From Polytrichum commune (taxonomy: Eukaryota; Streptophyta; Polytrichopsida; Polytrichales; Polytrichaceae), in the NCBI GenBank assembly GCA_950295325.1, contig OX485805.1, forward strand, positions 47,080,758-47,144,757: 64,000 nucleotides of DNA. The letters run 5' to 3'. How positions within the stretch are numbered: the first letter of the stretch is position 1; every line of letters begins with the position of its first letter. The notes under the pieces are model-generated. The model searched no databases. It was not told the origin of the DNA and worked only from the letters and a program-made list of their open reading frames with translations. Shown piece by piece: positions 1 through 64,000 of the stretch. A program made the translations under genes and the position numbers.

Positions 1-3000
1 GTACCAGCTGCTTGTACTTGAACAACTCGCTGGAGTCCAGGTGCTTCCTGGCTGGACCAAGCTCTACTCCTCTCACCCTACTGGCAAAATTCAAAGAGCA
101 AAGTGTCTCGCTGACATCTGCCTCGTTGGGACTGATCTGAACGAACATGAGAGTTTTTGAATCTCCTCCTGCGAAATCACAGACGGATTAGAATAAATTA
201 GTTTGGCTATCCTTGCCAATGAAAAATCATGTTAGATACTGAGGAGGCAATCAACACCAGGACCTTCTGAACACGGTAACCACAATTTGCGAAAGTGGAT
301 GAGTAATGTGCAATACCTAGAGAGTCTTGCAAAAGGTGGGTAAGCTTAGAATTCCTGCACGAACAGACAGGAAAGAAAAATGAGAATTAATGCACGACCA
401 CTGGCGTGTCATCTTCGAACGAGGTTCAAATCAAAATGCAAATGGTAGGGAACTTCGATCGAACCACAAATGGAATCCGCTCCTAAATTTTAAATGGAAA
501 AACATCATAAATATACACAGCTGAAAAGATGAGCACCACGAATACACAAATCGGCCGCATACATCCTAAATTGGTATTCACGGTCATAGGCTCTGCAATG
601 TATTTAGTTATGTTCAAGGCAAATAGATATTTCTGAATTAGTTTGAACGGTTTTAGGGTACCTGAATGGTATATGGCTGCTCTTCGTTGTGAGGGCCTGG
701 ATAACGTCTCCGAGGGCGGACAAGGATTTGTTGATGCTCTGTGCTTCCTTAAGGCGGTCCCCTTGGGCGTCACTCTTGGCCACTCTCTCGCTCCCAGCTA
801 GATCCACCAGCCAAAGCTTGCTCTTTGTGCACTCTCCCGTGATTGTATTCTCACCCTTGACCATTACACATAACATGCTGTTTCACGACAGAAAACCTCA
901 GTAAATACTCAATGAATACTCAGTCGAGCGACAAGGAGAACAAATCATGACAAAGAAGGCATGCAATCTACAAGCAGAGAGAGAGACAAACCAATGGGAT
1001 CGGCTGCTGTGATCGTTCGCACGGGTAGAACCAACTGTCCGGGAGCTGCTGCCTGCTTGGAGGACTTCCCACACCTCTTCCATGCTGGTTACTTTGGCTT
1101 CCACTAAGCCTGGAACATGGTGACCACCTTCTGCCAACTGCTTAATCTCAAGCCTGTAACATCACAGAAACGAGAGGCTTCATCATTATAATGGTTAAAA
1201 TACTCACAATTTGGAAAGCAAGCAGACTCGAAACACATCATGACTGAAATTAAAGCGTAGTGCAGAGCTTACTTCTTGGCTGGCTGATCTTGCGGAACAG
1301 CAACAGCTAAAAGGTCCCGAATCTGTTCGTTGTAGACTTCCATAACGCTAACTGAAATGTCATAGTCAACTTCCCCCTTCCGTTGCGCAGCTACACTAAA
1401 GAGTTCCTCAAGTGTCCTATAATTTACACCTCGGTTCCCAACGCAACCCTCCATTGTAAAGGTTTTCCCCGTTCCTGTCTGCCCATAAGCGAAGATACAC
1501 ACATTGAAGCCGTCCAGTACAGAGACCACCACCGGTGCGGTATCCGCGAACACATCACCTGTAAAAGGACCAAACTTCAGCAACGCGAATAATACATAAC
1601 AATCCGATCTCCAGAGGGGTTGTATGCATGTTCACAACTAAGTGAGCACCTAAGTTAGATCACAATTAGATCACCCTAATTAGATGACAATTACATTCTA
1701 CATCGGTAACATCTTACATTGATCGTCTTGAGGTGAGAACACCCTGTCGAATTTGAACAGCTTTTTACCCGCCGTGCCATTTCTCACAACGAGATCGCCG
1801 TTGCTGGCTGAATCAAACTCAGCTACCGACACTGCACTGGCTTCTACCTCAGAAGAACTCAATGGCCTGCATCTACAAAATACCCGTATATTTCCTGCAC
1901 ACCAAAATTACAGCGAGGGCGAACCACTCATGAGGTAAGATATAGACTACCAGGCAATACTTTAACCAAGTCTTACGATGACAATATGACGACCATGACA
2001 TTGTCAACTGTTAACTATTAAACTTTTACAGTTCGTACCTTTCAACTCCAAGACTTTGTTGTAGAGCTGTCTGCGCTCGTTACATTCGTCTGCATACTTT
2101 TTTCGCAGATCTTGATGCTCATTCACTGCATAAGATAAATGAATGCTCAGAAACCTATTGGAACTCAGATTGCGAAACGACATGAATTGCAATCAGAAAA
2201 TGAACAGTAACGTAGACATGTAATACAGTTACCGCTGTTCCCGGACATGAGGCAAATTCTACCGAACAGATTTAGCTTTTTTTTTTTGAGCAACGTATCA
2301 TAAAGACTAGATTCGTACACATTAAGATAGGAATTTAAAGTCCATGAAAGCCAGCGCGTTTGAAGAACGCTCACCGAGAGATTGAACGGATGCCACCATG
2401 ACACTGGGATCAGGAAACGAGGCAATCCACTCCTTCGCTTCTTGTGCTAAGATTTGTTGCTCCTCCTTCAAAGCCTATCCAACGCCAAAAAAGCTTCATA
2501 TTATTAGAAGGTTCAGCAGTATGAATTAGATGCAAATTACTACGAGCTTCATAGTCAGCGGTAAATTTTGGCAGGGGCATATCCCAAGAGCATCAATGTA
2601 GCATAGACTAAAATCCCCCAATATTTGGAGGTGTTGTTTCTACGAAACCTCCGCCTGACTAACGGACTAACCTGAATTTCTACGTATCCGCTGTTGATGG
2701 TTCGAATCCATTTCTGCTTCTCAGTCTTGATCCTCTCTTTGATGGCATTCATCTCGCTGAGTTGCGTTTCAACTGCGGTAGCTGTCTCACAAGAGAGGAA
2801 GGCGGCGTTTAGTTCTAATTTTTATTGTCATTTTAGTTTAGATCTTCGTCGCCAAACTAGACACGATCCCATTAAGATCGTTGTCAATTTTGTTTAAATA
2901 ACTCAAAACTCAAGTCTACAAGCGGTCAAGAGAAAGGTTGTTTGCTCGAAGACCCAAAGTAAAGTTTTGACCTACCGAGAGAGTCACAACATAGAGATTT

Positions 3001-5391
3001 GGCGCAGAGGTCATCCCGCAACATCTCATTAATACGATTAGAGTCTTGCAGGGATATCCACGCCTCGTGGCATTCATTCTTAAGCTCCTCCAGCTTTACC
3101 TCGTACTCGCGAACACACTTACGTGCCTTGTTCTTCATCTGCACATGCGATTACTTAGTTATGGTGAATCACACATACGAAGCGAGATCCAGCTCTGCAG
3201 CAAAGCCATCTTACATAAATTCAAGTAAAGAAGGAGCCATCTAGACAGATGAACAAACCTGTTGGCGGCGAGCCTTGTGTTCATTTATCTGTTTTATTTC
3301 TCTGTCTTTCATGAGAACTTCTTGTTGATAGTTTGGAGGGTCACAGTCTGTCCCAGGTGCCAGAGGACCAACATCTTCATGCATCCTGTGTGCTAGGGCA
3401 GTGTGAATACTCTGGTCGCCATCTGCACAATTTCCAGCTCCACATGTCTTCTGAATATTGAAGGAAAGAGAGTTCGCACTCAATACGTACCGAGTTTGCA
3501 TCCACGATTACTCCACACAAATGCTTGTAAGCGTCTCGAAAGAAACATTTTCAAGACAGCAAAGAATTTTAGAAATTTGAAGGACCTTGCTTACCTGTGG
3601 GAGGACCCGATCGGATGCAAATGGCACTAATGGTGGGACTGCCGAGAACTCCTTCAAACGTGACTGTCAGATTTCCGTCCAAAGTTGAGGTACTCACGCT
3701 GAGGATCAGTGCGTTATTAGACCCAACTTCATCGTAAACATCCAACTCAGAGATTACCTGCATAGAGAGAATACTAAAGTCAATAAACGTCCACATAAAC
3801 AATAAGTGGAAGAACGGAACAAACAAAAAGAACAATTTAGATGTTCACCTTATCTCCTTGAATAGAGACGTCAAAGACCCTCAAGCCAGGAGGACCATTT
3901 GTGAAACTAATTTCAGCGAAGTGTAGGTCCACTACGTAATATCCAGGAGCCAAATCGCAAAATCGGTACGAGACGTCGCCAATTCGGGCAGTCTGATAGA
4001 GACCAGAATCATGTACTCCAGTTATGGTTTCGTCGGTTCTAAGAACGTCTCCGCCAGTGAAGAAACTGTCTTCCTTGAAAGAAAATCCAAAAGGCACATT
4101 TTCAACAGATGCGCCTCCACAGTTGAGAGCTAAAACCACATCGTCTGCGCATTCAAATTTATAATCAACAGTCGTTAATCTGAGGGTAAAAGATGAACAT
4201 CCGAGCATAATGCCACCTCATTGTCCTTACTTCGCGACTTTCATACCGAAAGGTACTTATAGCCCAGGAAGAACAGAATGAAGCTAATCCAGGACACAGT
4301 TTTCCAGATATACGAGATACAGCCAAAGAAAATTGATTCTCATGCACAAATTGGTTCAGACATTCGTTAGCTTCACGAATATCAAATGCCCACCAGAAAT
4401 TGGACTGCACTGTACCTGCCCGGAACTTGGGGACTTGCTTTCCATCTGAAAAATCGAAGCTCATCCTCTTCACACAGCTGTTCATATCATCATCGTCCTC
4501 ATCTACATCACTATCAAGAGTATCTTGAGTGGATCCTGGTCCATCTTCGCACTCTTCTGGAAGGGTGTCAAGAGATTCTGTTGCAGGATCAACTGCAGGA
4601 GTGTCTTCATCGAATTTTGGTGCCAGATTGGCGAAAGCCGGATCTGTGAAATCAATTGGGACCTGCTCTTCCATGTCTTCGCCAGCAAGTGGTTCTAAGC
4701 CTTCGGCAAATGGGTTCGTGCTAGAGAATCCTGGATGACCATTCCGATTGGGTTGGATTTCATAAGCAAGAGCAGCACCGGTAGTCGATTCCTCACCCAA
4801 CCCATCAACTTCCATGTTGATTCCATGCGTCACATGACTAATTATCAGCATCTGCTCGCTTACGCCTCCTGTTGTGACAGTCTCATCCTGGAAATTCAAT
4901 GCTCGTGGGCCGAGGTGGCCCATGCCATCATTGCTTTGTTTAGCTTCACCTTCATTGAACTTCTCGTTCAAGAAGGTAAAGTCTGTCGACAGTGCCTCTG
5001 TCAAATGGGGATCATAGTATGGTGTCTCCTTCGTAGTAAGGCCCTCCAGGGAAAAGGCAACAGGACTCTCGCTGGGCTCAGGACCGGCACATATGGTAGC
5101 TCCATTCTGTGTCTTCAGAGTATGTAAATGGGATCCCTGCATGGTGCCCTGCATGGTACCATCCGTGGTTATACCCATGTGAGCTGACTCTGTATCTTCG
5201 TTACAAAATTCTGCCATCCCACCAGACCCTTGCCTCTTCGGAGAGAGAAGCCACTTTAGCTCTCCCTCACTGAAGAAGGGCCAACGGTTGCGGAGCTCTC
5301 GGATGGGTGGGTCTGGCTGATTCGGGTTCATGGGTACTTCGAGGGCCGGGAGGGGAAAAATGGGACTCAGGGATGTGTTCACACGAAACAT
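1..5391 (-). CDS. Kinesin-14 with N-terminal malectin-like domain (3' end beyond window)
   Basis: Microtubule motor of the plant kinesin-14 class that carries a malectin/di-glucose-binding-like domain; family members are ATP-driven and usually minus-end directed. Exons in transcript order: 5391-4247, 4179-3849, 3757-3595, 3422-3259, 3138-2976, 2781-2672, 2474-2375, 2125-2039, 1894-1718, 1558-1273, 1153-992, 877-662, 354-317, 168-<1. All phases agree, giving about 1,103 residues before the edge. Residues 1-380 are acidic and low-complexity. About 395-545 is malectin-like ([23 protein letters not shown]). A coiled-coil-like stretch follows to about 750, then the motor from [12 protein letters not shown]-loop GQTGTGKT at about 839-846, switch I NDHSSRSH, switch II DLAGSER. 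The motor therefore follows the stalk, as in kinesin-14. The exon 1/2 junction is the weak point: the chosen donor leaves a 67-bp intron, and an alternative donor at 4415 would need another acceptor. A second in-frame ATG (MNPNQPD) lies 20 codons downstream of the first. Confidence 0.93.
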
Positions 5392-6860
5392 GGACCGTCA
5401 AGGGGATCGCCGTTAATCAGTTCTCCCGGCAGACGGCGTTCAGTCCATCACATGAAACGGAGGCGCCACTGCACATGACATCAAGTACACCGTTATAGCC
5501 CGGACTGCATCAAAAGAGTGTGCACTACTCCAACGGATATATCATTAATGACACCATGGAAAGAGAGGGTAAGAAGTAATGGACAATTCATCTGGCCGAT
5601 GAAACCTTTAACCATGGCTACCATGGCTAGAACGAATTTCGAGATGGTGACTGCCAAGATAGAACGACAGGGTCGGATCTGCTCTTAAAATGAGAGATAC
5701 AAGGAGATAGTGCCAGAAGTGAGCAGAAATTATCATAACCCATGCGGCAAAAGGTCCTGGAGGTCATTGCGTCAAAATGCCAAATAATACATGATGAGTG
5801 GTTCAACGATGAATGACTTGAGGTACTATGCCTGTCATTTTATGCTTCAAGATAAAAAATTCAAAAAAAAACCATAGTAACTCCGGCGTAGCTCAGGCAC
5901 CGTACGGAACTCCAGACAGTGAGCCGAATTTCAAGTTTGAAAAATACCAGATCCAAAATACGAGGAAACTAATAAGGTAAGGAAAGCATGATTCAATTCC
6001 TTCAAATGGCAGACGCTCGCAGAGGAATAATCTTCTTCCAGAAAGAGATCTCCCCCTCTCGGCAAGGGACAATATCTAAGCGAACCACAACTTATCAAAG
6101 AGATATCGCACAAATGCCGTCAAATGCACAAGAGAAATTTCGCACGTCACGCCAGAATTATATAGAAAAAAACAATTCTATCCGAAGGGCCACCCTCCCC
6201 AATGCCACATTGCGACAGCATCATCAACATCAACCTCAACAATTACAACAAACGACACCATGCATGTCAAGAACCGAAGACCTACCCAGCCAACCACCCA
6301 AGGGAGTGCAACAAAAAACCTCGAGGTGCTCAAAAACCGGAGACCGATCAGCAACCATCAGCATCGACGGTGGCTAGCTTGCTCTTAATCTTCGTCCTCC
6401 TCCGCTCCAAGATCACAGCTCAAACCCAGCAAGAAAAGATAACCGGACAATGCGAGTGTGGACTCGGATGACTCCTAACAAGAGACAGCTCACGAGGAAT
6501 GAAACTCCTCCCACAGAGCAAGAAAGGAGATGAACGCGCAATAGACTAAACCCCACAATGCGAGTGCTGACCCGATTCTGGGTCTTAGAACGTGAGGAGT
6601 GCCTCGGAATAACGGCGACGGCGAGAGGGAGAGCGACGGGATGTGGTCGGATGGTGCCGGAGGAGCAGCATGGGAGAGATCCAGTGGGGAAAAAGGCGAG
6701 TGCGAGGAGTGAATGGAGGCTGGGATGCCCTCGCCATCGCCAACGGTCACTTGCAATTTTTGAAAAGCTCGCTAGCCGCCAGCGCGGGTGACCGGACCTG
6801 CCGGTAAACCCTGCATTTATTCCAACCGTCTCTTTGTCAGAAGGAGGCGACGGAACCATG
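5392..6860 (-). promoter_or_regulatory. Upstream/leader region of the kinesin gene
   Basis: No convincing coding exon is visible. The part from about 6,400 to 6,860 is more GC-rich than its surroundings and is open in two minus-strand frames without family resemblance. That fits a 5' UTR exon and promoter for the kinesin, with the DNA between 5,392 and about 6,400 being leader or a leader intron. This placement is an inference; I see no TATA box I would defend. Confidence 0.35.
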
Positions 6861-7709
6861 TATTTTAATTTTAATTATTTTTTCCACCGTTAGAATCGAG
6901 ATTATGGTCATAGGGGGCGCTTCTTTCAAGTTTATGTTTTAGGCTTTGCATCGAAGTTTGTACCCCTCATTTTTGTGTTTCTATCCTTTTGTGGCCAATT
7001 AACTCCGAAATTTCAAATTGGAATATTCTCTCTATGGAGATGCGAATAATAGGGCTGACTTAGGTTTTCAAAACTTATAACTACACTAAATAGTCCTATT
7101 AGTGGAGTTATCCGTAAAGTAAGTTGGTGTTTTGACAGATTTTGAGTGCACTATTCACACAAACCCATGGAAACGCAAAGTAAGGCTCTTGAATTCCGGG
7201 GCATAATACACAAGGCCAGGGTTTAGGGTCAGAGCTGGTCTGCTTGTTTTTGGATGAGAGAATCGGGGTCCGCCTATTCGTGGTTGAGGCCGTCATGCGT
7301 GCTTGCTGATTTTGGGCGTGCTTCACAAAAATCGTGTACAACTGTACATGCACCTGCAGTCCTTTAGTTTCTCCGGATTTAGGTTGCGTCAAATTTGGGG
7401 TTGTCCCCGCGTCTTGCCTGCACCCCTAACAGAATTAGCGAAACAGGAGAGGGCCCTATGACAAAGCGACGCTAAATTCCCGGGGCGCGCTTGCAACACA
7501 TGAGCAAAAAAAAAAATTCACCATTTCTAGTCCCTCAAAAGATTTGTGCCTGTGTTTTTTTATAGCTACAGACACCTACTCCACTTTTAGGGCATGTCAC
7601 ACAATTTTCTCAAATCCAGGCCCAAAACCCTCTCTTCAGCTCACTTTACGGATAACTCTAGTGTGGGTGGAAAATTAGCATGGAAAAAATTAACATGGGC
7701 CACACTGAT

Positions 7710-7775
7710 TTTCTAGTCAAGGTGGAATTAACGTGGGTCCAAGACCCTGGGTCTTACCCTAAGTCTTCATAAAGA
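7710..7775 (+). repeat. Dispersed repeat, copy 1 (partner near 31,930-31,985)
   Basis: The block built around 'ggtggaattaacgtgggtcc' followed by 'aagaccctgggtctt' recurs as 'ggtggaattaacataggtcc' plus 'aagacccgaggtctt' near 31,930-31,985, same orientation. The partner lies just upstream of a decayed repeat-2 fragment. Family unknown. Confidence 0.6.
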
Positions 7776-8589
7776 CTTATGACCAACACATTGAATATTA
7801 CTTGTAGGACAAAGGTAGCACAAAATAAAAAATAATAATCGCCCACGTTAATTTTCTAGGAACACAATTATTATGGCCCATGATGATTTTTAAACTATTG
7901 ATTTAGCGTGGGTTCAAAATTAATGTGGCCCACACTTATTCTCGTTATGAGAATTAGCGTGGGTTCTAGAAAATTAGTGTGGCCCATAGTAATAGGATTA
8001 TTCAGTGTGTTCTTTATGGTACATCTTGATCTTCTTGGAACGCACTCTAGTAAGAGCCAATATGTGGATAACAACATTGTCATGTAGTGTGTAGGGGATA
8101 GCTGGATAGATGGATGGATAGACAAATAGATCAATATGAAAATAAACTTCATGAGAAATTAAGCATAAATGAAGCATCTCTTGATTTGGATATTGTTGCC
8201 ACCATTCGGTGGAGACTTTGTGACATATATATGGGGTTGTCGAAGTAGGTTTTCATCCTACCTTGCTATTCGTCCAAGGGTTTAACAAGTGTTTATACCA
8301 AATAGGGAGACAACGTAACATCATTAAGCAGTGTGCGTTTGTTCACGTGGGCCCTAGGAATATAACCATGGGATGCTACAACTAGTGCACATTTAGTTTG
8401 ATATGAATTTGGTTGAGGACTCGATCACATGCACTACAGACAAGAGAACTATGTAGGTCCAACCACACATATATTAAGTTACCTTAAATACCAAACTAAC
8501 TCCAACAACACATGGAAAGATAGCAAGTGGCTGCAACTTTGACTTGGTTTTGTCCAAGAATACATTTTCCAAAGAAAAATTTGAGTTTT

Positions 8590-9000
8590 AAGGTAGATGG
8601 GTCTTAAATGGTTACTTTTTCCAAGTAGCCCCACTTCTCCTAGCCAGGATACGAAACACAAATTACTACAAGAAGGTTAGCATATCCAAATTGAGGTTGT
8701 AGTTGCTTTCCTCATAATTTTTGGAGCACATGTGAATATTTTACTCATTGTCAAAGTGAAGATATTTGTGCTCGTGAAATGGTCATACATGTCCCTCCCA
8801 TTATGATGAGTATTGAGCTTAGAATGGTTATCAAATCTTGAGCATGTGGTTCTTTTTTAAAATTAAACACATGTGTCCTTTTGGCATCTAGTATTGGAGC
8901 TACATTAGAACCACATACCACTTAAACATAGGTGTCAGATTAAGACCAATAACTAAATAAGGCATATCTTCCTCACTTCAATCTACATCTACCAAGGGTT
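8590..9000 (+). repeat. Dispersed repeat family 1, copy a
   Basis: This segment (from 'aaggtagatgggtcttaaat' on) is alignable by eye with 46,730-47,060 in the same orientation, and in part with 34,400-34,600 (shared 'caaagtgaagat', 'aaacacatgt', 'ccacttaa...ataggtgt' landmarks). Its first 70 bases read in reverse match 36,500-36,570. Copies are strongly diverged and no ORF survives, so the superfamily cannot be named. Confidence 0.6.
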
Positions 9001-9947
9001 GATGTTCCTAGATTGTTGTCCAATAGCAACAAATCACTTATTAACTTTAGACCAATGTTACGTACGTCGAACCTTGTGTACATGTTATGCAATAGCACTA
9101 AGTTTTCATGTTATAGTGGACCATAATAATTCTCTAAAACCCACATTCATTTTCGACCCACATCAAATCTCAAAACTAAAATTAACGTGGACCAAACGAT
9201 AATGTCCAAAAAACCTATTAATTTTTTGTTAGTAAATATTGAACTCTTGGAGAAGGTATTCTTGCACCGTGTAACCCCGAATGGTAGCACACACTAATTG
9301 AGATAATCATTGTAGTTGTTTGACACCAAAGTTAGCTTTAAAGACCCAAGATTGATTTAATTCAAGCCATTTGAGATGAATTGGCCACATACGTGTAGGA
9401 GGTCAAGAGTCGTTGCTGGATAGTTGAGAGGTATGCTTGTTGAGTCTTATGAAATAATTAACTAGGTGGCAATTGATTTAACATAGGAAATCTACCATGA
9501 TTGTAAACTATGTAAAACCATGAGAAGTCCTTTATTAAAATGTAGGAATCGACAAGGAGAATCAGGCTCTAATCTATGTGACTGTATTAGGCCTTTTCTT
9601 AGCGAGGGATTGCGATGTCCGTATACATGGTGTCATGGATTCGGAGGATGTTAAATGTGGACTCACAGTCTCAAGTATCCCAATTCAGTCCAATATTATG
9701 GCATGTGGTGATTGGCTACTCAACAAATTGAATATTCAAAATAGTCACAAGCTAGGCTGTCAATGTGATGTACAATGCGCTTGAAATAGAAAATCCAGCC
9801 TGCAAGACTCCATGGAATCACTGTTTGGTACTTTAAATGTTACAAATCTATAAGTACTCGCAGATAAGAATGTAAAACACAAACAACCCTGTGAAGAATT
9901 TGACCGTTTGAAATTTGGAGTAAAAGGCGGAGAAATGGAATTGGGAT

Positions 9948-10850
9948 CGTCTCTTAGTTAGTTGGGATTGAACATGTCAGAATGAAGAAGCTGCGAACCC
10001 TCTAAGTAGTAAACAACTTAATGTGTCGATGATTGAGTTATATAGGCATACAGTGACTAAGAAAAGCGTTTCATGTAAATTTGATGGATTTTTTGATACA
10101 AGTATACAAAAATGAGTGGCCAACTTGAGAAGTTGTGGTTACAATGTTTGAGAAATCGTTCCTTGATTTGAGCATATCACTATTTGCTTAGATGTTTACA
10201 AGAGGAGTTGAAAGACAGTAACCCATTCACCTCTGAGAAATCTGTGGAGTAATTAATCATGCGACGCTGTGAGGGAAACATACTTACAAAGTAAAATTTG
10301 GGATATCTTGTGGATTGAATATGTCAGGACAGAAAACCTGGTAAGACGCGCTGACAAACACTGTATGTCAACACTGCAAACTTCACTATAACTAGGAAAA
10401 ACTTTTCATGTCACTTTGATGCATTCTAAGATACAAGCACATAAAATGACCAGCTTTGAGTTGTTGTGGCTACAGAGTTTGAGAAATCATTTCTTGACTT
10501 GAGCATCACACTTCTTTGCTAGCTGAGATGTTTTACAAAAGAAAGTTGAAAGACGTTCATTTCCAACAAATTTGTGGAATAATTGATCGTTTGACAATGT
10601 GAGAAGAACATACAAAGTGAAATTTTGGTTGCCATTGTAGGTTGAGCATGTCGGAATGAAAAAAATTGCTAGCCCGCAGCTAGCAAATAGCATTGTCTCA
10701 ATGCTTATATATACAGTAAGTAGCCAAGAAAAACAAATCATGGGACTTTGATGGATTTTTCAATACGAGTACACAAAAATAGCCAACTTCAGGTTGCTTA
10801 CAGTGGTTGAGAAATCTTCATTTTTTGACTTGAGCATCGTGCTCAACCCT
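9948..10850. repeat. Three tandem copies (~330 bp) at the 3' end of the transporter gene
   Basis: The landmark 'gagaaatc...ttga(t/c)ttgagcat' occurs at 10,150, 10,481 and 10,809, a period of 328-331 bp. The flanking text also repeats, for example 'catgtcagaatgaagaa', 'catgtcaggacagaaaa' and 'catgtcggaatgaaaaa'. The copy nearest the gene includes its last codons and stop. The middle copy still encodes the same DAQVKK-stop tail on the minus strand, ending at 10,487. Confidence 0.85.
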
Positions 10851-13800
10851 GTCAGACAAAGGCCTGCCTTTGGTCTCTACAGGGAAAAACAGGACAGCAA
10901 TTCCTGCAAGCAGAGGCACTGCCACAAAGAGTGACACTGCCAATCCTTGTTGACAACTCCTCACCAAGTCCACTGCTACCAGTGGGCACAAAAGCCCCCC
11001 TACCCTCGCAATCGCATTTGCAATTCCCAGCCCTGTTGAGCGTGAGCTAGTTGGATATACCTGTAACAGATGAAATCAAAATTTGTGTAAACAACAACAT
11101 AATCATGTCAATAAAATTGGACCCGTAAATTTATAAGAGCAACTAAACATATGCCAGACCTTGTCGCCCTGAAAACCATGGAAACAGAGTAAGTGCGACA
11201 TTAGAAAGGGCCACATCACACTATGGCCAAGGACTTGTAAGGTCCCTTGAAACTCCTCTAAAGGCCATACAATGCAAAATTGAAATTAAATTTTGTGTGG
11301 CCATGGGACACACTCAAATTAAGAACATCCTCAACTGTGCTCTCAACCAAATGCTATTTCGTCACCATCCTATTCGTGTGGACCTTACTACACAACAAGC
11401 TTTGATAAATTAAGGGTTGCAAGGTTTTGACATGACCCTTAAATTTACCCCAGCAATTAAATTAAAGATATGCCAGAGCTCGTTGCCCTAAAAACCATGA
11501 AACAGAGTAAGTGGAACATTAGTAAGGGCCACTTCACACTATGCCAAAGGGCTGTGACCATGAAATTGTGAGGGCCCTAGTAACTCATCCAAAGCCTGAA
11601 CCAATGAAAATTCATAATGAATTTTGTGTGATTACGGGTCTTCAAATGTAGTGTAAAGACATACCTGACCAAATAATATATTTCATTGCCATCCTACTCA
11701 AGTGGGCCTTTCTACACAGAAAGTTATAAAGAGTTTTGAGGTTTTGAAGTGTCATGGTCTCCCGGTTTGTGTTAGACCCACCTCTTTGAGGTGGTTTTGA
11801 TGCAAAACTTGGTAGACCATGAAACATACTCAATTGCATTCCACGTAGGACTCTATGTCGGTTTCTCCATCCTTGGTCAATTAGGCCCTCAAGCTCTACT
11901 GTAAAGTGCCATTAAGTGAGAACAGATCAAGTGGAACCAGCAGTGAATTTCTTCAGTACAAGGAAATCAATTGACAGAAACTAAAACTGCCTTTTTCAAG
12001 ACTCGACCAAGTTTGAAACAAAGTGTGGCAGGGAGTAATGACAAATACAGGGTTCAAGCTTTAAAACGGTGCAACAAAAGAAGAGAGCGGGCAAAACTCA
12101 AACCTCTGGTGCATAAATTGTGAGAACAGTGAAGGCCCCCATAATACTAGCGCGAGCGCCAAAGAGAAGGAATGTTGTAAGCTCCCCTGGTTGTACATGC
12201 ACCAATGGAAAAAGGAAAGCAGCACAAAAAGCAAACAGTCCTGCCATGGAGCGTTTGCGTCCTATCCAATCAACAGCAGTTGCTGCCATTAATAATCCAG
12301 GAAGCTCTGTCAAAAACACACAAGAAGGTTCACATGTTTAAATCTGCAACACATAATGGGAGTAGCTCGGTTTTTAAACCAAATGTTGGACTGGTATATT
12401 GGTGAATGTATGGTATCAATAATGGTATCAAATCACCTATCCAACTGGTATCAAAACTGTAATACCAGTCCAATTTTAAAAATTGTTGGGTATCACAAAA
12501 TCTTTGATGAGAAAATCTTTGAGCACACAACTTATTATTCAGGTCAATACTCAGGATGCTAAGATCATATTGATACTAGGGCAATTCTAACTAGTTGTGA
12601 AGGTTCTTGAAGGGTATACAGAGCCAAATGGTATCACAAGAAGGTTCACATGTTTAACAGTGTAACACAAACCGCTGGTAGCTGGGTTTAAACCAATATT
12701 GGATTGGTATATAGGTGAATGCATGGAATCAACACACAATATCAAGAATAGTATCGAATAACCTACCAAACCAATATCAAAATTGTCATACCAATCAAAT
12801 ATAGATACTTGTTGGGTATCACAAGACGAGATAATCTACGTATACTCAAGTTATTATTTGGGTCAATACGATGTATTGATACTAGGGCAATTTTACATAG
12901 GTGTGGATGTTTTTGGAGGGCATATAGAGCCAAATGGTGGCAAATTGAAAAATATCCTCAAATATCTGTACCCTACTGGCATCAAAATAATGTATAATCC
13001 TCATTTTATATACCAAAGCCGTATCAGATAAATATGAGACCAGTCCAACACTGGTTTATACTAGAGATGACCAAGCTATCCCATCTTAACAAAGTCAGAT
13101 CCTCAAAGTACTTCACGTAAGGATTCTGGAAGTTCCCTAGAAAATTTGAAGTGTTAAAAAGTGCATACATAAATCTCCAAGGACACTTCCTATACACATT
13201 CATTTCAATGGTAGTCAAGTGTCCTGTACATGTGCTGAATACCTATGATGTTATCCTGCAACCAATTAAAGGGGACCCACATACCAAAGGACAGCGCGTA
13301 ATATTTGAGAAATGTTTTTACGAGACTTAGAAAATGCTTGTCTAAAACATTGGAAGACAGCTACATCAAAATTCTTACCTCCAAGGCTGGAAACAAACAC
13401 ATTATGATACATTTCGTTGTTATCTGCCGCAGATGCTAGAGTGGCCGCGACATCCGCCTCGCACACTCCGCTACTTAATTGGGAGGTGAGTAACACGAGC
13501 CCGTAGTACGTGAACGCATTTGCAAAGAAAACAGACCACAAAAGAAGAGTGGATTTGAGCAACGGCGGTGACAAGAGAGAAGCAAAATTTGAGAAAATCT
13601 GATTGACTCCAGAGGGGTCAGGTTTCCTCTCCAAAGGCAGGTTCCTTTCATTATTGGCATAGTTGGGTAATAAAAGACTGTCGTTGCGTTCCGTTGATTG
13701 TGCTCCTTTGCCCGTCACCAAATTCACCTCCCCTAACGATCTCTCCATAACTGGGTCGCCAAGTTTTTGCTGCGATGTTACCAAAGTTCCATATGGAAGT

Positions 13801-16172
13801 GGCCTTCCGTTTATGTTTGCCATTTGCTGAAGAATCTTGAAGGCTTGTTCTGTCTCTCCCTTTGAAGCCAAATATCGAGGGCTTTCCGGAGTGAGATTGT
13901 AAAACAGGAGTAAAATTGCGAGAGGAACCGATGAAAGTGCAAGCAGCCACCTCCAACCCAAAGTGGGCATCACCGCCTGTACCGCGAATTCCATATAATC
14001 GTCAAAAATTGGACAATGTTCGTATCAAGTTTTCACCACCACATAGACTCTGGAAAAATCTCCAGACAGACACAGTAGAAATAAAACAATAAATTCCTTG
14101 TGTGAAGACATTAAAGAAGGTTACCTATATCATACAAGTTGCACTGTTTCTTTTTCCATTCACATAATGCCCAACACACTAATGAAATATCAAGTAGCAA
14201 GGAACCCAAAGGAGGAATCATATATCTTGACTACGGCGGATCTCCACATATGGCATGTCAATGAAGTTTTCAGTATTTTCTCAACCTTCACATTAGCAAC
14301 CGTAGGCTGTTAGACAATCGACTTGGCTAAGCATATAGGAAAGAAAATCCGAGCCATTCCCACCCATGCAAGTGCAGCCTCAGCAATCGAACCCAAAGTC
14401 CAAAATAAGTTGATGATAACCATCCAACGGCCACGATTGGTGGATGGAACAAATTCCATGAACCACGCTGAAATAACGGGACCCCCACCAAGTCCAACCC
14501 CAACTAACCCTCGCAGCACCATGAGTGTCAGGTAATTTGTGGATGCTGCACTTAATATGCCAGCTCCAAATGTCAAAACTGCAGTTGCAAAGAACCCAAA
14601 TCTGAAAACAAACACAATGACATGAGTTACTGATGTTGAAGGTAATGCAACATAAAATAAACCCCAAATTACCAATAATATCACGCCAACCATTGTTTGA
14701 TTGATTACCCAGTAGTGCACAAAAATTCTCTCCGCCTGGAGAGATAATTTTCGAAGTGGATATTGTAGCAGAATTGAGGGAGGGTCTACCAAACTCAAGC
14801 CACTTCTTGCTTGCTGACAAAGAACACCTTAGAAGTGGGTCTAACAGAAAACTGGGAGATCCTGAGACTTCAAATCTCATCACAACTCTTGATTCATTTA
14901 TAACCTTTTGTGTCAGAGGGCACACATGAATAGGAAGGTAAAGTAAGAGCATTTGGTTGAGAGCCAGGTTGCGTTTGTCTTGCACTACACTTGAAGGCCC
15001 GCGACCACACAAAAATCAATTTCAATGTTCCATGGTACGGCCATCCAGGTAACTTGGAAATTTTCAAACAACCATCTGGGAACTCAGGGGCTTGCTATTG
15101 GTGGAGATAGGTGCAGGCTGGCTTGATCACGCCTCTTCAAGGAGGGAGTACATTTTGAGGGCCCTCTAATTCTCAGGATGCCCGTTTCAGGATTACACAT
15201 AGAGTTTGAGCACATTGAAGATAAAGCAGCAACACCGCAATACACACTAATGGCAATATTGGGGTCATCTCTTTGATCACCCAATCTCTTTAATCACCCA
15301 AGTGGTGAACAAATCTATATACCTGAAGAGATAATTTTCTAAGTGGATGGTAAGAGTTATCCTCTAACTCACCCATGACTTTTGTCAAAACTCATTCATG
15401 ACATACGAAACCTTCCATGTCCCCAAAGTTTGCAGTGCATGCTTGGAGATTTGAACAAAAAACTTCTATATCAGTTCATTGAGAGTCAAACTCATTTTGG
15501 CATGTCAAGCGGTGCTAGAATGAGTTTGGCCCTCAATGAACCATAATAGGATCTTCACTGAAGTTCGAACACCACCTCCAGGCATGCACCACAAGCAGGA
15601 AGAAATAAACGATATTGCATGCAAAACAGCCAATAAAAAATTATAGGGGAACAATGCCCCAACATAGAGTGTATTATGTCAGATGAGTTAAAACTATTGA
15701 GTTAAAACATAACTCTTGGTTGAAAGGGTTTCCCAAACTCCAATGACTTCTCAGCAATGACACCTTACCGTCGGCCTTTTGAGTCTGATAGGACGCCCCA
15801 AGAATAAGCTCCAATCATCATTCCTCCAAACACAACACTTGCAATTAGGCTTTCCTGCCGACCAGAGAGACCCCATTCACTTTGCACAGCTGGTCCTACA
15901 AATGATAATAACATCATCTCCATTGCTTCAGCTGTCCATGACATTCCTGCATATGCCAGCAACCAAAGTTGGTACCGGCCAAACCCAACCTCCTTAATTG
16001 CATCCTCCACAGTGAAAGTTTTCCTTGCACCACTACTATTGCTTCCCTCCATCTGCGCATCACTACCAATCCCACTGCTTCGATTAGCTACAGATTCAAT
16101 TGGTCTTTCCTTTTCCGCAGGCTCTGCATCCACTTGAAAGGAAGGAATCAATGTCATCACATGTCTTTCCAT
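10818..16172 (-). CDS. MFS transporter, NiaP / organic cation transporter 7 / SVOP-like
   Basis: Twelve-helix major facilitator predicted to be a plasma-membrane or organelle solute transporter. The closest family I recognise is plant OCT7/NiaP and animal SVOP; plant NiaP moves nicotinate and related pyridines, but substrate here is inferred only from the family. Exons: 16172-15769, 14601-14364, 13976-13379, 12306-12104, 11060-10818. All phases match and give 561 residues. Visible hallmarks are the loop 2-3 signature [23 protein letters not shown] in helix 4, [18 protein letters not shown], and DWIGRKRS in loop 8-9. A polar loop of about 100 residues separates the two halves. The start is supported by an in-frame stop a few codons upstream. 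The gene is unusually rich in local tandem duplications in its introns, 3' end and upstream DNA, but the coding exons are intact. Confidence 0.93.
11140..11780. repeat. Tandem duplication (~320 bp, 2 copies) in the last transporter intron
   Basis: Landmarks 'atgccagaccttgtcgccct' at 11,151 and 'atgccagagctcgttgccct' at 11,470 begin two copies that stay alignable through 'gggccac(a/t)tcacacta' to a shared 'ccatccta...gtgg' end. Both copies are intronic. Confidence 0.8.
12319..12955. repeat. Tandem duplication (~316 bp, 2 copies) in transporter intron 3
   Basis: 'cacaagaaggttcacatgtt' occurs at 12,319 and 12,635. Both copies contain the same order of motifs: a 'ggtatatrggtgaatg' block, 'ttgttgggtatcacaa', 'attgatactagggcaatt' and 'agagccaaatggt'. 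A short internal 'ggtatcaa' motif repeats many times inside each copy. Confidence 0.85.
15098..15260. repeat. Dispersed repeat in transporter intron 1 (partner at 33,703-33,890)
   Basis: The ordered landmarks 'gcttg...ggagataggtgc', 'ttcaagg', 'gcccgtttcaggattacaca' and 'aatggcaatat' recur at 33,703-33,890 as 'ggagataagtgc', 'gcccgtttcatgattacata' and 'aatgacaatat'. The copies are diverged and have no coding potential. Element type unknown. Confidence 0.6.
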
Positions 16173-16387
16173 TTTCCCACTTTCTCATAGTATCCTCTAC
16201 TCAAAACTGTCAATCCCATGCACTAGAGCCGTCCAATTAGAGAATGGCCTATATTCTGCTACATGTGTTCGTTGCCACTCAAAATGGCAGAAAACTGCCA
16301 GGCTCACGTATTTGAATTTTTAAAGCAAAATCAATAAGTCTTCCATGTACAAACATTCTGCTCTTCCATTTCAATTTGGTATCTGAA

Positions 16388-16813
16388 GATGAGATTTATT
16401 CCACCCAGGCAATTTCATTAAAAAAGCATATTGATAGTGTTATAAGAAATCCTCAAATATATATTATAGGATTGCGAGTTATGCTTTCTCATTAATTGAC
16501 TCTTCATTTGATATGTTAACTCTTACATATACCCAGAAGGTCTAACATATTACTCTTATAATATGTTAGACCTTCTCTGGATGTGTATATAGATAGATGA
16601 AATTTATTACACCCAAGCAATTTCATCAAGGAAGCATATTGATATGTTATGAAAATTCATGACATTACTATGCATATCTTCTATCTACATACATTATTGA
16701 TTTACCAGTTATGCTTTCTCATTTATTTGAATCTTCATTTGATAAGTTAACTCTTACATTTACCCAGTTGGACCTTCTCTGGATGCATAGATAGATAGAT
16801 AGATAGATAGATA
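16388..16813. repeat. Tandem duplication (~208 bp) ending in a GATA microsatellite
   Basis: Two copies begin at 16,388 ('gatgagatttattccaccc') and 16,596 ('gatgaaatttattacaccc'). Each runs through 'gttatgctttctcatt' and 'aactcttaca' to 'ggaccttctctggatg' or its near match. A pure GATA run follows at 16,787-16,813. The block lies just upstream of the transporter start codon. Confidence 0.85.
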
Positions 16814-16987
16814 AACTTCAAGTCCAGTGTTAGTACTTTTTTGTGAAGTATTGCTGTAGGATTGAACAACACTGCTCAAAAGTGGATATGCAGATTACGC
16901 ACCCAGGTTTGCCCATTGCCTGTTCAGCAAATCCCTTCATTTAATTAAAAATGTTGATGGCACTCATATTCAAAGGTTGAACAGAAA

Positions 16988-17312
16988 TAACTAACCTTTC
17001 TGTTACGCCTTTTAGTTTGTCAAAGGCACGATGCTTTGAACTACTTCGAGAAAGCCCTTGCTCAAATGAATCTCTGCCCAATTTCCTTATTCCCCATATT
17101 TGTCCACTTTTATAATTGGCATGCCAAAAGCTTCTGGAGTGGCCAATTCTCTGGAAGTTCCTCTTTGCTCCTATACGACGGTAAACACTATATCTGCAGC
17201 CGGATTGCTCAAACTCCTGGTTCTGTCCTGCATTTAGCGCCCTTGCATTGGAGTTGGATAATGAAGGGCAACCTCGCCTAAGACAGCCATGACTTGCAAG
17301 CACTCTATTCAT
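16988..17312 (-). other. Unrecognised open frame, possibly a leader or unrelated exon
   Basis: An Arg/Ser-rich frame starting MNRVLASHGCLRRG is open for 108 codons up to a good donor (AAAG|GTTAGT at about 16,987). It is preceded by in-frame hydrophobic codons. The composition would suit a targeting peptide, but I recognise no family and could not find a following exon in frame. It may be part of an upstream transporter leader exon instead. Confidence 0.2.
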
Positions 17313-18059
17313 CAGGAGAATGCCTGCCGATGCTCCAGTAGTCGCCAGTGTGCTTGATCACAAGAAAAATTGTCTGTGAAACCTGAAACCATGATTGAAG
17401 TTCTCAACTAGATAAGTCACTGCAAACTGTCTCGATGTGTTCAACAGCAGAGCAAATACTTGCATGCAACATATATCCCCTGCATTCAGAAAGGTGGTCT
17501 AACCTCTAAAAAGTCTCTCATTTAGAAAAAGAAAATACCCTGAATAGCTTCAAAAGGTGCCAAGCCATAATTCAGATAATAAGAGATCCTTCTACAACAA
17601 TGGGCGCAATTACGCAGCAAGAAAATTGCATTCCTGTATCACCACTAAGAAACATGGGCAGAGTAGGATGCCAGATTGGTCCCCCTCTGTCAGGCATTAA
17701 CATACAGGAGAAAATGCACAGAAAATCGAAGAATTCTGACAAATACGCCATCGTTTCACAACAACACACTCGAATCCTAACCTCTCCTATGGTACTCAAA
17801 TGCATTACTATTCTTGATTGCTGTGTCGAAAAAACAGAGTCAGGTTGAATGTAAAGGACATGAAATTCTATTCATAGGTAATGAAGTGCTTCCCGGTACA
17901 TTTGGTTTCAATGTAGACACCCATATGCCCAAACTTATGCCTTCTACCGTTCTTGCCCAACCATTGATTTCTCTCCACATGACCATCCCCCTATGGTAAG
18001 CCTAAGCCTGGTCCAGCAGGCAATCAGGCTTCCTTCTGAGGATTTGTTCAACCCATCAT

Positions 18060-18930
18060 AAAATTGTTTATAATGGTGGTGCAAGTGCAAAATAGTCAAA
18101 AGGAATAATTTCAGTTGCATGAACCCATAGAATGACCTTTGGAGATAGACAATTCTTAGAGTTGAAGACACCCTAACCGTAGTCCATATGAATCACCATA
18201 GTCATGGTATTAACCTACACTTCGTTGAAGTCTTTTGAACTACCGAATCCCGGAATTTATACAAAAAAAAAACAGAAAATTAGTTACCACTACGAGAAGC
18301 ATTAGGAACGAGCTTTCAGAATCTTCCTGCGATTCTCCTCTAAGTATGGAAATCCATAATTCCTGTGTCTCCAAATTGAGCAAACATGCAACCGATACCC
18401 AACATTAACCCTCACCAATCCCTCACACTCAGACTTCATAGTGAAGTTTTTTGTAATTTCATCATCAATGCCCCAAAGCCATTGCAAGCAAGACAACAAT
18501 GATAATGCTTATAATGGCGGTGCAAGTGCAACATTGGCACAAAGGCTAAATTGCCATTGCATGATTGCATGGATTTTAAGACACCCTAACCGTAGTCCAT
18601 ATGAATTACCACAGTAAGGTATTAACCTATATTCTATGAAGTCTTTCGAACTCCCTAATCCAGGCAGTTTTTGCAAAGAAAACAGGAAAATAATCACCAC
18701 GTCAAACCACTAAGTAGAAGCTTCCAGAAGCTTCCTAGGGTTTTCTCTGATAATGGAAAACCTCAATTCCTGTTTCTTCAAATTGAGCAACCTAATACAA
18801 CCGATGTAACCAATACTCGACATTACCCCTCACCAGTCCTTCACACCCAGGCTTATGAGTGAGATTTTTGTAAATTCTTCCTCAATGCCCCAAATTCATT
18901 GCAATCGAGACCAAAATGATATTGGAACAG
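18060..18930. repeat. Tandem duplication (~415-440 bp, 2 copies) upstream of the transporter
   Basis: Copy 1 begins near 18,069 ('ataatggtggtgcaagtgca') and copy 2 near 18,511 ('ataatggcggtgcaagtgca'). Both contain 'cctaaccgtagtccatatga', 'gaagtcttt(t/c)gaact', 'tttctcaaat'-like and 'tcaatgccccaaa' landmarks in the same order. No ORF is shared between them. Confidence 0.85.
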
Positions 18931-19244
18931 CAACTCATCGTTCGCAGAGACCAATTTGAGGGCAATTTGAACAGAGATTACCTCCGAAATGCACGACAAT
19001 ACCACAGCAATTGAGCAATGCCGAATGCGATAGTGTGAGCGTGACAGCGCGGACAACTCTGTTGGTAGAATTTTGTGGAGTTGAGACCGGTAAGTTACCT
19101 TGTTGAAAAGATAAGTCAGCAACAAAATTGAGTGCGTGCATGCGATTCTGCTCACTTTCTTTCTCTTTGGCTGCGGGGATGAGAAACTTGGCAGCAATCG
19201 CAGAACTCGAGTTCAATCGCATCATGCCCACAAAGAGAACACAC

Positions 19245-19790
19245 CTCATTGGCGCCACGTCATTGTGTCCACCTGGCATGTCAATGGACCCACGTAAGCT
19301 AAGGTCTTCTATATATGTATACTATAAATAGCATCGTTAACTTGATAGTGTGATTTTACAGTGTTGACAAGTTGTGGTTCTCAAAGTTACTAAAAGGGGT
19401 GCTTTAGATTGGGGGGTCCATGGTCCAAGAACATAGGGACCAATTTAAAGCAAGTTGAGGTAAATTAAACGTACCTTCCGAAAATGATTCACCCAAACAT
19501 TGAAGTAAAACCACCCTAAGATAAAGTCAAATTCAAACGTTATGCCACATCATCGTGTCCACTTGACCTATCATTGGGCCCACTTTTGCACTACACTAAA
19601 ATAAGCTTATTTATTAATGTGACTTGGATATGAATGAATAGTACTTACTGTGATTTTAATGTATTGACTTGCGGTTGTCAAGCTACTAATGTAAAGCTAA
19701 ATTTGCACATTACGCCACATCATTGTGTCCACGTGGCAAGATAGTGGGCCCCACGTAGCCTTAGCCCCCTTTTACACTACATCATTGCTT
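19245..19790. repeat. Triplicated short motif block with G-box-like core
   Basis: 'ccac(g/a)tcatygtgtccac' followed within 25 bp by 'ggrcccac' occurs near 19,256, 19,546 and 19,712. The third copy contains CACGTGGC, a G-box-like sequence. A TATAAATA string lies at about 19,323. The repeats are upstream of the transporter; any regulatory role is inference. Confidence 0.5.
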
Positions 19791-20658
19791 GGAATGGTTC
19801 GCTTAACATCCACTTTACACTTGTGCTTTCACCTTGGGAGCTTCAACGTTTTACCGAGCTTCCAACACATATATAGACGGTGCCCTTGGTAGATTCCATT
19901 GGGGATGATTACGAAACGCTCAATGGAGGCCGTTTTGAAATCTCGGTCAATATTCTAAGCTAGCTCACCGAGGTTGTTTTGGAATATCAAAGAGTTTGAG
20001 CTCTCGTTTGGTTGGTGGGCCCCGAGCCAATGGGCTTTCAAGCATTTTGGCAACTTGTCATGAACTCCGTTTTGTTAGTACCATGGCCCCCCTTGATATC
20101 TCCCTTTTAGCATGGCACTTTACATTTGCTTGATGAAAGCTCGAGCATTGGTCAAGATCTCGCCCTTTTGTTTATGTATGCAATGGCAATTTTAACACTT
20201 TACATGTCAAATCGTGATTTTGTTTATGTAACACGCCGTCTTTTTTCACTTCAAAAGTGGGTTCACCGGTATTGCAAATGACACCACACTATGGTGGTTT
20301 GAACTTTGGATTACTTGAACGATTGTCCGAATTGCAAGGTCGAGCTCTCACCTTGAATATCGGTGGGGCCTTGGTGTTCACTTTTGGAAGAAAAAGAATG
20401 GACAAAAACTCTAGCCCGCCTCATTCTCCCCTCCCCTTTCCAAGCAACAAGGAAGTGGTCAACCAACAAATTGTAGGGAGACTTATCCAAAGCTATGTAA
20501 GCATAGTTCAATATCGTATGCTATGGCAATTGACATGTGGATGTATTATGCAAGATTTTAACGAGGAGGCTAGTAGCTTCTTGCCCATGTGTATTGATTG
20601 TTATAAATATCCACAATCTACAATAGTACAAGTTTGTGGGTTTGTGAGTCGAGTTGGC
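19791..20658. other. Intergenic with an unassigned plus-strand ORF
   Basis: An open frame of 138 codons (20,257-20,673) has no recognisable domain, and its last codons run into the MITE at 20,662. I treat it as chance or a decayed gene fragment. Nothing else is visible here. Confidence 0.3.
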
Positions 20659-20661
20659 TTA

Positions 20662-21202
20662 GGGCCGCTTTAATTTACACCTAGAGGTCGGGCCAATTCC
20701 CCTTGAGGCCGATTTGCATGAAATTTCAGTCCCTTTTGGGTTGGAGGTCGGCCTAAACTACACATTATAATAAGATTCTAATGGGGGCCAATTTTCCCAT
20801 ATGTAAAGCCTTAGGGCCAAGAAGCTAGGCCGATTCAATAAATCTAGCATAATCCAACGGATCTAGCATAATCTAGCATAGAGCCGTTCATATTTCCACA
20901 TAATCCAATGGATACGATTTGCTAAAAAAAACATGTTTTATTAAAGAAATATTTTTTTAATTGAAATTTGAAATTGGTCCCGAGGTCAAGAATTGGCCTT
21001 CCATTTTGGGTGCACCCAATTCAATGAGTTGGGGCCGTGTCATACCATGCATTTTTTGATTAAAAAATTCAGACCACCAAATCGACCCGGCCTCTAGGTG
21101 TGAAGCGCTTGGGGTCGATTTCAGCCTTTTGACCAATCACAAGTGAGGATTTCAAACCTCTTACACAACAAATTGCCCCAGCCTCTAGGTGTAAAGCGGT
21201 CT
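20662..21202. mobile_element. PIF/Harbinger-like MITE (541 bp, TSD TTA)
   Basis: The left end GGGCCGCTTTA and the right end read in reverse (AGACCGCTTTACACC) form an inverted repeat that continues through ACACCTAGAGG on both sides. The flanks are TTA at 20,659-20,661 and TTA at 21,203-21,205. A 3-bp TWA target duplication with a G-rich terminus is the PIF/Harbinger pattern. There is no transposase, so the element is non-autonomous. A second internal partial terminus near 21,090 suggests a rearranged or nested copy. Confidence 0.7.
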
Positions 21203-21706
21203 TTAGATATCATAGATCATGGGCCGACAATATGGTGCATGCCACTCCATTTTATTAAATTAGCATTGTGTTGGTATAAGTGAGAGTCTTCAATGGCAAT
21301 GAGATTGGAAACAATCCATTATTTTATAAATACCATATAACTGGTACTAATTGGCACATTATATATCATGCATAACGACATGGTCTTTTTCTAGTGTAAA
21401 ATGTATACAAGCATTTAACATGTGCACAAACCAATTGCATCATTGTAGACTTTGCAAATAACAAAGGCCTTGTAACAGGTTTTTGATGTGTGATTTGAAG
21501 TAAAGTAAGAGGAGAGTTTGCAAATTTGATGAACGGTTTTACTATGTTGATATCATTCATTTGATCTAAATTATGATAGTCAATATCTTTGAATTGACAT
21601 GCCCAATCAAGTCATCAAGGAATACACTATTGATATTTCGACGATACATGCTTGCACACGAGATAAAGTTTGCCAAATTCACAATAAGGTTTTCCATGTC
21701 ATAGTG

Positions 21707-23422
21707 GCCCCGGGCTAGATCATATCTTCATTCGGCTGGGCCCCGCCCTTCTCACGTCTCCTTCAATGCCTAATCGTCCTGCCCGCACCTGCATGGGAAC
21801 TCTTCCTCGTTGGGAACCAATGTGACAATACCCATTCAAAATTACAAATATTCAAGTTGACATCGCTTTCATTATTCCCAAGTTAACTGATGGAGGTTCT
21901 TCACATGCCAAAGGAGCTTAGTGACTTAATTGACCGGGTATGGTCACATAGATTCCCAACAGGGAAGAGTTCCCATGCAGGTGTGGGCAAGAATACCGGA
22001 CATTGAAGGAGGCGTGGGAGGGGCGGGGCCTAGTCGAATGAAGATGTGATATAGCCCGAAGCCCACACAAACATAGGAGGAAATGACCAAACATATGCAC
22101 TAGCCAAACAAGGACATGAGTTAGACCACATAGATGCCGCAATCCCATATGAACATGCACACCCTACACCATACTACTTACAAAAAGATTGGTGGCATTC
22201 TATGGAAGAAACACCTGACAAAGGCCCCATAAGGCACCTTAGTAAACACATTTTCAAACATGACAATGAACACAACTTAACAATTATAGCAAATCAAACA
22301 CACCAACTACACAAATGGCTTGAAAATGATGACATTGATAAAGTATTATCAAACGACTTATGGACGAACCCCGCCATCACAGATAAACAAAAAACATGCT
22401 TAATTAAATTCCGAACTGGACAATATGTGGGCCACACTAGAAAAAAAATTCTTCTTTGGCAAAGAGGCCTTCCCATCAAGAACATGCCCTATCTGCAACT
22501 CAACAAATGCGGACACATGGTTACGCATACTACTTAAATGCAAACAACAGCACATCCATGCACTAATAACAAAAAGACATAACAAAGTTGTATGGGAAAT
22601 ACGCAAACTCATCCTATCAAATAAAATAGCAAGACACTATACATTAATGAATGCATGAACGCATAATGAAATACCCCAAGAAAACACAATCCCACCATGG
22701 CTACTCCCATTTACATGCAATGCTCAAATATGCCATTGCAACGCTAGGCTTAAACCGACATAATGTGCATCATAGGCCATCCACACAACCGCCCCCCACC
22801 ATAAACCCCCACACCTGATATCACCATACAATTCATAGAATTTGCATATTGTAATGATAGATTTGTTGCCGAAACCCTCGATAGAAAAATCACAAAGTAC
22901 CAACCACTCATCGACAACATCATAGCAAAGGGTTGGAACGTAGCCCCACTCATAGTATTAGTCGCAGGAGCAAGAGGCACTACACACATCCCATCAATGA
23001 AAAAACTAGAAACAACGCTCAAACTCCCTATCACAAAAATAAAAGACACATTTAAACAAATTAACATAATTGCCACGCAATATGCACACTCCATATTAGT
23101 CCACAAACGAAGGCTAGAAAACTGATAAACTATCAATGATCTCCAAAACCTCTCATAAATAAATTAGCTACCAACTCACTACAACCCCCCTCCTCCCATT
23201 AAACTAACCCAAACAGGGCCCACACATGCTAACCGACTACCGGAATTGTCTTCTGGTTACTAAATATAATGTCTATGTCCTGCAAAGGGCGAAGTAGTTT
23301 TACATCCAAAGTTACTGCCGTAAGGCACAGCCTAGGATGTTCTACAAACAAACACTTTATTCACTCCGGCCTCCTATGGAGACCGGAGTTCTTCTTCTTC
23401 TTCTTCTGATCTAGCCCGGGGC
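21707..23422. mobile_element. Mutator-type MITE, copy 1, interrupted by a retrotransposon
   Basis: Inverted arms of about 120 bp run 21,707-21,830 and about 21,940-22,062; the true right tip is at 23,407-23,422. Outer ends are GCCCCGGGCTAGATC and its reverse complement. The flanking 9-bp duplications are GTCATAGTG (21,698-21,706) and GTCATAATG (23,423-23,431). Long terminal inverted repeats with 9-bp duplications are diagnostic of Mutator-like elements. No transposase is present. The right tip is split by a later insertion at 22,063-23,406. Confidence 0.85.
22063..23406 (+). pseudogene. 5'-truncated non-LTR retrotransposon (RNase H + zinc knuckle + restriction-like endonuclease)
   Basis: Only the 3' part of a LINE-type ORF remains. 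It starts inside an RNase H-like C-terminus (AHTNIGGND, YALAKQGHELDH). A CPIC...DTWLRILLKC zinc-knuckle segment follows, then RHNKVVWEIRK, KPD-I and KY-PL-D-I blocks resembling the restriction-like endonuclease of R2/CRE/Dualen-class elements. The element is dead: a frame change lies near 22,440, a stop follows LMNA near 22,658, one base is missing at the endonuclease KPD motif (about 22,757), and the expected knuckle histidine reads Arg. It ends in a (TTC)n tail at 23,390-23,406. A 16-bp target duplication (22,047-22,062 and 23,407-23,422, 3 mismatches) brackets it. Confidence 0.8.
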
Positions 23423-23431
23423 GTCATAATG

Positions 23432-25280
23432 AGACACTGAATTTCCAGCATGAAGGCCACATTTGTGTATTTGAATCTAATAATAACTAATTAAAAGCAA
23501 GTGACAACTAGATATGTATCTTCAAAGACATTAGAAATCCCTTTCCCCCCCGCCCCCAAATTACTTGTAGGGACCACCTCCAGTACGAGGCAATAGCACT
23601 TGTCTTGTAACCTTGCTCAATGAACCTACTTTAAATTTACATATGAACTCACATCTATGATCTCTCTCTCTCTAGAGTAAATACTATGCAAGAGATTTAC
23701 CGAGAATAATTATCTAGCAAATCTTAACTACTCAAATCTACCCACGATGATGATAGCGGTATCTAGCACTTGATGTACTTATCAATGCTCATAACAATAA
23801 ACAATTCCACTACCCCTTGGGTTAGGGTTTTATGGGATTTGCCTTAGTTAGGTATCCCGATATAAACCTAGTACACTTGAGTGGCAAATCTTTTTCACTT
23901 GGCCCATGTGAAAGTAGGTGGGAGGTCTTGTTATACTTGAACATTATAGTAAATACGTGTTAAGCATGTGAACACTTCATGCTAATCAACAAGGGAGTAG
24001 TTTTTTTTTAAATCTTCCGATGCTCGATATGGCAAAAGGAACACGTGTCGAATGCTCTTGATGTCTCAACATTAAGAGAATCGTTGTTTTCAATGTACTT
24101 GAATTGTGGAACGGGTGTGGGACATGGACAATGACCGAGTCTTGACGTGGACACATGTCAAACGCTATTCTAACACACCTTATGTATGTGTTGGGATGGC
24201 ACGGATGCATGCGAGGCATACTATTCACACCCTAAATGCATAAGACATCATATTACTATCATATTAACTTTTACATGTACTTGGGGGATTTTTATTGTTG
24301 AATTCTATTACAATATTGTCTTGTTGCCATATGGTTACTCGGTGACATACTTTCATTAGTCGAGTTGTACCTTACTCTAGTTGATTTGACCATTGATTGT
24401 TGAAAACCCTAAATATGCTTACTTTTGGTGCCATAAACCTCCAAACAAGTACATAGCATGTTTTGTGCACATTTGAATCCTAAGTGCAATAGAATGAGCA
24501 TATCATTTGAAACATTTTATTCATACACTTGAGCATGAAATGAACTTGGGCATGTCTTGAAAGGGAAATACAATCCCACCCACCCATCCACCTTTGTCTT
24601 ATCATTGATGAAGGAATAGAAGCATTTAGCCTCTCTCTCTCCGTGTGAAACATTGAATGGAGGTAGTCTTAGGTCTTATGTGACAATCAATAAAATGAGA
24701 GATTTCATTTAAATTTTCATATACAACGAGTTTTCAAGGTCGTATTCTTGTGATGTGCACATCTTGCTCAACACGTTGACTCTAAATGAATAAAATCAAA
24801 CGTATGTGTTGTAGCTCTTCTCAAGATCTTTCCAAGAAACTTTCACCTATCAAATTTAGCTCGTGCATTTCAATGGACTTGAAATTTCACATCTTATGAC
24901 ATGTTATTGTGGATTTTTTTGGGTAAGAAGTTGGTATATTGTCTGATTGGTTGGGCTATCCCAAGTAAAATACCTCTTCATCTATAGTGTGTAGGGACTT
25001 GGTGATAACAAGAGCCTATGATGAAGACAAGAGAAGACAAGAGAATGGTCAAACATGATTTTGTAATAAAAAAAAGTATTTTTTGGGCTTATAATTAAAA
25101 AAACATCACATTCATTTTTTGGTGCATGGTCATTCCTCTTGATCCACATTTGGTTTACACCTAGTGAAGGGCCCAAAGGCTTTGTATTACAATTTTTAAA
25201 GAAATGAGACCATGGAAGTTGGACCATGAAGTCATATCATGGAAAAGGCCCTAAGTGGATAAATAAATAAATAAATCATA
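23432..25280. other. Intergenic, AT-rich, no gene
   Basis: No supported exon, RNA gene or terminal-repeat structure. It contains a C-rich patch near 23,546-23,556 and short CT runs. The rest looks like decayed non-coding DNA. Confidence 0.5.
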
Positions 25281-25514
25281 GTTGGGGGCATATAACTACC
25301 ACAAATTTCACAATTATGATACATCAATGTACCCAACACCATTTGGGAAGACCTATACGATCATTAATTTGACTGAGCACGAGAATCCTTTGTTTGACAA
25401 TGAGCAAAACATTCACATAAGCTCCAAAATTGATGTGAGAAAGTGGCTATGGCCTCAACTTGGATGTGTTAACTGCCTTGTACTAATGACGTATTTGATA
25501 TCCTAGGAGAAGTG

Positions 25515-25870
25515 GCCCCGGGCTAGATCACATCTTCGTTTGGTTGGGCCCCGCCCCTCCCACACCTCCTTCACTGCCCAATCTTCTTGCTTGCACTTGT
25601 GCGGGAACTCTTCCATATTGGGAACCAATGTGACAACACGCGGTCGCTTAAACCATTAAGCTCCTTTTGCATGTGAAGGGACTTCATCAATTAACTTGGA
25701 AATAATGAAAGTGATGTCAACTTGAATATTTATAATTTAGACCATGTAATGTCACATTGGTTTCCAATGAGAAGGAGTTCCCATGCACGTGTGGGCAGGA
25801 AGACCAGGCAATGAAAGAGGCGTGGGAGGGGTGGGACCCAACCAAATGAAGATGTGATCTAGCCCCGGAC
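25515..25870. mobile_element. Mutator-type MITE, copy 2 (356 bp), opposite orientation
   Basis: Same terminal sequence (GCCCCGGGCTAGATC) and about 120-bp arms as the element at 21,707. The centre is the reverse complement of that copy, so it sits in the opposite orientation. Flanks are GGAGAAGTG (25,506-25,514) and GAAGAAGTG (25,871-25,879), a 9-bp duplication with one change. Confidence 0.85.
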
Positions 25871-25927
25871 GAAGAAGTGGGCTAGTTGAAAAGGAATAAA
25901 AAATGGTCTGATATGACCTTAAACAAC

Positions 25928-26093
25928 CGGATGATGGTGGAGAGATACTCAAATCTCAAGGAAGAGGTTGGCGGTTCGAATCCCGGCTGTGAAATATCCT
26001 CTCTACTTGACGGAAAAACTTGCCAGGTGGTCAACTGCCTCTTGTGCTTTGACGTTGGCATGTCGGCCTTCTGTCTCAAAATAATAATAATAA
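25928..26093 (+). mobile_element. tRNA-derived SINE (~166 bp)
   Basis: It contains a perfect pol III B box GGTTCGAATCC at 25,973-25,983 and an A-box-like TGGTGGAGAGATAC starting at about 25,934. The 3' end is an AATAAT-rich tail. The 8-bp direct repeat TAAACAAC flanks it (25,920-25,927 and 26,094-26,101). No cloverleaf is completed, so it is not a tRNA gene. Confidence 0.7.
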
Positions 26094-26150
26094 TAAACAA
26101 CTATTCGAGACCCACCTACCTTAAGGTTATCTCCACTGCAATAAAAGGAA

Positions 26151-29100
26151 TGAAGGTGACAATGAGACTCCAAATTGAACGAATAGCATAAAGTGACAAA
26201 ATTGCATTATGTTATAGAGCACCGTGGATACCTATTGTGCATTGTAAACTCGCCATGCAATGTCGACATGCTACCCAAAATCTAGCTCCAAGAATCTATT
26301 TATTTGGTATCAAGGAGTTTGGAAAGAGTCAATGGACCAAAGATATCCCCTCACCACGAAGCTTGATGGAGTTTGCAATTTGCATACTTTGTCAAACTAG
26401 CATACATCATAGCTAGACTAGTGCGAAATTTCAAATATTAGTTCTTGGTAAAACCAACCAACCCCACTCCACCGGCTTTGCTTGCACCCGATTGCTATGA
26501 GAAAAATAAATAGCCCATCGATTCGTCTCCTAAGTTCGGTGGAGTAGATTCTAGAGCAACTTAAATGTTTCCTTTTAATTTTGTAGTCCATCCCAAATAG
26601 AACACAATATCGGGTTTTGCCATTATTCCACATTAAGGTTGTCGAAAGAGGGTTTCCATTTTTTCTTGATTCAGTTGACTTCATGTTTGGTTGATGTTGA
26701 TAATGGTAACGTCGAATTGTTCTTATGCAAAAATTAGGTCATATATACATTTCGGTAACTATGGCAATGGCAAGTGAGCATTGACTCATTCATCGCTTCA
26801 AAGTGCCAAACGACCGGCCATTGACTGTAGTTTGTAAAGCATATGGTTTAGGGATGGCCCATGACATTAGTTGATATGCAAGGGTGTAGCAGGGCTGGAC
26901 GACATGGATCCAAATTCAAATTTACATTTTGACAATACACGGTGAGGACATGTGGAGGTTGATGCATCCACCATTCCAAAGCTCCAAAACAGTTTGGCCG
27001 TTGATGGTGGCATGTCGAGTATATGGTTCAGGGTTGCCATGAGACAATACATTACATGTAGTGGGACAATACAACACGGGCCTTAATTAGTAATTATATG
27101 TATTGCATGTTTTGGATGTATAGTTTGCCACACAATACATAACTTTCAAAGAGTTTTTAATGATTAATTAATGTGTCTAGAATTGTGCGGGGTTGAAGTA
27201 TGTCGGTTTATGGAATCATGACTTCCAAAACACACAACATATGTTTTTGATTTTGTGTCCGTCTATTAATGGAATATTATGTAGGACACCGAGGCTCGTA
27301 CAATTGAGGCTAATGCATAGGATTGGCTTCGTAGTAATGCCATTTGGACTTCCTTGGCTTCTCCTCAAGTCTCGTTAAGACAATGTCTTTAATGTCTATC
27401 CAAAGACATGAACAAGTTTGCACATTTTAACGAGCCTCAAGGAAACCTACGTATACATATAAACCCAAGGTCTTCAAATTAAAAAGGATGAATGTGGTGT
27501 TTAGCCCTTAAAGGAACCAATGGTTTGATATTTGACCTATAATACACACTTTCTATGAGCATTGTGAGGTCTTTTCAACATTGTGTTCATGGGCTCGATA
27601 TATCATTTAGTACTCATAGGGCAACTGATTTATTGGAATCCTAAATGACGTGCATAATTAGTGTGAATTAAAACATGTGCATGCAAAAAATTGCAAGTGA
27701 AAAAGGAGATTTACTTACTATTAGTATGCAAGATAATGGACTTGTGTATTACATACCCAACTTTTTGGTAAAACGAGATAAATATCTAAAATGGAGGAAG
27801 AAGAATATTGAAAAAAATTAGTAAGATCCCAAGCATATTGGCATTATCTATATCTAGCTATGGTTGTGAAGCTCACCCTCCCTTACCTACTAATCAATTG
27901 AGTTGAATATATGACATTAATTAGTGTGTCTTTTGTTTGGATGGTACATTTGTCGTATTTGGCATAGGGCTCCCATTTCAGGCCTACCATAGCACTTGGT
28001 CCACGACGTTACATGGCCAAAGCTAATTCAAAACAATTTCAGTATTCATTTTGTTCGATTACATATTTGATAGTAGTCAATAAGTATACATGTGAGAATG
28101 CAAAAGGGTGCCACTATAATTAGTGTATTTTTCTTTCTTTCTAGAATGTGGTGCTAGTTGCTAGGCAACGTGGTTCTAGAAGCACCTTGGACTTGTGGAA
28201 GTGCAAGGCCTTGAACACGGCTTGGAGGGCATGCGTAGATGAGTCACCTTAACATGAAGCGATTTCATTGGCTAGATCGAACTTCTATATGGATTACAAC
28301 CCTTTATGTCCTAGAGAATAAAGAATTTCTTTTCTCAAAAGAAAGGATGCCTATCATTTCATCTTGGTTTCCGTTTAGTAGGCTATCCATGGCACTAAGG
28401 CATCCAAGCCAACCATTCACATAGCCCCATTCTACGGTCTAGGAAATTGCTCGGGCAACCCGAAAAAAAAAAAAAACTTCGGACAAATCAAATTTCAGCG
28501 GATGAACATCCAATGTTTGCAAGATGAAGGGGTTGATTGTTCATCCCATCGTATGAGAGCATTTGTGTGGGATTTTGAAAGTTCACAATTGGTTCCCTAA
28601 GTTCCCACTGGAGTTTCCCGCACACAAGAACTCAATCTTTTTGGAGAACATACCTTTTGTATTCAACAACCCTATATCATGGATCGAAGTTTGTATTGCT
28701 TTGACATGTGTTTCACAAATATCATAAACATTTCCAAATTCATTTTTGGGCTTGCTCTGAGAACTAGCATTTTATTTTGGTGTGTATTTCATATGATGTG
28801 GTGATAGGGAATGTGAAATTATAGGTAATTTTTGTAATGGGCAAAGACAAAAAGGCATCGTTCATCCATGCCACAAGAGGTGCTCCGAATATGTGAAGAG
28901 GGCGAGGAGCAAAGTCGGAGTAGTGCACAAGAACTCCACAAACAAAGGGAAGGCTAAGGCATGTGGGTGTTATTTGGTTCATTTTTCATGTTCTCCAACT
29001 TCTATTGATCATGTTTACACAATAAAACTCATGCTGCATTAGCAAATCTACGATGAAACATATGCAAAAACCATATTGAAAATCAAACGTACCTTGATTT

Positions 29101-30590
29101 CGTTATGGTTATTCAAAATGCACGGTTGTTGATTCCTTAATCGGATACATAAGGTCCTCCCGATTGTGTTCATTGTTGAGTGTAGAGTAGTTATTGTTAT
29201 TTGAAAACACAATCCACTCTCTTTTAAACATGTGTTTGTATAATGTTTTCTCTTTGATCCTCACTGAACAACATACTAATTGAATATAGAAGTGTGATCA
29301 AGAAAACGAGCCACTTAAGACCCATCTACCTTAAAAGGCACAATGTGAAGAAGTTGTGATGCGGACTATAACCCATTAATACAACCGAACGTAGTGAAAT
29401 TCGTATCATGGATATCTTCATGATATCAAGTCGGATTGAAGCATTGACATAGACTCTTGCAAACAAGTGTTGGAGAGGGTGTTGGGTCACACAAGTTACG
29501 ACCTTCACGCTTGAATGTCACCCCACACTTTTTAAAGCCAAAGCCCAATATGCATTCCATCAAGTTTATTTGATCATTAGAGGTTGCTATAAGTAGTGGA
29601 GTTGTTGGGGTGCACCACTACCGTAGCTTTCTAGCACCTTGGTCAAAAAACAATTAATTTTATTAAAGGTGTATGAATTTATGGGAAATTAATTTCATTG
29701 AGTGTCCTTAAAAAAATGAAATAACACTCAAGGAGTGTCTAAAATCACAGTATTGCAAGTGAGATTCATTGGAATCTATATAACGCTCACACAAAGCAAA
29801 ATTTGTTGCCAAGCAAGTTGCTTGACATACGAGCAAAAGATTAACTTTCGGGTAAGGAATGTCGGGTAAGGCAGGCATTTAGGTTAATTGTACCTGCCAT
29901 AGATGAAATTAGGAAAACCATCCATGAATTATAGAAATGACTTGGACAAATGTTGAACTTATTTTTAAATTATTTCTTGAATATGCCCAACTTTAGAATA
30001 TTATTTTATGGGCTACCTAACATGCTTTCACGCTTAAAGTAATTATTAGGCAGAAAGGTGCCCAAGCTACTAGAGAGCTACAATATCTCGAGTTCACGGT
30101 GCAAGCACCGGTAATATAATGATCTCAACGAGTTCAAGTTTCAAAATTAGAGTTGAGATGCAAGAGTTCTAAGAAGTCAAAGTGAAGATTCTTCTTTTAC
30201 TTAAACGGTCATACAAATTTTCTTATATTGTGTTGGCTCTTGAACCTAGAATGGTTATTATATTTTGAACACCTAGTCCTATCTCATTGTAAGGAGGTGG
30301 ATGGGAGGCGTTCACTTGAAGCAAGTGGGTCACCTCATGTTCACAAGTTGTTGGCAAGGAAAAAGAGGGAAGACGGCTTCTCGACATAAATCAAGCAAAT
30401 AAACACAAACTTGTGGATAGAAGAAACCCGATAAGTCCAAATAAAAAGGATACAACAATCAAGCGAGCCCCGCGTGACACACTATATTACCCATGCCACG
30501 TAGGGCCTTGTATATTATCTTATGTCAAGGATAAAATAATTGTAAAGTCACATGTGATATTGATGACCACTCCATTAAATTATGCCGCAT
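26151..30590. other. Intergenic, no gene
   Basis: No exon or RNA gene can be supported. A degenerate internal duplication (motif 'ggccattgactg...atatggtttagg' near 26,815 and 'ggccgttgatgg...atatggttcagg' near 26,995) and an A14 run near 28,463 are visible. A stretch at 29,090-29,150 resembles 49,180-49,230. The rest is unremarkable. Confidence 0.45.
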
Positions 30591-30593
30591 GCA

Positions 30594-31560
30594 TTATAGT
30601 GTCACACCCAATTTTGAGATGTATGCTACACTAACTATGATATTTAGTGTCACCGTTTCTAATTGTCTTTCTCGATACTAATTGCAACTTGCGGTTTAGT
30701 GTCATCAACACGAAATGTTAACCCAATATTATTTGTCAACTTTTTTTGGGGGAACTATAGATTTACAATGTTGTAATTATTGTCACTTACCAAGTGTTTT
30801 TTCATCCAAATTTCAATCATCCGTGACAACATTTCATCACAAGTTGCTGACAAGAGAAGGTAGTGTTTTGGCCAATGAATGAACTCATCCATCATCCATG
30901 ACAATATTTGTTCACTTATTCATAAGAAGTGTCATCCAAAAAGTTACCATATTGACATAAAGTACCATATGGCACTAAATATCATATTTAGTGTAGGTTT
31001 CACTAAATGATCAATAACTTCACCAATATTGTCACCTCATGACTCTTGGCGTTCAAGTGCGCTTACTTGTATCTTGGCACAAGGTGTGTGCCTATGTTAC
31101 ATAATGGTCTACAAGTTGACCAAACTCTACATAAATGACACTTGATATTCGTATGTTTAAGAACATCTCCCTCTTGCATTCTAGAATATAAACATTTGAC
31201 ACTTGCCATTAGTATGCTCAGTAACATTCTCACCTTGAATACTAATACGCAAAACTATCATCTCAAGTAACTTAATGTGCTACGCTAAATGTCATAGCAT
31301 AAATAAATTTTACTTCAAAATACTACATGTGTTAACAAATAATATCATGTTGATAATTATTAATGGATGGAACACTTTGAGATCTCTAAGCATCTAGTTT
31401 AAAGTGTTCGCCGATAGTGTGCCAGACACTATAGTCATAACCAGTGGCCATGTCCACTACTTTCTAGAATCTCTCGTTGGATGAGGAAGCAATATGGAAG
31501 TGGCATGGAATCCTCCATGTCTAGACATAGAGAATGTTCAGTGTCACCTGGATTTTGCAG
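30594..31560 (+). repeat. Dispersed repeat family 2, copy a
   Basis: It aligns with 60,240-61,200 in the same orientation (shared 'aaatgttaacccaa', 'attgtcacttaccaag', 'gacaagagaaggtag', 'cataagaagtgtcat'). Its second half, 31,060-31,310, matches 62,480-62,700 in reverse ('acgcaaaactat', 'gtgctacgctaaa', 'cttgccattagtatgctc'). The final part resembles 32,095-32,300. Repeated 'tttagtgt' strings are characteristic. Superfamily unknown. Confidence 0.7.
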
Positions 31561-34400
31561 TGAGAGAACGCGAATAGGTTATAACATCAAAAAAATAAGG
31601 ATAACTATGTCAAAGAAAATGTTGATTTTTGTTAGGTAGTTTATATTCAATATTATTTTGAATTTATTTTCATATACAAATTGTATCCAATGTAAGTCCG
31701 CTTTACACTATGACACAAGACCAAGGCTTTCAAAATGTGACATAGATTTCTCTTGGTCATGGTCTTTGAACTATTGAACATAACCACGGTAAATCATAAG
31801 TCATTTTTTTTCACAACCTTTTGTAACTTGTTTAAAATATTCCTAAATTACTTTGGTATTTACAAATACACTATAATAATCCCATCAATGTGGGTGGGAC
31901 ATGAACATGTGGGCTACGCGAATTGTTTAATTAAGGTGGAATTAACATAGGTCCAAGACCCGAGGTCTTCCCTTGAGTTTCAAGGAAGACTCAAGGAAAA
32001 ACCCGGGGACTTGGCTTCGCCTGATTTCCACATCCACTAGACAATTAGAGCGGCCCACGCTAACTTTCTACCTACACTAAGGGTTGGCTTACATTAGTAA
32101 TCTATGACCATGACTACCACTTTCTAGAATCTCTCATTCATTGACAATTGTGTGGTAGTCCCGCTTCATTTTATACAATGCCACCAGAGATATAGATTGG
32201 TTGTTGGTGAGCATGTCAACAAATGGATGAGTTAGTGACATGGAATACTGCATGCTTAAAAATGGATAGTGTTTGGTGGTCACTTGGATTTTCCTGGCAA
32301 GAGAACCCAAGTTGTCTTAGCCGAAAAACAAGTTGTAATTTAATGCCCATCTATCTTACACTATTTAAGGCACCGCAACTAGGGGTACGACCAAAATGTA
32401 GTTAGGATTCAAAGTACATTTTGTGGCCGTCATTAAAACTCACTTTTTTTTTCCGGACAATAATTTGGCAGTTAGTTCATTTTAAACGGACCAAGTGCGT
32501 TGCACAAACACATGCATAATTACTGACAATAGTCTTGCAATAAGTGTCCCACTTTTGAGTATCTCTATCTAAATCAAGGGCACTTTGGTGTTGTCAATAG
32601 TTTTGAATTAATTAGCATTTATTTTGTAACTTAAATCGGCAAGAAAACCTCCGGTGGGAAGAGAACCTCACCCAATTTGAACAAGCTAGCTGAAATGTAT
32701 GAGTTGCAAACTAGAAAGCTCACACGTGGTTATAATTGCATATGACACACATTGGGTAGCTCAATGGACCACATCCCAAAACATTTAGTTCCAAACCCTA
32801 AGAAAAATCCTACATGCTTGGAGTGTGACTTTTGACTAACATGATAGTGAGTAGGACCCTAAACCAATACATGCCTTTTCATCCACGCAAATTGCCACTT
32901 GGTTGGTCACAAACCCCACGAGAATATTAGGTGATGACCCATTTTGGGTTGCACAACAGTTAAAGGTTAAAGGAAGGGCATGTAACCGTTCTTGCATTAA
33001 AACCCCTATTGCATAGCCATCGCTTAATTTATGTCTCTAGTCCCTCGATGGGTGAAGTATGTCTAGTGGCTCGTCTCATGCATGTCTTGCCTATCCCCCG
33101 ACTTCTTTTAGTGCACAATATATAACACATTGTTGGGACCCTAAGTTGAGTGTCAACCAAGGAATAACAATCTATTTTTTCATGTGCCTATGTCCTAGTC
33201 AACTCAAGTGACTCAAAGCACACAAACTTGTTCTTCTAAAGGCGAGAGTATTGTTTGAATAACTCATATATACATTAGGGTATGGGTTCAAGAAACTTGA
33301 GGTCCAAATCCATATTTAATGGACCCCACTTTCAAACTCAAAATTAAACCTACGCTCAGGGATTGGGTTGGAACCATCCCCCTAATGTAAAGGGTATGGG
33401 TGTATAGAGATTCTTCTTCTTCTTCTTCTTCTTCTTCTTTTATTTGTAGGGGTCTAGTTTTTTTGTGCTTGATTTTGGAGGTTCTTTGATCTTAGACCAT
33501 ATGTAAACCCACGTGTAGAATGTGTTTGCATTTTGTGAGGGCGGCTTAAACCCAAGGCCCTGACTTGGATCCCGTGGGAACAACAAGGCTGGAATAGTGC
33601 TTGTATGGGTGATCTTCTTAGCACTTTGATTTCCAATGCACCCAATCATGTGGAGGTATATGGGTGATCCGGGTATTCTCAACCAACAATGTGGGAACCA
33701 CGAGGCTTGCCCTCGGGGGAGATAAGTGCCAGTTAGCTTGTTTGCACCCGTTCAAGGTATTCACCTTTGAAAGGAGGCAATACCTAGTCTTTGGGACCCC
33801 TTGATTCTTGTAAAGCCCGTTTCATGATTACATACCAAATAAAAAGTGAAGCTACCCCATAATTTACGCCAATGACAATATCATACTCAACATATTCACA
33901 AGACAACATTATAGGTTGTCAACACGACACAACAACTTCAATGCCACACTCGATGAAGTGTAGAGTGTAAATGATGCACTTGCAATACCTATAGATGGAA
34001 TTAGTAACACTATTGTCAACATTAAAACTCGCACTTTATTCATTCAAATGTGCGAAGTGTTTTGTAAGATATTCGTTATACTCCCAATATTATGCCGATG
34101 CAAGTTTCGAGCATGACTAAAACCTATTAAAACCCTCTCATACATTTGTGTGAGAACTTAACCACTATAGAGAAACATAATATGAACCAACAAGGTGTGC
34201 ATCCAATGAGTTTTGGACACACAACACATCTAAGGTTGTGAGCATCCAAGACAAGAGGGTAGGCGGGCCTTAAATGACATTTTTAGCTCGCCACCCACTT
34301 CTCATAGAATATGAAACACACAATTGGTGCGAGATGATTCATTAGCAACTCCAAATTGCACATACATTCAATGTCCTTGGAATTTTGGAAGTTATATACA
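31561..34400. other. Intergenic repeats and a TTC microsatellite
   Basis: It holds the partner of the 7,710 repeat (31,930-31,985), a family 2 fragment (32,095-32,300), a (TTC)n run at 33,411-33,439 and the partner of the 15,098 repeat (33,703-33,890). No gene is supported. Confidence 0.5.
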
Positions 34401-36570
34401 TTTCTTATTCACTTTCAAAGTGAAGATTATAGTTCTTATTGAATGAACATGTAAGCCCCCCACTATGTTGAGCATGTAATCCAATTTCTTTAAAACGCAT
34501 GTCCTTCTAGTGTCTATTCTTAGTTGCGCACATAACCACACACCACTTAATTATAGGTGTTAGTTTAATACGAGTAACCGCATAGGCCCACTTATCTTGC
34601 ACATGGCATCGATGCCAACGATCATGAAACGTAAACACCCACGAAAACAAGAGCATGCAACTTAAGAAACTACCAAGCAACTTCACCACACAAATTTATG
34701 CTAATTTGGAATTCTTCGCTTCACTCAACATGACATCACGATGCAATAGTTCCATACTTAAAGTACACGTGCCTAAGTCGGTTACTTATCTCGAAACCAT
34801 GCTTACTTATGGCAAACAAGTGGTGTACGGTTAGGTGGGGACCTAAGAAATGCATAACAATAAGACATGTGTTCCCAAGAGATTGGACTACATGTTACTT
34901 AAGATTCAATCATAACCAACATAAATGGGGGAACCCATATGGGCATTTTAATAGAAACATAGTCAATTCTTGCTACGATAATGAATGGCTAGTGTATTAA
35001 TACGAACTCCGAATTTGATGAGGAAGACGATTGCCACCTCGATTTGGATTTGTTAATCTTCTTGTACCACCTAATCTCGTGTTTTATATCATAAATGAAG
35101 TAGGTTTAGGATTAGAAATGTATATTCTAGGCCCGTAACAACTATCCACCATAACTCGACCATGGGACTCACCGTTCAAACTTAACTTTAGTACATTCAA
35201 AAGGGACCTAATAGTTTTATAAAATCTGAACGTTCGTAACTATGTCAAGCAAGATGAATGATTTGTGCCCGTAGTTTGTCATTCATCTCCTTCCATTGGT
35301 TCTCAAGTTCATCATGTCTCCATTCTTAGATATCGGAAACTATTATTCATGTGCATATTTTGAGCTAGGGCAAATCTAACCCACGAGCATGTATGAAGGT
35401 CCTAATTGGGCCTCTTCAAACAACAAAGAAACAATGGGTTTGAGCTACATACTTTCATTTTCAGTTAATCGTGTCCAAAGTGACTCTATCTAAAATCAAT
35501 TCATTTCTCAAGTGCATTGTTTGAACAAGTTAAACACTTCGGTGTTATTGAAAGATTAAGCGCGTATGCAACATGGGTGTCCTTGGAGGCGAATACATAT
35601 GTTGCATTTTGATCATCGTTGGTTAGTGCGAGTATAATTCTATTTTCTCCTTAGCACAAGACAATATGTATAACAAAGTTCCAAACACTCGAATATACAT
35701 ATTACGATTTATGAACTTGATGAAGCCCACACAAATTGTGTATAAGGTTGCATATTGAGACCCCACGTCCTTTAAGGGTTAACCTAAAATATTACAAAAG
35801 TTACGACGAGCATTTGGTGTTTTCATGGTTTGGTTTTGATCATGGCAATTTGCATCAGCAAAGAGTTGACTTGTTCACAAGGTCGACCTACCTACACATA
35901 TAATTGTAAACAACTATAGGCCTTCCCAATCCAATAATCCCAAATGACACAAGCTAGTCCACATGTTTTTTTCCTTCCTAAAATTGATCGCTCATCCAAG
36001 AACAACGAGGAATTATCAAAAGTCGTCATAACATTTCATCCATGAAGACACAATGTCATCCATAATTCTAAGCTTCTTTGCATGCGTTGATCAATTACGG
36101 TCGATAATAACCAACTCAAGTAGGTCACATGGCAAGTCATCCAGGCCCCTCGTGTTGGTTATCTAATCCATAAGGTAGACATGCCTAATTTGGTTACTTA
36201 TCTTAACATGACACCTATATATTCGAGTGGTACATGGTAAGTTACAGCTCCAAGAACGTATACCAAAATGACACATGTCTAAAAGAGATTGGACTGCATG
36301 CTCAAAACATGATACTCATTCTAGACTCAATAATCAATATAATTGGGGTGGGGAGGACCTCTACGACGATTGAATGAACACAAGACACGGGAAAACCTCA
36401 CTTTGATGATGAATAAGATATTCGTATGAGCTCCAAGAACTACAAAGGAAGTGGTTACGACCTCAATTTGGATTCGCTAACCATCTTGTACTAGTCGCAT
36501 GTTCCATATCCTAGGAGAAGGTGGGCTAGTCGGAGAAAGTAACCATTTAAGGCCCACCTACCGGAGTCCC
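34400..36570. repeat. Dispersed repeat family 1, copies c and d
   Basis: 34,400-34,600 resembles 8,740-8,960. 34,840-35,080 and 36,280-36,520 resemble each other and 25,285-25,514 ('gagattggact', 'aattggggt', 'cctcaatttggatt', 'cttgtac'). At 36,510-36,535 the 'cctaggagaaggtgggctag' junction is the unoccupied form of the site that holds a MITE at 25,515. No ORF survives. Confidence 0.65.
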
Positions 36571-36589
36571 TTCACCCACTCAGATGAGT

Positions 36590-38569
36590 GAGTTCACATG
36601 CATGCCCACGCTACTTCCAAAATCTGTAGCCTAATAAGAAAAGGAATGGGCTGGCAAACTGAGCCTCCTCCTACCCATGTCAGATATGAACTTGCTCAAG
36701 CCCTGCCCGGCCGCCACCAGCCCTGCCCGGCCCTGCCACTGCCGCCCGGGCAATGGATTCCCCCACCGGAACCGTCGCAATGGTTGGGGCTGCTCCCCTT
36801 TTTAATTTTTTTTTATCATGCGCGTAGTGAAGGGCGGTGTACATTAAATCTCACCCCGGGCCCTCACTACTACGCTGCCCGTCCGCCCGCCCGCCCCGCC
36901 CGGCCTGCGTCAGTGAAGCCGGGCGGGCAGATTGGGCAGGGGAGAAAAACCGGAAAACACAGTCCTTGCCGACGTGGACAGCTCGCGGGGCCTCCAGGGC
37001 AGGCGGCATAAAATGGAAAAAAATAACCCCTCCTCCCTAGGTCACGACTACTGGGACAGCAAGTCCTCGGACGCTCCCCTGGCCCTCCCCGGACGTCGCA
37101 ACACACACATCCTTACTTTACTTACACAAAACAAACAGAGCAAAACGCAAGGCTCGCAGCACAAGGCCACGAAAGCAAGAGGAAGCAGGCACAGAACACA
37201 GACAGGAGGGGAAAATAGAGGAGGAGGAGGAGGAGGAGGAGGAGAAGAAGACGACTCTTCTCGGAAGGGAGAGAGAGAGAGAGAGGGAGGAGGGGGGAGA
37301 GGGGGGTTTGCGGTGGCGAACAGGGGTCGACTTGGTGGATGGAGGGAGGGATTTCCTGAGACAGCGTCGTAATACTTGATTATGCTGGTGATGGTGGCGA
37401 TGGGGGTTAGGAGGATGATGAGAGGAGTGGCGGTGGTGATGGTAGGGCGGGTTTGCGGCACAGTAAACTAGGTTAGTAAGTAACCCTGAAGCGGTGGTGG
37501 TGTGGTGGCCGGCATCGCTGTGCGGGGATTTGTGCTTGGGGGCCGTACCGGGGCGGCATCGGGGAGCCATCAGGATGTGTGTGGGGCGAGTCATCTGAGG
37601 TTCTGTGTTGCGGGAGGAGGAGGGTTTGGGTTGCCAGAGTTGACTCAGTCTTGGAGTTGGTGGTGGTAGTGCGGGGGCCCTGGGGAATTGAGTGCTAAAT
37701 CGGCCGCTAACCCTACGTGAATCATCATCTGCGTGTCGATGTGCCACATCTCGTGGCTAGATTCTCTGTCTCTGTGAGTTTTGTGTTTTGTGTTTTGTGT
37801 ATGTTTGTGCGCGCGCGCGTGCTGTGCTGCTGTGTCGAATTCCATCGCCGATTGCAGATCGTATGTAGAGTGCCATTTGGCGTCAAGGGAAGTGGTGTTG
37901 AGCTTCAAGGGATGCGGCTTGTGGCTACTTAGGGTTAGTTTGGTGCGAGATCTGCAAGTTTAACCTGTCGCTTTTCATAGCAATTTGCAAGCTTAGAGAG
38001 AGGCTAATCGTTTGTCATCGGCAGCTTTTCTCCATTTGATCATTTCATTCCAAACTGCTGGCCGTATGTGCAGCATGTGAACTTGTGGTGGTGGTTTTGG
38101 AGGCGACGTACACTTTAAATCGGGGGTGTCTCTCTCTCTCTCTCTCTCTCTCTACTGGTTATACCATCCACTCAGCAAATTGTGCTCGAAGCTCCTTTCA
38201 TCTTGCTGTCGAAGGGATTCTTGACGTGTGGCTGACGTCTGGCTCCACTTTTCTGTGGCCAGCACCACTCTTCTTTTGTTCTGCTCGCACATAGCTGCCT
38301 AATCTGGAGAGAATTTGTCAGGGAGTCTGTCTTGTTATGTTCGTGTCCAGTTCGCATCGTCGTATCTGGTGGGCTCGACGGGTTTAAACAGCAGAGGGCT
38401 ATATGTGCTTCTGTGTTTAGTGTTACTAGAGAATTGTCACATTTTGGCTCGAGGTTAAGTCTTTGGAGGTGCAGTTCGTGGCAATTTGTGGAAGAAAGCG
38501 CCAAGTCGAAGGCGAACGCTGATTATTTTCATCAGCCGCCCGACGACTGTGGTACGAAGTTGAGAAAAG
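36590..38569 (+). promoter_or_regulatory. GC/purine-rich promoter and leader of the ARIADNE-like gene
   Basis: Composition switches abruptly from AT-rich spacer to GC-rich DNA at about 36,690-37,000, with CG-rich inverted segments. It then carries (GGA)n at 37,218-37,250, (GA)n at 37,268-37,286 and (TC)n at 38,129-38,153. GA/CT tracts are common in plant core promoters and leaders. The transcription start and any leader intron cannot be placed from sequence alone. Confidence 0.5.
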
Positions 38570-41500
38570 ATGGAGTCAGAAGATGAAATGCAAGATGCGT
38601 GGCCCGGCACTTCAGATGGGGAGTATGATTACAAGAATGAAGAGGAGGATGAGGACACAGACCCATTAGCAAGCGATGATGAGAATGACGAATCAGATTA
38701 TGGCTTTGATTACTCTAATGCTGACGATCTTCATCCTAGTTCCCGGCTACCACAGGTCTCTTTTGCTGAGTTCTCTAATTACTATTAACTTGGAAAGATT
38801 GGCGAGCGAGGGAAGGGGAAATTGAGCAGCAAAATATCTATCTCCTCTCTCGTCAGAGAGGGAATGTCTATCTATTATTGTCCGATGGGTACTCATACGA
38901 GTGAGTAGGTTGAGTGACATGCAATTTGTGGTGACCTTCTTGTTAAAATCCTTTCTTCTTTTGAGCGGATGTGGGTATTTTTTCTCCCCAATTCATCCTT
39001 CTTATATGGATGCTTAGGGGTTGTCATACCCGATGACATACCGACATACTGGGATCAATGTAAAATTGACCAAGACTGGTAGTTAGGTAGCAACTATTGG
39101 TGGAGGACAACGACCTGATATGAGTATGATTTGTATTCTTCTGCAGACCAACTACACAGTTCTTAGTGAGAAAGACATTCGACAGCGACAAGATGAAGCT
39201 ACTGCAACTATCACGAACTTTCTATCTATATCTCCTATGGATGCTGGAATCCTACTTCGTCACTTCAAATGGTGAATATGGATTCTTCCTTCCTACTCTG
39301 AAAATTGAGAAGTATATTGACTTGTACAGCAGCAGTCACATGGATGACAGACATCCCTGCCTGATAGAAGCTTTTTAACCCTAAATTGACCTATGTCAGA
39401 GGGTCGTACATTTGAATACTCATGGTTATTATGGGCTGCGAAGGGATCCCTAAGCACAAAACGTCTAATGTGTGGCTGGTGGCAGGAGTGTAAGCAAAGT
39501 TAATGACGAGTGGTTTGCTGATGAGGAACGAGTGCGGGCAAGTGTTGGTCTACTGGAGAGACCAACCCCTGCTAGAAAGCCAGGGGTGAAAGAGGTGAAA
39601 TGTCCCTTCTTTCTATTACTGCTTTATCAAGATTGAGTATAAGGATGAAACTTCTAGGCAATTTTGGTGTTTCAAGATTAATTTTCTCTGAATTGACCTA
39701 ATGCTGCAACTTATTTCTGTATGCTACAACAGATGACATGTGAGATCTGCTTTGAGTTGCATCCTGTTGAGAAGATGCGTGCTCCTGCCTGTGGTCACTA
39801 TTTCTGTGAGACCTGCTGGACAGGTGAGTAAGTCTCAATGTATATCTGCAGAGTTGCAACTCTTAAGTTTACCCTCTTTGATTTGTATAGATGTGATGCT
39901 ACTGTGGTTGTCCTAACTACTGGTCTGCTTTTGTATCTTTGGTTTTCAAAATTGACATAGAAGTGGATGAGTATAGTATCTAGAGTCGCACAGGCTTCTT
40001 CTTCGGAAGTTTTCACTTGCAATCCTCACCCCAATGCAGGGCTTTCACTTTGACTCAGCCATTAGGGTTGTGGTCATTTTTTTGTATTCAACATTAAATG
40101 TGCTGATTTTGGTGACCTCTTTGGGTCCAGGTTATATCCATACTGCCATTAATGATGGACCAGGATGCTTAACTTTGCGCTGTGCGGATCCATCATGTGG
40201 TTCAGCGATTGGAGAGGATATGGTGTTAAGCCTAGTCTCTTTGGACGATCAAAAAAAGTATATGAGATACCTTTTGAGATCGTATGTTGAAGATAATCGA
40301 AAGGTATTGTGTTCTTACTTGGATCATTTGTATAAAGGCTGGATTGATCAAGCCTGGAGTTCTGTTTGAAGAGGTGGTAGGTGTCCTTTAGAGTCCAGGA
40401 TGTGCCTAAGTGGGTGAGGCTGACACAGAAATTCTACAGAACAGCTTTCTCCTTGGTCTATGTTGATCAAGGTTGTCTCTGTCTTGAACCTACCGAAAAT
40501 AATAATTACCAGAGTCAAGATGTTTCTGGGGAACTCCCTGGCCACTTGTCACACTGCTTCAAGAGGACACTTCGTGGGATGGAACTTCTGATCTGAGAGG
40601 AAGTTCATTTTCATCTTTCAGGTTAAATGGTGCCCAGCTCCTGGATGTGACTATGCAGTGGAGTTCATTCCTGGCATTGGTTCTTATGACCTTGTCTGCA
40701 AGTGTGGTTTCAACTTCTGCTGGAATGTAAGTTTTTCCCAGTAATTTATGAGGATTTATCTTTTGTTCTTTAGTGGAAATTTAGGTGCATGTTTATAGGT
40801 CTTTCATATGGTTACAAGGTTAAGGTGTTTCTTATATCACTACTACATATTGCAGTGTCGGGAAGAGGCACATCGACCAGTAGACTGTGAGACAGTCAAC
40901 AAGTGGGTTTTGAAGAATTGTGCCGAATCTGAGAATATGAATTGGTAAGAGATCTTTCAAGGTGGTGCAGTGCATGAGGATTTCGTCACATGAAACATTT
41001 TTTTGTTATACATGCATTTGTTTTGATCAATGGGATGGTTTTTTTGACAGAAGTTCAAGGTTGTGTTTTGGGTACAGGTGTTGTGCAATTGCCCAATTGT
41101 GTTCGTTTTGGGTTGACAAGTATGGGGTAGGACGATGTGACCTATATCTGCTAATGAATATTCTTTGTGAATAATGAACAGGATTCTTGCAAACAGCAAG
41201 CCTTGCCCTAAATGTAAGCGACCCATCGAGAAGAATCAAGGCTGCATGCACATAACTTGCACGCCTCCTTGCAAATTTGAGTTTTGCTGGTAAGGGTAAC
41301 CCTTGTAACCAAAAACATCTTTATATGTCAGCACCTTCAATATTTAGTGATCTTCTCATGTTTGTATGAAATCTATTGAAGGACTTGTCTGTTTTGTGTC
41401 TTGTTGATGAGAATATGATTAATGATGGTTGTTTTGGATGTCTTTCTTTGCAGGCTGTGTCTGGGAGCATGGACAGATCATGGCGAAAGGACTGGGGGTT

Positions 41501-43455
41501 TTTATGCTTGTAATCGTTATGAGACTGCAAAGCAAGAAGGAGTGGTGAGTTGGAATGCATTAAGTGCCACAATCAATCCAACCAAGATTTCTGCTTGAAA
41601 TCCTGCTGATAAGTGTGGAAGTGTCTTTTCCCTTTGTAGAGTATATGTGAAGAGTATTATCAAGTTTTGGAAAACTTTATTTAAAATGTTCAAAAAACAC
41701 CTTGTTATATAATGGTAATGGAATTGGGTGCATCACAAAGGGTCGTGTTTGTTGTTCAGTAAGTTCTTCTGACAATTTTCATTTCAATACTCTGTACAGT
41801 ATGATGAGGCAGAGCGGAGAAGAGAGATGGCCAAAAATTCACTTGAACGCTATACTCATTATTATGAACGATGGGCCACAAATGAATCTGTAAGTACTGG
41901 CATCTGGTTGTAATAGCTTGTGGTCTGCTGTCTTTGTCTGGTGTGGTAACATGGTCAGCATGAAATGGCTGTTTCCTCTGGTACAATTAGTTGTTCTGTG
42001 TCTTGTATCCTGTAATAATGTAGATTTGTTATGTAGTCTAATTTGGATTTTTCACCTCATGCAGTCAAGGGCAAAGGCGCTCTCGGATCTTCTGCAAATG
42101 CAGCAAGTACAGGTGCTTACAACAACCCTGTTGTATAATTAGGAAGGTGGCTGGAGTGTGTTGTTGATTAGGAAATTGCAGGGTATTTGGAGGCTTGCAG
42201 TCACTATCTTATGTTATTTGCAATCTTAGCTGAAATCAACAGCATGGTGGACCACTAGGGAGTTGGATATTCTCCAGCAAGTTTATGCTGATACTAGCAG
42301 CATCCTTAGTGGTTTACTATCTTTTTTTTACTAGTAATGCCAGGTGACAGGTCCATTGGTTATATGATGTCATTCAGTGTACAAGACTCATTTCATGACA
42401 AGTTCTTCTCTTCATATATGTGCAGATGGAGAAGCTGAGTGATAAGCAGTGCCAACCTGTATCTCAACTTAAGTTTGTCACAGATGCTTGGCTGCAGGTA
42501 ACTCTATCTTTTACTTTGTGATGTTTTTAAAGGATTTCGATAAATCCTCAAAATGCTCCTGCAGTACAGATGCAATCATAGGATGAAGAGCAGAAGATTC
42601 GCTGACCCTAGATTGGGCATCACCTCAGTCCTGCCAATGTGTACACTAACAACTTAAACATGCTACTTGGCTTTTTGTTCTGGAACCTGAGCAACCTGAG
42701 CTGCTTTTGCAGATTGTGGAGTGCCGTCGAGTACTGAAATGGACTTATGCGTATGGTTACTACTTACCAGAGCTTGAGCAAACAAAGAGGCAGTTCTTTG
42801 AGTACCTTCAAGGTTAGTCTTGGGGTGAGATACCTGGACAAAATTATGTGGCCTAGATCATGTGGTGAAGTGGATGTACTAATGTGGAAAGGGTTTGGCA
42901 GGTGAGGCTGAGGCTGGTCTGGAGCGTCTCCATCAGTGCGCAGAGAAGGACTTGCAAGGCTTTCTTGAAGGGGAGAATCCAACATGCTCCTTTAATGACT
43001 TCCGCACGAAACTGGCTGGCTTGACTAGGTATGTATTGTTTTGAAATGTCCTAAGCTTGGAGATATGAGAGCTTTCAGTTCAATAGAAGATCAGCTATTG
43101 GAGATGTTAAGGTGCCAGCAGTTGGAAGTCCTTCCAACAGGTGGTCTGAGTGTGACTGAGTTGCCTTTGCAGTGTTACGAGGACGTATTTTGAGAACTTG
43201 GTTCGCGCACTAGAGAATGGGCTTTCTGATGTCGACATCAGCAAAGGTGCAGCCAAGGGCAGCACCAGTTCTAAAAATACAGGTAGCTCTAAAAGAGGTG
43301 GAAGGGCGAAAGTTGGAAGCTCCAGAAGTGGGGGTTCAAGTCGCAGTGGTGATGAATCCAGTCACTGGTCTTGTGATCATTGCACTTATGCCAACACTAC
43401 AGCTACCTCCTCAACTGTATGCATAATTTGTAACTATCCTCGCTCTTCTCAATAA
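38570..43455 (+). CDS. ARIADNE-like RBR E3 ubiquitin ligase
   Basis: RING-between-RING ligase that accepts ubiquitin from an E2 onto its RING2 cysteine before passing it to a substrate. Fifteen exons: 38570-38755, 39147-39271, 39486-39594, 39733-39823, 40131-40303, 40622-40726, 40856-40944, 41182-41289, 41454-41544, 41800-41889, 42065-42112, 42426-42497, 42713-42812, 42902-43028, 43173-43455. The product is 598 residues, about the usual size for plant ARI proteins. An acidic N-terminus is followed by a UBA-like stretch ([12 protein letters not shown]), RING1 ([11 protein letters not shown]...CGHYFC), IBR ([12 protein letters not shown]...CKCGFNFCW) and RING2 ([20 protein letters not shown], predicted catalytic Cys319). 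The Ariadne helical region follows, then a C-terminal RanBP2-type finger (WSCDHCTYA...CIICN). All junctions keep phase. Its 3' end faces the PARP-E2 gene. Confidence 0.95.
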
Positions 43456-45795
43456 TCTGAAAAGCCCCTTGTTCTAAATGAACCTTTGTAGCTACCTCCA
43501 ACTATCGGCTACTGGGCCTTCAGGCGGAGGACTTTCTGGCCAGTTTCTCACATTTCACATTTCGAATCCCAGAGACCACTCTCTTATAGGAATTCTGCGT
43601 ACAGTTATGTCCTTACTTTGTTGCTAGTCAGAATTTACCTCATGGAAGTGGAAATAGGGTAGGTCCTATCCTTGCTTTAGTCTTCTGGGTGTCTCGGATA
43701 CTAGCAGTCCACTGCTTGGATTTTGGTTCCATATTCAAAGAGTGGAAGGTGATGAGTGTGGGAAGCTGTCACTTCTGTAGGCTAAATATTGGGAGTGCTG
43801 CTAAACGTGGAATTGATCTGGATCAATTTCCTCTCCAATTTGTATATGTGTTTGGGCCCTTGGATGATGTCCCACAAATATTTACCTTGACAATGTGGTA
43901 AATATATGGGTCTCTGTCTTGTTGGAAGTTCCTATGTAAAACATCTCATTTCATTGGATTATGCCCCTTGAAAGACTATTGTTTGAAGCTCTCCTAAATG
44001 AGGTGGATCGTCTCATGACTTTACAAACTGTGGAACGATGGTTAGCGTTTCGAATGTCCAGGTCATGTGAGGTTTTTGTTAACCAATGCTTTGTTGATCT
44101 TTGCAGGATTTCTTTAGGAGTCCAGGAAGTCCATGAAGTTTGGATTCTTGTAGTCTTTTCACAAATTGTAATGGATAGGTGTAGGAAGAGTCCGGGTTTG
44201 TATTGAAAATGATTCGAGTCCTGTCAATTTCAGTGGCTATATCTGCCATCTTCAAGTTGCAGACACAAGTTGGACAAGAACCCTTCTGTGCTGATGTGTG
44301 TTTGAAGTGTAGAACAATGTTTAGGGGGATTGTTACCCCATGGTGCAAGTCTCGAGTGCTGTGAAAATTAGACTGATTTTTCCAGGCGGTATCTTAGCTG
44401 ATGGATCAAATGATAGTAACTTGCTTTTTAACTTTGGATGTCTACAGCACTCCTGAATGTGGAGTGCTGAAGATGGACACTTGCCGTTTAACCTAAATTG
44501 TGGACATATGATCCACAGATGTGGGCCTGACAAGTGCTAACTATGACAATTCATATTATGAGCATATTTGGTGATTCAGATTTGACTGATTTGATGTCCA
44601 CACTGGTCTGATATTTGATAGGTGCACTTCTGGAATTTGTTCTAGGTTGCATAAATTACTACTTAGGATAGATTTGGAGAGTTTGTGGATTATGTTGATG
44701 GATAGCGTTAGGTTTATATAGATCTGAATCTTACTTACAGTCTTCTTTGCAAAAAATCAAAGACAGTGATATTTTGTGAATCTAGACATAAAAATTAAAT
44801 CAAAAGCATGTGCAGTACTGGTACTCAAATTTGTAATGCAGTCCTGACAATATCTTTGTATTGCGACAAGGTATGCAAGGGTGTGCTCCTTTCGTTTTAT
44901 TTGTCTTCATTCTGATTTATGTGGATACAATCTGTGGATGGCATTTGAAAGTTGTGTTTTCAAGTTGTAACCCATGGTTTGAAAGTCTGTTGAATAGTTT
45001 ATTTGTGGATGTTATTGCATAGAAATTAGACAATGCTTTGAAGAATGTGCAAAGCAAAAGCAGATCTGCAATATCATTGCTAGTTTGCTGTTGGATCTTC
45101 TTGAATGACTGAAGCCAAATCTCACAAGATTAGGTTTCAGTAATCCAAGATCTGCAATGTTCCAACTGGAAGGGTTAACAAAATAATTTCAGTTGTTGTC
45201 TATGTTTGTTTTATTTGCCTGTTCATGCTACGGATTAGTAACCAATTTTTTGTGATTTCCTTTACTAGTTGTATTTCTGAGGGCAGGATGGAGGCTTGTT
45301 ATTTTTTCATGTCCCAAGGCCTTCCAGATCTGTAATAAAGATTGAATTATAAGAGTTTTATTCAGGTTTCACTATCCACTAACAAATACTTATTTCTTTT
45401 GTTCATTTTATCATAATGGCGGTATAAGGGTGTACATTAGGGCTTTGACTAATCACAATGGCTTATCTAGGATTTTCCCGGTCAATGAGGTTGTCCAAGA
45501 AGTGGTCTACAAAATGTGAACATTCTCATATGTTGCACATTTACATAAATGGCTCTCAAGTGTTACAAAGCTGATTTTGTGGGCATTCTCAGTTAATAAT
45601 CCAATAATGATGGACTGAATCAATCCATAAAAGGTTCATTATGTGAAATAACTTCTCACAATTTTGCAGATCTACAAGAATTTTCCCTGTATCTTTTACA
45701 ATCCTTTAATTTGCCTGAAAGTGCAAAAGCTGTTGGAAGTGTTCCTTTTAGGAACACTTTTCCTATGGGCATGTCTGGCACAGCCCACTTCGATG
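43456..45795. other. 3' flank of the ARIADNE-like gene
   Basis: Probable 3' UTR followed by non-coding DNA. Short open frames here lack codon structure or homology I can see. Possible polyadenylation signals such as AATAAA-like strings occur, but none is clearly the functional one. Confidence 0.4.
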
Positions 45796-47495
45796 CACCA
45801 AGATTGTTTTGTAGAGTGTTTCAAGGAGTTCATGGGTTTTCTTTCCTCATGACGTCATCACAAAAGTAGGTCTGTCAGTAGGCTGACTGTTCTCAAGTTT
45901 GAGATACTTGAAACTTATACAAAGTCAATTTGTCTTCACCTTTGTTGGTCACATGTTAGGTTCTTCAACTTATAATATAAGGTAGAGGGTGATTGACCCT
46001 TTACACCGACCATTTAGCTGATTTAGTGCGTTTATTTGAGCCATTTGGAGCAGTGGTGTGCATGATCGACTTAGACATTGTAGAAACAAATACAAATAGA
46101 TTGTTCACAATATGAATATACTACAATTCTTTTAAGTCATTTAGACCCATAGTTACCAAAATTCCTCCTTAGATCCACACTTTAAAAAATAAAATGCAAA
46201 TGACTTTCAAAATTGTCTTGACACTTGTCCAAATCTGTCACTACCTTTCACCCAAATGTTGCTAAATTATGGAGTAAATACCTAATGTGAGAGCAAGTGG
46301 ATGACAAGTTGTGGGAATGATGATCCACCCAATTGAGGTTGTTATTAAACATAACTGATAATGTCATGGGACAAAATATTGTGGATGATATAGTGCCCCT
46401 ATTGGTGAAGTATTCTGACAAGTTTTGAAAGCTTCTCCAGTTTTGAATGTGTGATCGGTTATGGGTATATTCGTTTTTAAAATTTTAATAATCTCATTCT
46501 GATATCTATATTTGAGAGATGGGTGGTTAGGTGCACATCTAAGATCAGACACCAGGGAGACATGGGTGTAGGACAGATTGGACTTAGCGCTCACAAATTT
46601 GTTAATTATTCTAGGATCCATAATTGCTGACATAATTGGGGGGGGGGGGGGGGGTTGCTTTGTGGCCTTCTTCTGCCTCACCATGTGGACTTTAATAACA
46701 ACTTGAGATTAGCTTATAACAACTTACTAGACTTAAGTTAGATGGGTCATATATGGTTATTTCACAAATAGCCCAGATCTAGGATATCAAACAAACAATT
46801 AGTACAAATGGTTAGCAAATTCAAAGCTGGACTATTACCTTTCTTCATAATCTTCGGAGCTCCTAAGAATATCCTATAAATGATTGAAGTGAAGATCCTC
46901 ATGCCCCCCCCCCCCCCCCTCCCCTCTTTTTAATGTTGAGAATTGAGAACAGAATAGATTCCTTATTTTGAGCACACAGTCCAAACTCTTTTAAACACAT
47001 GTCTTTCAGATGCGTCCTTTGTCTGATTAAGATAAGTAACCAATTTAAGACGCCTATCTTATTATTTGATTGATTAGTTAGTTAGTTGAACAAGGTGATC
47101 ACAAGTTCAATATTATTCTACTCTAAACTCATGCTCCTCATGTTAACTTTGATGCACAAACTTGTACTCATGTGACTTTCCTCACATCATTCTTGAAACA
47201 CATGGTTTGCACACAAATTAGAAAGTGGCACAATAGATGCTACTACTCTGTCAACCCTTTAATTGCAGTGCACAAAAATAAATTTACAGAATTGTAACCA
47301 ACAACCTTGATGCACCAAAATTGTTTTGTACAAAGTGGTTTGAATAGCCTGTGGGTAAGTTTTCTTGTTACCCAATATCAAAAAAGTAAGTTCTCTAACT
47401 GGCCGACTGTCTGTTCAAAGTTTATTCTACTCAGAACTTATGCAGAGTCAATTTGCAAGGATTGATTGCTCACATGGTAAGTTAGGTCAACTTCT
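45796..47495. repeat. Direct repeat pair (~180 bp) flanking 1.3 kb
   Basis: 45,796-45,975 and 47,311-47,495 share an ordered series: 'gatgcaccaa(g/a)attgtttt', 'ctgactgt'/'ccgactgt', 'cttatrca(a/g)agtcaattt', 'tcacatg(t/g)ta' and 'caactt'. The 1.3 kb between them holds repeat family 1 copy e (46,730-47,060), a G17 run (46,638-46,654) and a C16 run (46,904-46,919). There is no LTR-type TG...CA boundary. Confidence 0.65.
46730..47060 (+). repeat. Dispersed repeat family 1, copy e
   Basis: Same orientation as 8,590-9,000, with matching start ('agatgggtc...atggtta'), middle ('agtgaagat') and end ('aaacacatgt', 'taagtaaccaatttaagac'). Its internal C16 tract has no counterpart in the other copies. 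Confidence 0.6.
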
Positions 47496-47648
47496 GCCTC
47501 CACAACGAACTGCATCATGCTCATCAGCAACATTACAACAGGTATGCTTAAACCGAGGATCTGTGGAAGCTTGAAATTAGTGTTGCAAGAGGGCTAAGTT
47601 TTGAGATAGTTTTTTTTTGTGTACAAGGGTGAGATGAATTCTCCGTCT

Positions 47649-50600
47649 TTACGTTTTCCAGCCATGGGTGCGAGCGGCTCGCAAGAAAGCCTCGCGTGCT
47701 TCATGCTCCTGGTAGTCACGCCCGTGAATGGAATTCTTGATGTCGATCCGGCCTTGTCCTTCAACGAAGGCCATCACGACTTGCACCAACAAACTTTCGA
47801 AGGAGCATGCGGGGCTCCACCCACTCGCGGTGAGAAGCTCCATACAAATGCTTCCGCCAATTGTGACGTGGCCAGAATGCATGATGAATCTTGGGGACAA
47901 CACACGCACAAACGGCGGCTCAAATGGGTAAGTTGGCGGGAATTTCACCTCGAGGATGATGTGGACGTCATCTTGCGTATTGCGCATCCTTTTAAGGTCA
48001 GTCAAATCCTTGTGAAGTGGTGGGCTTTGTTTGAACAAATATGGGTGCAATGAAACCCGCCACGTAGAAATTTCCAATTCGTTGATGTCAATGATGATGC
48101 CAGAGAGCACGGGTGCGTTCTCGCTCAACTGGATGAAGGTCGAGATTGAAGGCAACTTGTCCTTTGCCTTCGTAAGAGCATTGAAGTCCTTCATCACTGC
48201 TCTCATTGAGACGCTTTCCCCCTCGATCCGCTTTCCGCCTTTTAGTTGCTGGGGTTGTGGATAGAGTGGTCGCATTTCATGTAATTCGGCCTTCCTCTTC
48301 AATGTTGCTGGTGAAATTGTTGTCGTCGTTTTTTCATTGTGGCGATTCTTCTCAGCAATTGCTCGTAGGACTTCATAGCGGGCCGACATGCGGGACTGCT
48401 TTTGCTCTTGTTGTGACTTTTCGTAGTTGTCTCGAAGCTGCTGGTAGTGGCCCAAGAGGTTGAGTTTGTTTCCAAGAACGCAGCCTTCGATGTTGTGGTC
48501 ACTGCGCATGAAGCTATTAAGTGATGGCCGGAACACCAAGAGGTACCGAATTGCGACGTCGCGCTCGTGCTCTTTTGGGACGACGATGATATTGCGTGAC
48601 GAGTGATCAGCTGCATTGTGCCGTGTGCACCCATTCACAATCTCGCAAATTGCAATTACTTGAAAGCCATCCTTGAGGCACCCTTTATCCCATGACAATG
48701 CCACTGCCGTCTTTGCATATTGGAACGACGTCGAAATGTTGCCGCTAAAATAGATGCCCTCGCCATACGCCGCTCCCGTCGACATGTACGTTGTGTTGCT
48801 CATGCTACGGAGGCCGTTCCGGAGGATCGAATACCAGTTTTCGGCAGCACTTCCGTGGAAAGCAAAAAAAGAGCCGCCAGCTTGCATACGGCGCATTGTG
48901 AAATGCGCCTCACGTTCGGGCGAGTCATGGAGCATCACGAGTTGGAAAATGGTGTTCTCATGATCGAGAACATGCTCTTCCGGGCCAAGTAATCGAAGGG
49001 AGAGACGATTACTTGTAAGGACAAAGCGCATCACATCGTAGGCCAGTCCACGCTCCTTCCTCCATTCCTGCAACAATCAATCCACAAAAATTATGAGAAA
49101 TTATCAGTATTACGACATTTTGTAGAGGTCTAGCAAAAACTAGAGGAGGCAACGAAATCCAGATTGAATATCCAACCTTCCTTGATTTAGTTATGATCAT
49201 CAAAAGTGCACGTGTGTTGGATTCTCAACATGAGTACCTAGGTTCCCCCCAATTCATCCCGAATGGTTTCTTTATTAAAACTCATTTAGGTTAAACTTGA
49301 TGTGAGTTGCAATCCAAAATTCCAGCTTGGTTGGACCACATAGAATTTGGTATTACCAACCACATAGTACAAACTTTTAAGTATACCATAACTATGGCCG
49401 CTCAGAAAGTGTGAATCAGAAGTGCAATCTCTGACACTGTTCTGTCACCAAATCTAGCTTTCAAAAGTGTTCTGATAATCTGACACTCTAGATGTAGCAA
49501 TTTCGAACACAAGGTTCAGTACTCGAATAGAGTACATTGTCTTTTAAGTTTGGCCCTTTGTAACTACAAATGCTATTTTTGAAAATACTCAAACTCCCTC
49601 AAGCTTAGGTAGGCCTTTCTCAGAAAGACAACATTCTAAGTAAAGAGTTAGTCGGAGTGAAGAACATTGAGGGCCAGAGAACTAGTATGTGCTTGCAACA
49701 AAGAAGGGTTAACATTCACTGATAAGATTCTTCAATAGGGCTAGGTTTGTTCTCTTGGTCTATAAACGAATGTTCTAAGTTATCAGAATGTACTTATACG
49801 AACTCACAGTGCTGGAGCTTCACACAAACAGAATTCATTATCAATCTAATGATCCTATCAATTTCCAACACTTGTACTTTTTTCTGTTACAACCTCCATC
49901 ATGAGGTCGTCATCGTAGCAGTTGCCTAGGCTGTGAAAATAGAAAGAGAGCGAAGTGGCATTGCTGAAGAATGTTCTAAGTTAAGCTATCAGAATGTACC
50001 CGTACGAACTTACTATGCTGCAGCTTCACAGTAACTAAATGCAGGGCGAGTGGAGGAGTTTCAGCATGAATCTAATGATCCTACCACTCTTGAGCTCTTT
50101 CTGCTTGCTTCTGTTACACCATCATCCAAGAAAACTGTAACACAGGCATTGCTGAAGAATGTTACAAGAATGTCATCAGAATGTACGTGAACAACTCACC
50201 TCGACCGATTTCGGTTTCGGTTCGTGGCGCCTCTGGTGCGGCAGAGGGCCTGCATGTTGCGAAGGTTGGATGGGATTTCCATGAGGAGCGTCCAGAGCTC
50301 CCAGGTAACTCGACACATACCAAGCTCGCATCAAAACCCTCTTCAAAGCCTTCTCCGTCGGACATGGTTGGAGAGTTCCAATCGGAGGAATGCTGGTTAA
50401 CACTGCACGCAGCAGCTGAATGTTCTTGTTCTCCGGATTCGCCATTGAGGTAGCTCGATCACGATGCTGCCCAGCAGCACTGCTGAACCAGCCACTGCGT
50501 CCGCGCACACAGTCCTTGATCAACAAGAAGGCAGGGAACGGCTCAAACACGTCCCGGGCCGAGAAAATTGCCACATTCGCGAGCGACAGCTCCAAATCCA

Positions 50601-52233
50601 CGAGCTCGGGCGAAAGTTTCACTTCTTGGAGGACCGTGGCACCTAACCCGAGCTCTTCGAATCTGTAGAGACACAAATCGCGGTCACATGTGCGCATCCG
50701 TGTGACGCAAGATTGTAGCGGTTGCCAGCAAATGAGGCACCAATTCGGGAGGAGTCGCAGTTGGTGCGAGATGAACCTTGCTAACCCTAGGATGGGATTT
50801 GGTTCTTTTATGTACAAATGTAGGGTTTCGAGCTGCAATGGCGAGGAGGATGATGACGACAATGATTCCCTCCGCCTCCTGCTGCTGCTTGTTATCGTCG
50901 ACTCTCGTGACAGGTTCAGTGCCTGGAAAAACCTCACCGTCAGCTCCGGGAAGAGAATTTCCAACCCGTAGCTCCTGTGGTCTTGTCCCCTCGCTCTCTC
51001 CGCTTCTTTGTCGAGGAAAACGTCGATGTCATCGGGTCCGGTTTCCGTCGGCGTTGCCGTTTGCGTTGCGGCGATGGCAATGACGTCCGCCCTGTGCGGT
51101 TGCGTCGCCTGGATTTGCTCATAATCGATCGGCTTATGCGGCCGGAAAATCGACTCGCACCAAATGGCTTTGTCGAATGAGAGATGGAGGGTGACGGGAT
51201 CGTCGAGGGAAAGATTAAGGCCCGCGGCGATGTGGTCACCGAGTATTCCCGCGAGCTCGAATTGCAACTGAATCTTTAAACTCGTGGGGTTAGAAATCAC
51301 GCGACACCACATGAGGGGGTTATCTTCTTGCCCTCTGAAAGCTGTCTGCGCTTCCTCGCACTCTTTTCTCGCCGTCTCCGCTAGCGCGTGTAAAAACCCG
51401 CGAGCCCGGCTCTCGACTTCCGTGTTGCTGCTGGTCATCGCCGTCTCGCCCATGGCGATGTCGTAGCCCGATGTGGTGTAGTCGGCGTCGTCGTCGTCAT
51501 TGTGGTGGTCGAATTCATCGTCATCTTCTTCGGAGGCCATGGATTCGCTCCCACCACTGTCGTCGTCCGACTCGCAACCCTTGTTGCTATGATTCTCGTC
51601 ATCATCACAATTGGCATTCACATCATCACTATTCACGTGTTTCACATGTTGTAATTCCTCATGCTCGTCTTCTCTTTTCCCTTGCCCTAAACTTATCACC
51701 ACTGCCAGCAACAAATCCAGAACCTCGTGCAATGCCTCCTGCGCTACAACGATCCTCTCCAGCTTCTCATTCAATGCTAACATGGACGAGTCCAACCTGC
51801 TGTCCACGGCGCCCGCGGTGACCACCAAGAAAACCTCGTCGGAGTCAGGTGGCGGGGGCGTCGTCGATGATACGGTTGTTGTGAGCAATTGGTATGTGGA
51901 GGGGATGAGGATCTGGAGCTTGGCGCCTTTCACACCCAATTGGAGATGTGTTTCGGTCGACTCAATGAGGTTTACGGAAAGTTCTCGCAGAAGGCTATGT
52001 TTCCCCTTCGCCCAAGCAAGATATTCCGACTTCACCCTTGTAGTAGTCTTCGTTGTTGTCATGGTCACTGCAAGATCACACGCTTCTTCTTTCTCTTCTT
52101 CGATGGCGCCGATGTCCCCCGAGGCTATCCGCCACCTCTTAGCCAAGTCATCGCAAAACGGGATCAGCGAGGCTTCAATTCGCACCCTCACGTACTCAAC
52201 TACAATGTTCCTCACGCAATTGGCAAAGCTCAT
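47649..52233 (-). CDS. PARP/ART domain fused to UBE2Q-like ubiquitin-conjugating domain
   Basis: Two exons, 52233-50200 and 49067-47649, joined in phase 0 (donor GAG|GTGAGT, acceptor TTGCAG|GAA), predict about 1,150 residues. Residues 186-251 form an acidic Asp/Glu linker. A Cys-rich segment at 495-535 (LPNWCLICWQPL...CDRDLCLY) precedes the ART domain at about 735-865, with HGS (His749), GEGIYFS (Tyr784) and RYLLVF (Tyr853). This His-Tyr-Tyr set, without the chain-elongating Glu, matches PARP16-type enzymes, so mono-ADP-ribosylation is predicted. Residues about 963-1128 are a UBE2Q-like E2 fold (YPFEPPFVRV, then GGSICMELLT with predicted active Cys1086), lacking the classical HPN motif as UBE2Q does. 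The same ART-then-UBC order is known from fungal PARP-family proteins. The first 480 residues match no domain I recognise. Expression is not shown by sequence. Confidence 0.88.
49769..50195. repeat. Tandem repeat (~190-200 bp, 3 copies) across the PARP-E2 donor site
   Basis: 'gaatgtt(c/a)...tatcagaatgtac' landmarks at 49,769, 49,969 and 50,158 define a period of 189-200 bp. On the minus strand each copy carries a GTGAGTT- or GTAAGTT-like string. The copy at 50,158 contains the actual 5' splice site at 50,199, so the others may act as extra donors. Confidence 0.75.
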
Positions 52234-52399
52234 AGTACGCCGAGGGTTCTTGCGAGACCTACAAACCTAGCTTCTGCAGACACAGAATGCGGGTACTCTA
52301 ATAAGCATTTCTCGCAATACCTCGAATGCTCGTGGGAAGAGAAAACGATGAATTACAGACAACTTTAACAACCCTTTGATCCCAAACTTAGCAAAGAAA

Positions 52400-52660
52400 A
52401 GAAGGATGCCATGGTCACTGCTTCGCTTACATGGTTCTTCTACTTCGATGGTGTCGATGTACCCCGAGGCTGTCCTCCAGTGATGAGCCAAGTCATCGCA
52501 AACATGGAGCTACCAAGGCTTCGCACCAGCCGCACGTACTCACGCAAAATGTTGCTCACGCAATTGGCAAAGCTTATTATAGTACGCCCAGGGTTCTTGT
52601 GAGAGCCACAAACCTAGCTTCTGCACAGACACAGATTTGGGGTACTCTGATAAGCATTTC
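52400..52660 (-). pseudogene. Decayed duplicate of the PARP-E2 5' end
   Basis: It matches 52,056-52,285 at a spacing of about 343 bp ('acgcaattggcaaagct' at 52,215 and 52,558; 'agccaagtcatcgcaaa' in both). The original segment holds the start codon and roughly the first 60 codons. In the duplicate the start ATG is lost and the frame is broken, so it is non-coding. Confidence 0.75.
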
Positions 52661-52989
52661 TTCCCCTCAAGCATCATCATCGCAGGATTCTGGCAAAGCA
52701 AGCGCACACGATAACCCCAAATCCTCCGAGTGCTCCAAGAGTCCGCGTATTCCTTCTGAACAGACAGGTTCTCCAAAGTCTTAGAAACTTCATCCGTGAC
52801 TGCCATCTTGCGGGAAGAGAGAAAACGTTGAATTATACAGACAAGTCAAGCAACCCTCCGATCGCCAAATTTAGCAAAAAGAAAGGAAGGATGCCATGGT
52901 CACACCGCCCGCTTACATGGTTCTACTTCTACTTCTTCAATGGGGATTGCTCCAAATAGGTTTGCTCCAAAGTCTTAAGAACCTCTTCT

Positions 52990-54400
52990 AGTTCTACTCC
53001 ATACCCATACCACCTTCAATGCTCGTGGAAAGACAAGACAAAACGATGTATTACAGACATGCTAGGAGCCCCCTCCACACACAATTTCTGATAAGTGTTC
53101 TAACAAGCTCCCTCCCTCGATCACAAGAAAGATTCTGGCGAAAAGCGCACACCTTAAGCCAATTCTTGTGCTTCTGGAGAAATCTAAAAAACTCTCGAGT
53201 CCCGCTCCATGCCCATCACCATCCCCAATACGCGCGATGAAATGCAGACAATCCTAGCAGCAGCCCTCCCCAACCCCAAACCTACCGACAGCGTGCAACC
53301 TTAACCCGAATCCTCGTGTTTCGAGACAGGTTTTTCCAAACTCTCAAACTTTTCTCCCCTACTCCATACGCGCCAAATGCAATGCTCCCGGGAAGACAAG
53401 AAGATGAATTACACACAATCCTAGCAGCAGCAGCAGCGACCCTCTAACCGCAAACCTAGCCAAAGCACACACGCTTCCAAGCCGCTTCTCCAGAGACATA
53501 CAGACAGACAGACAAACAGGTTTCTACAAATTCCTCAATGAGGTTCTAGTCCAGCTCCATACCCACCATATCCAATGCGCGCGGGATGAGAAAACGATGA
53601 AATACAGATACTCCTAGTAACAACAACCCTGCGTCCCCAAACCTAGCCCTGCCTGCCTGCATGCATGCCTTCGCTCGCCCAAAAGTCTAAAAACTTCTAG
53701 TCCTATTCCATACCCGCCATGCCCAATGCTCGCGAGAAGACAAGACGATGAACTACAGACGCTCCCAGCATCATCAACTCTCCAGCTCCAAACCGATCCA
53801 AAGCATACACCATTACCCGAATTCACGTGTTTCGAGACAGGTTTCTCCAAAATCTGAATAAAATTTCTAATCCTACTCCATACCCACCATACCCAATGCT
53901 TGCAAGAAGACAAGACGATGAATTAAAGACTATCCTGGCATCATCAACCCTCCAACCGCAAACCTAGCCAAAACACACACCTTGACCCAAATTCCTGTGC
54001 TTCGAGACAGGTTTCTCCAAAAATCTAAAAAACACTTCTAGTCTTACTCCATACCCGCCATATCCATTGCGCGCGGGAAGACAAAAGAAAACAGAAGGTG
54101 AATTGCAGATGCTCCCTGAGACCCAAACCGCGCCCTGCCTCCCTGCCTGCACGTCTTCGCTCGCCCAAAAGTCTGAAAAATTCTAGTCCTATTCCATACC
54201 CGCCATACCCGCTTGCGACAGGACAAGAGGATGAATTGCAGACTATCCTAGTATCATCGACCCTCCAACCCCAAACCTAGCCCAAAAACACACTCTCGGC
54301 TTCAAAGCAGGTTTCTCCACACGCTGTAAAACAATTCTAGTCCAACTGCATACCCGCCATACACAATGCGCGGGGGAAGACAAGACGATGAATTACAGAA
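52990..54400. repeat. Minisatellite array (about 9-10 units of 145-200 bp)
   Basis: The core 'ctccatacccgccatrccca' followed by 'aagacaagacgatgaa(t/c)taca' recurs near 53,005, 53,203, 53,358, 53,550, 53,700, 53,873, 54,042, 54,187 and 54,340. Each unit also carries 'tttcgagacaggttt' and 'caaacctagcc' variants. A related unit sits at 52,310-52,390, inside the presumed PARP-E2 leader, so the array probably grew from leader sequence. Minus-strand frames in single units do not stay open across units. Confidence 0.85.
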
Positions 54401-55031
54401 GATCCTGCGACTCCAACAAGGCATGCCTTCGATGCTTGCGCATGCAGCAACGCAAGCGGAGGACCGCGAACAACAACATGCTTGCCTCTGCGATCCCACC
54501 AAACCGACAAACGCAACCCAGCCGGACGGTGGTATCGACCGACCTATCGATCGATCGATCCATCCCTTAGGTCATGATGTGCGCGATGGGGCGATCGCGG
54601 GCGGAGACGATGCGAGCGAGGCTGAGCTTGAATTGGGCAGCGATGATTTGTTCGATTTTCTTGTAGAGGTAAGTTACAGTGTCTGCAACTTACCTTGATC
54701 ACTTACATTTTTGGTGGCACGTGCGATTGTTGTGCGAAATTGCTGTTGCTGCTTCTGTTTTCTGCGATTAACAAGTAAGGTAAAGTTCAGGCCCAGCCGG
54801 GCGGCAGGCGCGAAGATGGGCGGTAATAACGATGGCCATGGCCCGAAGGTTACAATACCGACTACCGACAGCGCTGACGTGGAGAAGGGAAACGGTGTGG
54901 TGGCGAGATCTCATTGGTGGGGACTGGAGAGGTCGGAAATCCTGAGGCCCCGGGTTTCCATGGCGCCGTTGGATTGGATTCCTGCGATCGGAGGGAGGAG
55001 GTGGTGTTTGCTATCCAATTTTACAACTTGA
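54366..55031 (+). CDS. Hypothetical two-exon small gene
   Basis: A first exon from ATG 54,366 ends with an acidic tail (ELELGSDDLFDFLVE) at a strong donor (GAG|GTAAGT, about 54,669). A following frame starting VKFRPSRAAGAKMGG, opened by an acceptor near 54,780, is in matching phase and runs to a stop at 55,031. The spliced product would be about 185 residues with no domain I recognise. The first codons lie in the last minisatellite unit. It stops 15 bp before the pogo element, which may have displaced or truncated downstream sequence. This could equally be chance. Confidence 0.3.
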
Positions 55032-55047
55032 GCACATTCAATGGTTA

Positions 55048-58000
55048 AGGTAGACGACCTGTTTCCGACCACCTTAAGCAATTCAGCATACTTCCGGTGG
55101 AGTAATGAATAGGCAAAAAAAATTGCAGTGTAGGGAAATAGAATTGAGGAAGGTCACATATTTTTGAACAATTTTTGGGGAAATATTTAATTTACTATGA
55201 ATTTCCGGAGTGAAGATTCTCTCCAACCCATTCTCGCAGTATAGGCTGGCCTATTTCCAAGAACTGAAAAACTACATTCCGATACTGGTGCTACTTCATA
55301 TCAAGAACACATGATAACCATAAACATCAAGTCTTGCTATTGGAACTGAACACCATGCGAACTTTATACTGCGCTAGTAAAAACTACATTACTGTGAACC
55401 AAGCAGCCTGGTTCCGGGAGCTTGAAACCCGGAGGTCGTCATGAGCATTACCTATTCCCGGCCAGCCAGCTCCCCAATCCCGCCCACCCGTGCACCCTGA
55501 CCAAGCCCGCCTGGAGAACCTTTTCTGCATGCTTCCCGCCCAACGGCTACGGCTAGTCGGCAACATCTGTTTTGTGACTTAACTTACTGTTCTCTGCGAG
55601 GAGGGAGCGGCCATGGCTGAGGATGCAAGCTTGCATCTGGATAGGGGAGGGTGAATTGAGGCATGGCACTCAAGTGGGGAAGCATGGCTGATAGTTGAGA
55701 CGACAACGTAGATTGCAGAGGTGCGACAAACTGATGGAACGGGTGATTGAAGACGAACTGACCATGGGAGGGAGATGCATACGTTGCGGGGTGCTCGTTG
55801 AAGAACGAGAACTCCCCTTGTTGCGCCTGCATGTCGACGTTGGGGCTGCTCACTTCCTCTCTGCGGCCACCTCGCGCAGGGTGACTCTCAGTTTGTCGGG
55901 CCTCTGCGCTCTCCGCCGCCGTGGAAACTTGGTCACGCCGCGACTCCCTCCTTCTAGGCACCCTGGCCGCCTTCAACGCGCGTTCACGGGCGAGCAGCGC
56001 TGCGCGCTCCGCTTTCAACCGCGCGGCCTCCTCCCGTTCGAGCGCCTTCGCACGCGCAACCTCCTCACGCTCCTGCACTTTCCTTGCCCGAGCTTCAGCC
56101 AACTCAATTGCGCGGGCTTCCCTTTGTCGCCGTTCTTCTTCGCGTTCCAAGAGTTTCCTCCGTTTCGTTTCTTCCCTCTCATTTTTGTTTCTTTCCTTTG
56201 CTCTGGCCGCTTCTTCCTTTTTCTCTTGCAATTGCTCAACTGCGCTCACGTAAATGTTTGATGTGAGCATGATGGACTTTGTGAAATCCACGACTGGGTC
56301 GATGAATCGTCGTCGTGGGGCTCTTGCTGTGATCGTAGGAAGCGTTAAAAAACGCGTGATGGACTCCGGGGTGCTTACAGTGGGATCGAGCCCTACTACC
56401 TCCCCGGCGATGGCGGGATCAGATGTGTCGGCATCGACAAAAAAATGCGATACGCTCACGTCTGGAACCCGGTCTAGCTCGGCTGCGATGTCCACTCCTC
56501 CGGAACTAGGTAACACCTCTGATCCAGACCCGCCGGAGTCTGCTTGGTCGACGTCTTGCTGGTTGTGTCCCTGGTCGTCATGCTCGTCATTTCGTTGGTC
56601 GTGTCCCTGCTCGTCCTGCTCGTCAATTTGATGTTCGTAGGCTGCACTGGGCCCGAGATGGCTAGACATGGCGTTACTGTTAAAGGGCAAAATGCCGCAA
56701 GAACTGAAACCTTTTTTGATGTTGTGGGGAGTTAATGCCCTCTTCAACGCCAATGATACCCAATGCGCAAGCGTCTGTTTTGTAGCAGGTTGGTTGAGGT
56801 TGCGAGAAGTCCAGAAATCTCTGTACTCCTTGAAGAATGTCTTGAAAGGCTTAAATACGCTCACGTCTAGTGGCTGCATTGCGTGAGATGTATGGCTTGG
56901 TAGAGTTAAGAGGTCAAGTCCGGCGTTGCGTGCTTCATGAACCACCTCCAAACTAATATGACTTGCGTGACCATCGAGTATGAGTAAGTGTCTCTGATAA
57001 GTAGAAATGCCACCCATCTGTTGCACACTTTCTATAAAGTGGGAAATCCAAGCTCTAAAGAGGTAGCTAGTCATCCAAGCTCTCGGTTGCATGGACATAG
57101 TAGCTCCTGGTTCACAATGTTCTATGTAATTTTGACGAAAACGCATGCCTTTGAACACATAAAATGATGGTATCGCTAATCCAGCTGCGTTCATGCAGAC
57201 AAGAACCGAGAGCCATTCTCTCTGATTGGGAACAATCGAGTGGACACGACGAGATCCCCTGCGCGCAATGACAATACCGCCGCCATTTCTTCCCGCTTGC
57301 ACGCCCGTCTCATCACAGTTCCACACACGTTCTGGAGGATACATATGTAAGGTATACAAGTGATTTAAATTGTCATAGAAACTCTGTACATTTTCTTTGC
57401 TTAGTCCATTGGCCCTTGATGCCTCCAGTGCCTGTGACACCCTCAGTGTGAGGTCGGGATGCCGGTGCTTAAACCACCGTAACCAGCCATCCCCCGGTAT
57501 TCCATTCTTGAATGGCGTGACCCTGTCCTTGGTTATTTCGAAGACCTTCATTTTTAGCGCAATGGGACTCAAACCGAGGCCTCTCTCACACATACTGTGT
57601 AGGTACGCAACAATCAGCTCCTCTTCAGCCGGACTGAGCACACCCACAGGACCTCTCTTTCTGGACTTTCTCTCACCATAACACCACTCCCTGAATGTTG
57701 AATACGGAATGCCATTGCACTGGGAGGCTTGTCGCATGCTCATACCTTCGTCATAAGCTGTAAGCGCTCGTGCCATTTGCTCCTCTGTCCATTGTTGATT
57801 TTTTTTTGAACTTTCAGCTCCTCTCCTTGGTGATTGTTGTCGAGGTCTTTGCTCACTACTCTGCTGCGTGTTGGCGTTCACAGGATCCGCCAGGTCGGTG
57901 ATGTCTTCCACAGACTGCGTCGATGCGGCTTGATGCTGTAAGCCGGCTCTCATGCTACGATGACGATGGCTAGACCGTGGGTTCGTGAAAATAGGTACAC

Positions 58001-58817
58001 CCCTCGGAGTGAAACATCGACCCTCTATGGCCCTACTGCGTTGCACCCGGCTCCGGAAGCCCGCGCTCTGCCCGCCCCCCAAGCCCTGTGATGAATTTGG
58101 TCGAGCCCTCCGTGACTGTCTATGGTCATGGACTGCCTGCAACGGTGTGTAGTCGAAGTGGCGCTCTTCTTCCGGAGTCTCCTCGTCACTTTGGCTATTG
58201 TCTCCATCCGACACTCCTAAACCGTCACCAATCTCTCGGTTGGGAGCAAATTCCTCATCGTTCTCCTCATCAGTGGCTAGCATGTGATCATTCTCCTCGT
58301 ACTGGGCGGTGGTAGTGAAACTCTGAGGTGCCATGCTGCTATACTAAAAATTCTGAATAAAGAACCACTCAATGCTATGTGGCTGAGAGTCGAAGCTTCA
58401 ATGTTGTGTGCAAGATGTGGCTTGAGTGCAGGGCGCCCCATTGTCGCTCTTTTATTCACTCGCTACCAAGATGGGGATCTCGTTTTTTTTGCTCAGAAGT
58501 GTCTAGATCACCATCAATTTCGGAAAGTGATATTGTTAATTTTGTTGTGTCATCCTCAACCACTCTCACACCAAATTTTGCACGCCCAAGGTTAGATGAG
58601 CAACCCTGTCGCTGCCCATTCCAGATCATGCACATGATGGTTTCCATTCTCGGCGCCAACCATTTCACATTAACAAGAAACCAACACCCTGTCACCCCGG
58701 AAACATGTTTCCGTCACTGTTCACGAATGAATTCGAAAATAATGCGAGCCTATGGTCGGAAATAGGTCGGCCTATACTGCGTGATTGGGGGCCTGATCAG
58801 AAACAGGTCGTCTACCT
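55048..58817 (-). mobile_element. Complete pogo/Tc1-type DNA transposon (3,770 bp)
   Basis: The terminal inverted repeats at 55,048-55,071 and 58,794-58,817 match at 22 of 24 positions and begin AGGTAGACGACCTGTTTC. TA dinucleotides at 55,046-55,047 and 58,818-58,819 are the target duplication typical of Tc1/mariner/pogo. Subterminal inverted repeats of 24 bp also match (55,235-55,258 and 58,758-58,781, core 'gcagtatagg'). The transposase inside is open throughout. Intact ORF plus near-identical ends indicate a young insertion. Confidence 0.92.
55584..58334 (-). CDS. Pogo/jerky-like transposase (DDE_1, HTH_psq, CENP-B-type HTH)
   Basis: Cut-and-paste transposase, 916 residues, single exon, no internal stop. 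An acidic N-terminal region to about 175 precedes a psq-type helix-turn-helix at about 181-222 (WTEEQMARALTAYDEG...STFREW), then a CENP-B-like DNA-binding segment at about 233-300 (GDGWLRWFKHRHPDL). The catalytic DDE_1 domain spans about 325-560, with predicted metal-binding Asp341 (WNCDETGV), Asp454 (LILDGHASH) and Asp490 (MQPLDVSVF). A long charged coiled coil lies at about 690-800, followed by a Pro-rich tail. It lies within its own inverted repeats. Sibling domesticated proteins exist in this family, but here the flanking ends argue for a transposon gene. Confidence 0.93.
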   Translation of the reverse strand: MAPQSFTTTAQYEENDHMLATDEENDEEFAPNREIGDGLGVSDGDNSQSDEETPEEERHFDYTPLQAVHDHRQSRRARPNSSQGLGGGQSAGFRSRVQRSRAIEGRCFTPRGVPIFTNPRSSHRHRSMRAGLQHQAASTQSVEDITDLADPVNANTQQSSEQRPRQQSPRRGAESSKKNQQWTEEQMARALTAYDEGMSMRQASQCNGIPYSTFREWCYGERKSRKRGPVGVLSPAEEELIVAYLHSMCERGLGLSPIALKMKVFEITKDRVTPFKNGIPGDGWLRWFKHRHPDLTLRVSQALEASRANGLSKENVQSFYDNLNHLYTLHMYPPERVWNCDETGVQAGRNGGGIVIARRGSRRVHSIVPNQREWLSVLVCMNAAGLAIPSFYVFKGMRFRQNYIEHCEPGATMSMQPRAWMTSYLFRAWISHFIESVQQMGGISTYQRHLLILDGHASHISLEVVHEARNAGLDLLTLPSHTSHAMQPLDVSVFKPFKTFFKEYRDFWTSRNLNQPATKQTLAHWVSLALKRALTPHNIKKGFSSCGILPFNSNAMSSHLGPSAAYEHQIDEQDEQGHDQRNDEHDDQGHNQQDVDQADSGGSGSEVLPSSGGVDIAAELDRVPDVSVSHFFVDADTSDPAIAGEVVGLDPTVSTPESITRFLTLPTITARAPRRRFIDPVVDFTKSIMLTSNIYVSAVEQLQEKKEEAARAKERNKNEREETKRRKLLEREEERRQREARAIELAEARARKVQEREEVARAKALEREEAARLKAERAALLARERALKAARVPRRRESRRDQVSTAAESAEARQTESHPARGGRREEVSSPNVDMQAQQGEFSFFNEHPATYASPSHGQFVFNHPFHQFVAPLQSTLSSQLSAMLPHLSAMPQFTLPYPDASLHPQPWPLPPRREQ

Positions 58818-58915
58818 TAGTAGACATGCTTCATGTCGATCACATATATCACTGTAGAATCTCTCCATCATTAACTAAATAAAGTTTTTCAATTCTCACG
58901 CCCTGTATGCATTAG

Positions 58916-59480
58916 TTGTGTTTCCAAAGCCATTCAAAGTCAAGCTGATGCGTTATAAACCAGATGATTATAATGATGATGAACGTCTTAGAGAGCGTAT
59001 AGAGTGGTGTTTAAAGGTTTCTAGGGGTCGGTTGGCAGGTCGTTGATTTTGTATATGTGGATGAGGTTGGTTTCACTTTACATTTGACACTTCAATTTGG
59101 AAGGGTTTGTTGAGGACAAAGATGCCAACGAATTCGTCCAACTCAAGGGCCCGGAATTTAGCTTTGGTGGTTGCAGATAGTTGTGAAGGAGTCAGTGCAC
59201 ACAATGTCACACTTGGCGCCTACAATACACACAAGTCCTCATGATTTATTCAAACCAAGGTCATTCCTAGCCTTGAGAGACAAAGGTTCGTCCTTGTGAG
59301 CAATGTCCCATTTCACAGATTTCGTGAAATATAACAAGCTTTTGAAAGTGTTGGACACATCAAAAGCCATGTCCAACGAAACGATCTCCAAAATCCTCGA
59401 ACATCATTAGGCCACATTAATGATGACTTACAAGCAATCATTGCAGACATGGTCCAAGGTTGGATAAGAGAGGTCAATCA
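58916..59480 (+). pseudogene. Degraded mariner-like (DDE_3) transposase fragment
   Basis: The plus strand reads VDEVGFTLHLTLQFGR, then after a frame change NLALVVADSCEGVSAHNVTLGAYNT, then VLVSNVPFHRFREI and ESVGHIKSH. These blocks are typical of the DDE_3 core of Tc1/mariner-class transposases in plants. Stops at the end of 'KSS', after 'REI' and at 59,046 plus at least one frameshift show it is dead. No terminal inverted repeats were found. It is unrelated to the intact pogo element next door. Confidence 0.75.
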
Positions 59481-60239
59481 AAATTTTGGTAGAACTAGTC
59501 GTGGGAGAAGAATGAGGAGAATCTTATACATGATGTTCCGTTCTTTGCGAAATAAAATCATACAGTTCATAAAATTGATATTCGCAAGTTGCGAATATGG
59601 GTACCGATTCGCGAAATTATTCACAACATGTAATGAATTTGGTTGGAAATTCAAGCTCAATTGGTTGTCTATACATTGAACTTGGTTCGTGAGTCCCATG
59701 AAGTTGGTAGCACCTATTGTTAAATTGGTTTATAAGATCATGAAATTGACTTTGCACTTCCGTGAAGTCATCTTACTAAAGCAGTATGACCAACACTAAT
59801 GATTTCCACGTAAATTTTCCATCCACATCAATAAGAATATTTGGTGTAGCTATTTATGTAATTTGAGGAAATAGGTCCCGATATTCTCATGGAAATTCAT
59901 TTTTTATTGATTTTTTTGATAGCAACACCCATAATATTATTCAGATTCATAACAACGTTTTGTGGAACTAACAATGTTCCATAGATTCTTCCCACATTCA
60001 GTCCCACACAACATTGTTATGGATCTTAATAATGTTATGCCTAACTCCAAATGGCGATAGTCCATGACTTACCATGACAACAAATGGGTGTACGTAGACA
60101 TAACTTAAGACCAACAATTACAGGCTTTGCAGGTCTGGATATGGTGACGTGGAGGTTTGCCATTGGTGGAGACCAGATTGGTCCAACCTGCAGCCCCTGC
60201 CTTTGATGGCACTGTTGGATGCCTGCCATTCGTGTTGGA
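59481..60239. other. Intergenic, no gene
   Basis: Apart from the tail of the decayed transposase, nothing is supported. Short motifs 'gttcgtgaa'/'attcgcgaa' recur in the 59,560-59,770 stretch but without a clear unit. Confidence 0.45.
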
Positions 60240-62700
60240 GAGCCTTAGTGGGGTACGGTGTGTACTAGTGTACACTAAATATGATATTTTAGTGTCACCT
60301 ATTCTAATTGTCTTGGTCAATACTAAGGGACGTTTCACACTATAGCCATCAAAGTCGAGAGGTTGTGGGATTGAACGGCCAAACTTTGTTGAGAGTCCAA
60401 AGAAATGGGCTGAATATAGCCAATAAAATATAGTAATTGGAGCCTTTGGTTGGGCACAATGTGAAGCCTCCAAAGGCCAAGCCCAAACCCAAAGGAGCAT
60501 CCCACTTTATTCCTTGCCCAAAACAACCCCTCCAATCTAACGGCCAAGATCTTGTCGACGATTGATTTTTTTATGAAAAAAGAAAACCGACAATGGATTG
60601 ACTCCTTTCTCGAACAAAAAAAAAAATTATTGGTGAAAAGGAGAAGTGTCATAGGCTTCAAATGGAAGCCCTAGTAAATGCCTCTCGACCATAGTTTGGG
60701 TTTCTATTCTCGTCCGACCCAAACTTCCTTTAAGAGTTTGTCGCCTTCTTCAAAAAGTAGTCATTTTATATTGCAACGGCCTTTGGACTTTGGCCTCTAG
60801 TGTGAAGGATGGAGAGGCTGGACTCTTGGTTTCTTGCAATATGATTAATGGAAATCGATGGCCTCTTGACCTTCGGCCATAGTGTGAAGCGCCCCTAATT
60901 GTACACTAAATGGTATAGTGTCACCAACACTAAATGTTAACCCAACATTATTTGACATTCCTTGTAAATCTTTTGGGGGATTATAGATTTATAGGTTTGC
61001 AATTACTGTCACTTACCAAGTTATGTTTCATCCATACTTCAATCTTCCATGAAAATACTTCATCAAAAGTTGTTGACAAGAGAAGGTAGGGTTTTAACCA
61101 ATGGATGAACTCATCCATTGTCCACGAAATTTTTTGTTCACTTATCCATAAGAAGTGTCATCTGAAAAGTTACCATAGTGACATATTATGACACTAAATA
61201 AACATGCTTATAACTTATTAGTTTTCAAAGTCAATAGAAGGTGTCGGAGACTTGGAAGAGAAATCATCCACAACTTACATCCATAGATGGAGATGAGGGC
61301 ATGTTTACACTAGAAAGACAAAAATGAAAAAGGAATGTCAATGTCTATTACCCTAACATGCAATGTCCATTCACTGCCTCCCTCCCATGTCTGTGTAGGC
61401 ATGGGAGTGGGGGGCGGCTTAGTGCCTATTTTCATAGATGTTTACATTACAGTAAGTATTGTAGTTAGTATTTCTCTTTGTCCTGCTCAATATTGATCGT
61501 AATCCACTTGTGTGGTGTCGCCAACACTAAATGTAAACTTAACCTTATATGTCATTCCTTGTAAAAAGAAAATCGACCATCTTTGATTTATAATGTTGTA
61601 ATAATTGTCACTTACGAAGTGGTTTTTCATGCAAATTCCAATCATATGTGTCAATAATTCATAATATAAATCTTAGAATGCAAATACACCAAACTTTGTT
61701 TCAATAATTGGCATGAAAATATTTCAAATTTCAATCATTCATGACGGTACTTGTAAACATATCCATTAAAAATCACTAAAAAAAACCATCACATTGACAT
61801 TAAATACAACATTTAGTGCAATGACCAGTGACCAGTGACCAGTGACCATGACAATGCCCATCACTTTATAAATCATCTCATTGGTTGAGAAATCAATGGC
61901 AACCCCACTTTGTTTTACACAATGTCATCAAACATAAGAGTGACCTTATCAAAAAAGGGGGGGGGATGGGTACGAGAAATTGTCAAGAAAGTCACATGAA
62001 GTCCTACATGTTAGAAAAATGAATAATGTTGGGTAGGTCACCTAAAAGTTTGTTGCGGCTTAGTAAAAAACAATAGTGACCATATGTGTGTGTGTGAGAG
62101 AGAAAGACTCAATAATTGAAGGTGTAAGGATTCTAGAGACTTGTTTTTTCTCTTAAAATAACCGGTTAACAATGAAAGTTTACAATATAGGTGTAAGGAC
62201 TTTGTGGGCAACATTGGGCCAATTCTTTTGAAAGCCATATCATTTTATATCATTTTATAGGAGTTGCTCTTATGAAATCTTCATTTTGCACCCATGGATG
62301 CCTTTGATTGGAAGGCTCCTTTATAGGGTATTGGGCTACACCGTTGATGGTATTTAGTGTCACGTACACTACTTGTGAAGGGCCTAAACAAGATGCCTAG
62401 AGGTCTCAAAGTGTCATGTCTGTTGTTTGCAAATATGATATTATTCGTCAACATAGGTAACTTTTTGAAGTGAGAGATCATTTGCAATATGACGTTTAGC
62501 GTAGCACATTAGGATATTTGAGATCATAGTTTTGCGTTTTAGTATCCAAGTGGAGGATCATCTTGAGCATACTAATGGCAAGTGTCATGTGTTTACATTT
62601 TTGTATGCAAAAGGAAGATATTCTCGAGCATACTAATGGCAAGCGTCATGTGCGTACACTTAGTCAACTTGTAGACCATGGCGTAACATAGGCATACACC
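60240..62700. repeat. Dispersed repeat family 2, copies b and c
   Basis: 60,240-60,326 plus 60,896-61,200 form one copy split by a MITE. 61,490-61,990 is a second tandem-like copy ('ccaacactaaatgtaaac', 'aattgtcacttacgaag'). 62,480-62,700 matches 31,060-31,310 in reverse. A 'gaccagt' heptamer repeats four times at about 61,821-61,848 and a G9-10 run is at about 61,959. No ORF survives. Confidence 0.65.
60327..60895. mobile_element. PIF/Harbinger-like MITE (569 bp, TSD TAA)
   Basis: The ends GGGACGTTTCACACTATAGCC-like (left) and GGGGCGCTTCACACTATGGCC-like (right, reversed) form a terminal inverted repeat that continues through an 'AAGTCGAGAGG'-type stretch. TAA flanks both sides (60,324-60,326; 60,896-60,898). 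The paralogous repeat at about 30,675 has the uninterrupted 'gatactaattg' site. There is no transposase, so the element is non-autonomous. Confidence 0.85.
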
Positions 62701-64000
62701 TTATAATACTACCATTGACTCCTAGCATGTTGGGTGGAAAATAACTGATAATAATAATCAAGCCTAACGTCTCTTTTTAGTAATAATTATTATTATTGGG
62801 TCAAATGGCCTAAATGAAAGGAAAAAAACAATCATCAAATGTCCAAATATTAGAAAATTTGGTGCCTTGGAACAACTCAATCCAAAGTCAACATCTCCCA
62901 TGCATTGATAACACACCTTGTCACACGCATACATTGTGGCATTCACATAGAGTCAACCTAGCATTCACGTGTTAGATAGTGAACCTATCAAATTCAAGAA
63001 TCTGTAAAGCTTGAGAGCATGCAAAATCATAATGTTCACAACCGTAATTGACACACTAAGATGGCTTAACCTAAACCGTAAGGTTAACATCACATACTTA
63101 GCCATGAATGAATACTCATACACATTTACACACACCAATGTTTATGTAACACAAAGTACTCAGAATATATAACACAAAATCATATAACCATAAAACATAT
63201 GAGCAATTACTTGACATTAATATTGTATATAATGAGTGATGATGATATTCAAATCACACACACACACACACACAGAGGATTATGTAACACGCTGAAGAAA
63301 AAGTTATAATACATGGATTTGTCCGTAGAATATGTTATGTGCCTAAATATATTTATAAATAATTATTTATATGCACATTTTCTTATATTTTTAATAAAAA
63401 AACTTACGGACCCTCTGAGCGCTTTTTGAAAAATTAGTTTAGTGGACATTTTTCGCCCAACTTGTTATTAGCCTACAGTTTTGAACATACCTATACATAA
63501 ATATCAGTACATGTACTTGATCATCATGTGTCATGAGGTGGCACTAATCATGAAAGTGTTAACCATTAGTGTAACCTAGCATACACCTAAGAATAGGGCA
63601 CATCACACTATTTCGCATGTGGCACTAAACCGTAAAGGGTGTAGTTTGGACCACCGTTTCCATGAAGTGATTTTATATGATTCTATTACGCAACCTATCT
63701 TGGGTATAAGTTAGTTTTGAGCCTTTACACACAACATTCATTAGATGATACCTTGTTATGATTTGATACATGCCGTAGTAGTGGACATGCATGTGAATGT
63801 TGGGTTGGGTTAGTTTGGGTTGACACATGTTAGTTTTTTACGCATACTAAGAATATAAATTTTGAATAGTTTTTTTGGACACTTTCGTATTGGTTGAAAA
63901 TTGTAATTTTATGGAACACCTCTTCATTGATTTGAACTTACTACTAAATGCATACACCTATCAATTCTAGGGTTTTCTCATAGACACAACATGATTTTAC
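62701..64000. other. Intergenic, no gene
   Basis: No exon or RNA gene is supported. A (CA)10 microsatellite lies at 63,255-63,274 and AT-rich stretches follow. The last 500 bases show nothing I can name. Confidence 0.5.

Follow-up and report, generated by a model that had tools for sequence, protein, structure and literature searches.

Fusion of an ADP-ribosyltransferase (ART) of the PARP family with an E2 ubiquitin-conjugating (UBCc) domain was listed in family surveys of 2010 and 2014. According to one survey, PARP6/8 proteins joined to UBCc are found in Ascomycota and Basidiomycota as well as in a moss, Physcomitrella patens, and a green alga, Chlamydomonas reinhardtii, and in PARP6/8 homologues the PARP domain is preceded by a cysteine motif, CX2CX9-19CX4C (PMC4245714). 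Another describes fungal clade 6A PARPs with a long N terminus, a PARP domain and a C-terminal UBCc that has an active Cys, together with an RWD-like FPE domain; the architecture is fungal only in that account, and green-algal clade 6B proteins are said there to have no other known domain (PMC2964712). On green algae, then, the descriptions in the two surveys conflict. Mono-ART activity has been reported for human PARP6 and PARP16 (PMC6479469). Since the surveys it has become known that UBE2Q enzymes can ubiquitylate hydroxyls, and that ADP-ribose itself can carry ubiquitin. As for the origin of such E2s, a 2024 survey states that UBE2Q-type enzymes emerged in Asco- and Basidiomycota (PMC11354881). 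Plant PARPs were followed through three subfamilies, PARP1-3, in a phylogenomic study of 2025, which mentions neither PARP6, PARP16 nor ubiquitin. None of the papers returned by our literature searches claims to examine the function of a PARP-UBCc fusion.

Here, we describe such a gene from Polytrichum commune, found in a 64-kb stretch of DNA that was analysed as a whole (the window). Among the LEAFY copies of this genome, one with Arabidopsis-like residues pointed at first to a liverwort or a vascular plant, a reading given up in favour of a moss in view of two more copies whose residues are Physcomitrella-like; a search for a transporter, as a marker of liverwort plastids, gave two candidates and no match, in a genome whose plastid contig partly reads N. 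The fusion was to be expected in this species because it is a moss, and the moss P. patens has been reported to have it; the architecture is already in print (PMC4245714) and the gene is a further case, not the first. What is possibly new is the recognition of the fused E2 as UBE2Q-type, and the presence of a Deltex-like ligase in the same genome. The earlier note on this DNA had spoken of fusions described in fungi, which is right as to fungi and too narrow otherwise, as a moss and a green alga are also on the published list (PMC4245714).

All coordinates below are window positions, and all features of the gene lie on its minus strand. The gene has two exons, 52233-50200 and 49067-47649, that together encode 1,150 residues. 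Exon 1 (50200..52233, residues 1-678) is an open frame of 678 codons that ends at the donor GTCGAG/GTGAGT, and holds an N-terminal region, an acidic stretch, a PARP6/8-type cysteine-rich motif and a possible helical extension of the ART. Exon 2 (47649..49067) encodes residues 679-1150 and the stop, 472 residues in all, with the ART core, a linker and the E2 in one frame. Between them lies a predicted intron (49068..50199; 1,132 bases, GT...CAG, phase 0), whose basis is splice signals and a drop in GC only, so that the joining of exon 1 to exon 2 is likewise a predicted one. GC at third codon positions (GC3) is 0.637 and 0.594 in the two exons vs 0.385 in the intron. If bases are taken as independent and drawn from the composition of the sequence itself, frames as long as these would arise by chance with probabilities of about 1.6e-13 for the 678 codons of exon 1 and 2.6e-10 for the 472 of exon 2. 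The exon bounds, the donor GTGAGT, the acceptor CAG and the phase 0 join agree with the 1,150-residue model of the earlier note, and its statement that the frames, including some 2 kb of open first exon, are not decayed also stands, both being intact. The profile search that it had proposed gave matches above the Pfam cut-off to both PARP (2e-12) and UQ_con (2e-9) in the single frame of exon 2, and its central claim, an ART and a UBE2Q-like E2 in one gene, is thereby upheld. Because both domains are in exon 2, in one open frame, the ART-E2 join is independent of the predicted intron.

For exon 1 by itself, searches of solved structures (up to E = 10) and of NCBIfam (up to E = 1) gave no match. 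Its acidic stretch (51454..51678, residues 186-260) is 39% Asp/Glu, a composition from which it would probably be disordered. A single-sequence AlphaFold2 model of exon 2 had a mean pLDDT of 31.9 and a pTM of 0.19, and gives the fusion no structural support. A search of the genome for UBE2Q-like exons at E <= 0.01 led from four candidates to three places, namely the gene itself, a PARP16-like ART (24 bits) and a generic E2 (22 bits); no second UBE2Q-like exon was found at this threshold. A partial copy of exon 1 elsewhere in the genome was considered as a processed copy that might reveal the intron, and was discarded, its 281-base gap being neither GT-AG, as judged by eye, nor a multiple of three.

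The ART catalytic core (48522..48959, residues 715-860) matches Pfam PARP over residues 715-800 and, among solved structures, PARP16 (4f0d, 6.4e-7). Of the His-Tyr-Tyr core claimed earlier, His749 (codon 48855..48857, FHGS) and Tyr784 (48750..48752, GIYFS) are found in aligned blocks; Tyr853 (48543..48545), a putative third residue, is placed by its motif RYLLVF, to which KYLLVYS corresponds in human PARP16, at a point that no alignment reaches. When a 320-residue ART stretch was compared with solved sequences, PARP16 came first (1.6e-6) and PARP2 next (4.2e-4) among 44 matched sequences. Which type of clade 6 ART is this? PARP16 is also a clade 6 ART and is the closest one among solved structures, but it ends in a membrane helix and is without an E2. 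Past residue 850 of the moss protein the highest 19-residue hydropathy is 1.37, within the E2, and a C-terminal transmembrane helix of the PARP16 type was not seen there; over the whole protein the peak is 1.72, at residue 161-162, in an N-terminal stretch that includes charged residues. Upstream of the core, exon 1 carries a cysteine-rich motif, CX2CX13CX4C (50671..50739, residues 499-521), which fits the published PARP6/8 pattern; when exon 1 was shuffled 20,000 times, 28 of the shuffles had such a motif. Moreover, another frame elsewhere in the genome is PARP16-like and does have a hydrophobic stretch in its tail. From the cysteine motif, the missing tail helix and this separate frame, the ART should be of PARP6/8 type within clade 6, and the label of PARP16-like, under which it was first described, is to be dropped, the motif and the lack of a helix speaking against it. 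A weak match to ARTD15_N, the helical extension of clade 6 ARTs, lies at 50362..50445 (residues 597-624; Pfam E = 0.054, under the cut-off) and did not reappear when the spliced 320-residue piece was searched. Weak hits to the ART-related profiles of RNA 2'-phosphotransferase (0.016 and 0.17) also fell under the cut-off and were disregarded.

By description, the P. patens and C. reinhardtii homologues are alike in having a PARP6/8-type ART, an upstream cysteine motif and a ubiquitin-conjugating domain, which the source, where it treats clade 6, calls UBCc and not UBE2Q-type (PMC4245714). The fungal clade 6A proteins are also alike in their order of domains (PMC2964712); FPE was absent from the Pfam profile matches of exon 1. 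Human PARP6 and PARP8 have, as described, a clade 6 ART, an upstream C4 zinc-finger-type motif, a disordered insertion and no C-terminal membrane helix (PMC10450202); they differ in that their RWD is split and a catalytic E2 is lacking.

After a linker (48096..48521, residues 861-1002) in which no Pfam match was found comes the E2 domain (47652..48095, residues 1003-1150, of which 1011-1132 are aligned). An RWD match in exon 2 (2e-4) is just under the Pfam cut-off. The best solved-structure matches of exon 2 are UBE2Q1 (2qgx, 1.4e-19) and UBE2Q2 (1zuo, 3.2e-19), ahead of PARP16 and of the next E2, E2-25K/UBE2K (1.5e-6); in a second search the two UBE2Q enzymes scored 1.9e-20 and 5.4e-20. With UBE2Q1 and UBE2Q2 so far ahead of other E2s, the UBE2Q-like assignment made in the earlier note is confirmed. 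The core is 41% identical to the human enzymes and shares with them GG-x-[IL]-CMELLT, in which Cys1086 (codon 47844..47846) aligns with the catalytic Cys351 of UBE2Q1 (GGSICMELLT vs GGAICMELLT). Like them, too, it has no HPN motif: at the location of this motif in canonical E2s, positions 10 to 8 ahead of the Cys, there is Ser-Gly-His. Unlike the human enzymes, the moss E2 is fused to an ART. Of the residues described as essential for hydroxyl transfer by human UBE2Q1, namely Tyr343, His409 and Trp414 (PMC10971424), the first two are replaced by His1078 and Ala1143 and the third, judged by its position from the C terminus, is kept as Trp1148, in a pairing that takes the Cys and the Trp as its fixed points, with the C-terminal part laid out by hand without gaps and the residue names taken from the reagent table of that paper. 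Tyr364 and Met371, of the set related to the closed conformation of UBE2Q1, are Cys and Val here. Because Tyr343, His409, Tyr364 and Met371 are not kept, the moss E2 may act differently or poorly, and the view that both active sites are intact is good for the core residues and fails for two of the three hydroxyl-transfer residues.

What could such a protein do? The gene anatomy, both domain families and the presence of the catalytic Cys, His and first Tyr are direct observations; to them we add, by inference, a third triad residue, activity of each half, their coupling, a target and the splice to exon 1. We give about an even chance to the reading that this single-copy moss gene encodes a bifunctional enzyme in which a PARP6/8-type (clade 6) mono-ART and a C-terminal UBE2Q-type E2 couple their two marks. 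The N-terminal region and the cysteine-rich motif would choose the target; the ART, through His749, Tyr784 and Tyr853, would attach one ADP-ribose to it or to its own protein; an E1 would charge the E2 on Cys1086, and the ubiquitin might then be passed to an acceptor near the ADP-ribosylated site. One protein would in this way couple mono-ADP-ribosylation with nearby ubiquitin transfer. A fusion reported in fungi, a moss and an alga (PMC4245714) is as expected of a working pairing.

It might instead be that one half is no longer an enzyme, the E2 serving the ART as a scaffold or by binding ubiquitin, or the ART serving the E2 by binding NAD+ or the target. Human PARP6 and PARP8 are predicted to contain RWD domains that are E2-related and non-catalytic (PMC10450202), and the UBE2Q determinants are partly lost here; still, Cys1086, His749 and Tyr784 are conserved within blocks that align well, which lost catalysis would not need, and we regard this as unlikely. 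More improbable is a stronger form of coupling, in which the E2 places ubiquitin on a hydroxyl of the ART-attached ADP-ribose itself, with or without a Deltex-type ligase, and one protein writes a hybrid ADP-ribose-ubiquitin mark. UBE2Q1 and UBE2Q2 are described as needing no E3 to transfer ubiquitin onto Ser, Thr, glycerol and glucose (PMC10971424), the hybrid mark is reported to occur in cells (PMC12000418), and Deltex ligases are reported to form it at the 3' hydroxyl of ADP-ribose (PMC7615817). The same genome has a Deltex-like ligase: one frame covers WWE, RING and the beginning of DTC, and an adjacent exon matches DTC. A catalytic His is said to recur among hydroxyl-ubiquitylating enzymes, and His 1075, 1078 and 1146 are, in the sequence, close to the catalytic Cys or to the C terminus. 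Against this, two of the three residues that UBE2Q1 needs for hydroxyl transfer differ, and a term search of the main text of the UBE2Q1 paper gave zero occurrences of 'ADP-ribose' (PMC10971424). Had the moss lacked Deltex, the fusion might have been taken for its replacement, but the Deltex-like frame was found.

How did the bifunctional enzyme, if it is one, come to mosses? The published spread leans towards an ancient fusion. Lateral transfer from a fungus into mosses, instead of descent, is very improbable in our estimate, for all that the same architecture is described in fungi (PMC2964712, PMC4245714), that published accounts of the algal link conflict (PMC2964712 against PMC4245714), and that another ADP-ribose-related bryophyte gene is reported as fungal in origin (PMC7181705). 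GC3 of the gene, about 0.6, is higher than in the six Pfam-matching frames of the window (0.37-0.54) and, at eight other loci, in the 15 longest frames, some of them not coding (0.32-0.53), but the surroundings at 50.5-58 kb are also GC-rich, and GC3 may be regional. A green alga was reported with the fusion as well (PMC4245714). The contig that carries the gene is 59 Mb long, and kinesin, malectin and transporter frames also lie within the window, so that this is at least not a contaminating contig. The assignment to a plant nuclear chromosome is right; fungal contamination is rejected in view of this contig and of the six of eight other window frames that match Pfam (kinesin, malectin, transporter, transposase). 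Searches for relatives in viral and prokaryotic collections (two queries, four scans) gave 4, 15, 78 and 105 pattern matches with none confirmed, a result that is uninformative on eukaryotes because of what the collections hold. That exons 1 and 2 are separate genes, with the ART-E2 protein starting within exon 2 or from another upstream exon, is hardly probable: the splice is only predicted, the PARP16 alignment stops short of exon 1 and the helical-extension match is weak, while the consensus GTGAGT donor and the CAG acceptor share a phase, and the cysteine motif, which in PARP6/8 proteins precedes the ART, is in exon 1. A division of this kind would leave the ART-E2 fusion in place.

The UBE2Q-type identity of the fused E2 bears on when this family of enzymes originated. 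In its boldest form, to which we assign a very low probability, an ancient PARP6/8-UBE2Q fusion would be a one-protein plant writer of the hybrid ADP-ribose-ubiquitin ester, with an E2 lacking HPN and with the Deltex-like ligase as a helper or later partner. If this were true, UBE2Q-type E2s would be older than the divergence of plants from opisthokonts, and would at first have worked joined to a PARP, against the fungal emergence stated in PMC11354881. With both domains in one moss chain and a Deltex-like ligase in the same genome, the link between the two marks becomes testable in a genetically tractable group.

The minus-strand fusion gene (window 47649-52233) is a real, intact-looking joining of an ADP-ribosyltransferase (ART) to an E2. 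Its exon 1 (52233-50200, 678 codons, 3′ end GTCGAG/GTGAGT) and its exon 2 (49067-47649, an open frame with the stop included) flank a predicted intron (50199-49068, 3′ end CAG), and the predicted splice is in phase 0 and yields 1,150 residues, which reproduces the model of the earlier note, long open first exon included. GC is 0.637 at third codon positions of exon 1, 0.594 at those of exon 2, and 0.385 in the intron. If bases are treated as independent and each exon is given its own base composition, chance would produce open frames of such length with a probability of about 1.6e-13 (exon 1) and 2.6e-10 (exon 2). The gene does not look decayed, as had been remarked before. The intron contains a short sequence in three copies (49768-49837, 49969-50043 and 50145-50186), each at or beside a GT[AG]AG donor-like site (49807, 50013 and 50199); if the inner sites at 49807 and 50013 were used, reading would meet a stop at 50176-50178.

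Both domains share the one open frame of exon 2, and therefore the ART-E2 fusion is independent of the predicted splice; reads across the junction 49,067/50,200 would test exon 1, not the fusion. The earlier note had proposed a profile search of the predicted protein as a check on an ART and a UBE2Q-like E2 in one gene, and two Pfam profiles match exon 2 over their cut-offs, PARP at residues 715-800 (2e-12) and UQ_con at residues 1050-1113 (2e-9), while the E2-related RWD profile (2e-4) stays just under its own. When exon 2 was searched against all solved structures (256 sequences at E <= 1), the top matches among the best 60 were UBE2Q1 (2qgx, 1.4e-19) and UBE2Q2 (1zuo, 3.2e-19), followed by PARP16 (4f0d, 6.4e-7), and the next E2 was E2-25K/UBE2K (1.5e-6). 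The E2 piece alone gave 1.9e-20 to UBE2Q1 and 5.4e-20 to UBE2Q2, and over the aligned stretches its core is 41% identical to each human protein. GGSICMELLT, with Cys1086, aligns to GGAICMELLT of UBE2Q1 with its catalytic Cys351, which agrees with the conserved active cysteine predicted previously. As for the proposed His-Tyr-Tyr core of the ART, the aligned block covers His749 (FHGS) and Tyr784 (GIYFS), and the third residue, Tyr853 (RYLLVF), is assigned by motif. Exon 1 alone matched no solved structure up to E = 10 and no NCBIfam profile up to E = 1.

What kind of PARP is it, then? A CX2CX9-19CX4C motif before the PARP domain is reported as a trait of PARP6/8 homologues in all eukaryotic supergroups (Perina and others, PMC4245714). 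The fusion protein has CX2CX13CX4C at residues 499-521, in exon 1, and the PARP6/8-type motif appears in 28 of 20,000 shuffles of that exon. A 2023 re-annotation describes a C4 zinc finger, a split E2-related RWD and a helical ART extension in human PARP6/8, and a C-terminal membrane helix in PARP16 (PMC10450202). No such tail helix is seen in the fusion protein: 19-residue hydropathy after residue 850 peaks at 1.37, within the E2, and the highest value in the whole protein (1.72, near residue 161) falls in an N-terminal stretch that includes charged residues. The helical-extension profile matches the gene weakly (E = 0.054, under the cut-off), and a search with the spliced 320-residue piece did not list it. 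A separate PARP16-like frame exists elsewhere in the genome (C3:23680300-23682300, 874-1473, plus strand, at 23.68 Mb; 7.3e-10 to PARP16), in which a hydrophobic stretch, KAFIVLYIALLAGVGLL, was noticed by eye after the ART. Because of the cysteine motif, the tail helix not seen and this separate frame, the label "PARP16-like" of the earlier note is rejected, and the gene would best be named PARP6/8-type.

With exon 2 as query, three of four candidate places in the genome were confirmed: the fusion gene, the PARP16-like frame at 24 bits and, at 22 bits, a generic E2. With exon 1, all three candidates were confirmed, namely itself and two adjacent fragments at 1.22 Mb of C3 (98.9% identical over 181 bases and 99.1% over 113 bases; C3:1222300-1224300, 773-1064, joined with a 281-base gap), which are read as a recent captured or filler insertion of exon 1 pieces. 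Beside them are short GC-rich repeats and, read by eye, an NB-ARC-like frame and what we take to be ribosomal DNA. The PARP profile confirmed 13 of 14 candidates in six places, one being the fusion gene, in a search that omits the PARP16-like frame and thus misses members; UQ_con confirmed 45 of 68. Such exon-by-exon searching can overlook weak exons. Upstream of the fusion gene, 52057-54407 is filled by diverged repeats, of which the copy at 52407-52661 is 77% identical to the first part of exon 1 and the start region (52057-52312). An adjoining transposase gene has a 919-codon frame (55587-58343, minus strand) with DDE_1 (9.1e-22) and HTH_psq.

Elsewhere in the genome, a LEAFY-type search gave six matches at three loci. 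Those on C1 at about 62.299 Mb and at C7:8635700-8636400 read RDYVHCYALH and AWCQACY, like Physcomitrella 4bhk (218.7 bits to 4bhk for the C1 locus, against 171.1 to Arabidopsis). The third, on C1 at about 40.572 Mb, reads RHYVHCYALH and AWRQACY, like Arabidopsis LEAFY at both sites, and is still closest to 4bhk (202.4 bits, against 182.3 for Arabidopsis); it may be a moss paralogue whose DNA contacts are of the flowering-plant type. The plastid contig C8 (146,561 bases, against 42-78 Mb for C1, C2, C3 and C7) is longer than one unit, which two copies of the trnP-trnL pair place at about 126,254 bases; a segment that starts in ndhF and reaches ndhA (both identified by eye) is present twice, 126,254 bases apart. 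The LEAFY and plastid readings fit a moss.

Fungal clade 6A PARPs are described with a C-terminal UBCc, and Physcomitrella with clade 6 proteins, no clade 6 PARP having been reported as functionally characterised as of 2010 (PMC2964712). The same source gives green-algal clade 6B proteins no other known domain, whereas PMC4245714 reports PARP6/8-UBCc in Chlamydomonas as well as Physcomitrella. Thus the statement that ART-UBC fusions are described in fungi is borne out, though not for fungi alone, and since the architecture is already published in a moss, the present locus is a further member, not a new architecture. The accessible passages of both papers do not call the E2 UBE2Q-type. A 2024 survey treats UBE2Q domains as Metazoa-specific; Fungi and Protista score lower in it, the fungal domains being mainly in Asco- and Basidiomycota, where they likely emerged (PMC11354881). 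That a moss has an E2 of UBE2Q type speaks against such a late emergence. In a literature search on UBE2Q with plant terms, UBE2Q appears in none of the 20 papers listed out of 2,821 matched, which leaves absence from print unproven, and the accessible text of a 2025 plant PARP paper mentions neither PARP6, PARP16 nor ubiquitin.

Human UBE2Q1 and UBE2Q2 are reported to lack HPN and, with no E3 needed, to pass ubiquitin on to Ser, Thr, glycerol and glucose, with Tyr343, His409 and Trp414 essential in UBE2Q1 (PMC10971424). HPN is also absent from the fusion E2, where the position reads Ser-Gly-His. Counting by hand, with the Cys and the Trp as anchors, gives His1078, Ala1143 and Trp1148 at the three essential positions; two of three differ, and a simple carry-over of UBE2Q1 activity is therefore disfavoured. 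On the same count Leu354 and Glu367 are retained, while Tyr364 is Cys and Met371 is Val. The E2 may perform ordinary lysine transfer, act with an E3, or have a differently built hydroxyl-transfer site. A catalytic histidine reportedly recurs in hydroxyl-ubiquitylating enzymes (PMC7615817), and three histidines of the fusion protein are near the Cys or the C terminus in sequence. ADP-ribose-linked ubiquitin is described as a known mark in cells (PMC12000418), and Deltex ligases as writing ubiquitin onto ADP-ribose (PMC7615817). The Deltex C-terminal domain (DTC) has one match in this genome (3.2e-18; one of three candidates confirmed), beside a frame (C1:73762600-73765600, 1323-2072, minus strand) with WWE (1.2e-7), RING (1.6e-12) and only the first 39 positions of DTC (0.0023, under the cut-off in that frame alone). 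Since a further DTC exon adjoins, the DTC appears to be split over two exons of a putative Deltex-like ligase in a plant genome. Macro domains (5 of 12 candidates confirmed) are possible erasers. Parts for a putative combined ADP-ribose-ubiquitin pathway are thus present in this moss. What the fusion protein does can be tested more readily today than at the time of the first survey to list such an architecture.
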